From positions 1 to 56,210 of IMG/VR virus record IMGVR_UViG_3300020420_000018: a stretch of 56,210 bases of DNA. The stretch is one strand, 5' to 3'. This document shows positions 1 through 56,210 of the stretch, piece by piece. This stretch comes from a virus. Each line of letters opens with the position of its first letter. Position 1 is the stretch's first letter. The notes under the pieces are model-generated. The model was not told the DNA's origin. It did no database searches and saw only the letters and a list, made by a program, of their open reading frames with translations. A program made the position numbers and the translations under genes.

Positions 1-152
1 TGTTGCCTCCTAAATCAGGGCCAACACCACAAGGGTTGAATATTGATTATAATACTGTTAGAACAGTTAAGTTGGAGAAAATAAAAAATGGCAGACAAAA
101 TAGACAAGTCCCTAACTCAAGGTCCAAGGGGCTCGGTTCAAGTACCGGGTGA
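1..152 (+). CDS. C-terminal fragment of a virion-type gene (probably the same gene as at 55788)
   Basis: The third reading frame is open from the window edge to a TGA at 150-152 and gives a plausible protein tail with the stretch PPKSGPTPQGLNIDYN. It overlaps the portal start by 65 bases. No start codon lies inside the window. I infer that it is the end of the gene that begins at 55788 and runs off the other end, since both lie between the large terminase and the portal if the ends are joined. Joining the ends exactly puts it one base out of frame. Function unknown. Confidence 0.55.
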   Translation, partial: LPPKSGPTPQGLNIDYNTVRTVKLEKIKNGRQNRQVPNSRSKGLGSSTG

Positions 153-2583
153 AGAAGAAATTAGTGAAGCAGTAGAAACTTCTGTTGAAGCACAGGAACA
201 AGCACCAGGACCGGTTGAGATAGAAGAACAGGAAGACGGATCAGTAGAAATAGATTTTGATCCTAATGCAGCATCACCAGAAGGTGGTGACGAGCACTAC
301 GCAAACTTAGCAGAATTTTTACCAGACGAAATATTAAACGAATTAGGAAGTGACCTTACTGGTAAGTACAACGAGTATAATGCATCAAGAAAAGATTGGG
401 AACAATCATACACAAAAGGTTTAGATCTTTTAGGATTTAAATACGATATGCGAACAGAACCTTTTCAAGGTGCAAGTGGTGCAACACACCCAGTTCTTGC
501 AGAAGCAGTTACACAGTTTCAAGCTTTAGCTTACAAAGAATTATTACCAGCCAACGGACCAGTTAGAACACAAGTCGTTGGTGCACCTAATCAAGAAAAA
601 GCACAACAAGCAGAACGTGTCAAAGATTACATGAATTACGAGCTCATGGAAAGAATGCCTGACTATGAGCCCGACTTTGATTCAATGCTCTTTTATCTCC
701 CTCTCGCAGGTTCAGCGTTTAAAAAAGTTTATTACGATGAACTTGAACAAAGAGCAGTATCAAAGTTTGTACCGGCAGATGATTTGATTGTCCCTTATTC
801 GGCTACCTCATTAGACGATGCAGAGGCAGTCATTCACCGGTTAAAAGTTTCCAAAAACGATCTACGAAAACAACAGGTTGCAGGTTTCTATAGAGACATA
901 GAACTTGGTACACCAGGTTATGAAGAAAACGATGTAGAGAAAAAAGAAAGAGAACTTGAAGGACAAAGAAAATCTCAAGACGAAGATATTTATACTTTAT
1001 TAGAATGTCATGTTAATTTAGATTTAGAAGGTTTTGAAGATAAAGATCAACAAACAGGTGAGCCTTCAGGAATAAAAATTCCATACATTGTAACGATAGA
1101 ATTAGCTACACGAATGGTTTTATCTATTAGAAGAAATTATGAAATTGGAGATCAAACTAAAACTAAGATTCCTTATTTTACCCACTTTAAATTTTTACCT
1201 GGGTTAGGTTTCTATGGCTTCGGTCTCATCCATATGATTGGTGGTCTGTCTAGAACTGCAACAGCAGCTCTTCGTCAATTATTGGATGCGGGTACACTTT
1301 CCAACTTACCCGCAGGTTTTAAAATGCGTGGCATTAGAATTAGAGATGATGCGCAATCAATCCAACCAGGTGAGTTTAGAGATGTAGATGCACCGGGTGG
1401 AAATTTAAAAGACTCGTTTATGATGCTGCCTTTCAAAGAGCCATCAGCTACATTATTAAACTTGATGGGTATCGTAGTTAATGCAGGTCAAAGATTTGCA
1501 TCGATTGCTGATTTACAAGTTGGTGATGGTAACCAACAAGCTGCTGTTGGTACAACAGTTGCATTATTAGAACGAGGAAGCAGAACAATGTCTGCTATTC
1601 ACAAAAGAATTTACTCTGCTCTTAAACAAGAATTCAGATTATTAGCAAGAGTATTCAAGTTATATCTACCTCCGGAATATCCGTACGACGTAGTTGGGGG
1701 TCAAAGAATGATTAAACAACAAGACTTTGATGATCGAGTAGATATTGTGCCAGTTGCCGATCCCAACATCTTTTCACAAACTCAGCGTATTTCCCTCGCG
1801 CAAACAGAGTTGCAACTGGCAACATCAAATCCACAAATGCATAATATGTATGCTGCATATAGAAATATGTATGAAGCTTTGGGTGTAAAAGATATTGATA
1901 AGCTTCTTGTTAAACCACAACCACCAACACCACTTGATCCAAGTTTAGAAAACATCATGGCTTTAAGTGGTAAACCTTTTCAAGCTTTTCCAGGTCAAGA
2001 TCATAGAGCTCACATCACTTCGCATTTAAATTTTATGGCAACTAACATCGCAAGAAATAATCCAATGGTTACAGCTGCTATGGAAAAAAATATTTTTGAA
2101 CACATTAGTTTGATGGCTCAAGAACAAATTGAATTAGAGTTTAGAGACGAGTTACCACAATTACAGATGATGATGCAAAATCCACAGATGCAGATGCAGG
2201 CACAAGAGTTGCAACAAAGAATTGAATCTAGAAAAGCTGTGTTAATTGCAGAGATGATGACTGAATTCTTAAAAGAAGAAAGAGAAGTTACATCTGGTTT
2301 TGGTAATGATCCAATTGCACAGTTAAGAGCAAGAGAATTAGATCTTAGAGCTATGGATAATCAACGTAAAAAAGTTGAAGGCCAAGAAAAAATTAATCTT
2401 GATCGTATGAAGGCAATGATGAACCAACAAAGCACAGATGAAAAACTAGATCAAAATGAAAAATTAGCAAAACTAAGAGCTAATACATCAATCGAAAAAA
2501 CAATCTTGAGCAAATCTATACCAAATGTAGATAAAATGATGCCAAGTGTTGAAATAGAAAAATATGAAGGAGAAAATAGATGA
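88..2583 (+). CDS. Portal protein
   Basis: The 831-residue protein fits a large portal that forms the dodecameric ring at the packaging vertex and joins head to neck. The N-terminus is acidic and low-complexity (about residues 20-70). The central part resembles the portals of marine short-tailed phages, including a GASGATHPVLAEAV segment near residue 130. The C-terminal third is a Gln/Met-rich helical, coiled-coil-like region (about 690-800). GGAG lies 9 bases before the ATG. It sits just downstream of the terminase if the ends are joined, and upstream of the capsid genes. Assignment is by recognition of family style and position, not by a catalytic motif. Confidence 0.8.
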   Translation: MADKIDKSLTQGPRGSVQVPGEEEISEAVETSVEAQEQAPGPVEIEEQEDGSVEIDFDPNAASPEGGDEHYANLAEFLPDEILNELGSDLTGKYNEYNASRKDWEQSYTKGLDLLGFKYDMRTEPFQGASGATHPVLAEAVTQFQALAYKELLPANGPVRTQVVGAPNQEKAQQAERVKDYMNYELMERMPDYEPDFDSMLFYLPLAGSAFKKVYYDELEQRAVSKFVPADDLIVPYSATSLDDAEAVIHRLKVSKNDLRKQQVAGFYRDIELGTPGYEENDVEKKERELEGQRKSQDEDIYTLLECHVNLDLEGFEDKDQQTGEPSGIKIPYIVTIELATRMVLSIRRNYEIGDQTKTKIPYFTHFKFLPGLGFYGFGLIHMIGGLSRTATAALRQLLDAGTLSNLPAGFKMRGIRIRDDAQSIQPGEFRDVDAPGGNLKDSFMMLPFKEPSATLLNLMGIVVNAGQRFASIADLQVGDGNQQAAVGTTVALLERGSRTMSAIHKRIYSALKQEFRLLARVFKLYLPPEYPYDVVGGQRMIKQQDFDDRVDIVPVADPNIFSQTQRISLAQTELQLATSNPQMHNMYAAYRNMYEALGVKDIDKLLVKPQPPTPLDPSLENIMALSGKPFQAFPGQDHRAHITSHLNFMATNIARNNPMVTAAMEKNIFEHISLMAQEQIELEFRDELPQLQMMMQNPQMQMQAQELQQRIESRKAVLIAEMMTEFLKEEREVTSGFGNDPIAQLRARELDLRAMDNQRKKVEGQEKINLDRMKAMMNQQSTDEKLDQNEKLAKLRANTSIEKTILSKSIPNVDKMMPSVEIEKYEGENR

Positions 2584-2726
2584 TGAAAAAGAAAATGAAG
2601 GTAAAGAAAAAGAAAAAATCTTTTCCAGATATGTCTGGTGACGGAAAAATCACTAAAAAAGACATTTTAATTGCAAGAGGTGTAATTAAAAAACCTAAAA
2701 ATGGAATGAAGAAGAAAAGAAAATGA
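2580..2726 (+). CDS. 48-residue basic protein with EF-hand-like loop
   Basis: The ATG overlaps the portal stop codon (ATGA), so translation is probably coupled. After a lysine-rich start comes DMSGDGKITKKDILIARG, which matches the spacing of an EF-hand or dockerin-type calcium loop (D-x-S-x-D-G-x-I-x-x-x-D). The C-terminus is again Lys/Arg rich. Function unknown; it could be a minor virion or DNA-binding protein. It is the first member of the chain of tiny basic genes. Confidence 0.6.
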   Translation: MMKKKMKVKKKKKSFPDMSGDGKITKKDILIARGVIKKPKNGMKKKRK

Positions 2727-2893
2727 CAAAAGGTCAAAAAAAGGTTAAAAAGGTTATGAAAGAGTTCAAAAAAGGAACTCTTAAAATTGGTGGCTCTGAT
2801 AAAAAAGTAAAAAATCGTAAACAAGCGATTGCAATAGCTTTAAACAGAGCTGGTATAAGTAAAAATAGGAGGAACAATGGCAAAAAACGATAA
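2723..2893 (+). CDS. DUF6496-like small basic protein
   Basis: A 56-residue protein whose ATG overlaps the previous stop (ATGA). The core KVMKEFKKGTLKIGG followed by KNRKQAIAIALNRAGISK resembles the small phage and bacterial family I know as DUF6496, whose function is unknown. Strongly basic. Its last 17 bases overlap the next gene, whose ribosome binding site lies inside it. Confidence 0.65.
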   Translation: MTKGQKKVKKVMKEFKKGTLKIGGSDKKVKNRKQAIAIALNRAGISKNRRNNGKKR

Positions 2894-3071
2894 ATTTTTT
2901 GTAGAGTCTGAAGAAATAGGTATTCCATCTCAAAATATTGAGTTAGATCCTAGATCTGTAACAACTGCAGACGGTATGCCAAGAAATTACATACCAACTG
3001 GAGATGAAACAGAAGTTAGAGGAACTAAAAGAATGCTTAAGGACAAAAAGAAAACAGCTAAGTGGTACTAA
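2877..3071 (+). CDS. 64-residue phage protein of unknown function
   Basis: Starts after AGGAGGAAC, a strong ribosome binding site inside the previous gene. The sequence contains SEEIGIPSQNIELDPRSVT and ends in KDKKKTAKWY; it resembles a conserved small protein near portal genes in marine phages. No domain recognised. The stop is followed one base later by the next ATG, part of a chain of coupled genes. Confidence 0.6.
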   Translation: MAKNDKFFVESEEIGIPSQNIELDPRSVTTADGMPRNYIPTGDETEVRGTKRMLKDKKKTAKWY

Positions 3072-3072
3072 C

Positions 3073-3459
3073 ATGTGGTTGTCGGCAATTAAATTAGCCG
3101 TCTCTGCAGGAAGTAAAATTTATGCTAATAAGCAGAGAACGAAGATGGCAATGTCGGATGCACAACTAATGCATGCACAAAAGATGGCCCAAGGTGAGGA
3201 AGCTTACCAGGGTAAATTGTTAGAAGCTCGTCAATCGGATTGGAAGGACGAGGCAGTTTTGATAATTTTGTCGTTGCCTGTACTGGTGCTTGCTTGGGCA
3301 GTCATATCGGATGATCCGACTGCTATGGACAAAGTAAAATTATTCTTCGAAATGTTCTCGCAGCTGCCGGCCTGGTTTACAAATTTATGGATCCTTGTCG
3401 TGGCGAGCATTTATGGTATAAAGGGTACACAAATATTTAGAAACGGAGGTAAAAAATAA
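3073..3459 (+). CDS. Membrane protein, holin-like (3-TM GTA-type candidate)
   Basis: I chose ATG 3073 because it follows the previous stop by one base; a frame-compatible upstream ATG at 3004 would overlap that gene by 68 bases. The 128-residue product has a helical N-terminus rich in Lys, Gln and Met (about 10-50), a membrane segment AVLIILSLPVLVLAWAVI (about 57-77), and a second near residues 100-118. The layout resembles the three-TM holins associated with gene transfer agents, which would permeabilise the inner membrane. Other roles of a small virion membrane protein are possible. Confidence 0.5.
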   Translation: MWLSAIKLAVSAGSKIYANKQRTKMAMSDAQLMHAQKMAQGEEAYQGKLLEARQSDWKDEAVLIILSLPVLVLAWAVISDDPTAMDKVKLFFEMFSQLPAWFTNLWILVVASIYGIKGTQIFRNGGKK

Positions 3460-3809
3460 TGGCAAATAGATACTTTAATAAACAAGTGGCACAACCAAGA
3501 ATGGCTTTAAAAGCTGGTGGACGTGCAATGAAAATGGGTGGCGGAAAAATGATTTCCGGCAAACAAAGAAAAGATGAAGAGTCTGGTTTTTATTCACCTG
3601 ATATGGGAATGAGAGGCGGAACAATGATGAAAAAAGGTGGTTCTGTGAAAAAGAAAAAAATGAAACAAGGTTACAAAGATAGAAAAGATGAATCTATCGC
3701 AATGAGAATCAAAAAGAAAAGAACTAAGAAGCAATTAAAAGCTTCTAGAGATGAGTCTTACGGTAAGTTTGGTTCTAAGATGAAGAAAAAAGGCAAGATC
3801 AATAGATAA
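3459..3809 (+). CDS. Lys/Gly/Met-rich basic protein
   Basis: A 116-residue, very basic protein with runs such as KKGGSVKKKKMKQGYKDRKDES and repeated R/K-DES blocks (KDEESGF, KDESIAM, RDESYGK). ATG overlaps the previous stop by one base (TAATG) and GGAGG lies just upstream. No known domain. Composition suggests nucleic-acid binding or an internal head protein; this is inference only. Confidence 0.6.
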   Translation: MANRYFNKQVAQPRMALKAGGRAMKMGGGKMISGKQRKDEESGFYSPDMGMRGGTMMKKGGSVKKKKMKQGYKDRKDESIAMRIKKKRTKKQLKASRDESYGKFGSKMKKKGKINR

Positions 3810-3946
3810 TGTCTAGTAAAAAAAATCTTCAAAAAATGTTGAAGATGCTTCAACAGAAGAAGAAAAAAAAGAAACCTGCAAAGCCTTCTGCACGTTTGGA
3901 GGCTTTGAGAGGAAAAAAATTTTTTAGACGTGGAGGTAAAGCATAA
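3809..3946 (+). CDS. 45-residue Lys-rich protein
   Basis: Short ORF with TAATG coupling at both ends. The sequence has a QQKKKKKKPAKPS run and ends FFRRGGKA. The following gene's ribosome binding site (GGAGG) is encoded in its last codons. Function unknown. Confidence 0.5.
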   Translation: MSSKKNLQKMLKMLQQKKKKKKPAKPSARLEALRGKKFFRRGGKA

Positions 3947-4080
3947 TGGCAGGTCCAGGTTTATACGCTAACATCCATGCTAAAAGAAAACGTGGTGGTA
4001 AGATGCGAAAAAAAGGTGCAAAGGGTGCACCAAAAGCATCTGACTTTAAAAGAGCAAAACAAACGGTGAGAAAAAAATAA
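3946..4080 (+). CDS. 44-residue GLYANIHAKRKR-type protein
   Basis: Begins MAGPGLYANIHAKRKRGG and continues MRKKGAKGAPKASDFKRA, a short family I recognise from many marine phages, with no known function. It shares one base with the genes on both sides (TAATG). Very basic. Likely a minor structural or DNA-associated protein, by context only. Confidence 0.6.
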   Translation: MAGPGLYANIHAKRKRGGKMRKKGAKGAPKASDFKRAKQTVRKK

Positions 4081-4346
4081 TGACTAAACTATGTCCTAGA
4101 GGAAAATCGGCAGCGAAGCGTAAATTTAAAGTTTACCCCAGTGCATACGCGAATGCATACGCCAGTAAAATTTGTGCAGGTAAAATTAAAGATCCCTCTG
4201 GTGTAAAGAGAAAAGATTTTAAAGGACGTAAACCAGCAGCTGGTGGTGGAGCTATGACTACAAGATCTTTTTATGGTAAAGGTGCTGTAGCCAAAGGCTG
4301 TGGTGCAATCATGAGTGATAAAAAGAAATTAACAAGGATGGTCTAA
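4080..4346 (+). CDS. CPRGKSAAKRKFKVYPSAYA-type basic protein
   Basis: An 88-residue protein with the conserved start CPRGKSAAKRKFKVYPSAYA and three further Cys residues (in SKICAG and KGCGA). This motif recurs in marine phage and cyanophage genomes as an uncharacterised family. It is coupled by TAATG to both neighbours. The paired Cys could bind metal but no full zinc motif is visible. Confidence 0.6.
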   Translation: MTKLCPRGKSAAKRKFKVYPSAYANAYASKICAGKIKDPSGVKRKDFKGRKPAAGGGAMTTRSFYGKGAVAKGCGAIMSDKKKLTRMV

Positions 4347-4762
4347 TGGCCAAAAACGGTCTTGATAAATGGTTCAAACAAAAATGGGTAGACATTGGTT
4401 CGAAAAAAAAGGATGGTTCATTCGCAAAATGTGGCCGTTCAAAACAGAAAGCCGATGCGAAACGAAAGTATCCAAAATGCGTCCCACTTGCAAAAGCCAC
4501 ACGGATGAGCGACTCGCAAAGGGCGAGTGCTGTCAAACGAAAGAGAGCAGTAGCTCAAGGTGTGGGCGGTAAACCAACCAACGTCAAAACATTTGTAAAG
4601 AGAACTAAGAAAGCAGATGGTGGAGATGCAATGGTTAGACAAGCACAAAAAAATTATATTGGAAGTTATGTATCTGGAGATCTAGGAGGAGTAAAAGTAG
4701 GAAATAAATCTTACGCAAAATATTATTCTAACCCTGGTTTCAGAATGCCAAAAATATCATAA
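4346..4762 (+). CDS. WVDIGSKKKDGSF-type basic protein
   Basis: A 138-residue protein beginning with WFKQKWVDIGSKKKDG, then CGRSKQK and YPKCVPLAKATRMSDSQRAS, an uncharacterised conserved marine phage domain. The C-terminal 45 residues are Tyr/Gly rich (YIGSYVSGDLGGVKVGNK) and different in character, so it may be a two-part protein. Coupled to both neighbours by one-base overlaps. Confidence 0.6.
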   Translation: MAKNGLDKWFKQKWVDIGSKKKDGSFAKCGRSKQKADAKRKYPKCVPLAKATRMSDSQRASAVKRKRAVAQGVGGKPTNVKTFVKRTKKADGGDAMVRQAQKNYIGSYVSGDLGGVKVGNKSYAKYYSNPGFRMPKIS

Positions 4763-5043
4763 TGAGAACTCAAGATAAAATGCCGGCGAGAAATAAAAAA
4801 AATTTTCGTCCTACTAAAAAAGGTGCCGGAATGACAAAGGCTGGTGTAGCCGCTTATAGAAGAGCTAACCCAGGTTCAAAATTAAAAACAGCAGTAACAG
4901 GTAAAGTAAAACCGGGATCTAAAGATGCTAAAAGAAGAAAGAGCTTCTGCGCTCGTAGTGCAGGGCAAATGAAAAAATTTCCAAAGGCTGCTAAAGATCC
5001 TAACTCTAGACTACGTCAAGCTAGAAGGAGATGGAAATGTTAA
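4762..5043 (+). CDS. GAGMTKAGVAAYRR-type basic protein
   Basis: A 93-residue protein with GMTKAGVAAYRRANPGSKL, KRRKSFCARSAGQMK and C-terminal RLRQARRRWKC. This is an uncharacterised family found in marine phages. Extremely basic. ATG overlaps the previous stop; the next start lies inside its last codons after AAGGAG. Confidence 0.65.
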   Translation: MRTQDKMPARNKKNFRPTKKGAGMTKAGVAAYRRANPGSKLKTAVTGKVKPGSKDAKRRKSFCARSAGQMKKFPKAAKDPNSRLRQARRRWKC

Positions 5044-5150
5044 TAGACTTTTTTAAAAAAATATTAGGATTAGACAAAATAGATTATAGAATTAGACAAT
5101 TAGAAAGAGCAAAATATTGGAAGGAGAAATATGAAAAAAGCAAAAGCTAA
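5037..5150 (+). CDS. 37-residue amphipathic helix protein
   Basis: Very short ORF, MLIDFFKKILGLDKIDYRI onward, preceded by GAAGGAG at good spacing and overlapping the gene before by 7 bases. Predicted to be mostly helical and amphipathic. Function unknown; it could be a leader for the next gene. Confidence 0.4.
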   Translation: MLIDFFKKILGLDKIDYRIRQLERAKYWKEKYEKSKS

Positions 5151-5268
5151 AATAAAAAAAGTTGTTAAAGCTTTAAAAAAAGCTTCAAGAGCACACGCAG
5201 GTCAAGCAAAAGTATTGAAAGGAGTTATTAGTGGCGGATCCAAAAAAAGGAACGGGAAAAAAACCTAA
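5131..5268 (+). CDS. 45-residue Lys/Ala-rich helical protein
   Basis: Starts after AAGGAG within the preceding ORF. It contains KKVVKALKKASRAHAGQAK, a histone-H1-like Lys/Ala pattern seen in small phage proteins near capsid genes. It overlaps the ORFs on both sides by 20 and 38 bases. Function unknown; DNA binding is plausible from composition. Confidence 0.5.
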   Translation: MKKAKAKIKKVVKALKKASRAHAGQAKVLKGVISGGSKKRNGKKT

Positions 5269-5512
5269 AGGCAGTGGTAGAAGGCTTTACACTGATGAAA
5301 ACCCAAAAGACACTGTTGGAATTAAATTCAAAACGCCAACGGACGCGAGGAAAACTGTTGCGAAAGTTAAAAAAATCTCTAAACCGTTTGCTAGGAAAAT
5401 ACAAATTCTAACTGTTGGTGAACAGCGAGCCAAAGTTATGGGTAAATCAAAAGTCGCTGCAATTTTTAAGAAAGGCAAAGATGCTATCAGAAGAACTCGT
5501 AGTAATAAGTAG
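5231..5512 (+). CDS. MADPKKGTGKKPKGSGRRLY-type protein (GTG start)
   Basis: A 93-residue protein starting at GTG 5231 with GAAAGGAG upstream. The sequence MADPKKGTGKKPKGSGRRLY, then DTVGIKFKTP and FARKIQILTVGEQRAKVMGK, matches a conserved uncharacterised family of marine phages. Basic but more globular than its neighbours. Located between the portal and GroES genes, so a head-assembly role is possible. Confidence 0.65.
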   Translation: MADPKKGTGKKPKGSGRRLYTDENPKDTVGIKFKTPTDARKTVAKVKKISKPFARKIQILTVGEQRAKVMGKSKVAAIFKKGKDAIRRTRSNK

Positions 5513-5717
5513 ATTACAAAAAATATTAAAAGATGAATACCAAAACATCGGAGAAAGTATGATGTCTGGTACAGTTGACAATATGGAAAAATATAAGTAT
5601 ATGCTAGGACAAGCACATACGTGTTTAAAAATTTTACAGGAAATCTCTAACCTGCTAAATGAAAAGGAGCAAAAAGATGAAAAAGGAACAGTCATCAAAC
5701 TCGACACCAAAAGTTAA
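5481..5717 (+). CDS. 78-residue coiled-coil-like protein
   Basis: I chose ATG 5481 (MLSEELVVISRLQKILKDEY) since AAAGG precedes it; an upstream start at 5415 would overlap the previous gene by about 100 bases. It is helical throughout with two amphipathic stretches (about 1-22 and 35-65) and has the look of a small hypothetical phage protein of the form RLQKILKDEYQNIGE. It overlaps both neighbours. Function unknown. Confidence 0.55.
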   Translation: MLSEELVVISRLQKILKDEYQNIGESMMSGTVDNMEKYKYMLGQAHTCLKILQEISNLLNEKEQKDEKGTVIKLDTKS

Positions 5718-6141
5718 ATACGCTTTGGCAGAAAAGTATGACAAAGAAAATAAAGATAAGAATCAAAAAGAAGTTGACGCTTACGAGCGTTTAAAAACTA
5801 AAGAATCTGAAAAGCTACCAAGACCAACTGGGTGGCGTATGTTAATTTTACCATTTAAGATGAAAGAAAAATCTAAGGGTGGAATTATTTTTGGACAAGA
5901 AACTTTAGAAAAACAACAAGTTGGTTCTACGTGTGGACTTGTGTTAGCACAAGGTCCAGATTGTTATAATGACAAAAATAGATATCCAGAGGGTCCTTGG
6001 TGTAAAACAGGAGACTGGGTTTTATTTGCTCGTTATGCAGGATCAAGAATTCAAATTGACGGGGGTGAAGTACGTTTGCTAAATGACGATGAAGTATTAG
6101 CTACTATAGATAACCCCGAAGATATACTTCATCAATACTAA
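5677..6141 (+). CDS. GroES-like co-chaperonin
   Basis: A 154-residue protein. After a charged N-terminal tail of about 45 residues comes a Cpn10-like core: PTGWRMLILPF (first strand), KSKGGIIFGQET (mobile-loop region), CGLVLAQGPD, GDWVLFARYAGSRIQIDGGEVRLLNDDEVLATI. GroES caps host GroEL; phage versions such as T4 gp31 help fold the capsid protein. ATG 5677 was chosen because AAGGAG stands 8 bases upstream, unlike ATG 5659. It lies upstream of the scaffold and capsid genes, which fits capsid folding. Confidence 0.75.
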   Translation: MKKEQSSNSTPKVKYALAEKYDKENKDKNQKEVDAYERLKTKESEKLPRPTGWRMLILPFKMKEKSKGGIIFGQETLEKQQVGSTCGLVLAQGPDCYNDKNRYPEGPWCKTGDWVLFARYAGSRIQIDGGEVRLLNDDEVLATIDNPEDILHQY

Positions 6142-6159
6142 TCATAGAAGGAGAAAACT

Positions 6160-7137
6160 ATGCCAGATACAGACGATCTGAAAAAAACAGTTGACCTCGA
6201 TATTTCCGGTCCAGCGATGGACGTCGATGTACCTGAAACACAAGAGGAAGAAATAATAGAACAGAAAGAATCTGCAGGTGAAGAACCGGCAGTAAGACCT
6301 GTGGTTGAAGAAAAGCCAGAGGTTAAAACAGAAAGTGTAACTGAAGAAAAGAAAGACGATACAGAATTAGAACAATATAGTGATAGCGTTCAAAAAAGAA
6401 TTGCTAAGTTAACAAAAAAATGGAGAGAAGCTGAACGACAAAAAGATGAAGCTTTAACTTATGCTCAAACTGTTTTAAAAAAACAAAAAGATGCAGAGAG
6501 TAAACTTTCCAAACTGCAACCAGATTTTGTTGCTGTCACAGAAGAAAGTATCACATCAGGTGTAGCAGCTGCGCAAGCTAAACTTGCAGCCGCTAGAGAA
6601 GCAAATGATCTAACAGCTGAAGCAGAAGCTTTAGCCTCTATATCTGAGTTAGGATATAAAAAAGCTAAATTGGCTGAAACTAAAATAGCCCAGGAAGCTT
6701 ATGAAAAACAACAATCGGAGAAAAAACCTGAAGTTAATTTAAATAGACAAACAGCAGCTAGAGGAACTCCAGATCCAAAAGCCGAAGCATGGAGTGAGAA
6801 AAACTCTTGGTTTGGACAGGATACTGCAATGACTTATACTGCATTTGATCTACATCAAAAATTAACAAATGAAGGTTTTGATCCATCAAGTGACGAATAT
6901 TATTCGGAAATAGATAAGAGAATAAGACTTGAATTTCCGCATAAGTTTGGTAATAATAGCGATACGGCTGAAAAAGAAACGACCAAGCCAGTACAGACAG
7001 TAGCTTCAGCGAAGCGAAGTACAAGATCAGGTCGCAAAACTGTGAGGCTCACACCATCGCAGGTAGCAATCGCTAAAAAATTAGGTGTGCCACTTGAAGA
7101 ATATGCGAAACAATTAAATATCACGAAGGAGGCTTAA
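6160..7137 (+). CDS. Scaffolding-like protein
   Basis: A 325-residue acidic protein with a strong AAGGAG site. The N-terminal 95 residues are Glu/Val/Pro rich and disordered. A long coiled coil follows (about residues 95-195, with VQKRIAKLTKKWREAERQKDEA), and the C-terminal end is basic with SGRKTVRLTPSQVAIAKKLG. Position just before the capsid genes, acidity and coiled coil are typical of internal scaffolds, whose basic C-terminus binds the coat protein. No protease was recognised. Inference from architecture and place. Confidence 0.65.
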   Translation: MPDTDDLKKTVDLDISGPAMDVDVPETQEEEIIEQKESAGEEPAVRPVVEEKPEVKTESVTEEKKDDTELEQYSDSVQKRIAKLTKKWREAERQKDEALTYAQTVLKKQKDAESKLSKLQPDFVAVTEESITSGVAAAQAKLAAAREANDLTAEAEALASISELGYKKAKLAETKIAQEAYEKQQSEKKPEVNLNRQTAARGTPDPKAEAWSEKNSWFGQDTAMTYTAFDLHQKLTNEGFDPSSDEYYSEIDKRIRLEFPHKFGNNSDTAEKETTKPVQTVASAKRSTRSGRKTVRLTPSQVAIAKKLGVPLEEYAKQLNITKEA

Positions 7138-7141
7138 GCAT

Positions 7142-7606
7142 ATGGAAAATAATAATGAAAAGAAAACCTCTCGTGCGAGTCAGACTAGAGAAAAAACAGC
7201 TCAGAAAAAAGTCTGGACTCCACCATCAGCATTAGATGCGCCCCCTGCGCCTACAGGTTTTAGGCACAGATGGATAAGAGTTGAATCCTTAGGATTCCAA
7301 GACACTAAAAACGTCGCTGGAAGAATAAGATCAGGATACGAATTAGTGAGAGCTGACGAATATCCAGATTCAGACTTTCCAATTGTAGAGGACGGAAAAT
7401 ATAAGGGGACAATCGGTGTTGGCGGCCTAGTGCTCGCTAGGGTACCAGAAGAGATCGCGCAACAAAGACAAGAGTACTATGCTAAACAGCATGCGGAAAA
7501 AGTCGAAGCAGCAGATAACGATCTTATGAAGGAAGAGCACCCAAGCATGCCTATCAATATTGATAGACAATCGCGTGTTACTTTTGGTGGCTCAAAGAAA
7601 TCCTAA
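7142..7606 (+). CDS. Head-module protein of unknown function
   Basis: A 154-residue protein with AAGGAGG upstream. The N-terminus is Lys/Thr rich, then PPSALDAPPAPTGFRHRWIRVES and a mixed core, NVAGRIRSGYELVRADEYP, followed by GGLVLARVPEEIAQQRQEYYAKQH. This arrangement recurs beside capsid genes in marine podoviruses. It could be a minor head protein or a scaffold partner. No enzyme motif seen. Confidence 0.6.
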   Translation: MENNNEKKTSRASQTREKTAQKKVWTPPSALDAPPAPTGFRHRWIRVESLGFQDTKNVAGRIRSGYELVRADEYPDSDFPIVEDGKYKGTIGVGGLVLARVPEEIAQQRQEYYAKQHAEKVEAADNDLMKEEHPSMPINIDRQSRVTFGGSKKS

Positions 7607-7687
7607 TTAGGAATTCACAAACCATCGAGATAACATAAACCCGTACTGGAGGCCCGCAAGGGCAGGTACAACTATAAGGAGGCCTCT
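7607..7687 (+). other. Leader region with small hairpin before 7688
   Basis: An 81-base gap. GCCC-GCAA-GGGC (7652-7663) forms a short stem with a GNRA loop, and self-complementary GTAC copies lie on both sides (7643-7646, 7666-7669). AAGGAGG follows. It may be an mRNA stability or processing element; there is no U-run. Confidence 0.3.
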
Positions 7688-8272
7688 ATGGCAAAAACTA
7701 ACAAAGACGCTGCCTTTGGCTTAAGAGCTATCGGCAAAGTTGGTCAGAATAGAGACAACCAGGGTTTAGGGGAGTATAGTATATCATCTGGTGATACTAC
7801 TAAAATCTTCTTCCAAGATGCGGTTTCAGCGACAGCAGCAGGTACAATTCACCAAGCTGCAGCTTCTGAAGCTTTCCTTCTTGGATCACTCAATGGTGTC
7901 TTTTACACTGATCCAACAACTGAGAAGCCAACGTTCGCTAATCACTATGTAGGTTCAATCGCTGCAAGTGATATTAAAGCTTTCGTGGCTGACGACCCGT
8001 ATGAAAGATTCGAGATTCAATCGAACAAAGCTACTGCGCACGCGCAGTCAGATGTGTTCAATAATTTCGACATCGAAGTAACGGCTGGAAATGCTGCTAA
8101 CAATGTTTCTAAATCGGAACTAAACCACAGCACAGCTACTACTGGTACGGCTCAACTAAAAGTAACAGGTATCTCAACTGATGTAGAGAACAGTACAATT
8201 GGCGCTGCCAACTTGAACTTTGTTGTCATGATCAATGAGCACCTGTATAACGCTAAAAATAACGGTATATAA
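7688..8272 (+). CDS. Capsid decoration-like virion protein
   Basis: A 194-residue protein with strong AAGGAGG. Its start, NKDAAFGLRAIGKVGQNRDNQG, and the central GSLNGVFYTDPTTEKPTFANHY and DDPYERFEIQ match a widespread virion protein of marine phages placed directly before the major capsid gene. Ala/Thr/Asn-rich beta-type composition suits a head surface (decoration) protein. The exact role is inferred from position. Confidence 0.65.
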   Translation: MAKTNKDAAFGLRAIGKVGQNRDNQGLGEYSISSGDTTKIFFQDAVSATAAGTIHQAAASEAFLLGSLNGVFYTDPTTEKPTFANHYVGSIAASDIKAFVADDPYERFEIQSNKATAHAQSDVFNNFDIEVTAGNAANNVSKSELNHSTATTGTAQLKVTGISTDVENSTIGAANLNFVVMINEHLYNAKNNGI

Positions 8273-8294
8273 TAGTTAGAATAGGAGAAAAAAC

Positions 8295-9206
8295 ATGGCT
8301 ATATCACGAGGACAACTAGTTAAGGAACTAGAACCAGGCCTGAATGCACTATTCGGACTGGAATACAAACGTTATGAGAATCAGCATGCTGAGATATACG
8401 TAACAGAAACTTCAGACAGAGCGTTTGAAGAAGAAGTTATGTTATCTGGTTTTGCAAATGCTGCAGTTAAACCGGAAGGTTCTGGCGTAGTTTTTGACAA
8501 TGCTCAAGAAACTTACACAGCTAGATACACTATGGAAACTGTTGCACTAGCGTTCGCGATCACTGAAGAAGCGATCGAGGACAACTTGTATGATAGACTT
8601 GCGTCTAGATATACAAAAGCATTAGCTAGATCCATGGCGAATACTAAACAAATCAAATCAGTGGATCCGCTTATTCAAGGTTTACCAACTACGAATAATT
8701 TTGATTCAGGTGATGGTGTTTCTTTATTTAACACTGCTCACCCAACAATCGCGGGCACTGTATCAAACACGTTAGCGGTACAAGCTGACTTGAATGAAAC
8801 TTCATTAGAGCAATCATTAATCGATATTGCTGCACTTACAGACGAAAGAGGTCTAAAAATTGCTGCAAGAGGTGTTAAAATGATCGTTCCAAGTGAACTT
8901 CAATTCACTGCTGAAAGACTGATGAAGTCTCAAGGTAGAACGTCAACTGCTGATAATGACATTAACGCAATTGCGTCAATGGGAATGGTTCCACAAGGTT
9001 ACAGAGTTAATAACTTTTTAACTGACACGGATGCGTTCTACATTATCACTGATGTACCTAACGGTATGAAGTATTTCGAAAGAACTCCAATCAGAACAGC
9101 GATGGAAGGTGATTTCGATACTGGAAACGTAAGATACAAAGCTAGAGAAAGATACAGATTTGGTGTATCTGACTACAGAGGTATCTTTGGTGTTGAAGGT
9201 TCATAA
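8295..9206 (+). CDS. Major capsid protein
   Basis: A 303-residue protein with AGGAG site and efficient-looking context. It resembles the Mu gpT-like major head subunit family: MAISRGQLVKELEPGLNALFG at the start, then a Tyr-rich strand, TVALAFAITEEAIEDNLYDRL, a loop TNNFDSGDGVSLFNTAHPT, and the C-terminal RYRFGVSDYRGIFG. It should form the HK97-fold shell. A strong hairpin follows the stop codon, consistent with a high-level transcript ending here. Confidence 0.85.
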   Translation: MAISRGQLVKELEPGLNALFGLEYKRYENQHAEIYVTETSDRAFEEEVMLSGFANAAVKPEGSGVVFDNAQETYTARYTMETVALAFAITEEAIEDNLYDRLASRYTKALARSMANTKQIKSVDPLIQGLPTTNNFDSGDGVSLFNTAHPTIAGTVSNTLAVQADLNETSLEQSLIDIAALTDERGLKIAARGVKMIVPSELQFTAERLMKSQGRTSTADNDINAIASMGMVPQGYRVNNFLTDTDAFYIITDVPNGMKYFERTPIRTAMEGDFDTGNVRYKARERYRFGVSDYRGIFGVEGS

Positions 9207-9220
9207 TACTTAAGAAATTT

Positions 9221-9243
9221 GAGGCGGGACACAATCCCGCCTC
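9221..9243 (+). terminator. Hairpin terminator after capsid gene
   Basis: GAGGCGGGA pairs perfectly with TCCCGCCTC across a 5-base loop, only 14 bases after the capsid stop. The U-tract after it is weak (ATTCT), so it could also act as a 3' end stabiliser. Confidence 0.7.
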
Positions 9244-9264
9244 ATTCTACAGATAGAAAGAATA

Positions 9265-9537
9265 ATGACTACATTTCTAGTAACTATTTGGGCTTATGAT
9301 CACCACGCTAAGTTTAGTGTTAAATGTGACAATAGCTCAACCTCACTAGAAAAAGCTATACTTGACAAGTTAGGAGAAAAAAGTATAGTTTGGGAATATC
9401 TTGGAATATCTTATGATAACAAGATAAACAGAATAACCTATGAGGAGGTTATCGATGGAACAAATGATGCAACACTTAAACGACCTTTATCAACAAAAGA
9501 GGGGTCTGGATCTACAGTGGGAGCAAGAGCATCTTAA
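9265..9537 (+). CDS. 90-residue protein of unknown function
   Basis: Starts MTTFLVTIWAYDHHAKFSV; a weak Shine-Dalgarno (AGAAAGAA). The first 65 residues look like a compact alpha/beta domain; the C-terminal 25 residues read through the next gene's start. Not recognised. Its position between capsid and neck genes suggests a minor structural or regulatory protein. Confidence 0.5.
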   Translation: MTTFLVTIWAYDHHAKFSVKCDNSSTSLEKAILDKLGEKSIVWEYLGISYDNKINRITYEEVIDGTNDATLKRPLSTKEGSGSTVGARAS

Positions 9538-9682
9538 AGAGGGTAGATATACTCTCAATATGGTCAAGATAGATCGAAAAGTTCGAGATGTCTTAAGCCA
9601 CATCAAAATGGCAGAAGCTCAAAGAGAGCATCTGCGAAACAAAGTTGATGGTGCTGCTCCGCAAGTTTCCGTAGCTACTTAA
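9455..9682 (+). CDS. 75-residue coiled-coil protein
   Basis: I chose ATG 9455 because GAGGAGG lies 6 bases upstream. The product, MEQMMQHLNDLYQQKRGLDL onward, is a single long charged helix with a heptad-like pattern (about 1-65). It overlaps the previous gene by 83 bases in another frame. Similar short coiled coils near capsid genes serve in head completion in some phages, but nothing here proves that. Confidence 0.5.
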   Translation: MEQMMQHLNDLYQQKRGLDLQWEQEHLKEGRYTLNMVKIDRKVRDVLSHIKMAEAQREHLRNKVDGAAPQVSVAT

Positions 9683-9731
9683 ACAAAAAGCTACATCGTT
9701 GGAAAAATTCCACTCCGCACTACAGGCTCTC

Positions 9732-9760
9732 TTGCACTCTACTAAAAACTAGTATATAAA
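9732..9760 (+). promoter_or_regulatory. Candidate sigma70-type promoter for the 9847 gene
   Basis: TTGCAC (9732-9737), 17-base spacer, TATAAA (9755-9760), in a 164-base gap downstream of the capsid terminator. It matches four of six and five of six consensus bases. Transcription would give a leader of about 80 bases. Confidence 0.45.
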
Positions 9761-9783
9761 AAAACTAACTATACAATTATTTA

Positions 9784-9824
9784 GAACATAGACGCGTATA
9801 GTCGACGGCCTAGAGACTATGTTC
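9784..9824 (+). other. Inverted repeat in the 5' leader of the 9847 gene
   Basis: GAACATAG (9784-9791) and CTATGTTC (9817-9824) form a perfect 8-bp stem with a 25-base loop that contains the palindrome GTCGAC. It lies just before AGGAGG of the next gene, so it could stabilise the mRNA or act in translational control. Confidence 0.4.
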
Positions 9825-9846
9825 GGAAAACTAGGAGGATATAATT

Positions 9847-10368
9847 ATGGCAAATACTACATTTGATGGTCCGGTAAGATCGAAAAACGGTTTTATCAAC
9901 ATAGGACCAGGGATGACTAAATCACTAAGTGCGGATACAGTTCTAACTGTACAAGAACATGCAGGTAGAATTCTGCTTTTAAACGATGCTGATGGTAAGT
10001 TTACTCTACCTACTATCAACGTAACTGCAGACTCTGCTGTTGCAGGTCCAGGTAGTGATCCAAACAATAAAAATAACATTGGTGCAAGTTTCTATTTTTA
10101 CATAGAAACAGCTGCTACTGATCTTGATATCAAGACAGATGGTACTGATAAATTTACAGGTGCTGTGATGCTTGCTGTTGATGACGGAGCTAAAAAAGCC
10201 TTCGTACCAGCTGCAGCTAATGATGTTATGACTTTTGATGGTGGAACTGCCGGCGGTTTAGCTGGTTCAGTCGTTCAAGTTACTGCTGTTGATGCTAATA
10301 ATTATCTTGTTCACAATTCACTAGTAATTGCGACAGGAACAATTGTTACACCATTTGCAAACGCGTAA
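9847..10368 (+). CDS. Virion surface-like protein
   Basis: A 173-residue protein with very strong AGGAGG. The sequence is Ala/Thr/Asp/Gly rich with beta-strand patterning: MANTTFDGPVRSKNGFINIG, TVLTVQEHAGRILLLNDADGKF, NNIGASFYFYIE. Similar proteins follow capsid genes in marine phages and are likely head or fibre decorations. It has its own promoter and terminator, suggesting high, separate expression. Confidence 0.6.
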   Translation: MANTTFDGPVRSKNGFINIGPGMTKSLSADTVLTVQEHAGRILLLNDADGKFTLPTINVTADSAVAGPGSDPNNKNNIGASFYFYIETAATDLDIKTDGTDKFTGAVMLAVDDGAKKAFVPAAANDVMTFDGGTAGGLAGSVVQVTAVDANNYLVHNSLVIATGTIVTPFANA

Positions 10369-10378
10369 TAAATAATTT

Positions 10379-10398
10379 TGTGGGCCTTCGGGCCCACA
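10379..10398 (+). terminator. UUCG-loop hairpin terminator
   Basis: TGTGGGCC, loop TTCG, GGCCCACA: a perfect 8-bp stem closed by the very stable UUCG tetraloop, 10 bases after the 10368 stop and followed by TAAAATTTT. Confidence 0.75.
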
Positions 10399-10418
10399 TA
10401 AAATTTTAAGGAGAAAAA

Positions 10419-10721
10419 ATGACAACATTTGGATCATCACAAGATGGAGTGGCGACTAACGTAACTACAGAGACTAAAACTATTCAGACTGGTAGAACTA
10501 GAGTGTACGGAGTGCATGTATCTGGACCAAACCAAGCTGGTGTTTTAGATCTTAAAGATGGCTCAACGTCTAAAGTAAAATTAAATAAAGGTGCTCATAT
10601 TCATGATATGACAATTAATTTTCCTGTGCCAATTTTATTTAAGACTAATCTTAATACTGCTTTTACTACAGAACAGATTACGGCTATCACTGTGTTTCAT
10701 AGTGGCGGAAATAACTCGTAG
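10419..10721 (+). CDS. 100-residue structural-module protein
   Basis: Strong AAGGAG site. Beta-rich pattern with TKTIQTGRTRVYGVHVSG, GVLDLKDGSTSKVKLNKG and a final FHSGGNNS. It resembles small structural proteins of marine phages that report as ligand- or fibre-like beta sandwiches. Another beta protein of similar size and style is at 21328. Function unknown. Confidence 0.55.
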   Translation: MTTFGSSQDGVATNVTTETKTIQTGRTRVYGVHVSGPNQAGVLDLKDGSTSKVKLNKGAHIHDMTINFPVPILFKTNLNTAFTTEQITAITVFHSGGNNS

Positions 10722-10730
10722 GAGGTTTAC

Positions 10731-11666
10731 GTGGCTTTTTCAGGCACAAGTACATTCGAGAAATTTCTCTCGATCGATGATATTATAACTGAGTCTTTTG
10801 AAAGATTAGGATTCTTTGATTACTCTGGTAATGATTTAAGATCTGCCAGACGTTCCTTAAATATAATGTTTCAAGAATGGGACAACAGAGGTTTACATTT
10901 TTGGGAAGTTGCGAGAACTGCAATTACATTAACCTCTGGTCAAAGCGAATATCAAATTTTTAGATCACCCTCAGATGGAAATGCTAACGGAATAACTACA
11001 ACTTTAAGTTCTGGTATTTCATCTACAGCTACAACTATCCCTGTTTCATCAACAAAAAATATGAATGATACAGGAAAAATTAGAATTAATTCTGAAGTAA
11101 TTACTTACACTTCTATTTCAGGAAATAATATTTTATGTTCTGCTTCTGATCGTGGAGCAGACGGAACTACTGCTGCAGGTCATACATCTGGAGATACTGT
11201 TACAAATTTTGTTGATATGGTTTCAGATATTTTAGAAGCTAGTTTTAGAAATGAAAGCGATGTAGACACACCACTTTCAAAAATTAACAGATCACAATAT
11301 CAAGCTTTTTCAAATAAAAGTTCTACGGGCCAACCATCACAATATTTTGTGCAAAGATTTATAGATAAAGTTACAATAACTTTATATTTAACGCCAGGTG
11401 ATACACAAGCTGGCAAATTTATTTATTTCTATTATGTCAAAAGAATTCAAGATGCAGGTAAATATACTAACGAAGCAGATGTAGTTAATAGATTTGTGCC
11501 CTGCATGTGTGCAGGTTTAGCTTATTACATGGCTATGAAAAAAGCACCACAAAGAACTCAAGAAATGAAATTAATTTATGAAGATGAAATACAAAGAGCA
11601 TTGCAAGAAGATGGATCCCCTGCAAGTGTTTACATTTCACCTAAAACTTATTATCCGGAGATTTAA
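10731..11666 (+). CDS. Head-tail adaptor, P22 gp4-like
   Basis: A 311-residue protein with a GTG start after AGGAGGT. The N-terminal segment IDDIITESFERLGFFDYSG then RRSLNIMFQEWDNRGLHFWEV is the characteristic helix pattern of P22 gp4-type tail accessory factors, which plug beneath the portal. A beta insertion (about residues 85-150) carries TTIPVSSTKNMNDTGKIRI. The C-terminal part ends SVYISPKTYYPEI. Followed directly by two further neck proteins. Confidence rests on pattern and order. Confidence 0.65.
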   Translation: MAFSGTSTFEKFLSIDDIITESFERLGFFDYSGNDLRSARRSLNIMFQEWDNRGLHFWEVARTAITLTSGQSEYQIFRSPSDGNANGITTTLSSGISSTATTIPVSSTKNMNDTGKIRINSEVITYTSISGNNILCSASDRGADGTTAAGHTSGDTVTNFVDMVSDILEASFRNESDVDTPLSKINRSQYQAFSNKSSTGQPSQYFVQRFIDKVTITLYLTPGDTQAGKFIYFYYVKRIQDAGKYTNEADVVNRFVPCMCAGLAYYMAMKKAPQRTQEMKLIYEDEIQRALQEDGSPASVYISPKTYYPEI

Positions 11667-12037
11667 TGTCTAAGTTTGCAAAAGGTAAATACGCACTAGC
11701 AATTTCTGATAGAAGCGGACAAGCTTTTCCGTGGAGAGAAATGGTTACAGAATGGAATGGTGCGTTTGTACACTTATCGGAGTATGAACCAAAGCAACCA
11801 CAATTAGAACCAAAACCTTTTGTGGCTGATCCACAAGGTTTAGAACAAGCAAGACCTCAACGTTTTCCATCTGATCAAATTGGCGGTGGAAATATGGTAG
11901 CTAGTTTAACTTTACCTGGAGATTTTGCCTTTCAAGATTTTAGTAATAGTAGTATGGTACCTGAAGATCCATCTGTTATAAATGGAAGAAGACAAGCACA
12001 AATAAATGTAGGGGAGGTTACGGTAAGTATAACATGA
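11666..12037 (+). CDS. Neck protein resembling a Zn-ribbon family without its cysteines
   Basis: A 123-residue protein sharing one base with the previous stop. The core ISDRSGQAFPWREMVTEWNG and then EYEPKQPQLEPKPF is close to a phage family in which the same frame carries two CxxC pairs. Here Ser and other residues replace the Cys, so the metal site is absent. The family lies between adaptor genes and probably joins head and tail. Confidence 0.55.
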   Translation: MSKFAKGKYALAISDRSGQAFPWREMVTEWNGAFVHLSEYEPKQPQLEPKPFVADPQGLEQARPQRFPSDQIGGGNMVASLTLPGDFAFQDFSNSSMVPEDPSVINGRRQAQINVGEVTVSIT

Positions 12038-12684
12038 CATATACAGAGTTGGTACAAAAGATTAGAGATTACACAGAGGTTACAAGCACAGTTTTAACTG
12101 ATACTATTGTAAATGGATTTATTGAAAATTCAGAGTTTAGAATTTTAAGAGATGTAGATTCTGATAATAATAGAAGATATGTAACGGCTAATTTAATAGC
12201 TGGCACAAGATTTATAGATACACCTGCTAATTTATTAATAATTAGATCAGCTCAGATTGTAGATTCTGATGGAGTAGGTCAAGCTGATAACAGAGATTTT
12301 TTACAATACAGAGACACTAGTTTTATGTCAGAATTTAATAATTTAAATTCACAAGGGGTGCCTAAATATTATAGTAATTGGGACGAAGACACTGTGGTTG
12401 TGGCTCCAACTCCAGATGCTACCTACACAATTCAATTAAATTATATCTTGAAACCTGATGGATTATCGAGTACAGTTCCAACTACATATTTAAGTCTGCA
12501 ATTTCCCAACGGACTTTTGTATGCATGCCTAGTCGAGGCTTTTAGTTTTCTAAAAGGGCCAAATGATCTCTTGCAATTATACGAAGGAAGGTATAAACAA
12601 GCGGTAGAAGGCTTCTCAATAGAACAAATGGGAAGAAGAAGACGAGACGAATATCAAAGTGGTGTTCCTCGTATAGGAAAATAG
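12034..12684 (+). CDS. Tail adaptor protein (gp6/SU10 adaptor-like)
   Basis: A 216-residue protein; its ATG overlaps the previous TGA. It begins MTYTELVQKIRDYTEV, has FIENSEFRILRDVD, RSAQIVD, QLNYILKPDGLSSTVPTTYLS and a helix YACLVEAFSFLKGPNDLLQLYEGRY. This layout of an N-terminal helix pair, a beta region and a C-terminal helix matches the connector/adaptor proteins of short-tailed phages. Lies in the expected place after the gp4-like gene. Confidence 0.65.
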   Translation: MTYTELVQKIRDYTEVTSTVLTDTIVNGFIENSEFRILRDVDSDNNRRYVTANLIAGTRFIDTPANLLIIRSAQIVDSDGVGQADNRDFLQYRDTSFMSEFNNLNSQGVPKYYSNWDEDTVVVAPTPDATYTIQLNYILKPDGLSSTVPTTYLSLQFPNGLLYACLVEAFSFLKGPNDLLQLYEGRYKQAVEGFSIEQMGRRRRDEYQSGVPRIGK

Positions 12685-12696
12685 GAGAAAATAAAT

Positions 12697-13134
12697 ATGG
12701 CTATAACACAAGCAATTGCAAACTCTTTTAAAAAACAATTATTAGATGGTGATCAGGATTTTACTGCAGCACCAGCTGGTGATATTTTTAAAATAGCTCT
12801 TTATACTTCTTCAGCAACTCTAAACTCAGCAACAACTTCTTTCACAACTGGAAACCAAGTTCCAAACTCTGGTCAATATACATCTGGTGGTGGAAAGCTA
12901 GTTAACTTAGCAACTTCAATTACAGCTGGTGTAGCAAGAGTAGACTTTTCAGATAGATCATTCACTGGAGTTACTATTACTGCTAGAGGTGCTTTAATCT
13001 ATAATACATCGTTCTCAAATGCAGCGGTGGCAGTTTTAGATTTTGGAGCAGATAAAACAGCTACATCTGGAGTTTTCACAATTCAGTTTCCAGCTCAAAC
13101 TTCAACAGCAGCGATTTTAAGAATCTCTGGTTAA
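12697..13134 (+). CDS. Tail or fibre protein, 145 residues
   Basis: AGGAG site. Starts MAITQAIANSFKKQLLDGDQDF and then a beta-rich Thr/Ser/Ala domain: GDIFKIALYTSSATLNSATT, SGGGKLVNLATSITAGVARVDF, ITARGALIYNTSFSNAAVAVLDFG. Such proteins are common in marine phage tail-fibre clusters. Probably a virion spike or fibre subunit. Confidence 0.6.
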   Translation: MAITQAIANSFKKQLLDGDQDFTAAPAGDIFKIALYTSSATLNSATTSFTTGNQVPNSGQYTSGGGKLVNLATSITAGVARVDFSDRSFTGVTITARGALIYNTSFSNAAVAVLDFGADKTATSGVFTIQFPAQTSTAAILRISG

Positions 13135-13136
13135 TT

Positions 13137-13151
13137 AGGAGGTAAACTCCT
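13137..13151 (+). promoter_or_regulatory. Hairpin that hides the ribosome binding site of 13152
   Basis: AGGAG (13137-13141), loop GTAAA, CTCCT (13147-13151) form a perfect 5-bp hairpin that ends right at the ATG. The stem includes the Shine-Dalgarno sequence, so translation could be limited until a ribosome opens it. Confidence 0.45.
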
Positions 13152-14114
13152 ATGGCATCAGGAACTTGGAACACTGGCTTTTGGGGCCAAAACCAATGGA
13201 ACGATTCAGCAGACCCAACTTTTACAGTTACGGGTATTGCCCTTACTGCATCTTTAGGTAACGAAACAACTGTTGGTGAAATTAATCTTGGTTGGGGTAG
13301 ATTAGCATGGAATGATTCTGCATGGGGTATTGCAGGAAATCTTATAGCACCTGGTCAAGCACTTACAGGAACTTTAGCTAGTGTCGTAGCTTCTATAGAT
13401 GTATCTCCAGGTCCATCTACAAATAATAATCAACTTATTACAACTGCTCTTGGTTCTGTAAGTGTAGATATAGCAACTACAATTTTTCAAACAGGTTTCG
13501 CACTTACCAATAGTTTAGGAACAGCTGATGCTGGCCCTGATGCTATGGCTACAGGTAATGCAATGTCCATGGGTCTTGGAACTATAGATGCATTCAACCA
13601 AACAGGTTGGGGTAGACAAGGTTGGAATATTAATGCTTGGGGAGTTGAAGGTGAATTTGCAAATGTTGATGTAACTGGTATTGCAATGACAGCTGCGGCT
13701 GGAACATTAGCGATGACTGGTGATGCTAATTTAACTCTTAATACTTTAAACGTAGCACAAGCAACTTTAGGTATTGTAGATCCAGCACCAGATGCTTCTA
13801 TAACTGGAAATTTAATAACCGCAAATTTAGGAACAGCTGTAGGTCAAGCCGGAGCAGGTGCAAGTCCCACAGGTATTGCGATGACTGCAGGATTAGGAAC
13901 GGCTGTAGGTGTTCCTGGACAAACTATTGTACCAACCGGTTTTCCATTAAATAATCAACTAGCTTCAGTTTCTGTTGCAATTCATATTGATATTCAACTT
14001 ACAGGTTTAAGCTTGACTATGAACCAAGGATCTGGTAGTGCTTTGATCTGGAACGAAGTTAATACAGGTTCAGCGCCTATAACACCTCCAGGATGGCAAG
14101 AGGTAGCTGCATAA
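13152..14114 (+). CDS. Repeat-containing tail fibre protein
   Basis: A 320-residue protein built of two repeat types. WG boxes occur three times: WNTGFWGQNQWNDS, GWGRLAWNDSAWGI (about 55-68) and GWGRQGWNINAWGV (about 152-165). Between and after them is a run of TG-x-x-MT/LT-x-x-LGT units such as TGIALTASLG, TGNAMSMGLG, TGIAMTAAAG, TGIAMTAGLG. The pattern suggests a solenoid or trimeric fibre shaft. Located among fibre genes; likely part of the host-binding apparatus. Confidence 0.65.
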   Translation: MASGTWNTGFWGQNQWNDSADPTFTVTGIALTASLGNETTVGEINLGWGRLAWNDSAWGIAGNLIAPGQALTGTLASVVASIDVSPGPSTNNNQLITTALGSVSVDIATTIFQTGFALTNSLGTADAGPDAMATGNAMSMGLGTIDAFNQTGWGRQGWNINAWGVEGEFANVDVTGIAMTAAAGTLAMTGDANLTLNTLNVAQATLGIVDPAPDASITGNLITANLGTAVGQAGAGASPTGIAMTAGLGTAVGVPGQTIVPTGFPLNNQLASVSVAIHIDIQLTGLSLTMNQGSGSALIWNEVNTGSAPITPPGWQEVAA

Positions 14115-14140
14115 TGAGTTTGACAGAAACTCATATTTTT
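14114..14140 (+). terminator. Rho-independent terminator after 13152 gene
   Basis: ATGAGTTT (14114-14121) pairs with AAACTCAT (14127-14134) across GACAG, followed by ATTTTT (14135-14140). The stem begins at the last base of the stop codon. Stem plus U-run is a classic intrinsic terminator. Confidence 0.7.
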
Positions 14141-14169
14141 AATAAAATGAACGTATAAGGAATTAAAAA

Positions 14170-14871
14170 ATGGCGAATTCTACATCTGCTAGTCTAAAAC
14201 TTACAGTACAAGCAACCGGTGAAAACTCGGGAACTTGGGGTCAAATCACAAATACAAATTTACTTATTTTAGAACAAGCTATCGGTGGCTTTACAACTTT
14301 TAACTTAACTAACGCTAATAGAACTTTAACTTTTACAAACGGTGCTGTATCAAACGGTAAAAATGATGTTATTAAATTAACAGGTACTTTAGCAGGAACT
14401 AGAACTGTTTCTATTCCAGATGGAGTAGAAAAAGTTTATAATGTACAAAATGCTTGTGACCACGCAGGAAATACTTTAACTTTTAAAACTGCATCAGGTA
14501 CAGGTGTCCTTTTATGTGAAGGAAATAATTACGTATTATATTCTGACGGAACTAATGTAGTAAAATTATCTGAGCAAAGAAACTGGAGAGTAGTATCTGC
14601 AGCGGAAACAGTTCAAGCTGGTGCTCAACTTTTAGTAAATACAAACGGTGGAGCAGTAACAATTACACTACCTGCATCCCCTGCTACAGGCGATGAAGTT
14701 TCATTTGTAGATCAGGGTTATGATTTTAATTCTAACGCATTGACTGTTGGAAGAAACAGTTCTAATATAGCTAACGCAGCCGCAGATTTAGTGGTAAACA
14801 CTCAAGGTGCTGGTTTCTGTTTAGTATTTTCAGGAGATGCTACAACAGGTTGGACATACAAGGAGAAATAG
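14170..14871 (+). CDS. Tail fibre-like protein
   Basis: A 233-residue protein with AAGGAA site. Starts MANSTSASLKLTVQATGENSG and shows alternating beta strands: TFNLTNANRTLTFTNG, NDVIKLTGTLAGTRTVSIPDG, GAQLLVNTNGGAVTITLPASP. The NSGTWGQITNTNL motif is widespread in fibre proteins of marine phages. It sits just before the tail-collar gene with 3 bases between, so they probably form parts of one fibre. Confidence 0.6.
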   Translation: MANSTSASLKLTVQATGENSGTWGQITNTNLLILEQAIGGFTTFNLTNANRTLTFTNGAVSNGKNDVIKLTGTLAGTRTVSIPDGVEKVYNVQNACDHAGNTLTFKTASGTGVLLCEGNNYVLYSDGTNVVKLSEQRNWRVVSAAETVQAGAQLLVNTNGGAVTITLPASPATGDEVSFVDQGYDFNSNALTVGRNSSNIANAAADLVVNTQGAGFCLVFSGDATTGWTYKEK

Positions 14872-14874
14872 AAT

Positions 14875-15447
14875 ATGGCAAATTACGAAGCAACAAAATA
14901 CGATTTCGACGGAGCAAACCTTACAGGTATCGAAGGAATTCCTACAGCTACTATTGTACCGTGGTCTTCTTCTTCAGTGCCAACAGGTTTCTTAGAGTGT
15001 AATGGTGCAACTGTTTCAAGATCAACTTATTCAGCTTTATTTGCAATCGTAGGTACAACTTATGGAGCCGGTGATGGGGCGTCTACTTTTGGATTACCAG
15101 ATCTACAAGACAACGTAGCAATGGGTAAATCAGGAACTAAAGCTTTAGCATCAACTGGTGGAGCAAATACAGTAGCTTCAACTGGAAACATTGGTGGTTC
15201 AACAGCAAACGCAACTTTATCAACAGCTCAATTAGCATCCCACTCCCACAGTTCTGGAACGCAGAGTGGTACTCATAGAGCTCCGCAATATCCAGCCTTT
15301 CCAAATTTTGGAAATGCAGCTAGTGGTAACACTGGAAACCAAGGTTCAGGTACAGGTCACCAACATAATATGAGTGCTACTTTTAGTGGTGACTCAACAT
15401 CAGTTTTACAACCTTATTTAACGATTATTTATATTATTAAGACGTAG
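14875..15447 (+). CDS. Tail collar domain protein (receptor-binding tip candidate)
   Basis: A 190-residue protein with a Phage_Tail_Collar-type domain: IVPWSSSSVPTGFLECNG, ATVSRSTYSALFAIVGTTYGAG and GLPDLQDNVAMGKSG (about residues 25-85). The C-terminal half is Gly/Ser/Thr/His rich with HSHSSGTQSGTH and GHQHNM, which could bind metal as in T4 gp12-type fibre tips. Role: fibre end that contacts the host surface. Confidence 0.75.
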   Translation: MANYEATKYDFDGANLTGIEGIPTATIVPWSSSSVPTGFLECNGATVSRSTYSALFAIVGTTYGAGDGASTFGLPDLQDNVAMGKSGTKALASTGGANTVASTGNIGGSTANATLSTAQLASHSHSSGTQSGTHRAPQYPAFPNFGNAASGNTGNQGSGTGHQHNMSATFSGDSTSVLQPYLTIIYIIKT

Positions 15448-15455
15448 GAGAAATT

Positions 15456-15857
15456 ATGGCAACAAATTCAACATGGACAGTAGTATTAGAAGACAAAGCA
15501 GTTATTAAAAATAATGGCGCTGAGTCAGGCACTGGTTATAATATTGATGATGAGGCTTTTTGGGGTCAATCTAAATTTTCAAATATTTGGGCAATCCAAT
15601 ATGAAAATACAGTTGCAAGTGATCAAGTAGAATTTAGAGATGAAACTCCTCATTGTAGTTACGCCGATGCTAATTTAGGTGACTTTCAAGAATTTATTAC
15701 AAGATGGGATGCAGCGCACTTAGCTAAATTACAAGCTGATTGGGACGCTGATGGTCCAATTGTAACTTATGATCGAGAGGGTAATATAGTTTCTACTGAA
15801 ACTGAAGAAGAAAAAATTGCTAGATTAGGTGCAAGACCTACTTCTTACTCTTCTTAA
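15456..15857 (+). CDS. Tail-module protein of unknown function
   Basis: A 133-residue protein with AGGAG site. WTVVLEDKAVIKNNGAESG, a Trp-rich middle (FSNIWAIQYENT) and FQEFITRWDAAHLAKLQADWD; the C-terminus is acidic. This family often follows collar or fibre genes in marine phages and may be a fibre chaperone or cap. Its stop codon overlaps that of the converging gene at 15854. Confidence 0.55.
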   Translation: MATNSTWTVVLEDKAVIKNNGAESGTGYNIDDEAFWGQSKFSNIWAIQYENTVASDQVEFRDETPHCSYADANLGDFQEFITRWDAAHLAKLQADWDADGPIVTYDREGNIVSTETEEEKIARLGARPTSYSS

Positions 15858-16360
15858 TCTTTTTTCCAAATAGATAAACTTAAAATTATTCTTTCCCTTG
15901 CTGAAAAAGCATGGTGTAAATAATTCTTAGGTATGTATAATATATCGCCAGGTTCTACTTTAAAGTCTTTGTTATCTAGATGATAATAAGTAACATTTTT
16001 AACACCTATTATTAATACATGTTCTTTATCAAAGTGAGAAGGCCCTACTTCACCTTTTAAAGAATAAAAAAAATCTAAATTACCTATATCAAATAAATCT
16101 TTTAAATTAGTGTGAACATAAGTAATAAAAGGTTTAAAAATAGATAATTGATTTACGTTATATATCTGACCTACATGTTGATTTAGTTTACTTTCAAAAC
16201 CTAAAGTATTATTTTTTGACCACATTGCCAACATGGTATCAAAATTAAAATTTAATCTAAATGTTTCTAGTCGTATAGCTTTTTTTAAAAGTAAACATTT
16301 ATTTTCTTTAACAGCTTTTCTTATTTTTTTAAAAATCATTTTTATCTTAGCATCATCCAA
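15854..16360 (-). CDS. Cupin/JmjC-like oxygenase candidate
   Basis: A 168-residue protein. The C-terminal half has a cupin-type metal motif: H109-x-D111 in PSHFDKEHVLIIG, then the turn VEPGDILYIPKNYLHHAF with H149 or H150 as the third ligand. This fits Fe(II)/2-oxoglutarate hydroxylases of the JmjC/cupin type, which act on proteins or small molecules. The Lys-rich N-terminal helix region (1-35) is atypical. It is the last gene of a five-gene minus-strand operon and overlaps the preceding gene by 19 bases. Substrate unknown. Confidence 0.55.
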   Translation of the reverse strand: MDDAKIKMIFKKIRKAVKENKCLLLKKAIRLETFRLNFNFDTMLAMWSKNNTLGFESKLNQHVGQIYNVNQLSIFKPFITYVHTNLKDLFDIGNLDFFYSLKGEVGPSHFDKEHVLIIGVKNVTYYHLDNKDFKVEPGDILYIPKNYLHHAFSARERIILSLSIWKKD

Positions 16361-16935
16361 GATGTTAAAATATATTTTTTACCTGATAAAGGTGGATTAC
16401 CTCTATGTAAGTAAGGAAAACTTGCAGGCCAAATAACTATTCTACCTGTTTTAGGTTTGACTCTTTTAGAAAAATGTAAAAATTCTGTTTCTCCTCCATC
16501 TTCAACCTCATTTAAATAAATAGAAAAAACAAACGCACGTGCTTCATTATGATATCCTGCATTATGTTCTATATGCCAAACATGATATCCTTCTGTAGGT
16601 AAAGTTTTTTGAATTTTTAAATCTGTAAAATGAAAAGGAATACCAAACGCTGAGTCGGCACCTGTATTTTTTGTATAGTGATTCCAAGCTATATCAAAAT
16701 TAAGCATCATAGGTTTTAATGATTCCCACCAAACACTTATGTTATTAGGACCAGCAAAAAATTGTTGATCTTGTTTTTGAAGTATAGATACTTTTTCAGA
16801 GCCAATTCTGTTGAAAGTATTATTAAATTTATTTTGATCTTCATATAATTTAATAGCTTTATTACATTCTTCTTTGGTAATGTAATTGTCATATATACCT
16901 ATAAAATTATTTATATTAACTGTCTTTTCATTCAT
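16342..16935 (-). CDS. 2OG-Fe(II) oxygenase, prolyl-4-hydroxylase-like, HxE variant
   Basis: A 197-residue protein of the P4Hc type. Visible motifs: GYHVWHIEHNAG with H121-I-E123 as the first two iron ligands (glutamate in place of the usual aspartate), FSIYLNEVEDGGETEFL, PKTGRIVIWPASFPYLHRG with H177 as third ligand, and K187 in SGKKYILTSW as the likely 2-oxoglutarate anchor. Family members hydroxylate proteins, sugars or small molecules. Lies between a cupin-like gene and a sulfotransferase in one operon. Confidence 0.7.
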   Translation of the reverse strand: MNEKTVNINNFIGIYDNYITKEECNKAIKLYEDQNKFNNTFNRIGSEKVSILQKQDQQFFAGPNNISVWWESLKPMMLNFDIAWNHYTKNTGADSAFGIPFHFTDLKIQKTLPTEGYHVWHIEHNAGYHNEARAFVFSIYLNEVEDGGETEFLHFSKRVKPKTGRIVIWPASFPYLHRGNPPLSGKKYILTSWMMLR

Positions 16936-17511
16936 CTAAAATATCTTTCCATGCTGCCATTCCCATAAAAAAGGAGACCTTTTTATATGGTTATATACAT
17001 AATAGTCAAAATGTAAATATTTCATAATCTCTTCTTTATCTAGATATTTTTCTATATCATAGTATTTTGATGTTTTATGTTTTTCTGGAAAAGCATTTAA
17101 GTGTTTAGTTTGATTAAAATGCATTTTTAAAAACAAATTTAAATCATCGATATCTATGTAATGTTCTATCTGATAATTCATTAGATAAGGGATTTGTGAA
17201 ATACTATGATTTATTGTGCCGTTTAAAGTATTTCTTATATGGTTTTCATTAGACGTAAATACTTTCTTAATATCAATATCTTTTACATCTACTTTATTTA
17301 TTAATAAATCATATTTTAAACCTGATAGAAATCTTTCGTAAGGATCTCGTATAATACAAAATCTTGGTTTTTTAGATAAACCAAAGGTATATTCAATATT
17401 ATCTTTATAAGTATCTAATATACAATTCATAACACTTCTATTTGCGTTTTTATGAATTCTTACATATTGGAATTCTTTGGTTTCAACTAATTCTGCAAAT
17501 CTAAAATTCAT
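16936..17511 (-). CDS. Sulfotransferase-like protein
   Basis: A 191-residue protein. The start VRIHKNANRSVMNCIL (about 17-31) is a phosphosulfate-binding loop like that of carbohydrate sulfotransferases (Sulfotransfer_2 type), and FCIIRDPYERFLSGLK (51-66) is the typical second PAPS motif. It would move sulfate from PAPS to a glycan or other acceptor. The C-terminus resembles other members only loosely. It abuts an oxygenase downstream and overlaps one upstream by 4 bases. Location among tail genes suggests a virion or cell-surface target. Confidence 0.65.
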   Translation of the reverse strand: MNFRFAELVETKEFQYVRIHKNANRSVMNCILDTYKDNIEYTFGLSKKPRFCIIRDPYERFLSGLKYDLLINKVDVKDIDIKKVFTSNENHIRNTLNGTINHSISQIPYLMNYQIEHYIDIDDLNLFLKMHFNQTKHLNAFPEKHKTSKYYDIEKYLDKEEIMKYLHFDYYVYNHIKRSPFLWEWQHGKIF

Positions 17512-18065
17512 CTTTTATTTCTAACTTCTTTCGTAGATTCAACTAAATATCTTTTATCATATGCATATTTTTTAAAAGGACCGTTTTGATCTACATAATG
17601 AAAAAATACTTGAGCCATTCCTTCGCCTTTGTATATACCAGGCCTCCAATGTTTTTGACTACACCCTGCATATAGTAAACCATCTCCCTCTTCTAATTCA
17701 ATTTTTTTACCCTCTATAATCATAGGCCAATTATCATATTTTTTTACACAGACAGTTATAGATACTTCACAAGCTGCTCTATCTGTGTGTTTAGGTAATG
17801 TGCCGCCTAATATATAATAACGCCAATATGTAAAAGTAGGATAAAGTTTTAAATTAGATTCTATTTCTACTCTAGGTAATTTTTGATGTAATAGAGTTAA
17901 CATTAAAGGATCATCATACCAAGATGGGGAAAACGCGGCATTTTTAAAATCTTCTATTACATGATCTTTAAACTTATCTAATTTAATATAACAGTATTTT
18001 TGAAGAATATTTAATTCTTCTTTTGTAAAAAAATTTTTTACTACTTTATAATCTACTGTAGCCAT
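17508..18065 (-). CDS. 2OG-Fe(II) oxygenase-like protein
   Basis: A 185-residue protein. Central motif LGGTLPKHTDRAACEVSITV with H93-T-D95, then the sharp-turn strand IELEEGDGLLYAGCSQKHWRPG with H139 as the third iron ligand. The second arm of the fold (MAQVFFHYVDQNGP) follows. These features define the double-stranded beta-helix of 2-oxoglutarate oxygenases, though the Arg/Lys cosubstrate anchor is not obvious. Substrate unknown; the operon suggests a shared pathway with the sulfotransferase. Confidence 0.65.
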   Translation of the reverse strand: MATVDYKVVKNFFTKEELNILQKYCYIKLDKFKDHVIEDFKNAAFSPSWYDDPLMLTLLHQKLPRVEIESNLKLYPTFTYWRYYILGGTLPKHTDRAACEVSITVCVKKYDNWPMIIEGKKIELEEGDGLLYAGCSQKHWRPGIYKGEGMAQVFFHYVDQNGPFKKYAYDKRYLVESTKEVRNKR

Positions 18066-18565
18066 AATACTATACTATATCTAGTTCCTTTGATTATAGG
18101 TTCAATCATATAAGGATACAAAAAATTACTAGGAAAAAATACAATAGACCTTTCATCTAATTTAAATCTTTTAATTTCTTTTTCTTTTTGATCAGTAAAA
18201 ACTAAATCTCCACCTTCATAATCATTATTTAAATTTATAATAACACTAAGATTTCTAGTTATATAAGAACAATAATCTGTGTGAGTTTTGTATTCACAAC
18301 CAGGTGTGTATTTTAAAATATCTATTTGATTAATTTTATTACTAGCAATTTGAGGAAATTTAATTTTATAATGATAATATATTTTTTCTACTTCTTGTTT
18401 TATATAATTCCAATAAAAAATATCAGTGGGAGTATTAAGACTTAAGGAATATCCTCCACTTGTTAATTTTTTAAAAGCTTTTACATCTATAAGAGTCTTT
18501 ACTTTTTTACAAAAGGTAGGATCTATTATATTTTTTAATTCAACAATAGCTTCTAAATGGTCCAT
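18053..18565 (-). CDS. 2OG-Fe(II) oxygenase fold with missing distal histidine
   Basis: A 170-residue protein, first gene of the minus-strand operon. P4Hc-type motifs: YTPGCEYKTHTDYCS with H95-T-D97, SVIINLNNDYEGGDLVF, and FFPSNFLYPYMIEPIIKGTRYSIV with R162. In relatives, including the protein at 49896 (H176 in IWIHGTEP), the site of Tyr152 is a histidine ligand. Its loss may abolish or change iron chemistry. The start is 47 bases from the divergent gene at 18613. Confidence 0.65.
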   Translation of the reverse strand: MDHLEAIVELKNIIDPTFCKKVKTLIDVKAFKKLTSGGYSLSLNTPTDIFYWNYIKQEVEKIYYHYKIKFPQIASNKINQIDILKYTPGCEYKTHTDYCSYITRNLSVIINLNNDYEGGDLVFTDQKEKEIKRFKLDERSIVFFPSNFLYPYMIEPIIKGTRYSIVLWLQ

Positions 18566-18612
18566 AATATTGCTACTTTCATTCTCTATAAAACTAATAT
18601 ATAAGCTACTAT
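18566..18612. promoter_or_regulatory. Divergent intergenic segment
   Basis: A 47-base AT-rich gap between divergent starts at 18565 and 18613. It holds several TATA-like boxes (TAATAT, TATATA) but I cannot pick a convincing -35 and -10 pair. It must carry at least the minus-strand promoter unless that operon is read from further away. Confidence 0.35.
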
Positions 18613-20577
18613 ATGCTACAAAAATTAAATTTCAAGCCCGGTTTTAATAAACAAGACACTGAATCAGGGGCAGAAGGTCAATGGACAGATGGTGATTTTG
18701 TTAGATTTAGATATGGCTTACCTGAAAAAATAGGTGGTTGGTTACAATTAACAGCTGCCGGTAAATCTTTACCTGGAGCTGGTAGAGCGCAAGTTGCATT
18801 TTCTAGTTTTGCTGGTGAAAAATATGCAGCTATTGGAACATCACAAGGTTTGTTTTTATATTATGGTAATGACTTTTATGATATTAGTCCGTTAGATACA
18901 GCCATTACTGGAGGCACATTAACAACTGTTAATGGATCTAGCACTATAACTATTAATAAAGGATCACATGGATTAGCTGTTGGAAGATATGTAACCTTAT
19001 CTGCAGTAACTGTAACAGGAGCTAGTGGTTATACAGCTACCGATTTACAAAAAGTATATGAAATTTTAACTGTACCTGACATAGATAAGTTTACTGTTCA
19101 AGCAGCAACAGTTGAAACAGGATCAGGTATGAGCGCAGCTGGTGCAGTCACTGTTAATCCTTACGTAATAGTTGGACCAACAACTCAGACAACTGGTTAT
19201 GGTTGGGGTACATCCACTTGGAACGTTGAAACATGGGGCACGGAACGATCTACAAGTTCTGTGGTACTAGATCCAGGAAACTGGAGTCTTGATAACTTTG
19301 GTCAAGTATTAGTTGCAACTATATTTAACGGTGAAACTTTTACATGGAATGCAGGGGCATCAAACGCTAGAACTATTAGAGCTTCAAAATCTACAAGTAG
19401 TTTTGCAACCACCAATAATCCTACAGCTAGCAGATTTACTTTAGTATCAGATAGAGATAGACACTTATTTCATTTTGGAACTGAAACAACAATTGGAACA
19501 CCAGCCACTCAAGATCCTATGTTTGTAAGATTTTCTAATCAAGAAGATTTAAATACTTATACACCAACAGCCACAAATACTGCTGGTACATTTAGATTAG
19601 ATACAGGTAACGAAATAAGAGCCGCACTTCAAGGTAAAGATTATGTCTTTGTTATAACTGATAATGCAGCTTATGTTATTCAATTTGTTGGTCCACCATT
19701 TACATTTAGTGTTAGACAAGTTGGTACGAACTGTGGATGTATTGGACAGCATGCAGCAACTTATGTTAATGGCGCTGTATTTTGGATGGGTTCTCAAGGT
19801 GGATTCTTTGCATTTGATGGTACAGTAAAATCATTACCTTGTCTTGTAGAAGATTTTGTATTTAGCACAGATGGCAGTAATCTTGGATTAAACTTTAATG
19901 CAAGTGATGTTATATTTTCTGGCTCTAATAATTTATATACAGAAGTAAATTGGTTTTATCCAAAAGCTGGATCTTCACAAATTGATAGATGTGTAACTTA
20001 TAATTATGCTGAGAACTGTTGGACAACGTCATCACTAGATAGAACAACGTATGCAGATCAGGGTGTATTTGATAATCCTTATGCAACCGATTATGATGAT
20101 AGCGCAACACCAGTTTTCCCTAGCATTCTTGGTATTACTAATAAATATGGATCTAGTATTTACTATGAACATGAGGTCGGCACTGATCAAGTTAATAGCG
20201 TTGCAACTACAGCTATTCCTGCGTTTATAAGATCTGGAGATTGGGATATTACCTCTAGACGTAGTGCTCTTGGTCAACAAACAGGTGTTGCAGATTACAG
20301 AGGAGATGGTGAATTCTTTATGGCGGTTAGACGTTTTATACCTGATTTTAAATATCAAACAGGAGATGCGCAGATTACTTTGTTTGTAAGTTCTTATCCA
20401 GACGACGTAGCTGTTAGTTCTCCACTTGGACCCTTTACAGTTACCGCAGCAACTGATAAGATAGATACCCGAGCTCGAGGTAGATTACTGTCTGTTAAAA
20501 TAGAAAACGATGGCACAGGTGAAACCTGGAGATATGGAACACTAAGATTAGACGCACAACCGGATGGTAGAAGATAA
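18613..20577 (+). CDS. Large tail hub/stabilisation protein (P22 gp10-like candidate)
   Basis: A 654-residue protein. It opens MLQKLNFKPGFNKQDTES and GQWTDGDFVRFRYGLPEKIGG, a start typical of a large tail protein in marine podoviruses that is compared with the P22 gp10 DNA-stabilisation protein and T7 gp12 nozzle. The rest is beta-rich with repeats of sheet-like segments, VNGAVFWMGSQGGFFAF and WGTSTWNVETWGTE. It likely forms the tail nozzle or hub. No Shine-Dalgarno is obvious upstream. Confidence 0.6.
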   Translation: MLQKLNFKPGFNKQDTESGAEGQWTDGDFVRFRYGLPEKIGGWLQLTAAGKSLPGAGRAQVAFSSFAGEKYAAIGTSQGLFLYYGNDFYDISPLDTAITGGTLTTVNGSSTITINKGSHGLAVGRYVTLSAVTVTGASGYTATDLQKVYEILTVPDIDKFTVQAATVETGSGMSAAGAVTVNPYVIVGPTTQTTGYGWGTSTWNVETWGTERSTSSVVLDPGNWSLDNFGQVLVATIFNGETFTWNAGASNARTIRASKSTSSFATTNNPTASRFTLVSDRDRHLFHFGTETTIGTPATQDPMFVRFSNQEDLNTYTPTATNTAGTFRLDTGNEIRAALQGKDYVFVITDNAAYVIQFVGPPFTFSVRQVGTNCGCIGQHAATYVNGAVFWMGSQGGFFAFDGTVKSLPCLVEDFVFSTDGSNLGLNFNASDVIFSGSNNLYTEVNWFYPKAGSSQIDRCVTYNYAENCWTTSSLDRTTYADQGVFDNPYATDYDDSATPVFPSILGITNKYGSSIYYEHEVGTDQVNSVATTAIPAFIRSGDWDITSRRSALGQQTGVADYRGDGEFFMAVRRFIPDFKYQTGDAQITLFVSSYPDDVAVSSPLGPFTVTAATDKIDTRARGRLLSVKIENDGTGETWRYGTLRLDAQPDGRR

Positions 20578-21167
20578 TGGAATTTTTTTTTAACCCTGTA
20601 ACAGGTAGAGTAGAACAAAGACAAGTTAATAACAATTTACCATTTAGATCAATGACTGAGTTGGCTAGTGAAATTAATCAATTTCCTTTTTTACCTCCTA
20701 GTCCTACAGTTCCTTTAGATGCATTTAAAAATACTGTAGCACCTATGGCTGTAAATACAGGAATTAATAACACTATACCGGCGGCTATGTTTTTAGATAA
20801 TGCTGGTCTTCCAGCTATTGATACTTCATTTGGCGTTGCTAATGAAGAAGATGTTGAAGAATCAAAAAAACGAACATCTGGAGGAGGAATAGCAGATTTA
20901 TTTAGAGCTATTTTAGGTTTTGCTGTGCCTGGTTTAGGTTTACTTACAGGTGGTTTGGATGGTATTAAAAGTTTAAATCAAAGATTACGTAGCACTGATT
21001 TTGCAAGATCTAGCACTGGAGCAGAATATTTTCAAAAAAGAAGAGATAGAAAAGCTAGAGAGGATGCTGCTAAAAGAGGAGCAGCAAAACAAAAAGCAAT
21101 AACTCAAAGAGAGGCGGCCCCAGGATTCTCAGGATCAGGGACAGCTGCAGAAATGGGTAGTTTCTAA
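20577..21167 (+). CDS. Virion-module protein, 196 residues
   Basis: Starts MEFFFNPVTGRVEQRQVNNN, sharing one base with the previous stop. The middle has a hydrophobic Gly-rich stretch ADLFRAILGFAVPGLGLLTGG (about 102-122), possibly membrane-active; the C-terminus is basic and Ala rich (KRRDRKAREDAAKRG). This mix suits an internal or tail-tip protein that enters the membrane during DNA ejection. Not recognised as a family. Confidence 0.5.
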   Translation: MEFFFNPVTGRVEQRQVNNNLPFRSMTELASEINQFPFLPPSPTVPLDAFKNTVAPMAVNTGINNTIPAAMFLDNAGLPAIDTSFGVANEEDVEESKKRTSGGGIADLFRAILGFAVPGLGLLTGGLDGIKSLNQRLRSTDFARSSTGAEYFQKRRDRKAREDAAKRGAAKQKAITQREAAPGFSGSGTAAEMGSF

Positions 21168-21331
21168 TGGCTAAAGTAACAAACTACATACCTGAACCCA
21201 AACAAGAATACGATGTAGAAAACCAAAGACAGATACTTGAATCTTTAACCACACTACAAAATCAACTTAATTTTTCTTTTCAACAAGATTTAAAAAACGA
21301 ACAGGACACATTCAATTATTTTTTATCATGA
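21167..21331 (+). CDS. 54-residue protein of the YIPEPKQEYDVENQRQ type
   Basis: Begins MAKVTNYIPEPKQEYDVEN and continues LTTLQNQLNFSFQQDLKNEQ; a short helical protein conserved in form in marine podoviruses. Coupled to both neighbours by overlapping stop and start codons. Function unknown. Confidence 0.55.
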   Translation: MAKVTNYIPEPKQEYDVENQRQILESLTTLQNQLNFSFQQDLKNEQDTFNYFLS

Positions 21332-21669
21332 GTATAAATTATAAAAATGCTAGTATTGTATTAGCTAATACAAATATGACTACAGTTCTAAGTATACCTG
21401 TAACTGCTGTAGCAATTGTAAAATCTGTATATGTATCTAATAACAGCACCGGAGCTGTGTTGGTTAATTGTGATTTAAGAGATAGTTCAGCTACTCAAGA
21501 TGTAGAATTTTTTAGAAAAGACGTACCTGCGACTAGCACTGTAAACGCAACAGAACAAGGGTTGAATTTAGAGGAAGGAGATGCTATAAAAGTTCAAGCA
21601 GAAACTGCTAGCAAACTTGAAATAGTTGTTAGTTATGCTTTAATAGATAGACAGAATGAAAATGGATAA
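21328..21669 (+). CDS. 113-residue beta-rich virion protein
   Basis: MSINYKNASIVLANTNMTTV onward; alternating strands and Asn/Thr/Val content suggest a beta sandwich. It contains VYVSNNSTGAVLVNCDLRD and LEEGDAIKVQAETASKLEIV. Overlaps both neighbours. The style is like the protein at 10419; both may be fibre or decoration subunits. Function unknown. Confidence 0.55.
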   Translation: MSINYKNASIVLANTNMTTVLSIPVTAVAIVKSVYVSNNSTGAVLVNCDLRDSSATQDVEFFRKDVPATSTVNATEQGLNLEEGDAIKVQAETASKLEIVVSYALIDRQNENG

Positions 21670-21844
21670 TATAGTAAAAATAAATTGTACAACTATAACA
21701 ACATACAGAAATACAAAGACCGGCGAAATATATAAAGAGAAGAAAGAAGGACCTGATATTGTAGAAGACGTTACCGTGCAGGTAACTAATAAAGGTTTAG
21801 AAGTTTTTCAGAAAGTATTAAATGAAACCACTAAAAAAACTTAA
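21656..21844 (+). CDS. 62-residue protein of unknown function
   Basis: Short ORF, MKMDNIVKINCTTITTYRNT, probably a small beta hairpin protein followed by VTNKGLEVFQKVLNETTKK. The ATG at 21662 is an alternative start. It overlaps the previous gene by 14 bases and the next by 23. Not recognised. Confidence 0.45.
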   Translation: MKMDNIVKINCTTITTYRNTKTGEIYKEKKEGPDIVEDVTVQVTNKGLEVFQKVLNETTKKT

Positions 21845-22337
21845 TATATTATCTATAGATTGTGATTGGATAACAAATTTAAAACAACAAGAGGAACTTT
21901 TAAGTTTCGCAATACCTATAATTTACAATCATACAAATATAAAAACTGCATATTCTCATAAAGATATTTATCCATTATTTGTTCATGGTTATGATGAATA
22001 TAATTTAATAAACATAGATCATCATCATGATTTTCATTACCATAAAGAACTTAATATTTTAAATGAGGGAAATTGGTTATTTCATTTATCAAATGTATTT
22101 AAAAACAAAATTGATTATACATGGATATCTAATCCTAATTCTACTCACATTGGTCTCGATAATTTAAAAAATTTAAAATCTTTTATTTTTGATAACAATA
22201 TTAATTATATAAAACAAAAAACATTTGATGTAATATTTGTATGTTGTAGCCCTGATTATGCTACGACACCTGAGGTTATTACTTCATATAAAATTATGGA
22301 AAGGATAGTAAATGATATTAAGAAACCAAAACCCTAA
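21822..22337 (+). CDS. UPF0489/arginase-fold-like protein
   Basis: A 171-residue protein with two metal-type motifs: ILSIDCDWI (about 9-17) and NIDHHHDFHYH (64-74, D66 to D70). This pairing resembles the UPF0489 family, which has an arginase/deacetylase-like fold, but here the protein is short. It could be a hydrolase that acts on an amide or acyl group. It is directly followed, with a 26-base overlap, by a glycosyltransferase, so a role in sugar modification is plausible. No experimental function known to me. Confidence 0.45.
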   Translation: MKPLKKLNILSIDCDWITNLKQQEELLSFAIPIIYNHTNIKTAYSHKDIYPLFVHGYDEYNLINIDHHHDFHYHKELNILNEGNWLFHLSNVFKNKIDYTWISNPNSTHIGLDNLKNLKSFIFDNNINYIKQKTFDVIFVCCSPDYATTPEVITSYKIMERIVNDIKKPKP

Positions 22338-23259
22338 AGGCGGAACAGAACTACAATTCGAGTACTTAGAAAAGTACGTCGATAAAAATTTATTAGATCA
22401 AGTGCAAATTTGCACTTCGGTTCCAGAAAAAATACCTTTACATCCAACTAAACCAAACATACTTTGGCAAAAAAATTCTTATGATCAACCTAACCTAGCA
22501 CCTTGGTTTAGTGATCCTTCTAATCATAATAAATACGATTGGTATGTTTTTAATTCACATTGGACATATGAAAAATTTAGATTTCATTTTAATATACCAA
22601 CTAATAGATCTGTAGTTATTAAAAATGGTATTGATAAAATAGAAAAAGCTAAACCTTATGTGAAAGGTAAACCTGTAAAAATAATACATCAAAATACACC
22701 TTGGCGTGGTTTATCTGTATTGTTAGGTGCAATGCAATTAGTAAAGAATCCTTTAGTTACTCTAGATGTATACTCCTCTACAGAAGTTTATGGTCAAGAC
22801 TTTTATGATAAAAACGATCATAATTATAAAGAGCTTTACGAACAAGCTAAAAAATTACCTAACGTAAATTATATTGGTTATAAACCTAATCAATATATAA
22901 AAGATAATTTAAAAAATTATCATATGTATGTTTACCCTAGTATCTTTGAAGAAACATTCTGCATATCTTTGTTGGAAGCTATGGCTGCAGGTTTATATTG
23001 CATTGTAGATGACTATGGGGCTTTGTATGAAACAGGGGCAGAGTTTCCTATGTATATTCCATACGATCAGAATCACAGAGCTCTTGCTCAAAAGTTTGGT
23101 TTTGGTATAGAACAAGCATCTTATACATTAGATCAAAAACAAATACATGATCATTTAGATTCACAGTCTAACTACGCGCATATTTATTACAATTGGAATA
23201 AGATTGCTATGCAGTGGACCACTTTTTTAAAAGGAGTCATTAATGCAAAATCCGAATAA
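22312..23259 (+). CDS. Glycosyltransferase, GT-B fold (family 4-like)
   Basis: A 315-residue protein. N-terminal RNQNPKGGTELQFEYLEKYV is the Gly-rich donor-side loop of group 1 transferases. The C-terminal domain has HMYVYPSIFEETFCISLLEAMAAG (about 204-227), the E-x7-E signature, then YCIVDDYGALYE. It probably transfers a sugar from a nucleotide donor to a protein or glycan. It overlaps genes on both sides, so it forms a cassette with the 21822 and 23243 genes inside the virion block. Confidence 0.75.
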   Translation: MILRNQNPKGGTELQFEYLEKYVDKNLLDQVQICTSVPEKIPLHPTKPNILWQKNSYDQPNLAPWFSDPSNHNKYDWYVFNSHWTYEKFRFHFNIPTNRSVVIKNGIDKIEKAKPYVKGKPVKIIHQNTPWRGLSVLLGAMQLVKNPLVTLDVYSSTEVYGQDFYDKNDHNYKELYEQAKKLPNVNYIGYKPNQYIKDNLKNYHMYVYPSIFEETFCISLLEAMAAGLYCIVDDYGALYETGAEFPMYIPYDQNHRALAQKFGFGIEQASYTLDQKQIHDHLDSQSNYAHIYYNWNKIAMQWTTFLKGVINAKSE

Positions 23260-24100
23260 ACCAATTTGGTTTGGTCAAGAAAGTATTGTGGAAACAATAG
23301 ATCTATCAGATCCTAAACCAGAGTTTAAATCACCTTGGAAAATAATGGTTTGTACTCCTGTACATAGTGAGTGTTCTATTCATTACACACAAGCTTTATT
23401 AAAATTTCAACAAGATTGTTTAATGAGAAAGATATTAGTTAGTTTTACTTTAATGAAATCGTCTTTAGTTACTCAAGGTAGAAACCTGTGTGTAGCTGAA
23501 ATGTTAAACCATGAAGATGGTTATACACACTTATTATTTATAGACTCAGATATTGACTTTGATTTTGGAACTATTGAGACAATGTTAAAAGCAGATAAAG
23601 ATGTTATTGCATGTCCATATCCAATGAAATCATTAGACTGGGAAAAAATATTTCAACAAAAAGATAGAGCTAAGACTATAGATGATTTAAAAAAACCTGG
23701 ATATACCTTTCCTATTAAATTAGAAGATCAAAATTATATACCATCAGATGGTGGTATTGTAGAGGCAACACACGCTCCTACGGGCTGTATGTTAATTAAA
23801 AGAACTGTATTAGAAAAGATGATAAAACAATATCCTGAGTTAGAGATATTTCAACCCACTAATATTAATGGTAAAGAGGTTAAAAAACCAAACTTTTACA
23901 ACTTCTTTGATACTTTGCATAACACAGAAACTAAACAATATTTCGGTGAAGACTTTGGTTTTTGTCAAAGATGGAGAGATATGGGTGGTAAAGTATATTT
24001 ATATATCATGGATTATATAACTCATGTAGGTGAACATCAGTTCTGTGGAAGGTTTTTTGACAACTTAAAACTGGTTGACGATAGTAAAAAAATCAAATAA
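23243..24100 (+). CDS. Glycosyltransferase, GT-A fold
   Basis: A 285-residue protein. SSLVTQGRNLCVAEML (about 73-88) and HLLFIDSDIDFDFGT with D101-S-D103, the divalent-metal DxD motif; then EATHAPTGCMLIKRTVLEKM, typical for acceptor-side binding, and GEDFGFCQRWRDMGGKVY. This architecture matches phage GT-A proteins related to Anp1-like transferases. A shorter relative is at 36367. Likely glycosylates a virion or host surface component. Confidence 0.7.
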   Translation: MQNPNKPIWFGQESIVETIDLSDPKPEFKSPWKIMVCTPVHSECSIHYTQALLKFQQDCLMRKILVSFTLMKSSLVTQGRNLCVAEMLNHEDGYTHLLFIDSDIDFDFGTIETMLKADKDVIACPYPMKSLDWEKIFQQKDRAKTIDDLKKPGYTFPIKLEDQNYIPSDGGIVEATHAPTGCMLIKRTVLEKMIKQYPELEIFQPTNINGKEVKKPNFYNFFDTLHNTETKQYFGEDFGFCQRWRDMGGKVYLYIMDYITHVGEHQFCGRFFDNLKLVDDSKKIK

Positions 24101-24155
24101 AGTGTTATATTTCAGGAATAGTACGCCTGCCTCTTAACTAAATTTAGACATAATT

Positions 24156-25184
24156 ATGGCAATAACTAACACATCAAAATCAAAAGAATTCGTAGCAGGG
24201 TCATCACCTATTATATTAAAGGGTGATTATAGACGTAAAGAGCCAGAGACAAAGATGGCTTCTGCACCAGATATAGATGATTCAAGAAATGAATTATCTC
24301 TACAATTATTTGGTAAACCTTTAAAACTATTAACCCCTGAAGAAATGGATATGCTTAATAATGAAGCTGAAAGACTTATGCAAAAGTTTATGGCCGATGG
24401 CGGTAGAGCACAATACGGTTTAGGTAGTCTTGTTAAGTCAGTTAAGAAAGCTGTTAAAGGTGTAGTTAGAGGTGTTAAAGATAATCCTTTACTAGCCGCA
24501 GCTGCTTTACAATTTGCACCTGCTCTTATACCGGGGGGAAAATCAATGTTGTTTGGTGGAGCCAATTCTGTATTTGGAAATCCTTTAAGTCTTTTAAATT
24601 TATCTGGAAAGAAAACAGGTATGGATGCAGCGATAGACGCATTAAAAGTAGGTGGAGCTGGTGCAGCGATCACAGGTTTATTATCTAGTATGGAACAACA
24701 AGAAGGTGAATCAGATATAGATTTTGCTAACAGACAAGCACAAGTAAAAGATCAACTTAATGTACAATTTAAAAGATTATATCCTCAAGAAGGCAACGAG
24801 TCCGATGAAGATTATAATATAAGAATAACTGCTATGGTAAACGCAGCTGATGATTCTACAATACCTGTAGGAGAAATGGCTGAAGGTGGTAGAGTTAGTA
24901 GAGCGATGGGTTCAGATGATAAAGTAGAAATGGCATCAGACATCGAGGGCCTACCTATTAACGTTAATTCTAAAGGAGTTAAAGAAGTAGATTTAAGAGA
25001 AACAGGTGGATTTATACCTCCAGTTGGTATAAAAGAAAAGGCTGACGATATTCCAGCAATGTTATCGAACAACGAATTCGTATTCACTGCAGACGCAGTC
25101 AGAGCTGCTGGAGGCGGTAGTGTAAACAAAGGGGCTCAAAGAATGTATGACCTCATGAAAAATTTAGAGAGTAAGGTAGTATAA
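24156..25184 (+). CDS. Internal virion-type protein
   Basis: A 342-residue protein with weak Shine-Dalgarno. It has FMADGGRAQYGLGSLVKSVKKAVKGV, a hydrophobic Pro/Ala patch NPLLAAAALQFAPALIPGG (about 109-127), and a C-terminal segment DDIPAMLSNNEFVFTADAVRAAGGG that recurs in marine phage virion proteins. Proteins of this type lie before the large ejection proteins. Probably a virion component; mechanism unknown. Confidence 0.6.
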   Translation: MAITNTSKSKEFVAGSSPIILKGDYRRKEPETKMASAPDIDDSRNELSLQLFGKPLKLLTPEEMDMLNNEAERLMQKFMADGGRAQYGLGSLVKSVKKAVKGVVRGVKDNPLLAAAALQFAPALIPGGKSMLFGGANSVFGNPLSLLNLSGKKTGMDAAIDALKVGGAGAAITGLLSSMEQQEGESDIDFANRQAQVKDQLNVQFKRLYPQEGNESDEDYNIRITAMVNAADDSTIPVGEMAEGGRVSRAMGSDDKVEMASDIEGLPINVNSKGVKEVDLRETGGFIPPVGIKEKADDIPAMLSNNEFVFTADAVRAAGGGSVNKGAQRMYDLMKNLESKVV

Positions 25185-26029
25185 TGGCAGAAATTTCAAC
25201 AGTACAAAATTTACCAGCACCGTTTATTGAAGCGGCAGGTAAAACGTATTTAGCAGATTTACAATCGGCCATTGGTGGTTTAAAAGGAGCAGACTTAACT
25301 AAAGTAATGGGACCACAATTTGTGGCTCCAACTTCAGCCATTACACAAGAAGCTCAAGCACTAAGAAGTGGTCTTGGTTCTTTTGCACCTTTCTTACAGA
25401 CAGCAGCTACCCAAGCTGGACAAGCAGGTCAATTTGTAGGACCACAAGCTTATCAACAATTTTTATCTCCATTTCAACAAGATGTAATTAAAACTACTTT
25501 AGACGAGTTTGATATACAAGCTCAAAAAGGTTTACCTGCATTAAGAGCACAAGCGATTAGTGCTGGTGCATTCGGTGGTGGTAGAGAAGGTGTTCAAAGG
25601 GCAGAGTTCCAAGCAGCGAGCGACAGGAACCGTGCAGCATTACAAGCACAATTATTACAACAAGGTTTTGGTCAAGCACAAAATGCTGCAGCTCAAGCGT
25701 TTGGTCAACAACAAGCCTTAGCTCAACAACAACAAGCTTTAGCTACTCAAGCACCACAATTATTTGGTCAACAAATTTCAGCATTAGGTGCGTTGGGTAC
25801 TCAACAACAGGCACAAACTCAAGCCGACTTAGCTGCTAGACAACAATTAGCTTTTGCACAACAACAACAACCGTTAAATTTGGCTCAACAACTAGGTCAA
25901 GGTGTTACAAGTTTAATAGCTGGATACCCAGCACAATTCCAAACTCAATCGACACCTACACCTTCACCATTGCAAACAGCCCTAGGAGCTGGAGCTACAC
26001 TAGCGGGGGTATACAGGGCGTTTAGTTAA
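25184..26029 (+). CDS. Gln/Ala-rich virion protein
   Basis: A 281-residue protein that starts MAEISTVQNLPAPFIEAAGK. Its core is helical with very high Gln and Ala (FGQAQNAAAQAFGQQQALAQ). GAFGGGREGVQRAEFQAASD lies near 128-147. Such Gln/Ala-rich helices are found in podovirus ejection proteins that line a channel. It shares one base with the previous gene. Function inferred from composition and place. Confidence 0.55.
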   Translation: MAEISTVQNLPAPFIEAAGKTYLADLQSAIGGLKGADLTKVMGPQFVAPTSAITQEAQALRSGLGSFAPFLQTAATQAGQAGQFVGPQAYQQFLSPFQQDVIKTTLDEFDIQAQKGLPALRAQAISAGAFGGGREGVQRAEFQAASDRNRAALQAQLLQQGFGQAQNAAAQAFGQQQALAQQQQALATQAPQLFGQQISALGALGTQQQAQTQADLAARQQLAFAQQQQPLNLAQQLGQGVTSLIAGYPAQFQTQSTPTPSPLQTALGAGATLAGVYRAFS

Positions 26030-26030
26030 T

Positions 26031-26876
26031 ATGAGAACTTTTAAAAGACCTATGTTTAGAAAAGGTGGCACTACCGGTGGTGGTATCATGGACAACGTTG
26101 TTGAAAGAGGACAATACGCTGAAAGTAATATTAAAGATTTTTCTATTAAAGATAAAATAAATTTAGTAGAAAGTCTTGGAGGATCTGACTCAGGTCTTGG
26201 AGATCCATTAACACAATTCTTATTACAGATTGGCCCACGTATTGGAACAACCACAGGTGGAGGTGGATTAATTCCAAATCTATTAGAAGCTTCAAAAGAA
26301 CCTGTGGCTGATTTAATACAATCTCAAAGAGCTAGAAAAAAAACAAGACAAGCAATTGGTTTAGAGTTTATTAAAGATTTATCTGACTCAGATAAAATAG
26401 CCTTACAAGAAAAAATAGAATATTTAATGTCAGAAGAAGGTGGTGGGTTTAGTAAAGACAAAGCATTTAACATGGCTTTACCTGAGTTTAGAAAACCTAA
26501 AAATCCTCAAGATGTAGAAAGAGATGAACAGTCTCTTAAAATACAAGACATTATAGATGTAACATCAACAAGATCAGGTCCTACATTAACAACTAACCAG
26601 GCCAATCTTATTTTTAATGATGAAACAAAATTATCTAAAGCAAACCCAAAAGCTTACAATAGTTTTTTAAGAACATCGTCTAAAGACAAATACGTATATA
26701 AAAATGATGAATACGAAGGTGATATTAATTCTGAAGCTGGAGCAACTCTTAAAGATAATTCTATCTTAAGCTCTCTTCCAGAAAACACATATGTTTATGA
26801 TATTACAACAGGTAATTTTATTTATAGACAAGGTAAACGAGTACTTAAATTAGACCTAGATATACAGGAGGATTAA
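26031..26876 (+). CDS. Internal virion-module protein
   Basis: A 281-residue protein with a basic, Gly-rich start, MRTFKRPMFRKGGTTGGGIM, and charged helical remainder (KIALQEKIEYLMSEEGGG, KAFNMALPEFRKPKNPQDVE). The C-terminus may be a small beta domain. The start MRTFKRPMFRKGG is a recurrent virion-protein start in marine phages. Likely the second of three ejected proteins. Confidence 0.5.
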   Translation: MRTFKRPMFRKGGTTGGGIMDNVVERGQYAESNIKDFSIKDKINLVESLGGSDSGLGDPLTQFLLQIGPRIGTTTGGGGLIPNLLEASKEPVADLIQSQRARKKTRQAIGLEFIKDLSDSDKIALQEKIEYLMSEEGGGFSKDKAFNMALPEFRKPKNPQDVERDEQSLKIQDIIDVTSTRSGPTLTTNQANLIFNDETKLSKANPKAYNSFLRTSSKDKYVYKNDEYEGDINSEAGATLKDNSILSSLPENTYVYDITTGNFIYRQGKRVLKLDLDIQED

Positions 26877-26879
26877 ACC

Positions 26880-29800
26880 ATGGCTGAACCAAGCTGGTAT
26901 GATTTTCTTATCCCTTCAAAAGAAACAAGAGACGCAATCGTAAAAGGTATTGAGTTAGGTAAAAGAGATGTTCGTATTTTAAAAGACGAAGGTCCAGAGG
27001 CTTTAGAGCTAAGACGTAAAGAAGAAGAGTTTTTAAATTTAGGTCATGACGATGATACAGCTGCACAACTTGCTAAAGATGCAATCGCTAATGACAAGCG
27101 ATTTAGAATAATTCCAAAAGATATTAATTTTATTGGTGACGCCAAGGCATCTACAATAGATACAGAAGAAACAGAAACAGAAGAAGTTAAAGATATTAAA
27201 ACAACAGACAAAGTTGGATTAGGTGACAAAGACGATTACGAAGTAGGTTTAGGTCAATCTTTAACTGGAGCTGTGGTTAGTTCAGCTATTAAGTTTCCTA
27301 AAGGCATAATTAATTTTGGTACACTAGTTTATGATGCAGCAACAGGTGACGGTATTGATGTTGATGAAAGTGTAACAGAAAGATTTAATAGAGCATTTGA
27401 TAAAACTATTTTTGGTATAATAGAAAATCAAGCAGAGGAGGACGCAAGAGCTACAGCTGCAGGTCATTTAACAGAGGCGTTCTTACAAATATTTAATGCA
27501 GCTAAACTTGGTACGAAAGTATTAGGACCAGGTATTCAATACGCTAGTAGAAAAGGAAGAGAGCTGGCACCAGAGTTGGTTAAAGCAGTTAAGACAAATA
27601 GATATGGTAAATTGGATGACACTGCGACCGCTGTAACAAAAGCCGCTACTAAATCTAAACAACTTAATGCACCAAATCGTTTTGATAAATTTGCAGCTGT
27701 ATCTATTGGTGGTGGTTTTGGAGGTGGTGCTATTGTTATGAAATCCGAAGACATAGGTACATTTGGAGATTTAAATGCGTTAGACTTTTTAGGGACAGGT
27801 TTAGACAGAAAACAAAAAGAAGATGCCAACGAAGATGCATTTAGACAACTTAATAATAAATTTAAATTTAGTGCGGAATTAGCTTTTCCTATTGTACCGT
27901 TTGTTTATGGCACAGCAAAAACTGCTAAACTACTTGCTACAAAAGGTAAAGATCTTGCATTTAGTAATTCACAAATAGAAAGATGGGTTGATAAATTTGT
28001 AGGTAAACCATTTAGATCTAGAAGTGATAAGGCTCAAGAATTGTTTGATGCTGTACAAAAATTAGAAGGTAACAAAAGTGCAGTTAGACTTACAGCTGAT
28101 GATGCAGCTAAAAATTTTGACGACGCATTAAAAAAGATTTCTAGAAATAGCACTAAAGCATCTGAAGCTATACAGAATCCTCTTCAATTATCAGAATTGT
28201 TTTCTAATTTTTTATTAGCAACTGACGATGTAGTAAGTAAAGGTAGAATATTATTTAAAGGTTTTTCTGATAAATCATTAAAAGCTTTTAGAAAATCTAT
28301 GGATGAATTAGGAGTTAATAAAGAAAGCATTGATGAACTAATTAGTAATGGTGTTGATTTTAGAACAGTTGCCGCTCGTCTTAAAAATACAATTGCACAA
28401 GGTAAAAACGTTAAAGTTGCTACAGATGAATTAAATACAATACTAAACAATAGAGTTAAATATAATCTGGGTGCTGACTATAAAATCTTTGACATGAATA
28501 TGGGATTGTTTGATGGGTTTAAACCTACGTTAGCAGCTAAAGAAGATGTAGCTAAAATTATTCAAAGGTATCATCTTAACAATGGTGAAAAAGGTTTTTC
28601 TATAGACGACGCTATGATTGTTGTTAACAATATACTTAAACGTGTAACTAAAGATCCGGTAACTAAAACACCTAATTTTCCTATCGGCACAGCTAATATT
28701 TTAGATGATGCTGCTGTACAAATAAAAAATATGAGCGAGAATGTAACTGGTGGTGGTAAATTTAAAGCAGATAAAATAGGTGGTTTAATACAAACTAAAT
28801 CTGATCTTGCAGCTTTTAATACTTTGTTTGGTAAATATAAAAACGCAAAGAACACCATATTCAACGTTATGACTGATCTTGCTGATATAGTATCACGAGA
28901 TAAATTTTACACACAGTTATTAAATGATAGTGAAAGATTATTAAAAGAAGGTGGAAGACCTTTATTTTACAAATCATATAACGAAGCTTTAAAAAATTTA
29001 CCTTATCAAGAAATAATACGTGCACCCTTAAAACTTAATACTAGATTATCTGATCAAGTATATTCATCACCTTTAGATGGTTTGTTTACAAGCAGAACCT
29101 GGGCAGAATCTATTAAACAGGGAGATGAAATTTTAGGTAGTGCATTAACAAGATCACTTCCATACAGAGCACTTTTACTAATACCTAAAGGTTTATCACA
29201 AGCTGGTAAAACTATTCTTGGTCCTTTTACACACTTAAGAAATTTTTTTTCTGCTGTGTTTACTACAGTGCATAGTGGTAATATTTTAATACCACCACAA
29301 AAATTAGCTCAGTTTTTTTATCAAGCTGTTAAATCTGCACAACCAGAATTATTGTACCGGGCAACAGGAAACCCTAGATTTAGAAACACGCCTGAAGATC
29401 AAGGATTGTATAAATTTTTATTAGAAGAAGGTGTAGTTAATCAAAACATTATAGCTAGAGAGGTTGAAGGTTTATTTGGAGACATAACATTAGCGGGTAA
29501 AAGTAATGAGTCTGCTGAAGTATTTTTTAATAAGTTAGTTAATACAACAACAGAAAAATTTAAAAAAATATATAAAGCTGCTGCAGATACATATACAGCT
29601 GAAGACGATGTATTTAGAATTACAAACTTTTTAGCAGAAGGATATAAATACAAGGAAGCTTACACATCAGCTCTTAAATCAGGTTTAATTACTAAAATGC
29701 CTACTGATTTAGAAATTATGAAACAAGCAGCTAAGATAGTTAGAGAAACAGTTCCTAACTATGCGTATGTATCTGATTTTGTAAAAGGTATAAGAAGATC

Positions 29801-31184
29801 ACCTCTAGGTAGTTTTGCATCATTTCCTTCGGAAATTTTTAGAACAGGTGGTAACACAACTATGCTTGCTGTTAAAGAAATGAAAGACCCTATATTCCAA
29901 TCTATTGGTATGAAAAGATTAACTGGTCAAGCTTTAACTTATGCATTCTTCCCTCTTGCAGCTATGACTGCAGGTTCTGCTTTATATGGTATAACAAAAG
30001 ATAAAATAACAGCCATGAGAGAGATACTTCCAATATGGTCAGAGGATAATACTATTATTGGCATATACGAAGATGGTAAATACAAATACATAGATTTTAG
30101 TCATGGTTTTTTTTACGACACTATGATTCAACCTGTAAATACTATCATGTCTAATATTGAAAGAGCAAAAGCTGCTAATGAGGATGATCCACTTATTGTT
30201 GGTTATGCAAATGGTTTAACAAGAGCTTTAGGTAAGGTATTAGAACCATTTTTTTCTGAATCTATTTGGTTTGGTGCAGTAACAGATATATTACTCAGAA
30301 ATGGTATAAAAGATAATGGTAGCCCTGTTTGGAATCCAGAGGATAGTTTAATGACTAAATGGACTAAATCTACACAACATGTTGCATATACATTATCACC
30401 TGGATCATTACCACAGATACGAAGACTAACTAATGCTATAATGAAAAAATCTCAAAAAGGTGTAAACTATGAAATACCTGATGAATTATTAGGATTTGTA
30501 GGTTTTAGAAAAGTACCATTAGATATAGAGAGAAATTTAAATTTTAAAATAGCAGAATTTCAAGATGCAAAAAGAAATGAAGGTAGAAAAATATTTGAAG
30601 ATCTTAGAACAGGTGATCCTATAACAGATCCTAATTTATTAATTAGACAATATTTTGAAGCCAATAAATCTTTTTATGAAGACATGAGTAAACTTAGAAG
30701 AGTATATGATGCAGTTAAAACTTTAGGTATGAGAGATAAAAAAATTGAAGATAATTTTGCGATAAGAAATGAAGGTCCTTTGTATGAGGATATAGAAAAT
30801 AATAAATTTTATCCAATAGTAATTACATCAGGTCAGATAGAGGGTGTAAAAGAATTAGCTAAAGATAAAAATATACCTGATATTTTTTCAAGACAAGTAG
30901 AACGTATGATAGATAGAATGGAAAGGGATATGCAAAGACTTAAGTTAAATAAAGATTTTGATTTAGATATAAATAACTATTTATTAAAAACCCAACAAAC
31001 ATCTGAACTAATAACACCACCAATACCTGTGCAAGTTTCAGATGCAAGGCCAAACCCTCAAATAGTAAACAGCGGACAAATGGCGCAACTAAATGAAGGA
31101 TTGACGCGAACAGAAAACGCATTATTATCCGATGAAGAAAAAGCTATCAAACTAAGAGATAGAGGATTGGATCAACTAACATAA
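26880..31184 (+). CDS. Large internal virion (ejection) protein
   Basis: A 1434-residue protein, the largest here, with strong CAGGAGG. Mostly helical and charged, with an acidic stretch (TIDTEETETEEVKDI, about 97-111) and one or more hydrophobic segments, the clearest TYAFFPLAAMTAGSALYGI in the second half. No lytic transglycosylase motif was seen. Size, helix content and position resemble internal core proteins (T7 gp16 type) that enter the cell and help DNA cross the envelope. Confidence 0.6.
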   Translation: MAEPSWYDFLIPSKETRDAIVKGIELGKRDVRILKDEGPEALELRRKEEEFLNLGHDDDTAAQLAKDAIANDKRFRIIPKDINFIGDAKASTIDTEETETEEVKDIKTTDKVGLGDKDDYEVGLGQSLTGAVVSSAIKFPKGIINFGTLVYDAATGDGIDVDESVTERFNRAFDKTIFGIIENQAEEDARATAAGHLTEAFLQIFNAAKLGTKVLGPGIQYASRKGRELAPELVKAVKTNRYGKLDDTATAVTKAATKSKQLNAPNRFDKFAAVSIGGGFGGGAIVMKSEDIGTFGDLNALDFLGTGLDRKQKEDANEDAFRQLNNKFKFSAELAFPIVPFVYGTAKTAKLLATKGKDLAFSNSQIERWVDKFVGKPFRSRSDKAQELFDAVQKLEGNKSAVRLTADDAAKNFDDALKKISRNSTKASEAIQNPLQLSELFSNFLLATDDVVSKGRILFKGFSDKSLKAFRKSMDELGVNKESIDELISNGVDFRTVAARLKNTIAQGKNVKVATDELNTILNNRVKYNLGADYKIFDMNMGLFDGFKPTLAAKEDVAKIIQRYHLNNGEKGFSIDDAMIVVNNILKRVTKDPVTKTPNFPIGTANILDDAAVQIKNMSENVTGGGKFKADKIGGLIQTKSDLAAFNTLFGKYKNAKNTIFNVMTDLADIVSRDKFYTQLLNDSERLLKEGGRPLFYKSYNEALKNLPYQEIIRAPLKLNTRLSDQVYSSPLDGLFTSRTWAESIKQGDEILGSALTRSLPYRALLLIPKGLSQAGKTILGPFTHLRNFFSAVFTTVHSGNILIPPQKLAQFFYQAVKSAQPELLYRATGNPRFRNTPEDQGLYKFLLEEGVVNQNIIAREVEGLFGDITLAGKSNESAEVFFNKLVNTTTEKFKKIYKAAADTYTAEDDVFRITNFLAEGYKYKEAYTSALKSGLITKMPTDLEIMKQAAKIVRETVPNYAYVSDFVKGIRRSPLGSFASFPSEIFRTGGNTTMLAVKEMKDPIFQSIGMKRLTGQALTYAFFPLAAMTAGSALYGITKDKITAMREILPIWSEDNTIIGIYEDGKYKYIDFSHGFFYDTMIQPVNTIMSNIERAKAANEDDPLIVGYANGLTRALGKVLEPFFSESIWFGAVTDILLRNGIKDNGSPVWNPEDSLMTKWTKSTQHVAYTLSPGSLPQIRRLTNAIMKKSQKGVNYEIPDELLGFVGFRKVPLDIERNLNFKIAEFQDAKRNEGRKIFEDLRTGDPITDPNLLIRQYFEANKSFYEDMSKLRRVYDAVKTLGMRDKKIEDNFAIRNEGPLYEDIENNKFYPIVITSGQIEGVKELAKDKNIPDIFSRQVERMIDRMERDMQRLKLNKDFDLDINNYLLKTQQTSELITPPIPVQVSDARPNPQIVNSGQMAQLNEGLTRTENALLSDEEKAIKLRDRGLDQLT

Positions 31185-31405
31185 TGCCAAACGGAGACAA
31201 ATTAAAACCCAAAACTACAAGAGAGCACTTGCTTTCTATTTATGGATATATTACTGGATTAAAAAACGATGTTAAACATATGCATGATGGTATACACGAT
31301 TTGGGCGGTAAGATAGACAAGATCTATTGGGTGTTATTGGGTACTGTTGGGGCAGTATCACTTCTGCTATTAGAAAAGGTTTTAGATAAAAACTGGTTGT
31401 TTTAA
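31184..31405 (+). CDS. Small single-TM protein, XhlA/holin-like
   Basis: A 73-residue protein: an amphipathic helix with IYGYITGLKNDVKHMHDGIHDLGGKI, then a membrane segment YWVLLGTVGAVSLLLLEKVL and a short tail. The pattern of coiled coil plus C-terminal TM resembles XhlA-type phage lysis proteins. It ends overlapping the stop of the convergent helicase gene. Lysis or membrane anchoring are both possible. Confidence 0.5.
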   Translation: MPNGDKLKPKTTREHLLSIYGYITGLKNDVKHMHDGIHDLGGKIDKIYWVLLGTVGAVSLLLLEKVLDKNWLF

Positions 31406-32841
31406 ATCCAAGATTTTAATTCTTCACCCATAACATCGTTAGCAATATTCATTTTAGTACGTAAAGCTTTTTGGATTTTTATATCTATAGTATCTTCAGC
31501 TACTAAATCAATATAAGTCATAGGTTTAGTTTGACCAATACGATCAATACGTGCTTCTGATTGTAAACGTTTTTCTAAATCATAACCATTAGAATAGTAA
31601 ATCATTGTACTAGCTGCAGTTAATGTAATTCCAAAACCACCTGTACCTGTTGTACCTACAAAGAATCTACACTCAGGATTTTCTTGAAACTTTTTAATAT
31701 TTTTTTGTCTGTCTTCTGTGGCTGTTGCACCATAATAATCAACTACAGAATTTTCTCCAAAGTGTTTTTTTATTTCTTCTATAATTCTTCTACAGTCTTC
31801 TACGTAATAAGACCAGATAACTGCTTTACCTGATATCTCCCAAAGTATATCCATTAACTCTGTTAATCTATTACACGGAAGTTGTTGAGGTTTGCCATCA
31901 TCTGTTGCATGATAGCCACAAGATATTTGATGCAATCTTAATAACTGAACCATGACAGTAGATGTGGAACAAACTTTACCTTCTAACTCTGAGATTGCAT
32001 ACTTTCTCATTTCATCATAAAGTTTTCTTTGTATGCCTGTAAGATCTATCTTACGTGTTAAGAAAGTTTTTTTAGGTAAATCTAAACAGTCGTCTTTTAA
32101 AACACGTTCACTAAATACTTTTATCTTTGCTTCTAGTTCAGGTATGTTTCTTTTGTTTGGACCGACAGGAACGCTAACAGATCTAGATCCTAAGTTCATA
32201 GTTTTCATAATACAGTAGTGAGCTCTGTACGCCCAAAAAGAATCAAAGCCTAAAAGATAATTATCTAAAAAAGCTGCTTGACTAAATAAATCTAACGGTG
32301 AATTTGTAATTGGTGAACCTGTTAATATTCTTCTATACTTAGCAAGTGGTTTTAAAGATACAATATTTCTAGTTCTATTTGCTGTAGGAGTTTTAATAGT
32401 TGTAGATTCATCGATTGCCATCATAGCTTTATGACAAGATAAAAAACGTCTAGCAAACTCTGTAGCTTTTGGATATGAAAAAGCTTCTACATTCATAACT
32501 AAAATATGAAAGTCAGTTCCGGTTGCAAACATTGTATTTAATTCTTTTATTTTTTCTATAGAAGAATTAGACGTCTCCCAAAGCACAACTTTCTTTTCAA
32601 TGTGATCTACCATGTGAGTTGGTATTTCACCGTCGTACCAGTTTTTGTAAACACCTTTAGGTGCTATTAATAATAGGCCATTTATCTCACCTTTATCGTA
32701 AAGCATAGATGCATTGTCTATTAATACCTTAGATTTACCTGTACCCATTTCCATAAAATAGGCAAAGTATTCTTTATCCCAAGAACGCTCTAATGCTTTT
32801 AATTGATGAGCATATGGCTTCGTTTTAAATTTGTAATTCAT
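31402..32841 (-). CDS. SNF2-family DNA helicase/ATPase
   Basis: A 479-residue SF2 protein. Walker A MGTGKSKVLI (about 32-41), motif II as DEST (144-147) in place of DEAH, motif III RILTGSPITNSPLDLF, and the C-terminal domain with VGTTGTGGFGITLTAASTM and RLQSEARIDRIGQTKPM (motif VI). This is the SNF2/RapA style double-stranded DNA translocase found in many phages, probably involved in replication or recombination. It is on the minus strand, alone, with its own promoter at 32865-32893. Confidence 0.8.
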   Translation of the reverse strand: MNYKFKTKPYAHQLKALERSWDKEYFAYFMEMGTGKSKVLIDNASMLYDKGEINGLLLIAPKGVYKNWYDGEIPTHMVDHIEKKVVLWETSNSSIEKIKELNTMFATGTDFHILVMNVEAFSYPKATEFARRFLSCHKAMMAIDESTTIKTPTANRTRNIVSLKPLAKYRRILTGSPITNSPLDLFSQAAFLDNYLLGFDSFWAYRAHYCIMKTMNLGSRSVSVPVGPNKRNIPELEAKIKVFSERVLKDDCLDLPKKTFLTRKIDLTGIQRKLYDEMRKYAISELEGKVCSTSTVMVQLLRLHQISCGYHATDDGKPQQLPCNRLTELMDILWEISGKAVIWSYYVEDCRRIIEEIKKHFGENSVVDYYGATATEDRQKNIKKFQENPECRFFVGTTGTGGFGITLTAASTMIYYSNGYDLEKRLQSEARIDRIGQTKPMTYIDLVAEDTIDIKIQKALRTKMNIANDVMGEELKSWI

Positions 32842-32864
32842 GTTTACTTTTACTTTCTAATTGT

Positions 32865-32893
32865 TATATATTACTTGAAAGTTAAAAAGTCAA
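32865..32893 (-). promoter_or_regulatory. Promoter for the SNF2 helicase
   Basis: On the minus strand: TTGACT (32888-32893), 17-base spacer, TATATA (32865-32870), 23 bases before the ATG. The palindromic TATATA can also serve a plus-strand promoter with TTTACT (32843-32848) and a 16-base spacer for the 32893 gene. Confidence 0.55.
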
Positions 32894-33228
32894 TGAGCAA
32901 AGTTTATTTAATCCAAGACATACCAGGAACCGGCAAAGGTGAACCTAAATATAATATTGTTGGCGCACAAAAATATGGTGATATTGTGTCTTTGCTTCCA
33001 GAGTTTTCACAAATGATTCATTCACCTGGACCATTAGTTATGAAACTTAGAACGCTTCTAAAAAACTATACCGAAGAAGATTATCTTTTATTATCAGGTG
33101 ACCCTGCTATCATAGGTGTAGTATGTTCTTTAGTTTCAGATACAACCAATGGTAAGTACAAACTTTTAAAATGGGACCGTCAAGAAAAAACTTATTATCC
33201 TATAGAAGTAAATATTTTTCAAAAATAA
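32893..33228 (+). CDS. 111-residue early protein of unknown function
   Basis: I chose ATG 32893 because upstream codons lie within the promoter region of the divergent helicase. MSKVYLIQDIPGTGKGEPKY then KYGDIVSLLPEFSQMIHSPG and LLSGDPAIIGVVCSLVSD: an alpha/beta domain. The GTGKG resembles a P-loop but lacks the usual context. This resembles a family found near replication genes in marine podoviruses. Function unknown. Confidence 0.55.
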   Translation: MSKVYLIQDIPGTGKGEPKYNIVGAQKYGDIVSLLPEFSQMIHSPGPLVMKLRTLLKNYTEEDYLLLSGDPAIIGVVCSLVSDTTNGKYKLLKWDRQEKTYYPIEVNIFQK

Positions 33229-33229
33229 G

Positions 33230-33257
33230 TTGACACCAAATTTTTTATAACTATATT
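33230..33257 (+). promoter_or_regulatory. Strong sigma70-like promoter for the replication genes
   Basis: Perfect TTGACA (33230-33235), 16-base spacer, TATATT (33252-33257). It overlaps the previous stop region and precedes the 33319 and 33901 genes by 61 bases and more. One of the clearest promoter matches in the window. Confidence 0.65.
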
Positions 33258-33318
33258 TCGAATTGCAAAAAGGAATTATTATTAATGATTAAACTAATAA
33301 ACATATATAAGGAAAGCT

Positions 33319-33867
33319 ATGACTATAAACTTACGCGAAGATGCACCGAACCAGGTGTCAAACGTCAATCCCGACGAACTCTCAAAAGAAATTAATACAC
33401 TTCAAGAAATCAAACAAGAAGTAATTAATCAAGAGAGTAAATTAAAACTACTCAAAGAAAGAGAGAAATATTATTCTAACATTATTATACCTGATCTTAT
33501 GGATCAGTTAAATCTTAAAACATTAAAACTAAAAGACGGATCAGAAATATCTGTTAAAAATGTTTTTGGTGTCTCTATCATTGCAGCTAAAAAAGAAGAG
33601 GCACACGACTGGCTTCGGAATAACGGACTAGGTGCGATTGTGAAAAACGAGCTCACAGTCAAGTTTGGTCTGAACGAAGATATCAAGGCGGAGCAATACG
33701 CTTCACTTGCACGAGGACAAGGTTATGAACCCGATCGGAAAATTGCAGTTCATGCCGGAACCCTTAGAACAACTTTGCGGGACTTTCACGAAAAAGGTGG
33801 CAGGATACCTGCAGAGTTGTTCACAACGTTTGAAGGCAATCAAACGGAAATAAAAAACAAAAACTAA
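33319..33867 (+). CDS. Replication-module protein of unknown function
   Basis: A 182-residue protein with a coiled-coil N-terminal half (about 20-65: LQEIKQEVINQESKLKLLKE) and a C-terminal alpha/beta domain with KTLKLKDGSEISVKNVFG and HDWLRNNGLGAIVKNELTVKF. It resembles an uncharacterised family common in phages beside ssDNA-binding-like genes. Perhaps a recombination or replication accessory protein. Read with the next gene from the 33230 promoter. Confidence 0.6.
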   Translation: MTINLREDAPNQVSNVNPDELSKEINTLQEIKQEVINQESKLKLLKEREKYYSNIIIPDLMDQLNLKTLKLKDGSEISVKNVFGVSIIAAKKEEAHDWLRNNGLGAIVKNELTVKFGLNEDIKAEQYASLARGQGYEPDRKIAVHAGTLRTTLRDFHEKGGRIPAELFTTFEGNQTEIKNKN

Positions 33868-33900
33868 ACTACTAAACTAACAAACATTAAGGAGTAAAAT

Positions 33901-34671
33901 ATGGATAAAGAAGTAGTACAAAAGAATAGTGCAGGATCACTTGCAACTATCAATCTCAGAGGTGACTCTGGTAAGGGCACAGAAGAAATTAAATCGGACG
34001 ATGTATCGACACCGATCTTAAAAATTCTTCATCAACTTTCACCTGAGTGTAATGAACGAGATGCAAAACATGTTAAAGGGGCAAAACCTGGCATGATATA
34101 TGCAGCAGGCTTCACGCAACTTATTGATGGTAATGAGGGATTAGATGTGATCGTTGCTCATTCTCAAACTAGATATCCGGAATGGCAGGAGAGAGGCGAT
34201 AGTGCTTCAGCTCCAGTCGGAACTCATTTAGAGATTCCAGCGGATGGTGTAGAAGAGAAGAACGGTAGATATAGATTACCTAACGGTAACTATGTAGAGA
34301 AAACTGCATATTTCTATGTGTTAGCATTATCTGAAGGTGAACCTAGACCGGCAGTAATTGCTATGCGATCTTCAAACCTTACACCAGCAAGAGAGCTAAA
34401 CAATCTGATCAAGAATCTTAGATTTTCTGATGCAGAAGGTTCTTTCAACCCAGCAGCATTCTCAGCAGTTTATAATTTAAAAACTGTTGGTAAGACAGCT
34501 GGGAGTAAAAGCTGGCATGTCTACAAACCATCAAGAGTAAGAAATCTTGATGTCAGTAATAAAAAAGATGCTGAACTATATGAAGTTGCACAACAACTTC
34601 AAAAGACAGTATCAAAAGGTGCAGCACAACCAAAATACGATGCGCCTAAAACTACTGGAGACATTGTATAA
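33901..34671 (+). CDS. Candidate ssDNA-binding/replication protein
   Basis: A 256-residue protein with AAGGAG site. Segments VSTPILKILHQLSPECNE, VKGAKPGMIYAAGFTQLIDG, GLDVIVAHSQTRYPEWQE and YVEKTAYFYVLALSEGEPRP suggest an OB-like core seen in marine phage proteins annotated as ssDNA-binding. The C-terminal tail is Lys/Gln rich, not acidic as in T7 gp2.5. Located between replication genes with its own terminator. Role inferred. Confidence 0.5.
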   Translation: MDKEVVQKNSAGSLATINLRGDSGKGTEEIKSDDVSTPILKILHQLSPECNERDAKHVKGAKPGMIYAAGFTQLIDGNEGLDVIVAHSQTRYPEWQERGDSASAPVGTHLEIPADGVEEKNGRYRLPNGNYVEKTAYFYVLALSEGEPRPAVIAMRSSNLTPARELNNLIKNLRFSDAEGSFNPAAFSAVYNLKTVGKTAGSKSWHVYKPSRVRNLDVSNKKDAELYEVAQQLQKTVSKGAAQPKYDAPKTTGDIV

Positions 34672-34702
34672 CCGAGTACTTTGATGAGTACACTGGCCAC
34701 GG

Positions 34703-34734
34703 AGGGCGCCTATGGGAGACTACGGGCGCCTTTC
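34703..34734 (+). terminator. GGCGCC hairpin terminator candidate
   Basis: AGGGCGCC (34703-34710) pairs with GGCGCCTT (34725-34732) over a 14-base loop, six G-C pairs plus flanking A-T and G-T, followed by TCATAA. A smaller hairpin (GTACT...AGTAC) lies just upstream. Only a short U-run. Confidence 0.5.
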
Positions 34735-34741
34735 ATAAGTT

Positions 34742-36370
34742 ATGAAAGATTTTGAAAAATATTTTAGCGGATTAAAAAGAGACTTTGGTTTCTGTAATGT
34801 AAAGAACGGATACCACGATCCTAAAACTAATAAACTTAAATTCGACCCAGGGGATTATGGTTGGGCAAAGCGACCTATTACAGATAAAGATTATCAAGAT
34901 CATTTAAAAGGACAAAAATCAATAGGGCTACAAGCGTGTGATGACGAAAGCATGGCTAGCTTTGGTGCAATTGATGTTGACCCTGATGACTATGAAAAAT
35001 TTGATTTACAAAAGTATTTAAAAATTATTGATACAAAAAAACTACCTGTCATACCTATTGAATCTAAAAGTGGTGGATTACATATTTATGTATTTACTAA
35101 AGAAAAAGTACCTGCATCTTTAATTAGAGAATTTTTATCTAATCTTTTATTCTTATTTGGATTACCAGCAAAGACAGAGATTTTTCCTAAACAAACTTCA
35201 TTAGGTAAAAATCAAAATGGAGAAAGAACTACTGGTAGTTTTATTAACCTTCCATATTTTAATGGTAACGAACGAAGAGCATATAGACCTGATGGTAGTA
35301 AAATGGATTTAGATTATTTTTTAAAAGTAATTGAAGCTAACTTACAAACAAAAGAAAGTTTACAAGAAGTTAGTAATAAAAAAATAAAAGAAGTATTGAC
35401 CGGTGGACCTGAAGAGTTTGCAGATGGTCCTCCATGTTTACAAATGATTTGCAAAGAGATACAGGAATCAGGGACCAAATTAAAAGATGAAAGAGATAGA
35501 TTTTTATATAACTACATGGTGTTTGCTAAAAAGAAATTTAGTGAGAACTGGGAAAAGAAAGTATTAGAAGCAGCTAGAAATTATATTCTTTACGATGAGA
35601 TCTGGGGTGATGGTAAAGTAGAAGAAAAGATTAAGTATTGGAAAAAAGATACAGCAGGTTTTAAATGTAATGATTTACCTATTTCATCTTATTGTGCGAG
35701 GGGCACATGTCTTAAGAGAAAGTTTGGTATTGGTGGTCATTTTGATTCGCAGTGGCCATCAGTATCAGGTTTAATTAGAATCATGTATAAACCAGATCAT
35801 GAATATTTTTTTAACGTCGAAGTAGCTGCAGATAAGATAGTGCAGGTGCATGCTAAAAGTATAAAACAATTCAACGAGATGAAACAAATGCGTAGTTTAA
35901 TTGCAGATCATACTACAACGTATCCACCCAGCATTAAAGAAAAAGAATATCAAAATGTATTGAATGGATTATGGGCAACTATGGAAACAATTCAACCACC
36001 TGCAGGTACAAACCCAATAGATATGTTGAAAAAAGAATTATTTGATTATGTTAACGGACCAAACGCTGGAACATATGCATCGTTTAAAAGTGGTGCTGTA
36101 TTATTAGAAGATCAAAACTTTTATTTTATATACGATAAGTTTTATGACGAATTAAAACGTGGAGACTGGACTCAAGAACGAGCAAGAACAGCAACTATGA
36201 TTAAACAATATTTTAAAGGTGAGTTTGATTGTCAAAAAAGATTTCCAAAGGGTGATAACGAAGAATCATTTCCACCATTAAGAGTTTTAAAACTTCCAAA
36301 GGAAGGTTTAGAAAAAGAAGACATCCCCGATGAACTAATAGAAATAGAAGATAAGGAGAATATAGTATGA
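34742..36370 (+). CDS. AEP-type primase (primase-polymerase)
   Basis: A 542-residue protein of the archaeo-eukaryotic primase superfamily, nearest in style to the TOTE-type primases. Visible: ASFGAIDVDPDDYE with D78-x-D80 (metal ligands), IESKSGGLHIYVFT (about 107-119, the S-x-H motif), and KTEIFPKQTS (144-153). The C-terminal part holds a Cys/His cluster SYCARGTCLKRKFGIGGH that may bind zinc. It would start DNA synthesis for the PolA polymerase. No DnaG or DnaB-type gene is seen. Confidence 0.7.
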   Translation: MKDFEKYFSGLKRDFGFCNVKNGYHDPKTNKLKFDPGDYGWAKRPITDKDYQDHLKGQKSIGLQACDDESMASFGAIDVDPDDYEKFDLQKYLKIIDTKKLPVIPIESKSGGLHIYVFTKEKVPASLIREFLSNLLFLFGLPAKTEIFPKQTSLGKNQNGERTTGSFINLPYFNGNERRAYRPDGSKMDLDYFLKVIEANLQTKESLQEVSNKKIKEVLTGGPEEFADGPPCLQMICKEIQESGTKLKDERDRFLYNYMVFAKKKFSENWEKKVLEAARNYILYDEIWGDGKVEEKIKYWKKDTAGFKCNDLPISSYCARGTCLKRKFGIGGHFDSQWPSVSGLIRIMYKPDHEYFFNVEVAADKIVQVHAKSIKQFNEMKQMRSLIADHTTTYPPSIKEKEYQNVLNGLWATMETIQPPAGTNPIDMLKKELFDYVNGPNAGTYASFKSGAVLLEDQNFYFIYDKFYDELKRGDWTQERARTATMIKQYFKGEFDCQKRFPKGDNEESFPPLRVLKLPKEGLEKEDIPDELIEIEDKENIV

Positions 36371-37068
36371 CGAAAGCACCTAGTGTTTATATATCGATGC
36401 CAACATATGATTTAATGCAAGTATCAACTTGTCTATCGTTGGTTAAGTTGTTTAATAAATTTACTCTTGCAAAAATAAAAGCAGAGATAGGAACATTTAA
36501 ATGTCCGTACGTAGGTTATGGTAGAAATGTATTGACCGCTATGTTTTTAGAATCTGGTTTTGATTATCAATTATTTGTAGATGCAGATATGGAGTTTGAA
36601 CCAGATGTGGTAGGGCGTATGATCATAGCTCAAAAGGATGCTATCTGTGTGCCATACAGAAAGAAAACACAAGACAACGTTGTTAAATTTTCTGTAGAGT
36701 TTGATAATCCTTTGGATATTAAAATAGATGAAAAAGGTATTGTAGAATTAAAAGTTGGACCTGCAGGATTAACATTAATTCATAGAAAGGTTTATGAAAA
36801 ACTAATGAAAGACAATCCACACTTAAAAATAAAACAAAAAGAAATTATATCTGAAAAGGCTAATACATATTTTTATAATTTTTGGGATACAAGTTTTAGT
36901 AAAGATGGCACGTGGTGGGGAGAAGATACTAACTTTTGTAATTTAATTAAAAAATCAGGATTTAAATTTCATGGTATCGTTGATGGTCAAACCACGCACC
37001 ATGGATCATACGGCTGGAGTGGATCATTAAAAGATGGATTTAAAAAAGCCGATGCACAAGATCAATAA
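36367..37068 (+). CDS. Glycosyltransferase, GT-A fold (replication-module copy)
   Basis: A 233-residue protein with AAGGAG site. YVGYGRNVLTAMFLESGFDYQLFVDADMEFEP contains D72-A-D74; CVPYRKKT, VGPAGLTLIHRKVYEKL and WGEDTNFCNLIKKSGFKFHG follow. It is a shorter relative of the protein at 23243, matched at each motif. Its place between primase and helicase genes is unusual and may point to DNA base glycosylation or simple cassette insertion. Acceptor unknown. Confidence 0.65.
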   Translation: MTKAPSVYISMPTYDLMQVSTCLSLVKLFNKFTLAKIKAEIGTFKCPYVGYGRNVLTAMFLESGFDYQLFVDADMEFEPDVVGRMIIAQKDAICVPYRKKTQDNVVKFSVEFDNPLDIKIDEKGIVELKVGPAGLTLIHRKVYEKLMKDNPHLKIKQKEIISEKANTYFYNFWDTSFSKDGTWWGEDTNFCNLIKKSGFKFHGIVDGQTTHHGSYGWSGSLKDGFKKADAQDQ

Positions 37069-38482
37069 AATTTATGGACCACCTGGTACAGGTAAAACAT
37101 TTAGATTAATTAGGCGTGTAAAAGCATACGAACGTAAAGGTGTGCCGTTACATAAGATAGGATATTTTGCATTTACTAGAAAAGCTGCAGAGGAAGCACG
37201 CAAAAGAATTAATGTATCTGAAAAAGAAGTGCCCTACTTTCAAACACTGCATGCATTTTGTTATCACTTACTAGGATTAAATGAGGAAGATATTATACAA
37301 CCATATCACTACGAAGACTTAGGTAAAAAATTAAATATACGTGTTTCATTTACGGACAAATACAATGAAGAAGAAACACACTTTTTAACTTGTAACAATC
37401 CATATTTTCAAATGATACAAAGAGCTATCAACAAAGACATTAATATTAGACAAGAGTTTGATTTAAACGAGCATGATAAAAAGCAAGTTAAAGATTTTGA
37501 TACGTTAGATCATATTTATAAAAATTTACAAATTTATAAAAAGAAAAATAGTTTACATGATTTTAATGACATAATTAAATCTGTAATTAATTCTGATAAG
37601 ATACCGAAGTTTAAGGCTATATTCATAGATGAAGCACAAGATTTATCACCACTGCAGTGGCAACTATACGATAAATTAAAAGAACATTGTGATCAAATTT
37701 ATTTAGCTGGTGATGATGACCAGGCTATTTATGCCTGGGCTGGCGCTGATGTAAAAAGATTTGTACAAGAACCTGCAAAAGAAAGAATATTAAGACAGTC
37801 AAGACGTATATCAATGTCTGTGCAAGCAGAGGCAAGATATCCTATAACAAGAATACAAGGTATTAGAAAAAGAAAACATTATTTACCAAGAGATTATGAT
37901 GGTGAATCTCATTACATAGCTGATCTTAATCAGGTTGATTTAACAAAAGGTAAATGGCTTATACTTACAAGAACTAAAAGCAATCTACTAGATATCATGA
38001 AAGACCTAAGACGTAAGAATTTTTATTATCAAAGTAACAAAGGAAAAAGTTTTAAAGTTGGTATGTACGAAGCAGCAGCTGCGTATACAAAATGGACTAT
38101 GGATGAAATATTAAATGAAAAAGAAATAAACGCAGTGAAAGAATATATACCTAATGCTGATTGGGATGCTAAAATTCCCTGGTATGATAAGTTTATAGCA
38201 GATCAAAAAGAAGTTTTATATTTAAGAAATTTAATTGCATCAAAAGAAAATTTAAAAGATAAAGCAAGAATATGGTTGTCAACTATACATGCAATAAAAG
38301 GTGGTGAAGAAGACAATGTAATTTTATCTTTACACCAAGGACGTACCGTACAACAAGGAATTAAGTTAAGTGTTGACAAACAAGATGAGGAGCATAGAGT
38401 GTGGTACGTGGGTATAACGAGAGCACGAAATAACATATATAAATTGAGAGCTAAAAAGAAATTAAAGGAGTATCAACTATGA
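37052..38482 (+). CDS. UvrD/PcrA-like SF1 helicase
   Basis: About 476 residues. Walker A IYGPPGTGKTFRL near the start, motif Ia FAFTRKAAEEARKRI, motif II FIDEAQDLSPLQW, motif III GDDDQAIYAWAGAD, motif V WLSTIHAIKGGEEDNVILSL and motif VI VWYVGITRARNNIYKL: a complete SF1A helicase. It is likely a 3'-5' helicase for replication or repair. An alternative ATG at 37034 would add six residues; I prefer 37052 for fit to family starts but neither has a strong Shine-Dalgarno. Confidence 0.85.
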   Translation: MHKINKIYGPPGTGKTFRLIRRVKAYERKGVPLHKIGYFAFTRKAAEEARKRINVSEKEVPYFQTLHAFCYHLLGLNEEDIIQPYHYEDLGKKLNIRVSFTDKYNEEETHFLTCNNPYFQMIQRAINKDINIRQEFDLNEHDKKQVKDFDTLDHIYKNLQIYKKKNSLHDFNDIIKSVINSDKIPKFKAIFIDEAQDLSPLQWQLYDKLKEHCDQIYLAGDDDQAIYAWAGADVKRFVQEPAKERILRQSRRISMSVQAEARYPITRIQGIRKRKHYLPRDYDGESHYIADLNQVDLTKGKWLILTRTKSNLLDIMKDLRRKNFYYQSNKGKSFKVGMYEAAAAYTKWTMDEILNEKEINAVKEYIPNADWDAKIPWYDKFIADQKEVLYLRNLIASKENLKDKARIWLSTIHAIKGGEEDNVILSLHQGRTVQQGIKLSVDKQDEEHRVWYVGITRARNNIYKLRAKKKLKEYQL

Positions 38483-38727
38483 CAGATAAAAATATATTGG
38501 ACGAGGCGTTTCCACAATATACTCAGGTTGGCGGAAATCATTATACCAAGTTTCCTATTCAGCCGTATGAGTTTATTTCTAAAAATAACCTTTCGTTTTT
38601 TCAAGGCAATGTTGTAAAATACGTTTGTCGCTATCAACGAAAAGGAGGGGCAGAAGACATTAAAAAAATAATGCATTACTGCCAATTAGAATTACTTAAG
38701 ATGACGGATATGGAGAAGAAAAAATGA
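38479..38727 (+). CDS. DUF3310 protein
   Basis: An 82-residue protein. YTQVGGNHYTKFPIQPYEFIS then FFQGNVVKYVCRYQRKGGAEDIKKIMHYCQLEL match the DUF3310 signature of phage proteins. Roles proposed in the family concern nucleotide metabolism but I know of none firmly proven. It shares 4 bases with the helicase stop and 4 with the next gene, so it is read in one operon with replication genes. Confidence 0.8.
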   Translation: MTDKNILDEAFPQYTQVGGNHYTKFPIQPYEFISKNNLSFFQGNVVKYVCRYQRKGGAEDIKKIMHYCQLELLKMTDMEKKK

Positions 38728-38822
38728 CAATTGGTTTTGGTTTAGGTATGTTTGGTTACAGTATGGTTTGTTTAATTATTGGCCTTACTATAGTCTACAT
38801 TGTATTAAAAAATTTAAAATGA
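38724..38822 (+). CDS. 32-residue membrane peptide
   Basis: MTIGFGLGMFGYSMVCLII and a basic end (KNLK): a single membrane segment. It is coupled to both neighbours by ATGA overlaps. Too short to assign; it could be a small holin or leader that couples polymerase translation. Confidence 0.4.
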   Translation: MTIGFGLGMFGYSMVCLIIGLTIVYIVLKNLK

Positions 38823-40756
38823 TTTTACCTCAAACAGAATGGGTTCAACCTACAGAGTATCCCGATCTTAGATCGTATGATGAGATTGCAATTGATTTGG
38901 AAACAAGAGATCCAGATTTAAAGTCAAAAGGATCTGGTGCAGTTGTAGGAAATGGAGAAGTTGTAGGCATAGCTGTGGCCACTTATAATGATAAATGGTA
39001 TTTTCCTATAGCTCACCAAGAGGGACCTAACATGGATAGAGCTAGAACTCTTGAATGGTTTAAGGATATTCTTGATTGCCCTGCTACAAAAATATTTCAT
39101 AATGCTATGTACGACGTATCTTGGATACGTAATTTAGGATTTAATATCAATGGTTTACTGGTAGATACAATGATAGCCTCTTCACTGTTAGATGAAAATA
39201 GATTTTCATACACACTTAATACTTTGTCCTGGCATTTTTTAAACGAAGGTAAAAACGAGAGAGCACTTAACGAAGCTGCAAAGTCTAGAGGACTAGATCC
39301 TAAAGCTGATATGTGGAGATTACCTGCGCATGAAGTAGGAGCGTATGCTGAAAAAGATGCAGAGTTAACTTTTAAACTTTGGCAGCATGTAAAAAAATTA
39401 ATTATTGAAAATGATCTTGAAGAAATTTTTAATCTTGAGACTGATCTTTTTCCTTGCCTAGTGGATATGCGCTTCCTAGGGGTGCGGGCAGACGTGACAA
39501 GAGCGAATCAATTAAAGAAAGAATTAACAACACAAGAAGAAAGATTAATCCACCAAGTAAAAATAGAGACAGGAGTAGAAACTCAAATATGGGCCGCACG
39601 TAGCATTCAAAAAGTTTTTGAACATTTGAAACTACCTTTTGAAACAACTGAGAAAACTGGTGCGCCTTCATTTACTAAAAATTTTCTTTCGAATCATGAA
39701 CATCCTGTAATTCAAAAGATAGCAGAAGCTAGAAAAATAAACAAGGTTAATACAACTTTTATAGATACAATTTTAAAACACGAACACAAAGGTAGAATTC
39801 ATGCAGAGATTAATCAAATTAGATCTGATGATGGAGGAACAATTACCGGACGTTTTTCATATTCTAATCCAAACCTGCAACAAATACCTGCACGTGACCC
39901 TGTTTTAGGTCCAATGATTAGAAGTTTATTTATACCAGAAGAAGGATGCAAGTGGGGTTGTTTTGACTACTCGCAACAGGAACCAAGACTTGTTGCACAC
40001 TATGCGTTACGTTACGGTTTACCATCTGTAAATACTATTGCAGATTCATACGATACAGATCCTTCTACAGACTTTCACAAAATAGTTGCAGAGATGGCAG
40101 AGATACCTAGATCACAAGCTAAAGTAATTAATCTTGGTTTATTCTATGGCATGGGTAAAGCAAAACTACAAGCAGAGTTAGGTGTATCTAAATTTAAAGC
40201 AGAGGAATTGTTTGATAGATATCATTCAAAGGTTCCTTTTGTAAAACAATTGATGAATGAAGTTATGAAAGCTGGTTCTAAAAAAGGTCAGATAAAAACT
40301 TTATTAGGTAGACGATGTAGGTTTCCTAAATACGAACCAATACTTAGAGGTTCTGACTGGGGTAAATACATACCACCAGAAGATGAAGAGCGTATGCAAG
40401 ATCTACAAAAGATGGGTCCATATATAAAAGACGATGAAGGAGAAATGTTAAAAGACAAAGATGGTAATCCTAAAAAAAATTATTGGCACAACAATCCAAC
40501 TCGTAGAGCTTTTACATACAAAGCGTTAAATAAATTAATACAAGGATCAGCTGCTGACATGACAAAGAAAGCTATGTTAGAATTATACAAAGAAGGTATC
40601 ACACCACATATACAAGTGCACGATGAGTTAGATATATCAGTCATTAATGATTTAGAAGCTGCCAAAATTAAAGATGTGATGGAAAACGCAGTTGACTTGA
40701 AGATACCAAATAAAGTAGACTATGAGTCTGGTCCTAATTGGGGATCTATAAAATGA
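38819..40756 (+). CDS. polA: DNA polymerase I-type (family A) with 3'-5' exonuclease
   Basis: A 645-residue polymerase. I chose ATG 38819, which overlaps the previous stop. Exonuclease: IAIDLETR (D26, E28), KIFHNAMYDVSW (94-102) and YAEKDAELTF (176-185). Polymerase: motif A CFDYSQQEPRL (381-391), motif B RSQAKVINLGLFYGMG (431-446, with K435, Y443 and Leu439 in the place of E. coli Phe762), motif C HIQVHDELDI (597-606). A charged insertion (about 512-555) lies between motifs B and C. No 5' nuclease domain. The main replicative polymerase. Confidence 0.95.
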   Translation: MILPQTEWVQPTEYPDLRSYDEIAIDLETRDPDLKSKGSGAVVGNGEVVGIAVATYNDKWYFPIAHQEGPNMDRARTLEWFKDILDCPATKIFHNAMYDVSWIRNLGFNINGLLVDTMIASSLLDENRFSYTLNTLSWHFLNEGKNERALNEAAKSRGLDPKADMWRLPAHEVGAYAEKDAELTFKLWQHVKKLIIENDLEEIFNLETDLFPCLVDMRFLGVRADVTRANQLKKELTTQEERLIHQVKIETGVETQIWAARSIQKVFEHLKLPFETTEKTGAPSFTKNFLSNHEHPVIQKIAEARKINKVNTTFIDTILKHEHKGRIHAEINQIRSDDGGTITGRFSYSNPNLQQIPARDPVLGPMIRSLFIPEEGCKWGCFDYSQQEPRLVAHYALRYGLPSVNTIADSYDTDPSTDFHKIVAEMAEIPRSQAKVINLGLFYGMGKAKLQAELGVSKFKAEELFDRYHSKVPFVKQLMNEVMKAGSKKGQIKTLLGRRCRFPKYEPILRGSDWGKYIPPEDEERMQDLQKMGPYIKDDEGEMLKDKDGNPKKNYWHNNPTRRAFTYKALNKLIQGSAADMTKKAMLELYKEGITPHIQVHDELDISVINDLEAAKIKDVMENAVDLKIPNKVDYESGPNWGSIK

Positions 40757-40762
40757 TTTATT

Positions 40763-41407
40763 ATGGCTTATTTAAATGCAAACATACCACCTATCTACTG
40801 TAAGATAAGAAGAGAGTATTTATATGATCTTGAAGAACATAAAGGAGAGTCTGGTGATTGTGTTATCTTTGGCTTTACTTCCATTTCAGGTCGCGCATTA
40901 CTATTTAACATTATGTTACCCAACGGTGCGTGCTATTGGCGTTTGCCTATTTCAGCATTTTTTCAAAAAGAGTTTGAACGAAAGGACGTGCCAGATATGT
41001 CTGTCGACGAACTTGAGTTGTGGAACAGTTTTAGTTATCATCCTGCTGTTACTTGCTTTGATTGGTTGGATGGTATAAACGGAAAATATTTAGGAAGAGA
41101 TAAAAAGTTTTACCACGGTAAATATCTTTTTACTATTGACTGGGCCCACCCAGATGTTAACATATTAGATACGGAACATTCTGAGATTCCTCAAGAGCAC
41201 AAGTGTGCACACATAATGGCCCTAAAGAATGGCAATTATGCAGCTCAGCCAAACAACAGAATAATTTGGCACGTTAACAGCTACACCACAGATAATGATT
41301 GGCCTGATTATAAGGTTCAAACTACCTACTGGGACGCTGAAGATGGCGACTGGGTTACTGAAGATTCAGATAGAATGTTTTATAACATTGAGGAGAAGAA
41401 AAAATGA
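40763..41407 (+). CDS. Conserved phage protein of unknown function
   Basis: A 214-residue protein that begins MAYLNANIPPIYCKIRREYL and has SGDCVIFGFTSISGRALLFN, PNGACYWRLPISAFFQKEFE, HPAVTCFDWLDGI and NNRIIWHVNSYTT. It is Trp/Tyr/Cys rich and acidic at the end. I recognise this style from marine phages next to polA but no function. Seven bases after the polymerase stop, so probably co-transcribed. Confidence 0.6.
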   Translation: MAYLNANIPPIYCKIRREYLYDLEEHKGESGDCVIFGFTSISGRALLFNIMLPNGACYWRLPISAFFQKEFERKDVPDMSVDELELWNSFSYHPAVTCFDWLDGINGKYLGRDKKFYHGKYLFTIDWAHPDVNILDTEHSEIPQEHKCAHIMALKNGNYAAQPNNRIIWHVNSYTTDNDWPDYKVQTTYWDAEDGDWVTEDSDRMFYNIEEKKK

Positions 41408-41574
41408 AGTGTGAAAACTGTGGAATGGGGTTTATAATAACACCTATTAATGTAGATAAAGTGTGTCCGCATTGTGGACATGTTCACGGTATACATAAGG
41501 AGGACAACATGATTAAAAAAATTTGGAATAAAATAAAAGAAATATCCAAAAGATTAATGTTTTGGACTAGATAA
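41404..41574 (+). CDS. 56-residue zinc-ribbon protein
   Basis: Starts MKCENCGMGFIITPINVDK and carries two CxxC pairs (CENC and CPHC) about 17 residues apart, followed by HVHGIHKEDN; a classic rubredoxin-type zinc ribbon. The C-terminal 20 residues are basic and helical. It couples to both neighbours by 4- and 1-base overlaps. Possibly a nucleic-acid binder or transcription modulator. Confidence 0.55.
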   Translation: MKCENCGMGFIITPINVDKVCPHCGHVHGIHKEDNMIKKIWNKIKEISKRLMFWTR

Positions 41575-41909
41575 TGAATTTAGCTGACTTATTAAAAAAG
41601 AATATAGTAATGGTTCCGGTCGTGGCATCAGTCTTGGTCGGAACTTTTACAGGTGTCAAGTATGTGGTTAATCTTACAGATACTATTAATGCAAATCAAG
41701 CAGAGATAGAAAAATTACAAACTATGAGCATAGAAAATATCAATAGAGATATGAAAGTATTAACGGATAATGTTAACACAGTAATTGCAAAATTAGAGAG
41801 AGCTGAAGGCACATGGGAAATGGCTGAAAACTTATACGAAGTTCTAGCTGATAAAGTTAGACAAATGGAATACGATATTAAAGATCTCAGCAGAGAGATA
41901 AATTATTAG
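41574..41909 (+). CDS. TM plus coiled-coil protein A
   Basis: A 111-residue protein: N-terminal membrane segment (about 11-32, MVPVVASVLVGTFTGVKYVV), then a long coiled coil (INANQAEIEKLQTM and LERAEGTWEMAENLYEVL). The layout is shared with the protein at 42686. It is like i-spanin or holin partner proteins in form. It sits in a cluster of small membrane-linked genes before the endolysin candidate. Confidence 0.55.
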   Translation: MNLADLLKKNIVMVPVVASVLVGTFTGVKYVVNLTDTINANQAEIEKLQTMSIENINRDMKVLTDNVNTVIAKLERAEGTWEMAENLYEVLADKVRQMEYDIKDLSREINY

Positions 41910-41917
41910 GATGAACT

Positions 41918-42469
41918 ATGGAGTGCGCCAAGATGAATTATTACTTTACTGGAATACTGATAGTTTTATTGTGTCTTATAGCCTGGATGGGACCTGCGTA
42001 TCCTAGAAACGAATATCTTAACAACAGCGATAGATGTGGAGAGTTTGAAGCTCGTATAGAAAAGTATCAGAATGATACTAATTATAACTCCTCTAACAGC
42101 ACAGATTATAATAATGAAAATTGGAGATTTAATTTAGGTTATAGAAAATATCTTGGCACAGATTGTAAAACGTCAAAAGAAAATATGCAGTTAAAACAAC
42201 AACTTGAGTTGATGAAGATGTGTAACAAGGTAAACAGAAATCCAAGTCTTGCACAGAATCCAAACTTTACATTGCTAGTATCTAAATGCAGAGGTGTTAT
42301 ACCACAATCGCTCGAGACAGAATCTATGCCCACAGGTAGTCTATGGGAGGATTTGAAAGAGGAGTATATAAAAGAAAACCCAGAATCTAAAACTTTGGAC
42401 AACAATAATACCACATTAAAAATGCCTCCAAAAGATTATATATTGCCTTTACCAAAACCAAAACAATGA
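41918..42469 (+). CDS. Secreted or membrane-anchored protein, 183 residues
   Basis: N-terminal hydrophobic segment (about 9-26, TGILIVLLCLIAWMGPAYP), a signal anchor or signal peptide, followed by an Asn/Ser-rich and Cys-containing region (NDTNYNSSNSTDYNNENWRF) and a Pro-rich end. ATG 41918 follows AGGA; ATG 41933 is an alternative. Probably exported to the periplasm. Function unknown; may be part of lysis or superinfection control. Confidence 0.5.
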   Translation: MECAKMNYYFTGILIVLLCLIAWMGPAYPRNEYLNNSDRCGEFEARIEKYQNDTNYNSSNSTDYNNENWRFNLGYRKYLGTDCKTSKENMQLKQQLELMKMCNKVNRNPSLAQNPNFTLLVSKCRGVIPQSLETESMPTGSLWEDLKEEYIKENPESKTLDNNNTTLKMPPKDYILPLPKPKQ

Positions 42470-42699
42470 AATATATTTTATCTTTAGTTATTTGTTCAAG
42501 CATCAGTAATACCTGTATGCCACCAGTTACATCTAATATAATGTACGAAAACACTTACAATTGTTTAATTGACGGATATAAAAATTCTATTAAAATAATA
42601 GAATCGATTGGAGAAGAAGAAGTTAATAAACATGACCTGTATGCTAAGTTTGTCTGTATTGAACAAAAAGAAAAAGGTAAAATAAATGAAGATATCTGA
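42466..42699 (+). CDS. Small secreted protein, 77 residues
   Basis: Signal-like start MKYILSLVICSSISNTC; then YENTYNCLIDGYKNSIKII and a final FVCIEQKEKG. A cysteine follows the hydrophobic stretch but the lipobox is not canonical. Overlaps neighbours by 4 and 14 bases. It shares cysteine spacing style with the protein at 43051. Function unknown. Confidence 0.45.
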   Translation: MKYILSLVICSSISNTCMPPVTSNIMYENTYNCLIDGYKNSIKIIESIGEEEVNKHDLYAKFVCIEQKEKGKINEDI

Positions 42700-43051
42700 A
42701 AACACCTCCGTAAGCATGCCTATTAGGAACATGCTCATGATAATCGGTGGCGTTATAGCCGGAGTGATCGCTTATACGGAGCTGACTGGGAGATTAACTT
42801 CGCTAGAAACATCACGTGAGTTGTTTGAAGCTGACCTGCTTAAGAAAAGTGAACAACTACCCACAGACCAAGAACAGTATATGTTGATTGAAGATCTATA
42901 CAAGACTGTAGAAAAAATGGAAGAAACTCAAGAACAAAATATGACAAACAAAGTTAATATAGAATTTTTAAGAGAACAATTAGATAAAGCATTAAGTGAT
43001 ATTGAAGATTTAAAAGATAAAGTTAGAGCAAATGGAAAGAGCGCACACTAA
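42686..43051 (+). CDS. TM plus coiled-coil protein B
   Basis: A 121-residue protein: membrane segment (about 12-31, IRNMLMIIGGVIAGVIAYTE), then a coiled coil (RLTSLETSRELFEADLLKKS and NKVNIEFLREQLDKALSDIE). It repeats the architecture of the protein at 41574, so the two may be ancient duplicates. Perhaps an i-spanin-like or holin-associated protein. Coupled to the next gene by one base. Confidence 0.5.
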   Translation: MKISENTSVSMPIRNMLMIIGGVIAGVIAYTELTGRLTSLETSRELFEADLLKKSEQLPTDQEQYMLIEDLYKTVEKMEETQEQNMTNKVNIEFLREQLDKALSDIEDLKDKVRANGKSAH

Positions 43052-43275
43052 TGACTGAAATGATTGTAGCTTTGCTTATGTTGGTTAACGGAGAAATTAA
43101 AGAAGCACGTATACAACCTTCATTTGGAAAATGTATGGAACGAGGTCGTGTTGCTAAACGTGATTTAAAACTTCTTGGCAAAACAAATGTTAAGTATCAA
43201 TGCATAAAATCTATGGCAGAATTAGAGGATAATATTGATGGATCTAAATCCATTAAAAAGTTAATAATAAAATAA
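43051..43275 (+). CDS. Small secreted/membrane protein, 74 residues
   Basis: MTEMIVALLMLVNGEIKEAR at the start is a short hydrophobic signal; then two Cys (FGKCMERG and YQCIKSM) that may form a disulfide. It resembles short phage proteins with a conserved Cys pair. It ends 2 bases before the 43278 ATG. Function unknown. Confidence 0.5.
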   Translation: MTEMIVALLMLVNGEIKEARIQPSFGKCMERGRVAKRDLKLLGKTNVKYQCIKSMAELEDNIDGSKSIKKLIIK

Positions 43276-43277
43276 TA

Positions 43278-43835
43278 ATGTTAACTAATATTTTTCCAAC
43301 TAAAATAGAAATTATTAATAATTTTTTAACTCAAGACGAAATTAATAATGTTTATTCTTATATTAAAAAACTTACACATACAGATCACTCTGCTATAATT
43401 GGAGAGGGACAATCAACTTACTCACATAATTTAAATTTTTTAAAAGGAGTGCAATTAGAAAAAAAAATAAACGACGAGTTAAAAAAATATTGTAACTCTT
43501 GTGGAATTCAAACAAGTAAGATTAATATGTGTTGGTCTAACATTCAAAAGAAAAATAGTTTTTTAAAAATGCATCATCATGGAGACGCCCCTGTTGTAGG
43601 TGCTATATTTATAAAAACAGATGAGAATAGTAGTAAGCTATGTTTTCAAAATCCTAATCCACATTCTGTGGTAACTAATTATATTATTAATCCTAATCCA
43701 AATATATTATGTTATAAAGTAAAGCCAGGTGATTTATTTATGTTTCCAGGTTGGTTACAACACGGTTCAAATTATGAATTGAATAAATCAGAGGAAAGAG
43801 TAGTATTAAGTTTTAATTGTAAGCACACGGGATAA
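43278..43835 (+). CDS. 2OG-Fe(II) oxygenase
   Basis: A 185-residue protein of the putative 2OG-Fe(II) oxygenase (PF13759-like) style: MHHHGDAPVVGAIFIK (H101-G-D103 as iron ligands), YKVKPGDLFMFPGWLQHGSN with H162, and SEERVVLSFN with R174 as the cosubstrate anchor. All key residues are present. It directly precedes the endolysin candidate. Substrate unknown; such genes are common in marine phages. Confidence 0.75.
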   Translation: MLTNIFPTKIEIINNFLTQDEINNVYSYIKKLTHTDHSAIIGEGQSTYSHNLNFLKGVQLEKKINDELKKYCNSCGIQTSKINMCWSNIQKKNSFLKMHHHGDAPVVGAIFIKTDENSSKLCFQNPNPHSVVTNYIINPNPNILCYKVKPGDLFMFPGWLQHGSNYELNKSEERVVLSFNCKHTG

Positions 43836-43839
43836 TAAA

Positions 43840-44316
43840 ATGAAATTAACACGTAATTTTAGCCTTCAAGAGCTGACAAAATCAGACACTGCAATACGTA
43901 AAGGTATCGACAACGAACCTAACGCAGATCAAATAGATAAATTAAAAATGTTATGCGAAAAAATTTTACAGCCTGTACGTGATCAATTCGGCAGGGTGAA
44001 GGTGACAAGCGGCTATCGTAGCCCAGAGTTATGTGTTGCTATCGGCAGTAGTATTAATTCACAGCATGCCAAAGCCGAGGCCGTCGACTTTGAAGTGTTA
44101 GGTGTCGACAACGCAGAAGTTGCAGATTGGGTAAAGATGAACTGTGAAACAGACCAGCTAATACTTGAATACTACACACCAGGAGAACCTAACTCGGGGT
44201 GGATACATGCAAGTTGGATACCATTTCAACCAAGAGCACAATACATGAGAGCGTATAGAGAAGATAAAAAAACAAAATACAAACCGATTACAGGAAAGGC
44301 AGTAGATTTAGTATAA
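43840..44316 (+). CDS. M15 peptidase, endolysin candidate
   Basis: A 158-residue protein with the Peptidase_M15_3 pattern: starts MKLTRNFSLQELTKSDTA, has RVKVTSGYRSPELCVAIGSS, SQHAKAEAVDFEVLG (H and D zinc ligands) and SGWIHASWIPF with the third ligand. Such L,D- or D-Ala-D-Ala peptidases cut peptidoglycan stem peptides at lysis. No signal peptide, so export would need a holin. Context: five small membrane proteins upstream. Confidence 0.8.
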   Translation: MKLTRNFSLQELTKSDTAIRKGIDNEPNADQIDKLKMLCEKILQPVRDQFGRVKVTSGYRSPELCVAIGSSINSQHAKAEAVDFEVLGVDNAEVADWVKMNCETDQLILEYYTPGEPNSGWIHASWIPFQPRAQYMRAYREDKKTKYKPITGKAVDLV

Positions 44317-44318
44317 GA

Positions 44319-44795
44319 ATGAAAGATATTATGGTTGTAGATAATTTCTTTAACGAGAAAGAGTTAAATATATTAATTAATAATTTAGATAAAATTAATT
44401 ATGAGGGTGATCAAAATGAATTAGGTAATTATGGATTTGGTCATAAATTTAATCCAGATGAAACTAATCAATGGTTATTTGACAAAATAAAAAATGTTTT
44501 TTTAAAAGAAAAAGATTTAAAACCGCTCTCGTCTGCTATTAGAATAAGATATAATTCTAAAAAAGTTTTGCCTCATATTGATAATGAAAGTAAATATAAT
44601 TTTTTATGTTACCTTAAAGGAAAAGAGTTAATGTACAATGGAACTGGTTTTTATAATGACAAAAAGGATTTAGATAGATATATTGGCTTTAAGGAAAATA
44701 GAGCTATGTTTTTTAATTCACATATTTATCATACAGATCTTCAAGCTTTAGGTGAAAGTAGTCCAAGGTACACTTTAGGAATTTTTTATGGGTAA
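44319..44795 (+). CDS. 2OG-Fe(II) oxygenase-like protein
   Basis: A 158-residue protein. VLPHIDNESKYNFLCYLKG has H86-I-D88; the second half has FFNSHIYHTDLQALGESSPRYTLGIFYG with H138 and R150. It starts MKDIMVVDNFFNEKELNILI, as prolyl-hydroxylase-like proteins do. Complete triad with anchor. Three bases after the endolysin stop, so read together. Substrate unknown. Confidence 0.7.
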   Translation: MKDIMVVDNFFNEKELNILINNLDKINYEGDQNELGNYGFGHKFNPDETNQWLFDKIKNVFLKEKDLKPLSSAIRIRYNSKKVLPHIDNESKYNFLCYLKGKELMYNGTGFYNDKKDLDRYIGFKENRAMFFNSHIYHTDLQALGESSPRYTLGIFYG

Positions 44796-45012
44796 TAAAA
44801 CATTTAAAGTATTTCAAAAAATAGACACTGTTCATGGTTATTGTGAAGAGTGTGAAGAAGATTCAATACTCGTTGCAATTGTATCTGATTTTTATAGATG
44901 CACAAATTGTGGAGCAGATACTAGACAACACATCAATGGTAGTATAAGGTATTTAAAGTTGAGTGAAAGTGATAAAGCATACATAAAAGCAAATGGCCAA
45001 GAGAACATTTAA
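44788..45012 (+). CDS. Zinc-ribbon protein, 74 residues
   Basis: Two Cys pairs, YCEECEEDS and YRCTNCGADT, 17 residues apart, form a zinc ribbon between strands. It starts MGNKTFKVFQKID and ends charged. Overlaps the previous stop and the next start. Could regulate transcription or be a small adaptor; no further evidence. Confidence 0.6.
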   Translation: MGNKTFKVFQKIDTVHGYCEECEEDSILVAIVSDFYRCTNCGADTRQHINGSIRYLKLSESDKAYIKANGQENI

Positions 45013-45130
45013 ACATTTTACACCTAGAGATAAGCCTAAGAAAAGGCCTGGACGCCACAAAAAGAATTTAAATAAACATGCAAAACGCGATTATAAACCG
45101 TATAACCGACAAGGCCGACGAGCTAGCTAG
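44993..45130 (+). CDS. 45-residue Lys/Arg-rich protein
   Basis: MAKRTFKHFTPRDKPKKRPG then RHKKNLNKHAKRDYKPYNRQ: a strongly basic peptide whose form (KRPGRHKKNLNK) I have met in cyanophage and marine phage genomes. Overlaps the previous gene by 20 bases. Possible nucleic-acid binding; function unknown. Confidence 0.5.
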   Translation: MAKRTFKHFTPRDKPKKRPGRHKKNLNKHAKRDYKPYNRQGRRAS

Positions 45131-45197
45131 GCAATACAACATATCCCAAAAGAAAAACTTGACAGCTCTTGTAAAATTATATAAATATCCTATATGA
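45078..45197 (+). CDS. 39-residue putative peptide in another frame
   Basis: ATG 45078 inside the previous gene (+1 frame): MQNAIINRITDKADELARQYN then ISQKKNLTALVKLYKYPI. A helical peptide, plausible by codon use but overlapping 53 bases with its neighbour and lying across the 45159 promoter. I keep it as a weak call. Confidence 0.35.
   Translation: MQNAIINRITDKADELARQYNISQKKNLTALVKLYKYPI
45159..45187 (+). promoter_or_regulatory. Promoter before the RHH-like regulator
   Basis: Perfect TTGACA (45159-45164), then TATAAA at 45180-45185 (15-base spacer) or TAAATA at 45182-45187 (17-base spacer). The 11-base motif ATATCCTATAT (45185-45195) overlaps the -10 and the likely start point, and recurs at 52136. 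Confidence 0.6.
45185..45195. promoter_or_regulatory. Operator-like motif ATATCCTATAT, copy 1
   Basis: Eleven bases identical to 52136-52146. Both copies lie at the -10/start region of a TTGACA promoter, though in opposite orientation relative to transcription. The related palindrome at 52943-52959 shares the TATAGGA/TCCTATA half. Candidate binding site for a phage regulator. Confidence 0.45.
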
Positions 45198-45221
45198 TTG
45201 TATATAACAAAAGGAAAGATG

Positions 45222-45401
45222 ATGACAGATATAAGTAAATACAAAAGTCTCGCAGTCGATCACGCCTGCTATGATAAGATTGATAAGATGACCAAGGTCC
45301 TGGCACCAGGGATCACCCTATCAAGAGCACAAGTGATTAGAATGTTAGTAGATGAGAAAGCAAAAAAGTTAAATGGCAAAATACGAAGTAAGAGCGGTTA
45401 A
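45222..45401 (+). CDS. Ribbon-helix-helix-like regulator
   Basis: 59 residues from ATG 45222, with AAGGAA upstream (45219 also possible). MTDISKYKSLAVDHACYDKI has the short basic strand then LAPGITLSRAQVIRMLVDEK the two-helix part of an RHH or Arc/MetJ-type DNA-binding fold. It would bind as a dimer. It is the first gene after a strong promoter with an operator-like motif, so autoregulation is plausible. Confidence 0.55.
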   Translation: MTDISKYKSLAVDHACYDKIDKMTKVLAPGITLSRAQVIRMLVDEKAKKLNGKIRSKSG

Positions 45402-45684
45402 CGTAATAGGAGAAAGTAAAGATCCTATCAAGTCTCTTTGGAGAAACGTTTTAATTGTAGCTCTGGAGGATGCAATAGGTAGAGGTTTTTATTCTTATGG
45501 TAGATTTTATCAGAAAAGATTTATGGAATCTGCTCGTAATTATTTTTTAGAGCCTAATGCAGATTTTAAATCTGTCTGTACGTTCGCAGGTTTTGATCAT
45601 GAGTATGTAAGAATGAAAGCAAAGAAATATTTTAAGGAGAAAGCAAATGAAAAGAAAGATTATCTGCAGAGTATGCAATGGTAA
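45373..45684 (+). CDS. 103-residue helical protein
   Basis: MAKYEVRAVNVIGESKDPIK onward, helical, with WRNVLIVALEDAIGRGFYSYG and CTFAGFDHEYVRMKAKKYF, the latter looking like a helix-turn-helix. It follows the RHH-like gene with a 29-base overlap. Possibly a DNA-binding partner or antiterminator; uncertain. Confidence 0.5.
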   Translation: MAKYEVRAVNVIGESKDPIKSLWRNVLIVALEDAIGRGFYSYGRFYQKRFMESARNYFLEPNADFKSVCTFAGFDHEYVRMKAKKYFKEKANEKKDYLQSMQW

Positions 45685-45802
45685 TGGATTTGTTCGTGTG
45701 CCATTTGAACAAGCATACGAAGAACAGTGGGCTGATTGTGAATTTTGCAACAACCAAGGTGAAGTAGAAGAAGAGGAGGAACAGAATGATACAACCCAGT
45801 GA
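45647..45802 (+). CDS. 51-residue DnaJ-type zinc finger protein
   Basis: CRVCNGNGFVRVPFEQAYEE then WADCEFCNNQGEVEEEEE: two CxxC knuckles, the first followed by NGNG and the second by NNQG, as in half of a DnaJ Cys-rich region (CxxCxGxG). Strong AAGGAG site. The tail is very acidic. Could bind unfolded proteins or nucleic acids; function unknown. Confidence 0.55.
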   Translation: MKRKIICRVCNGNGFVRVPFEQAYEEQWADCEFCNNQGEVEEEEEQNDTTQ

Positions 45803-45920
45803 CAAAGAAAAAATAAAATTTTTACAAGGTGTGTGTAAACGCGCAGGTAAACAAATTAAATTATTACAAGATACAATAACTAAATTAGAAAAGAGGTTAC
45901 ATGAAAAGAGCAATACTTGA
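45786..45920 (+). CDS. 44-residue helical peptide
   Basis: MIQPSDKEKIKFLQGVCKRA then GKQIKLLQDTITKLEKRLHE; one amphipathic coiled-coil helix. GAGGAGG precedes the ATG. It overlaps both neighbours by 17 and 20 bases. Function unknown. Confidence 0.5.
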   Translation: MIQPSDKEKIKFLQGVCKRAGKQIKLLQDTITKLEKRLHEKSNT

Positions 45921-46110
45921 TGCATTAGAGGCGCAGTACCAGGCTGACATTGCCCATGCTGATGCTACGTTAAAAATATATTTAGAAGGATCTGTTGGTA
46001 TTGGAGAACATCCTCAACACGTTGAAGAGTGTAATAAACTTGTTGATAAGATAGCTAATGCCAAAGAAAAATTAGAAGTCTTAAAAGAATTTGAGCCGGA
46101 GAAGTTATGA
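45901..46110 (+). CDS. 69-residue helical protein
   Basis: MKRAILDALEAQYQADIAHADATLKIYLEG, then HPQHVEECNKLVDKIANAKE; two helices likely forming a hairpin. It resembles a small conserved protein in marine phages. Overlaps the previous and next genes. Function unknown. Confidence 0.55.
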   Translation: MKRAILDALEAQYQADIAHADATLKIYLEGSVGIGEHPQHVEECNKLVDKIANAKEKLEVLKEFEPEKL

Positions 46111-46694
46111 TAAAAGGTGATAGTGAAGAGTATGAATTGTTAGAGAAGTGGGCTAAGTTTGATTGTCAAGGTCACTACAGCTGTGAGATAGGTGTACGTC
46201 AAGGTCTTGGCTCTAAAATAATAATGGATAACGTTGTAAATAATTATATGCATGTAGGTATCGATCCTTATGGTGACTTGTCTTACCAACATTACGATGA
46301 AAAGTTTACAAAGAACTGGCCACAACGATGGCGTGGTAAGTTTAGAACAGACTACACTGATGAAATGAGAGATACTTTGCTTAACGATTTTAAAGAGTAT
46401 CGTAACAATGGTAAATTTGTATTAGCTAACATGACTGATACTATGTTTATGTGCCATCCTGATTGGAATGAGAAGACTTATGCATTTGTACATTTTGACG
46501 GACCACACATGTCTAAGGATGTATTAACAGAAGCGGTTTGGTTTGCTAATCGAGCAGCTCCACATGCACGATTTGTATTTGACGATACAGATAAATTTGA
46601 AATGAGTATAGTTGCATATGCAATGACATTGTTTGGATTTTCTACCCATAGCATGGGTGAAAAGAAATGTTTATTAGCAAGGAATCTTAAATGA
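46107..46694 (+). CDS. Class I SAM methyltransferase-like protein
   Basis: A 195-residue protein. SCEIGVRQGLGSKIIMDN looks like the SAM-binding Gly-rich loop (E-x-G-x-x-x-G-x-x), HVGIDPYGDLSY the second motif, and AFVHFDGPHMSKDVLTEAVW with RFVFDDTDKFEMS the later strands. This is like the Methyltransf_24 group. Target unknown (DNA, protein or small molecule). It overlaps the homing endonuclease by 4 bases. Confidence 0.6.
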   Translation: MIKGDSEEYELLEKWAKFDCQGHYSCEIGVRQGLGSKIIMDNVVNNYMHVGIDPYGDLSYQHYDEKFTKNWPQRWRGKFRTDYTDEMRDTLLNDFKEYRNNGKFVLANMTDTMFMCHPDWNEKTYAFVHFDGPHMSKDVLTEAVWFANRAAPHARFVFDDTDKFEMSIVAYAMTLFGFSTHSMGEKKCLLARNLK

Positions 46695-47131
46695 AAGGTA
46701 TTGCAGAAACTGACAGAGCATACATTGCAGGTCTATTCGATGGTGAAGGTTCAATACATTTTAAACGTGGACCTGAAAAGAAAAAGAGACACAAAGGCGA
46801 CGGCCATCGCATATCAAATAGCTTAAGATTAAATATGGAAATAACCATGACTGATAAGTCTGTCTTGGTTTGGGTACACGAAGTTTTAGGTGTTGGAACT
46901 TTAACTGACAAACCACGTAAGGGTAAACGTAAAGATGGCACGCCGTATTTAAAACAATATAGATGGCGAGTTACATTTCGTGATGCCTTCTATGTGTGTT
47001 GCCTAATCTGGCCCTGGGCGCATACCAAGTTGCCTAAGATACAACAAATCATAGACCATTACGATGCACAGATTATGAATGGTAAGGTGGTTAATTTAGA
47101 AGAATATAAACAAGCTATGAGTTTAGAATGA
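46691..47131 (+). CDS. LAGLIDADG homing endonuclease (single motif)
   Basis: A 146-residue protein with DRAYIAGLFDGEGSIHFKRG, in which AGLFDGEGSI is one LAGLIDADG motif; therefore it should act as a homodimer. The middle is basic, and VTFRDAFYVCCLIWPWAHTK and LPKIQQIIDHYD are typical of the rest of the fold. It is free-standing, between methyltransferase and nuclease genes, without a recognisable intron. It would cut a phage-specific site to spread its own gene. Confidence 0.8.
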   Translation: MKGIAETDRAYIAGLFDGEGSIHFKRGPEKKKRHKGDGHRISNSLRLNMEITMTDKSVLVWVHEVLGVGTLTDKPRKGKRKDGTPYLKQYRWRVTFRDAFYVCCLIWPWAHTKLPKIQQIIDHYDAQIMNGKVVNLEEYKQAMSLE

Positions 47132-47139
47132 TTCTAAAC
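47121..47139. promoter_or_regulatory. Perfect 19-base palindrome, operator-like, copy 1
   Basis: GTTTAGAATGATTCTAAAC, symmetric around its central base. It overlaps the stop codon of the homing endonuclease and precedes the nuclease gene. Twenty of 22 bases of the segment 47124-47145 recur at 52882-52903. Candidate binding site for a dimeric regulator. Confidence 0.45.
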
Positions 47140-47153
47140 TAGAAAGGTTACAT

Positions 47154-47858
47154 ATGCTATGGAACGGAAAGCCAAAGTTTGATTATCAAACTATTAAGAG
47201 AGTAACTTTACCAACTGGTAGGGTTTATGACATAAACGAGGAGAAGTTGCCATCGGTGACTACAATATTAGGAGCCACCAAATCTGAAGAAAGTAAGGCA
47301 AAGTTGGCAGCATGGAGGCAACGAGAAGGCGAAAAAAAGGCAGACCAAATACGTGATGATGCAGCTGCTCGGGGTACAATAATGCATAGAATTCTTGAGG
47401 GATACGTAAAAGGTGAAGGTCACATGGATCTATCTGATTTAGGTCAGGAGGCAGGCACCATGGCTCAAAACATCATCGATAAAGGCCATTTCAGCCCTCT
47501 CACAGAGGTTTGGGGCCTAGAGATGCCTCTATGGTACCCGGGACTATATGCGGGCGCCTCAGACGTTGCTGGTGTATATGAAGGCCGGGAGGCTATTATA
47601 GATTTTAAGCAATCTAATAAATACAAAAAGCGTGAGTGGATTGACGATTATTTTGTACAATGCGCGGCCTACGCCACGGCTCACAACTACGTTTATGGAA
47701 CTCACATAGATTCTGGAGTGATTCTAATCAGCGTTAAGGGTGGCGATGTTTTAAGATACGTGAGTTATGGTAAGGAATTTCAACACTTTATGTTCGAATG
47801 GTTAAGAAGAGTTGACCTATATTACAAGCTTCAGGCATCAGGGACCAAGAACCCATAG
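47154..47858 (+). CDS. RecB/Cas4-like PD-(D/E)XK exonuclease
   Basis: A 234-residue protein. Helical N-terminal part with LPSVTTILGATKSEESKAKL and AAARGTIMHRILEGYVKGEG (about 70-89, R-G-x-x-x-H motif), then LYAGASDVAGVYEGREAIIDFKQSNKYKKR (D and D-x-K catalytic residues, about 137-166), and DDYFVQCAAYATAHNYVYG. These are the features of Cas4/RecB nucleases in phages, which process DNA ends or degrade host DNA. AAAGG lies upstream. Confidence 0.8.
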   Translation: MLWNGKPKFDYQTIKRVTLPTGRVYDINEEKLPSVTTILGATKSEESKAKLAAWRQREGEKKADQIRDDAAARGTIMHRILEGYVKGEGHMDLSDLGQEAGTMAQNIIDKGHFSPLTEVWGLEMPLWYPGLYAGASDVAGVYEGREAIIDFKQSNKYKKREWIDDYFVQCAAYATAHNYVYGTHIDSGVILISVKGGDVLRYVSYGKEFQHFMFEWLRRVDLYYKLQASGTKNP

Positions 47859-48077
47859 AGTATTCTGTATGAGATTTATGTTTATAAAAAAATTTTTGAA
47901 AAATATAGTGATACAATGCTACAATAGGCTAAAACTGTTGATATTATTGAATAATAGCTTGTTACAATGCTGTTACAATGTGCTTCAGTCTGCTACAGGG
48001 ATTTTCCCTACGCGCGCGCGTGAAAAGCTTTTTTACAAAAGCCATTTCTCATGTATAAAACTCTATGGAAGGAAATC
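47859..48077. other. 219-base non-coding segment: iteron-like repeats, hairpin and CG tract
   Basis: No convincing gene. TACAATG occurs at 47912, 47963 and 47974, with TACAATA at 47920, all in AT-rich DNA. AGGGA-TTT-TCCCT (47997-48009) forms a hairpin, directly followed by the palindrome ACGCGCGCGCGT (48010-48021). The set resembles a replication origin or control region; origin function is not shown. Confidence 0.45.
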
Positions 48078-48722
48078 ATGACAGAAACAAGAAGAATAGA
48101 ATATAGATTTTTACATTGGGGTCCGTTCGTATGTCATTACATACTAACCCCGGAAGAATTAACGTTCCTTAGAAAATTAAAAGGCAAAGAAGATTATAGA
48201 AAAAATTTAGCAGGTCATTTAGAAAAAGAAAAATCTTTAGATAAAAAAGATGTTTATAATATTTTACTCCCTTATTTAAATAGTTATGCTCAAGGTTACC
48301 AAGATTATAGAGCTCAGCCATTATGTAATGGATTTGAAATGATAACAGCTTGGATTAATCATCAAAAGAAAAACGAGTTTAATCCTCCTCACACACATGA
48401 TGGTCATCTGTCTTTTGTAATATACACAGAAATACCAGAGGGGCTGCATAAAGAGTGTCATACAAGTTCAGCCAGCAGTCCAGGTCCAGGTTGTATAACT
48501 TTTGATTTTAATCTTTCAGGTAATGGTTTAAATAAATTTTTCTTACAAACACATTCACATTTACCATCAGTAGGAGATATGTTTATTTTCCCTGCCGGTT
48601 TACCACATTGGGTTTACCCTTTTAAAACAACTGAAGGAGAAAGAATTTCTATATCGGGAAATATAGATTTAATAGACGGTGATAAAACATTAACAGCAAG
48701 AAATGATAGCAAAGAAAAGTAA
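48078..48722 (+). CDS. 2OG-Fe(II) oxygenase (PF13759-like)
   Basis: I chose ATG 48078 with AAGGAA upstream; 214 residues. FNPPHTHDGHLSFVIYTEIP carries the H-x-H-D cluster (H105, H107, D108), and SVGDMFIFPAGLPHWVYPF the third ligand (H177) with R189 in GERISISGNI. The family acts on unknown substrates in phages and bacteria. Middle segment has a Ser/Pro-rich insertion (SSASSPGPG). First gene after the iteron-like segment. Confidence 0.7.
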   Translation: MTETRRIEYRFLHWGPFVCHYILTPEELTFLRKLKGKEDYRKNLAGHLEKEKSLDKKDVYNILLPYLNSYAQGYQDYRAQPLCNGFEMITAWINHQKKNEFNPPHTHDGHLSFVIYTEIPEGLHKECHTSSASSPGPGCITFDFNLSGNGLNKFFLQTHSHLPSVGDMFIFPAGLPHWVYPFKTTEGERISISGNIDLIDGDKTLTARNDSKEK

Positions 48723-48987
48723 ATACAAATCAGTCGTTATAAAAAAGAAACGATATTATTTTTATAAGATCACGTGGGTTGATCCGACGGGAGATTCTGG
48801 GCACGCGACAGCTCATGACTCATTAGGTTTAACACCTTCTGTTATGATAACTCATGCGTATCTTTTTGATCAAAATAAAAAAAATGTCTGGACGTTTGCT
48901 AGTTATGAAGATAATGATGAATTATTCTCCGACAGGAACGTCTTCCCCAAGGGCTGCATCGTCAAGATGGAGAGAGTCCTTCTCTGA
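48703..48987 (+). CDS. 94-residue protein of unknown function
   Basis: Starts MIAKKSKYKSVVIKKKRYYF; then ITWVDPTGDSGHATAHDSLG, VMITHAYLFDQNKKNVWTFA and DRNVFPKGCIVKM. A compact beta-type fold seen in marine phages. Its last 66 bases overlap the convergent small terminase gene on the other strand. Function unknown. Confidence 0.6.
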   Translation: MIAKKSKYKSVVIKKKRYYFYKITWVDPTGDSGHATAHDSLGLTPSVMITHAYLFDQNKKNVWTFASYEDNDELFSDRNVFPKGCIVKMERVLL

Positions 48988-49488
48988 TTCTTTTTTCTTT
49001 TCTTTTTCTTGTACTTGCTCTTTTAATTCTTCAAACGGCACATTTTCTAGTATCGGAGAGTAATCGTCTATTATCTTTTTCATTCTTGATTCTAACTCTT
49101 CTGTTGTTAAGTCTTCTAGTTTTCCTGTACGAATTATTTTTTGTTCTATATACAGACCCGCAGCTTTTCCTCGTGCGACCTCTGCATTTACCGCAGCTGA
49201 CCACGCTCCCTTCTTAAGAGCTTCTTTTCTAATCTGACCTAACTCTGCAATATGTTTTTCATAAGTGACTTCATATTTTTTCTGCCACTCTTCTCTTAAT
49301 TCACCAATGTATTTAACAACCAGTGGATACAACTTTGGATTCTGTAATTTACTTGCGTATTGTCTAGCTGAGTCTTTTGCAAAACCTGCATTGACAGCAC
49401 ACTGCGTAGCTGTTTCTCTACCTTCGTTTGTTACCAACTCGTAGGCAAATTTCATTTGTTGTTCAGTTAATTTTTTTGGTACTCCCAT
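48922..49488 (-). CDS. terS: Terminase small subunit
   Basis: A 188-residue protein on the minus strand. MGVPKKLTEQQMKFAYELVTNEGR and CAVNAGFAKDSARQYASKLQ form the helix-turn-helix of Terminase_2-type small subunits that recognise the packaging site. It continues with KYIGELREEWQKKYEVTYEK and an acidic C-terminus (KEKKKESEKDSLHLDDAALG). The large subunit is 4.3 kb away on the other strand, an unusual separation. Preceded by a short coupled ORF. Confidence 0.75.
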   Translation of the reverse strand: MGVPKKLTEQQMKFAYELVTNEGRETATQCAVNAGFAKDSARQYASKLQNPKLYPLVVKYIGELREEWQKKYEVTYEKHIAELGQIRKEALKKGAWSAAVNAEVARGKAAGLYIEQKIIRTGKLEDLTTEELESRMKKIIDDYSPILENVPFEELKEQVQEKEKKKESEKDSLHLDDAALGEDVPVGE

Positions 49489-49636
49489 TTAATTTTTCCA
49501 TTTCTATATTATCTGATTGAGCATTAGCTTGTGATGCTTTCTTTTTTTTAAATATCTCATCAAATCTTTTCCTATAAAGATCAGTGGACACTCTTGATTT
49601 ACCATCCCACTGTCTTCCTTTTTCTTGTTTAGTCAT
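49463..49636 (-). CDS. 57-residue ORF upstream of terS
   Basis: MTKQEKGRQWDGKSRVSTDL then YRKRFDEIFKKKKASQANAQ; a small basic protein whose form (GRQWDGKSR) recurs upstream of small terminases in marine phages. It overlaps terS by 26 bases on the same strand. Function unknown. Its start is 38 bases from the divergent 49675 gene. Confidence 0.6.
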   Translation of the reverse strand: MTKQEKGRQWDGKSRVSTDLYRKRFDEIFKKKKASQANAQSDNIEMEKLNGSTKKIN

Positions 49637-49638
49637 AC

Positions 49639-49667
49639 TTGATATTTAGTACAACTTCGTCTATAAA
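49639..49667 (+). promoter_or_regulatory. Promoter giving a likely leaderless mRNA for 49675
   Basis: TTGATA (49639-49644), 17-base spacer, TATAAA (49662-49667), then TCAACCT and the ATG at 49675. The expected start of transcription coincides with the A of ATG, so the mRNA would have little or no leader. No Shine-Dalgarno is present, consistent with that. Confidence 0.55.
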
Positions 49668-49674
49668 TCAACCT

Positions 49675-49899
49675 ATGTTTACTGGAAAGGTATTAAGACA
49701 AGCATTAGATAAATTTTTAAAAAGTGAGGTGGCAGCCAACGCTAGAGTACAAGTTATTCTGCCAAACGGTGAGTTCTACGACATTACAGGTGTGAAGCTG
49801 TTAGAAAATAAATTAATTGGTGTAAGAGAGTCACATAGACTTGCCATTACTATATCCCCTGAACAGTGGAAAATGGGTAAAGTTATCAAAAAACTATGA
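49675..49899 (+). CDS. 74-residue protein of unknown function
   Basis: MFTGKVLRQALDKFLKSEVA, then RVQVILPNGEFYDITGVKLL and HRLAITISPEQWKMGKVI: a helix followed by a beta sheet. It resembles a small conserved marine-phage protein. Start at 49675 chosen because of the promoter and the lack of any other ATG. Shares 4 bases with the next gene. Confidence 0.6.
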   Translation: MFTGKVLRQALDKFLKSEVAANARVQVILPNGEFYDITGVKLLENKLIGVRESHRLAITISPEQWKMGKVIKKL

Positions 49900-50483
49900 A
49901 TTATGATTATAAAATTCTAGATTTAAAATATCATTTAAAGAGTCTAATAAATAAAAATACATGCAAAGAGCTAATTAATTTTTATGAAGCTAATAAAAAT
50001 TTAGCTAAACTTGAAGCTAGTTATAAATTTAATGAGCGTCAAAATTTATTTGACAACTGCAACTTTCTTAATCTTTCTGAAAATACTGAGAACGACGATT
50101 TTAAAAAACCTTACGAACTAATTATACAATATTTAAAAATAGTGTTAACAAATTATGAGATGCATGTTCGTTCTAAATTATGTCCTACTTTTGAAGTACA
50201 TAAGTTTATGAAACAAACTAATAACATTAGAATAATAAAATACGAAGTGGGTCAATCTATAAAAGATCACACTGATGCTGGTCCTCATACGAGAGGGTCA
50301 TTAACTATAAATTTAAACGATGATTATGAAGGAGGAGAGTTTAGATTTTTTGGTGGTAAGGTAAAATTAAACTTGAGTGCAGGCGAAGCTATGCTTTTTC
50401 CAGCTGAACCCATTTGGATCCATGGGACCGAACCTGTAACTAAAGGTGCGAGATACGCCATCAATTGTTTTCTAAAACAATGA
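49896..50483 (+). CDS. 2OG-Fe(II) oxygenase, P4Hc-like, complete triad
   Basis: A 195-residue protein. EVGQSIKDHTDAGPHTRGSL with H125 and D127, LNDDYEGGEFRFF, FPAEPIWIHGTEPVTKGARYAI with H176 and R186. All active-site residues are present, and it serves as an internal reference for the altered copy at 18053. Read with 49675 and 50480 by overlapping codons. Substrate unknown. Confidence 0.8.
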   Translation: MNYDYKILDLKYHLKSLINKNTCKELINFYEANKNLAKLEASYKFNERQNLFDNCNFLNLSENTENDDFKKPYELIIQYLKIVLTNYEMHVRSKLCPTFEVHKFMKQTNNIRIIKYEVGQSIKDHTDAGPHTRGSLTINLNDDYEGGEFRFFGGKVKLNLSAGEAMLFPAEPIWIHGTEPVTKGARYAINCFLKQ

Positions 50484-51013
50484 AATTAGCCTACTCAATA
50501 CCTGGAAAGATCTGGTGTATATCTAATTTTTTAGATTATAATATGTACAAAGGTATTCACAATGCCATTATTAAAGAAAGAAATAAGATAAATCTGCACA
50601 GTGTGAAAGGTCTATGGGGTGATGATTTAATTAAAAATATTATACCACCCATGAGAACGCAAGTAAGTAACTATAAACCTTTTGAACACTTAAAAACTCT
50701 AGTTAAACACAATCCCTATTTTCAAATGAGCGATACAAAAGAGATGTCAACTACAATTCATTACATGAAGAAAGGCGCTGGTGTTAATTGGCATGATGAT
50801 GGTTCTTGGAAATATGGGGCTACTTTTTATGTAAATCATAAATGGCATAAGCAATGGGGCGGTGAGTTTATGTTTCTTGATAATAATGGTCATGGTTGGA
50901 TACCACCTGTGGGTAACTCTGTAATTATTGTTAAAGCTCCTATTCCACATAAAGTTAACCCTGTTTTAAGTCCAGTTGTTCCTAGAATTTCTGTGCAAAT
51001 GTTTATGAAATAG
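50480..51013 (+). CDS. 2OG-Fe(II) oxygenase-like protein
   Basis: From ATG 50480 (overlapping the previous TGA), 177 residues. MKKGAGVNWHDDGSWKYGAT has H105 and D107; the last part has VIIVKAPIPHKVNPV with H157 and VPRISVQMFM with R169. A loop rich in His and Trp (VNHKWHKQWGGEFMF) lies between. The motif order fits a 2-oxoglutarate oxygenase. Substrate unknown. Confidence 0.65.
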   Translation: MKLAYSIPGKIWCISNFLDYNMYKGIHNAIIKERNKINLHSVKGLWGDDLIKNIIPPMRTQVSNYKPFEHLKTLVKHNPYFQMSDTKEMSTTIHYMKKGAGVNWHDDGSWKYGATFYVNHKWHKQWGGEFMFLDNNGHGWIPPVGNSVIIVKAPIPHKVNPVLSPVVPRISVQMFMK

Positions 51014-51027
51014 AATGAGGTGTAGTA

Positions 51028-51420
51028 GTGAATCCAGAGAAAAAATTTTGGTATGAAATTAAAAATTTTAACGTTAAGAACAACTGCAAATTATCGTTTA
51101 CCCGTGTAGAAAACACTGCTTCTTGGGGTACTCCGGACATACTCGGATACAATACTAATAATTATTTTTTTACTGTTGAATTAAAAGTAACAAAAACAAA
51201 CAAGGTCCGCCTGTCGCCTCACCAAATAGCGTTCCATGTGAAACACCCTGACAATACATTTATTCTAGTTAAGGCCCTCTCCCTTAACTCCATAAAACTT
51301 TATGAGGGGAAGGTTATCAAGGAGCTTGATGCTCAAGGCTTGCGGCTTGAAGCTTGCTCCTCGGGGCTTGAGGCTTGCTTCTCAAGGCTTGCAGCTTGTG
51401 GCTTGCCGCTTGAGGCTTGA
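51028..51420 (+). CDS. PD-(D/E)XK nuclease-like protein with minisatellite tail
   Basis: 130 residues from GTG 51028, with GAGGTG upstream. The first 90 residues have RVENTASWGTPDILGY, FFTVELKVTKTNKVRLSPHQ and AFHVKHPDNTFILVKALS, in which D-x(n)-E-x-K matches Holliday-junction resolvase or VRR-type nucleases. The last 26 residues (GLRLEAC, SSGLEAC, FSRLAAC, GLPLEA) are encoded by a 7-base tandem repeat that also encodes the tail of the antisense gene at 51333. Confidence 0.6.
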   Translation: MNPEKKFWYEIKNFNVKNNCKLSFTRVENTASWGTPDILGYNTNNYFFTVELKVTKTNKVRLSPHQIAFHVKHPDNTFILVKALSLNSIKLYEGKVIKELDAQGLRLEACSSGLEACFSRLAACGLPLEA

Positions 51421-51428
51421 CGCTTAGG
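51324..51428. repeat. 7-base minisatellite, GCTTG register, array 1
   Basis: GCTTG occurs at 51324, 51338, 51345, 51352, 51366, 51373, 51387, 51394, 51401, 51408 and 51415, and GCTTA at 51422, all exactly in a 7-base register. The three empty slots hold GCTCA, CCTCG and TCTCA. Twelve of 15 slots keep the core. It overlaps the ends of two convergent genes. Confidence 0.85.
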
Positions 51429-51542
51429 GCCCGGACCAGGCGCACGCTCCACTTGCTCCGTCGAGCTTGGCTCGCTAATGGCCTGATCCAGTTTATTACG
51501 TAGCTTGCGTAATTCTTTATAATATTTTGGATGTCTAAACAT
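51333..51542 (-). CDS. 69-residue protein coupled to the GP88-like gene
   Basis: The ATG overlaps the GP88-like stop (TAATG). MFRHPKYYKELRKLRNKLDQ is a basic helix; then a Ser/Glu/Gly-rich linker and heptads KRQASSG, KPQAASL, EKQASSP, EEQASSR encoded by the antisense of the 7-base array. Not recognised beyond this. The last 88 bases overlap the plus-strand nuclease gene tail to tail. Confidence 0.55.
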   Translation of the reverse strand: MFRHPKYYKELRKLRNKLDQAISEPSSTEQVERAPGPGPKRQASSGKPQAASLEKQASSPEEQASSRKP

Positions 51543-52135
51543 TAATGCTTCCCGTATGAAACTACTTTTACAGCAGGATCCCAACATTGTCTACAGTCAC
51601 CGCAGGAATTATTTTGTTTAGGTGCTGGACACGTGGCGCCAGATTCTACAACCATTGAAGAGTTTGGCCAGCTGTCGTTGCGCTGTCCAATCATTGGCGG
51701 GCTAAATCTGATCACCAGGTTACCAGGTTTATTATATAAATAATTTTTTATCCAAGCCTCCCGGGTTGGCATCCAGTGCTTAACTTCAGGTGTCAATTTA
51801 CATACTGAATAAATTTTGTTTAAGTGTTCCAGGTCTTGAACGTCTCCGGCGTCGTGCCATCTAAAATATTTTTGACGTTTAACTTGTACAACCATTGCTG
51901 CAACCCACAGAGAATTTTTAATTTTTTCTAGTCTATCATATTGAGCTGCTTTAATTGCTTTGTATCTTGTGTAATTACCTTTCAAAGCGTAACAGCTGGC
52001 ACAGACTGAACCTTTTATTTTTCTAAGCTTTGATCCTGTCTTACACTCCCAGGCTGGCAGGCTATAAGATAGCCCAGGCATTTTGCTTGTACGGGTTAGA
52101 CTACCTGTTATTTGTTTTGCTATTTTTACTTTCAT
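51542..52135 (-). CDS. GP88-like protein (Gene product 88 family)
   Basis: A 197-residue protein. SLTRTSKMPGLSYSLPAWEC, GSVCASCYALKGNYTRYKAI, WVAAMVVQVKRQKYFRWHDA and HWMPTREAWIKNYL match the GP88 family, found in phages and named from mycobacteriophages. A second Cys cluster (CPAPKQNNSCGDCRQCWDPA) lies near the C-terminus; with CASC it may bind a metal or Fe-S centre. Function unproven. Promoter at 52142-52169 implies a nearly leaderless mRNA. Confidence 0.7.
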   Translation of the reverse strand: MKVKIAKQITGSLTRTSKMPGLSYSLPAWECKTGSKLRKIKGSVCASCYALKGNYTRYKAIKAAQYDRLEKIKNSLWVAAMVVQVKRQKYFRWHDAGDVQDLEHLNKIYSVCKLTPEVKHWMPTREAWIKNYLYNKPGNLVIRFSPPMIGQRNDSWPNSSMVVESGATCPAPKQNNSCGDCRQCWDPAVKVVSYGKH

Positions 52136-52146
52136 ATATCCTATAT
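52136..52146. promoter_or_regulatory. Operator-like motif ATATCCTATAT, copy 2
   Basis: Exact copy of the 45185-45195 motif. It lies between the -10 box and the ATG of the GP88-like gene. Confidence 0.45.
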
Positions 52147-52169
52147 AATCCTTTATTCTTTATTGTCAA
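52142..52169 (-). promoter_or_regulatory. Promoter of the GP88-like gene, leaderless
   Basis: On the minus strand TTGACA (52164-52169), 16-base spacer, TATATA (52142-52147), then six bases and the ATG at 52135. The predicted start falls at or next to the ATG. No Shine-Dalgarno. Confidence 0.6.
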
Positions 52170-52256
52170 GCTTGTGGCTTGCGGCTTCAGGCTCTTCAAC
52201 CCGCCCACGCGTTGAGTTAGCGGTAGAGTCCCCTGAAGCTTGCAGCTTGCAGCTTG
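52170..52256. repeat. 7-base minisatellite, array 2
   Basis: GCTTG or variants at 52170, 52177, 52184 and 52191 (register 7) and again at 52238, 52245 and 52252. Same unit as at 51324-51428; the two arrays flank the GP88-like gene pair. Confidence 0.7.
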
Positions 52257-52420
52257 ACCAGTGGGGAGCGTGATATATTGCTGCTAGCCTCACAGCTTCA
52301 ATCTTCTTGCCCACTGATCCCAGGTCCAGCCTTAAAGATGCTCGAGACTGTCTGTACTGGACCAGGGATCAGCACCCAGGAAAGACGGTCAACAGCTGAC
52401 GGTGTGATCCTGGATACTAC
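52170..52420. ncRNA. GC-rich, highly structured non-coding segment
   Basis: About 250 bases without a plausible gene and visibly richer in G+C than its surroundings. GCTTCAGG (52184-52191) pairs with CCTGAAGC (52232-52239). A 16-base inverted repeat with one mismatch (52314-52329 with 52357-52372) encloses a 27-base loop. CCAGGA/TCCTGG (52376-52381, 52408-52413) encloses GTCA-ACAGC-TGAC. This suggests a structured RNA or packaging/recombination site. Transcription and strand are unknown. Confidence 0.4.
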
Positions 52421-52427
52421 CCATTAA

Positions 52428-52589
52428 TTAATTCTTAACTTCCATATCCTCCGTAAGTACAAGTGGTTTTTTAAAATTGTACTGTTCTAAAATTCTTAAT
52501 CTTTTATGAACCGTTTCAAAAAGTTTGTGTTGTAGTTTTATCATTTCTCCAACATCCTGAAAAAGTTCTTTGATTTTTTCATCTGTCAT
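52428..52589 (-). CDS. 53-residue helical protein
   Basis: ATG overlaps the stop of the 52586 gene (ATGA). MTDEKIKELFQDVGEMIKLQ then HKLFETVHKRLRILEQYNFK: an amphipathic helix pair and an acidic end. Translationally coupled second gene of a minus-strand operon. Function unknown. Confidence 0.5.
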   Translation of the reverse strand: MTDEKIKELFQDVGEMIKLQHKLFETVHKRLRILEQYNFKKPLVLTEDMEVKN

Positions 52590-52777
52590 AATTGCACCCT
52601 CCAAGTTGTTGTTGCTGTTCTATAACCTTCATTGTCCAGGTCATAATAAGTCATACAAGGTACACCATCTTTAGATGTAAAGTATCTACACAGTTCAGTC
52701 CACTTTGCATTTCTTGTAATATGCTTTTTGTGTTTCTTAGCCCAAAAAGTTATTTTAAATGTTTTGTTTAGTTCCAT
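52586..52777 (-). CDS. 63-residue protein of unknown function
   Basis: MELNKTFKITFWAKKHKKHI, WTELCRYFTSKDGVPCMTYY and DNEGYRTATTTWRVQL: a small beta-rich domain whose form recurs in marine phages. AAAGGAA lies upstream. It is the first gene of the minus-strand operon controlled by the site at 52797. Function unknown. Confidence 0.55.
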   Translation of the reverse strand: MELNKTFKITFWAKKHKKHITRNAKWTELCRYFTSKDGVPCMTYYDLDNEGYRTATTTWRVQL

Positions 52778-52796
52778 ATTCTTTATTCCTTTCTAT

Positions 52797-52814
52797 TAGG
52801 ATAATCCCATACTA
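52797..52814 (-). promoter_or_regulatory. 18-base operator-like site, copy 1
   Basis: On the minus strand TAGTATGGGATTATCCTA, 20 bases upstream of the 52777 start. It matches the plus-strand site at 52940 in 16 of 18 bases and contains the inverted GGAT/ATCC core. TAGTAT may also be the -10 element. Confidence 0.55.
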
Positions 52815-52881
52815 ATGTGGCAAAAATAAGGCAGAAACAAAAATAATTTATTTTTATTCAACCACAGGTTGTGCTGCGAAA

Positions 52882-52903
52882 TAGAATCATTCTAAACTGG
52901 AAA
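52882..52903. promoter_or_regulatory. Palindrome-related operator-like site, copy 2
   Basis: Twenty of 22 bases equal 47124-47145, including the inverted repeat TAGAAT-C-ATTCTA. It lies between the two divergent operons at 52777 and 52981, just upstream of the plus-strand promoter. Confidence 0.45.
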
Positions 52904-52921
52904 TATAATTAATTTTTTTAT

Positions 52922-52950
52922 TTGACATTGTTTTTAATATAGTATAGGAT
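52922..52950 (+). promoter_or_regulatory. Promoter for the 52981 gene
   Basis: Perfect TTGACA (52922-52927), 17-base spacer, TAGGAT (52945-52950). The -10 lies inside the 52940 operator, so a bound protein would block it. AAAGGA follows before the ATG. Confidence 0.6.
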
Positions 52951-52957
52951 TTTCCTA
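52940..52957 (+). promoter_or_regulatory. 18-base operator-like site, copy 2
   Basis: TAGTATAGGATTTTCCTA; the perfect inverted repeat TATAGGA-TTT-TCCTATA spans 52943-52959. It lies 24 bases from the 52981 start, mirroring copy 1 in the divergent operon. Confidence 0.6.
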
Positions 52958-52980
52958 TATACAAGAAAGGAAATACAAAT

Positions 52981-53550
52981 ATGAAAGCAATGACTAAATA
53001 TCAGCTGGAGCATTTTAAAACTAAAGTAAAAGATAAATTCGCTCCAATGATTGAAGAGGCGGATTTGTCTCTTCGTAAGATAGTGGCGGATATGACTGAA
53101 AGCGCAGAAAAAAAGCTATCAGATAAAATAGGCGCGACTGAAATAATAAAGCTGTTGGAAGATGCAGAAGCGGAGCATATTAAAGCAATGAAAAAAGCTA
53201 GAACTTTTTTCACTAAAAATATAACCGCGGAGCAAAAACAAAACCTAGATTATAAATTTAAAAAAGAAGAGAAGCTGGGTTTTGATAGTTATTCTAGTAA
53301 TAGGATAACTCCGGAGGATTGTAAAGAGCAGATAAGAAGCTGGGCTCAATCACTTGCAGAACGTGAAGCAGAAAAAACTCCAATAGGTAAAAAGAAAGTT
53401 AAGCTATTACAATTAAAAGAAGATGCGATTTCAGATGTAATGGAAAGCGGGATGCCAGCTGAACTAATTGAGAAATTAGGACAGCGGTTGAAAGTGATAG
53501 GAATTGCCTGGAATAATAATGTTAAGGCCATAGGACAGGACTTAAATTAA
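52981..53550 (+). CDS. 189-residue coiled-coil protein of unknown function
   Basis: MKAMTKYQLEHFKTKVKDKF onward, charged and helical throughout: ADLSLRKIVADMTESAEKKL, LLEDAEAEHIKAMKKARTFF and KTPIGKKKVKLLQLKEDAIS. No known domain. It is a single-gene unit with strong promoter, operator and a terminator-like hairpin, so it is likely tightly controlled, early and abundant. A regulator or a host-takeover factor is possible. Confidence 0.55.
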   Translation: MKAMTKYQLEHFKTKVKDKFAPMIEEADLSLRKIVADMTESAEKKLSDKIGATEIIKLLEDAEAEHIKAMKKARTFFTKNITAEQKQNLDYKFKKEEKLGFDSYSSNRITPEDCKEQIRSWAQSLAEREAEKTPIGKKKVKLLQLKEDAISDVMESGMPAELIEKLGQRLKVIGIAWNNNVKAIGQDLN

Positions 53551-53579
53551 TTAGTTATTAGTTAACCTTTCTGCTAATA

Positions 53580-53600
53580 CCCTGGCCCTTCGGGCCAGGG
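53580..53600 (+). terminator. Very stable UUCG hairpin
   Basis: CCCTGGCCC and GGGCCAGGG form a 9-bp all-match stem around TTC (C-UUCG-G closing). No U-run follows; it may act as a terminator for 52981 or protect the 3' end. Confidence 0.6.
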
Positions 53601-53783
53601 ACCACAAGCCATAGAGGTACCAGACCGGTTACCACTTTTAAAAATTTTATAATAATTGTTTTTTTGTTTACAGACTAGGGGTCCCAGAGCAACGTATTTA
53701 TGCTAGGTTTTTTAAATAGATAGTGGTAAAATACTTTGCAAGTTTTCAAAATACTTACAAAAAAATTTTGCGGAAAAATTTTT
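53601..53783. other. Non-coding gap before terL
   Basis: 183 bases with no plausible gene. AT-rich with several T/A runs; near inverted bases GGTACC and GGTTACC at about 53616-53632. I see no clear promoter for terL, only weak TTTACA and TATTTA candidates near 53667-53702. Confidence 0.4.
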
Positions 53784-55259
53784 ATGAATGAAAAATTTAT
53801 ACAGAACTTAGATAAATTACCTGCTGATGTAAGAAGAGAGTTTGCTTTACTAGCAAACAAGTATGGTGAAAAGAAAAAACAAGATACAATTCAAACTGAC
53901 TTTCTATCTTTTGTTAAACATGTATGGCCTGATTTTATTGAAGGCTCGCATCACAAACGAATCGCAGACAAGTTTAATAAACTTGCATCTGGAGAAATAA
54001 AAAGATTAATTATTAATATGCCACCAAGGCATACTAAATCAGAATTTGGTTCTTATCTTTTACCTGCATGGATGGTTGGTAAAAATCCTAAATTAAAAAT
54101 TATTCAATCTACTAACACTACAGAATTATCAGTGCGTTTTGGTCGTAAGGCCAAAGCTCTTATTGACTCTCCTGAGTATCAAAAAGTATTTAAAACAAAA
54201 CTCAGAGAAGATTCACAAGCCGCTGGTAAGTGGGAAACCGCTCAAGGAGGTGAGTACTATGCAGCCGGTGTGGGTTCGGCAATAACAGGAAGAGGTGCAG
54301 ACCTTTTAATTATTGACGACCCGCACTCTGAACAAGACGCTATGAATTCACAAGCACTTGAGCGAACTTACGAATGGTATACATCAGGGCCAAGACAACG
54401 TCTTCAACCTGGTGGATCTATTATTGTAATTATGACTCGTTGGAATGAAAAAGATTTAACAGGCAGATTGTTAAATGCACAAAAAGAAGTCAAAGCAGAT
54501 CAGTGGGAGATAATAGAATTTCCTGCCATCATGCCTTCAGGTGAACCTGTGTGGCCTGAGTATTGGAAGCTAGAAGATTTAGAATCTGTCAAAGCCAGTA
54601 TACCTTTATCAAAATGGAATGCACAATACATGCAGAACCCAACATCAGAAGAAGGTGCATTAATAAAACGTGAGTGGTGGAAACCTTGGGAGGATGATGA
54701 ACTGCCTCCACTAGAACATGTAATACAATCTTACGATACAGCTTTTATGAAAAAACAAACTGCAGACTACAGTGCGATAACAACATGGGGAGTCTTTCGT
54801 CCATCAGAAGATGACCCACCAAATTTAATTTTAGTTGACATGATAAAAGGTCGATACGAATTCCCAGAGCTTCGTAGGATCGCGCTTGAACAATACGGCT
54901 ACTGGAATCCAGAAACAGTTATCATTGAAGGTAAGGCATCTGGACTACCACTAACTTATGAGTTGCGTAAGATGGGGATACCTGTTATAAATTTTACACC
55001 TAGTAAAGGCAACGATAAGCACACTAGGGTTAACGCAGTTTCTCCGATGTTTGAATCGGGACTGATATGGGCGCCCAAAGAAATGGAATTTGCACAGGAA
55101 GTAATTGAAGAATGTGCTGCTTTTCCTTACGGAGATCATGACGACTTAGTTGATTCCATGACCCAAGCGTTAATGAGATTTAGACAAGGTGGGTTGATTT
55201 CTCATCCTGAAGACTATATAGATGAACCTATAGTTCATAAACAAAGGACATACTATTAA
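53784..55259 (+). CDS. terL: Terminase large subunit
   Basis: 491 residues from ATG 53784 with GGAA upstream. ATPase domain: INMPPRHTKSEFGSYLLPAW (Walker A-like, residues about 80-87), adenine region LKIIQSTNTTELSVRFGR, Walker B ADLLIIDDPHSEQDA (about 172-186) and IMTRWNEKDLTGRL coupling motif. Nuclease domain: VIQSYDTAF, VIIEGKASG, and FPYGDHDDLVDSMTQALM, the metal-binding aspartates. It powers genome packaging and cuts DNA. Followed by overlap with the next gene. Confidence 0.92.
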   Translation: MNEKFIQNLDKLPADVRREFALLANKYGEKKKQDTIQTDFLSFVKHVWPDFIEGSHHKRIADKFNKLASGEIKRLIINMPPRHTKSEFGSYLLPAWMVGKNPKLKIIQSTNTTELSVRFGRKAKALIDSPEYQKVFKTKLREDSQAAGKWETAQGGEYYAAGVGSAITGRGADLLIIDDPHSEQDAMNSQALERTYEWYTSGPRQRLQPGGSIIVIMTRWNEKDLTGRLLNAQKEVKADQWEIIEFPAIMPSGEPVWPEYWKLEDLESVKASIPLSKWNAQYMQNPTSEEGALIKREWWKPWEDDELPPLEHVIQSYDTAFMKKQTADYSAITTWGVFRPSEDDPPNLILVDMIKGRYEFPELRRIALEQYGYWNPETVIIEGKASGLPLTYELRKMGIPVINFTPSKGNDKHTRVNAVSPMFESGLIWAPKEMEFAQEVIEECAAFPYGDHDDLVDSMTQALMRFRQGGLISHPEDYIDEPIVHKQRTYY

Positions 55260-55786
55260 TGGAATACGAACGATACGAAGATGTGATTGACGCTTATAAT
55301 TCTGGCGTAGGAGTAGTGCAAGGAGAGTCCTTGACGGATTACATTAAAAGGAATAATATAAAAATTAAGGAAATTGAAATAGACAATTTAGATAATCTAG
55401 AAGGAAGTAGACCTATGGAAAAAGAAGGCGTCATGCAACTTGCATCAGGCAACATGGATATTAGAATCGAAGAAGTTGTCAAAGAATTTATCAAAAGAAA
55501 TGGTAGAAGACCAAAATCTCTTGAAGAGATAAAAGAATTTTACATGCAAGAAATGATGTCTGGCGGTGGAGCTAAATCTAATAGAGACAATGTAATGTTG
55601 GCTGGATACGAGCCAGGTAAATATGATCCTGAAGAAATTGAAATGTATGAAAATTACAAATACGAAATGAATGAGCAAAGACCTGGAATGCCTATCATCG
55701 ACATCGATGAATTTTTAAGAATGGAATTAGGTCAAGCTAGAGCTGACGTTGCTGTCGGAGGATTACCTGCTATCCTAGGAGTTTAA
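55259..55786 (+). CDS. Packaging-module protein of unknown function
   Basis: A 175-residue acidic, helical protein: VVQGESLTDYIKRNNIKIKE, IEEVVKEFIKRNGRRPKSLEE and MLAGYEPGKYDPEEIEMYEN. It resembles a protein family that follows the large terminase in marine phages. It starts one base into the terL stop codon. Might be a head-completion or packaging partner; no catalytic motif seen. Confidence 0.6.
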   Translation: MEYERYEDVIDAYNSGVGVVQGESLTDYIKRNNIKIKEIEIDNLDNLEGSRPMEKEGVMQLASGNMDIRIEEVVKEFIKRNGRRPKSLEEIKEFYMQEMMSGGGAKSNRDNVMLAGYEPGKYDPEEIEMYENYKYEMNEQRPGMPIIDIDEFLRMELGQARADVAVGGLPAILGV

Positions 55787-55787
55787 C

Positions 55788-56210
55788 ATGAAGATCGCTG
55801 ATTATGGGAAGGCGATAACTTCGTACATCGAATCACCTACAACTGCCCAAAAATTAAAATCAAAAGCAAACGCTGAAACACTTGGTAGAACTTTCTTAGC
55901 AGAAGGATCAAAAGATATTGTAGAGCCACCAAAATCTATGCAGGTAGATACAACTACAAAAGGTCCGGATCTTTTTACAATCGATAAGTTTAAAGACAAA
56001 GCAGAAATATATGTTGGTGCTTGGCATAATAAAGCATTACCTAATGATGACATTAAATCTGCATTAAATAAATTTACGAAACAAGGACTCAATGACGGTA
56101 CGTTTACTGTAGACGAAGCAATCAAAGTTGTACAAGATTTAAAATTTCAATTTCAAGACAGAGCACAGAAACAGAGATTACGTGATGTAATACCTGAAGG
56201 TATTGGAACT
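55788..56210 (+). CDS. N-terminal part of a virion-type gene, cut by the window end
   Basis: Open for 141 codons to the last base: MKIADYGKAITSYIESPTTA, then LGRTFLAEGSKDIVEPPKSM, DKAEIYVGAWHNKALPNDDI and ending VIPEGIGT. Helical and charged. It overlaps no other gene and starts one base after the previous stop. I infer that it continues at the window start as the fragment at 1-152. Confidence 0.6.
   Translation, partial: MKIADYGKAITSYIESPTTAQKLKSKANAETLGRTFLAEGSKDIVEPPKSMQVDTTTKGPDLFTIDKFKDKAEIYVGAWHNKALPNDDIKSALNKFTKQGLNDGTFTVDEAIKVVQDLKFQFQDRAQKQRLRDVIPEGIGT

Follow-up and report, generated by a model that had tools for sequence, protein, structure and literature searches.

We analyzed a 56,210-nucleotide stretch of viral DNA (the window; positions 1 to 56,210 of IMG/VR record IMGVR_UViG_3300020420_000018). 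A minus-strand island at positions 15854-18565 consists of five tightly packed open reading frames (ORFs), which we call A to E, with tail-collar genes on one side and a tail nozzle/stabilization gene on the other. The original prediction had described five minus-strand genes splitting the tail block, and this was borne out: all five ORFs are present, with tail genes on both flanks. The features of the locus are as follows.

14875-15447, plus strand: collar-domain tail protein, the proposed substrate (PF07484, 2.6e-22; alignment; covariation)
15456-15857, plus strand: tail133, candidate partner; a small protein whose gene lies between collar and cassette (covariation with cassette gene content)
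15854-16360, minus strand: E, cupin/JmjC-type oxygenase-like protein, last cassette gene, TTG start (JmjC_2, 2.4e-6)
16342-16935, minus strand: D, core cassette oxygenase, prolyl-4-hydroxylase (P4H)-like (PF13640, 1.9e-11; phrog_61, 4e-44)
16936-17511, minus strand: C, small sulfotransferase-like protein (5'-PSB-like RIHKNANRS; 3'-PB-like IRDPYERFLSG)
17508-18065, minus strand: B, PHROG 2954 protein with a 2OG-Fe(II) oxygenase fold (phrog_2954, 6e-45)
18053-18565, minus strand: A, homolog of PF13640-type 2OG-Fe(II) oxygenases, first cassette gene (Pfam, 1.9e-13)
18566-18612, no strand: 47-bp divergent spacer separating A from the stabilization gene, presumed two-way promoter (conserved CTTTCATT and TATATAA)
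18613-20577, plus strand: stab654, tail nozzle/stabilization-type structural protein, P22-gp10/nozzle-like (phrog_3287, 5e-82)

Genes A and B overlap by 13 bp, B and C by 4 bp, and D and E by 19 bp; C and D abut, and the 3' end of E overlaps the convergent tail133 gene by 4 bp. The island has a GC content of 25-26%, compared with 36-40% across most of the flanks. The dN/dS of its genes against relatives is 0.13-0.32, which, together with the conservation of catalytic residues, argues that the ORFs are real genes. In the regions upstream of the cassettes of 107 related loci, we found CTTTCATT in 80 (0.8 after shuffling) and TATATAA in 93 (9.2 after shuffling). The spacer is mostly 43-51 bp long, irrespective of which cassette gene comes first. 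Scans for sigma-70 promoters and terminators did no better than shuffles, and no ribosome-binding site was seen in the sequence upstream of stab654. We suggest that A to E would be transcribed from the spacer as a single minus-strand operon.

The window phage appears, by its shared structural module and synteny, to be a pelagiphage of the HTVC023P/HTVC027P type. Its stab654, whose relatives carry the annotation "stabilization protein," is 80.6% identical to that of HTVC027P, and the cassette site is the same. SAR11, the most abundant bacteria of the ocean, would be the host, to judge from relatedness to HTVC027P only.

To assign the cassette proteins, we compared catalytic residues, domain models, and structures. 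In D, the HxE motif (H121, E123), H177, and K187 are invariant across 40 sequences, so that D has both the Fe(II) facial triad and the basic 2OG ligand of the 2OG-Fe(II) superfamily; its PF13640 match lies above the cutoff. Its closest solved relatives by profile are the bacterial P4H 5hv0 (1.2e-8) and the chlorovirus enzyme vCPH 5c5t. Sequence identity to the prolyl-4-hydroxylases is low, however, and D has HxE rather than HxD. D alone matched 455 phage records. E matched JmjC_2 (PF08007) with 27.5 bits against a cutoff of 22, and its H109, D111, and H149 (HxD...H) are invariant in 4 sequences; by domain and motif, E belongs among the JmjC/cupin oxygenase-like proteins.

The original prediction counted four oxygenase-like proteins. 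We found that A, B, D, and E are indeed of 2OG/cupin type, but A is probably inactive in this genome. When A was aligned with 20 relatives, HxD was conserved and H152 was near-invariant, with Tyr in its place in the window copy. The codon at this distal iron-binding position is TAT in the window and CAT in the closest relatives (loci L003, L004, and L006), and about 12 further residues are missing from the window copy. The window protein thus retains HxD and a PF13640 match above the cutoff and lacks the distal iron ligand. The loss of the His and the 12 residues suggests that the active oxygenases here may be three, not four.

The solved structures nearest to A and B are of the PKHD/P4H type. 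This bears on the idea that the cassette modifies or repairs nucleic acid, by AlkB-like chemistry or DNA hypermodification. AlkB does belong to the 2OG oxygenases, and the HTVC023P-type group carries other DNA hypermodification genes (PMC9599517). Nevertheless, the oxidative-repair model Oxygenase-NA matched A only, and weakly (E = 0.08); the closest solved structures are protein hydroxylases; and the site lies in the tail module. We consider this explanation very improbable. Separately, the only PADLOC matches were those of A and D to a generic CRISPR-associated 2OG model, and we rejected a function in antiphage defense.

B had no match in Pfam. Its AlphaFold2 model has a pLDDT of 85.8, and Foldseek gave 360 matches at E < 1e-3, with PKHD/prolyl hydroxylases on top; all 50 of the 50 matches listed are oxygenase-fold entries, with vCPH and P4H among the fold matches. 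H93, D95, and H139 (HxD...H) are invariant, also in the cyanophage and pelagimyovirus homologs. From the predicted structure and these residues, B is a member of a 2OG-Fe(II) oxygenase-fold family with HxD...H, its basic 2OG ligand not being placed with certainty. The database label for B is ferrochelatase, which we rejected on the basis of this fold, this motif, and the lack of PF00762. That domain was absent from 21 relatives of B, from five other phage "ferrochelatases," and from the whole window, while control genomes did match it. "Ferrochelatase" is therefore a propagated wrong label for PHROG 2954, and it affects iron and heme readings in published viral ecology.

This finding weighs against the view that the cassette serves auxiliary metabolism, with the oxygenases acting on host small molecules and B as an iron/heme enzyme. 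Pairs of 2OG and "ferrochelatase" genes have been published as auxiliary metabolic genes (PMC11561400; PMC9599517). However, B is not a ferrochelatase, the cassette keeps a fixed place within the tail module, this single site exchanges many non-orthologous oxygenases, and the cassette covaries with tail proteins, as described below. We regard an auxiliary metabolic role as unlikely.

The prediction of a PAPS-type sulfotransferase was supported by motifs: C, a sulfotransferase-like protein, has both PAPS motifs in recognizable form, a 5'-PSB (K21, S26) and a 3'-PB (R55, S/A63). K21, S26, R55, and R60 are invariant among relatives, and position 63 is Ser or Ala. The window protein matched Sulfotransfer_2 weakly (E = 0.009; 16.6 bits, below the cutoff of 22), and 11 of 13 relatives matched it at E ≤ 0.05, the best at 1.1e-4. 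Because the AlphaFold2 model is moderate (pLDDT, 75.6) and the best Foldseek matches, although to sulfotransferases, are weak (E = 0.09, low TM score), we base the class of C on its motifs and Pfam. We found no homolog of C among annotated phage records, and a genome scan for a cellular origin recovered no relative. Among 118 SAR11-family genomes, CysD with CysNC occurs in 5 and the ATP-sulfurylase domain PF01747 in 8. Judged by known genes, most SAR11 would thus be unable to make PAPS, the presumed donor for C.

A single pathway of stepwise hydroxylation and then sulfation had been predicted for the five genes. A co-occurrence check on the 107 loci rejected such a fixed pathway: the genes are largely reassorted, in 45 orders, and besides the window just three near-identical contigs carry all five. 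The A-B pair is the only fixed one, B being a near-obligate neighbor of A. In contrast to this shuffling of contents, every one of the 107 loci holds a cassette at the site, almost wholly on the minus strand, and D is present in 105. Of 390 cassette ORFs in 118 loci, 389 are minus-strand genes located between stab654 and the collar/tail133 genes. The sole plus-strand gene is a D in locus L026, directly after the collar genes of that locus. Accessory genes elsewhere include other oxygenases, carbamoyltransferases, methyltransferases, and a flavin halogenase; nearly all encode chemical-modification enzymes. We saw no nucleotide-sugar or polymer-export genes in the cassettes.

Cassette content correlates with the sequences of tail133 (0.30) and the collar protein (0.28). 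Both correlations survive conditioning on stab654 or tp233, whereas conditioning on collar or tail133 abolishes the tp233 and stab654 signals. By alignment, the collar protein has at its tip a hypervariable loop flanked by two HxH motifs. We found that the O1 oxygenase family, which is absent from this window, covaries with a single residue of the collar protein, adjacent to the GHxH motif of the tip. This residue is Thr in 37 of 48 phages without O1 and in 2 of 22 with it (Fisher, 1.3e-7). The link held against independent evolution simulated on two trees (p = 0.001) and in nearest discordant pairs (13 to 1). The strongest associations of C and O4 are also with the collar. As stab654 shows some O1 association, clade structure exists; the partial Mantel tests and tree simulations remove shared ancestry only in part.

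These data bear on neutral hitchhiking, in which a convergent site tolerates insertions, recombination accumulates genes, and collar covariation is mere linkage. Such a history would fit an AT-rich island with high gene turnover and one degenerate gene (A) here. Yet D is kept in nearly all loci, the dN/dS values are low, and nearly all accessory genes encode enzymes of chemical modification. Moreover, tail133 lies between the collar and the cassette, nearer the latter than the collar tip is, and does not carry the O1 signal (minimum p = 1.7e-3), which speaks against simple linkage. We think that hitchhiking is a poor prospect.

Similar arrangements occur in other phages. The original prediction knew of no described phage system with this set, which was too strong: PMC9599517 reported in 2022 that 2OG-Fe(II) genes are colocated with a "ferrochelatase" partner in HTVC023P-type pelagiphages, and in the passages available it treats the B family as a heme enzyme and does not note a sulfotransferase, a fixed tail site, a core/accessory structure, or coupling to the collar. 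In HTVC027P, the corresponding position is likewise occupied by a minus-strand cassette, which includes a homolog of D (gp73) 85% identical to it, although this cassette comprises only three genes (gp72-gp74) and lacks the sulfotransferase; HTVC027P is also the only annotated phage record to match tail133. The pelagimyoviruses HTVC008M and Mosig carry a tight run of 2OG oxygenases plus a B homolog between neck and tail genes, and in HTVC008M the run is inverted relative to the neighboring structural genes, as in the window. Their virions, however, are of the unrelated T4-like myovirus type, no sulfotransferase is annotated, and Mosig has heme-oxygenase-type genes too. In the T4-like cyanophages S-CAM4, S-RIM44, S-H9-2, and S-MbCM6, D or B homologs lie directly or closely downstream of tail-fiber genes but on the fiber-gene strand. 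Candidate tail133-like partners in S-MbCM6 and Mosig were rejected, as the proteins there look different. Overall, the neighborhood of B and D homologs includes adjacent or nearby genes for the tail fiber, tail, or neck in 8 of the 10 other phages that we inspected (HTVC008M, Mosig, the four cyanophages just named, HTVC023P, and P-RSM4 among them); in P-RSM1 and S-SSM4, the D homolog does not adjoin fiber genes.

We propose, at what we judge to be even chances, that the island encodes a variable set of enzymes with which HTVC027P-type pelagiphages chemically modify the tip of their tail adhesin. According to this model, D would be the core enzyme, a prolyl-4-hydroxylase-like 2OG oxygenase, and the A-B pair, E, C, other oxygenases, carbamoyltransferases, methyltransferases, and the halogenase would be accessories gained and lost between strains. 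The targets would be side chains of the neighboring tail proteins, the collar protein foremost. The oxygenases would hydroxylate residues, and C or other transferases may cap the hydroxyl or another acceptor, altering the range of receptor variants that the tip grips or protecting the tip. Besides the fixed site, the near-universal presence of D, and the covariation with collar and tail133, three observations favor tailoring of tail proteins: the solved structures that come closest are those of protein hydroxylases (P4H in the case of D, PKHD/P4H type for A and B), homologs lie beside tail-fiber or neck genes in most other phages inspected, and the plus-strand D of L026 directly follows the collar genes. 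Counting against it are the D homologs of P-RSM1 and S-SSM4 that lie away from fiber genes, the absence of O1 from this window, and the lack of known genes for making the presumed donor of C in most SAR11. Also supported from the original prediction are the enzyme classes, the tail-gene setting, and the plausibility of a fiber or surface substrate.

The main rival is that the enzymes act on the surface of the infected SAR11 cell, changing its polymers or receptors by hydroxylation, sulfation, carbamoylation, and methylation; possible benefits are that superinfection is blocked or that progeny do not stick to debris. Genes for sulfotransferases, carbamoyltransferases, and methyltransferases are typical of polysaccharide decoration, and all three occur in cassettes. 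A glycosyltransferase gene lies nearby (22312-23259), and fast gene turnover is expected of surface-directed functions. Collar covariation would also arise in this case, because collar and cassette would both follow host surface type. On the other hand, the core enzymes resemble protein hydroxylases, polymer-export and nucleotide-sugar genes were not seen in the cassettes, and O1 tracks a conserved-register residue beside HxH, not only the loop. Modification of the host surface is a serious contender that we nonetheless rate as rather doubtful.

Returning to tailoring of the adhesin tip, we tentatively suggest a more specific version, a combinatorial code, in which strain-specific hydroxylases plus a sulfo-, carbamoyl-, or methyltransferase or halogenase modify residues around each phage's own collar HxH tip. 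This is possible, though we lean against it. If true, receptor specificity would be set by posttranslational chemistry as well as by sequence. Marine phages very commonly carry 2OG oxygenase genes that lack an explanation and are mostly assigned to host metabolism. Together, the constant position in the tail module, a core enzyme whose partners are exchanged, and the collar-tip covariation make tailoring of tail proteins a proposal that is directly testable on virions.

Five minus-strand ORFs were found at 15854-18565, as the original prediction had described. They are closely packed, with successive overlaps of 13, 4, 0, and 19 bp (A/B, B/C, C/D, and D/E), and have a GC content of 25 to 26%, versus mostly 36 to 40% in the surrounding structural region. 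The locus reads as follows:

Upstream of the cassette, plus strand: tp233
14875-15447, plus strand: collar-domain tail protein (collar; PF07484, E 3e-22)
15456-15857, plus strand: tail133 (133 aa)
15854-16360, minus strand: E, oxygenase-type
16342-16935, minus strand: D, oxygenase-type
16936-17511, minus strand: C, sulfotransferase-like
17508-18065, minus strand: B, oxygenase-type
18053-18565, minus strand: A, oxygenase-type
18566-18612: 47-bp divergent spacer with CTTTCATT and TATATAA elements
18613-20577, plus strand: stab654, a 654-aa structural protein (phrog_3287, 5e-82) with relatives labelled "stabilization" or "needle head" protein

The window also encodes an SU10-type portal and adaptor, and the nearest isolate is Pelagibacter phage HTVC027P (80.6% identity in stab654). 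Elsewhere, 21822-23259 holds a glycosyltransferase gene and, adjoining it, a gene for a 171-aa protein whose arginase match is very weak; counterparts of this protein, at 96% identity, occur only in the contigs of related loci L003 and L006. A single minus-strand SNF2-type helicase gene (PF00176, 4e-19) lies at 31402-32841, where the structural block ends.

We collected loci of the same phage group with three separate queries (C, stab654, and tail133). Across 118 loci, 389 of 390 cassette ORFs were on the minus strand. D was present in 105 of 107 nonduplicate loci, and A, B, C, and E were present in 36, 34, 21, and 6, frequencies biased by the queries used (C was in 4/80 loci from the stab654 query alone). 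A and B were adjacent with an identical 13-bp overlap in 29/29 cases (co-occurrence, p 2e-18). The remaining genes encode more 2-oxoglutarate (2OG) oxygenases (PF13640 and PF13759), carbamoyltransferases (PF16861, 3e-57), methyltransferases, a tryptophan-halogenase-like protein (PF04820, 2e-27), and an APS-kinase-like P-loop protein. We found 45 gene orders, part of them due to truncated contigs; the A-B-C-D-E set was confined to the window plus three near-identical contigs. Since D is nearly constant while other genes and orders vary, this is a variable site built around a core enzyme, and one fixed pathway of hydroxylation and then sulfation was not borne out. In locus L026 (4014-4625), D is the sole plus-strand cassette gene, right behind the collar genes, with no minus-strand copy; tandem collar genes, two or three rather than one, occur there and in L007, L009, L011, and L059.

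The spacer elements were kept regardless of the first gene (CTTTCATT in 80/107 and TATATAA in 93/107, versus 0.8 and 9.2 in shuffles), and CTTTCATT has a single plus-strand occurrence in the window. Unlike most of its neighbours, stab654 has no Shine-Dalgarno sequence in its upstream sequence. The spacer is likely a two-way promoter, from which the cassette would be transcribed as an operon.

A and D are PF13640 oxygenases. In 40/40 sequences, D retained its HxE, its distal His, and the Lys that binds 2OG, and its profile matched bacterial prolyl-4-hydroxylase 5hv0 (1.2e-8). A matches PKHD hydroxylases and prolyl-4-hydroxylases. In the window copy, Tyr replaces the distal iron-binding His and there is a 12-residue in-frame gap; in three close relatives the gene is intact and the His present. 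These changes reflect decay or assembly error, and, barring the latter, this copy is probably inactive. E is a JmjC_2/cupin protein that retains HxD...H. B has no Pfam match, and its AF2 model (pLDDT 85.8) matches 2OG hydroxylases, with 360 PDB matches at E<1e-3. H93, D95, and H139 of B are invariant, including in cyanophage and pelagimyovirus "ferrochelatases."

B matches 145 phage records, and most among the matches listed are labelled ferrochelatase. We found no match to ferrochelatase PF00762 in B, its relatives, or the other phage "ferrochelatases" examined; with the B model matching 2OG hydroxylases, this label of PHROG 2954 and PHROG 3531 appears wrong. In PHROG 3531, a B-like half precedes an A/D-like one, which would fit a natural fusion. 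One paper reports eight nonorthologous 2OG genes located together with "ferrochelatases" in this phage group (PMC9599517), and another notes HTVC027P gp73 as a 2OG enzyme requiring iron (PMC12753301). phrog61 and phrog2954, the latter taken as ferrochelatase, are enriched in seasonal viruses (PMC11561400). A role of the cassette in auxiliary metabolism is, in our estimate, improbable. In the open-access literature searched, we found no link between cassette genes and tail modification.

C carries both PAPS motifs, and 11/13 of its relatives matched Sulfotransfer_2; its AF2 model, of moderate quality, most closely, if weakly, resembles sulfotransferases. CysD plus CysNC occurred in 5/118 and ATP-sulfurylase in 8/118 SAR11-family genomes, agreeing with the absence of assimilatory sulfate reduction from SAR11 described in PMC5069961. 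No APS kinase was found in the window. Either C-bearing phages infect a PAPS-competent SAR11 minority, or there is an unrecognised PAPS route, or C has another donor. In one SAR11 genome (L249, 1495-3132), a gene run encodes an APS-kinase-like P-loop protein together with a cytidylyltransferase-like protein and a HalD-like 2OG enzyme; the L005 phage cassette has a close relative of this P-loop protein. The run is possibly an unrecognised activation pathway.

By alignment, the collar protein is conserved apart from a hypervariable stretch flanked by SHxH and GHxHN. In the fibre tips of T4, such histidine pairs are metal-binding. The Spearman correlation of cassette content was 0.30 with tail133 sequence and 0.28 with that of the collar, and both correlations persisted after conditioning on stab654 or tp233; tp233 and stab654 showed none after conditioning on collar or tail133. 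O1, another cassette oxygenase family, covaried with the collar position two residues before the first His of GHxH: Thr occurred there in 37/48 phages without O1 versus 2/22 with it (p 1.3e-7, 295 tests). Independent-evolution simulations on stab654 and collar-body trees gave p 0.001, and nearest discordant pairs, tallied from those listed, ran 13 versus 1. Located between collar tip and cassette, tail133 gave no such O1 signal, evidence against linkage as the sole cause; some signal in stab654 indicates that clade structure is present. We consider neutral hitch-hiking of the cassette genes an unlikely account. O1 is absent from the window, so its covariation with the collar backs the cassette's general role, not the five genes directly.

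In 8/10 other phages inspected, D and B homologues adjoin or lie near tail-fibre, tail, or neck genes, P-RSM1 and S-SSM4 having the homologue away from them. Like the window cassette, the oxygenase run of HTVC008M points the opposite way from the structural genes beside it. Nucleic-acid modification is a very improbable role. Modification of the host surface, a further candidate, has perhaps one chance in four. What the data show directly are the genes, their site, conservation, folds, and motifs, and the covariation; enzyme activity, substrate, order of steps, and benefit to the phage we infer. The best-supported mechanism, to which we give roughly even odds, is that the oxygenases, with optional transferases, would tailor the tail adhesin.
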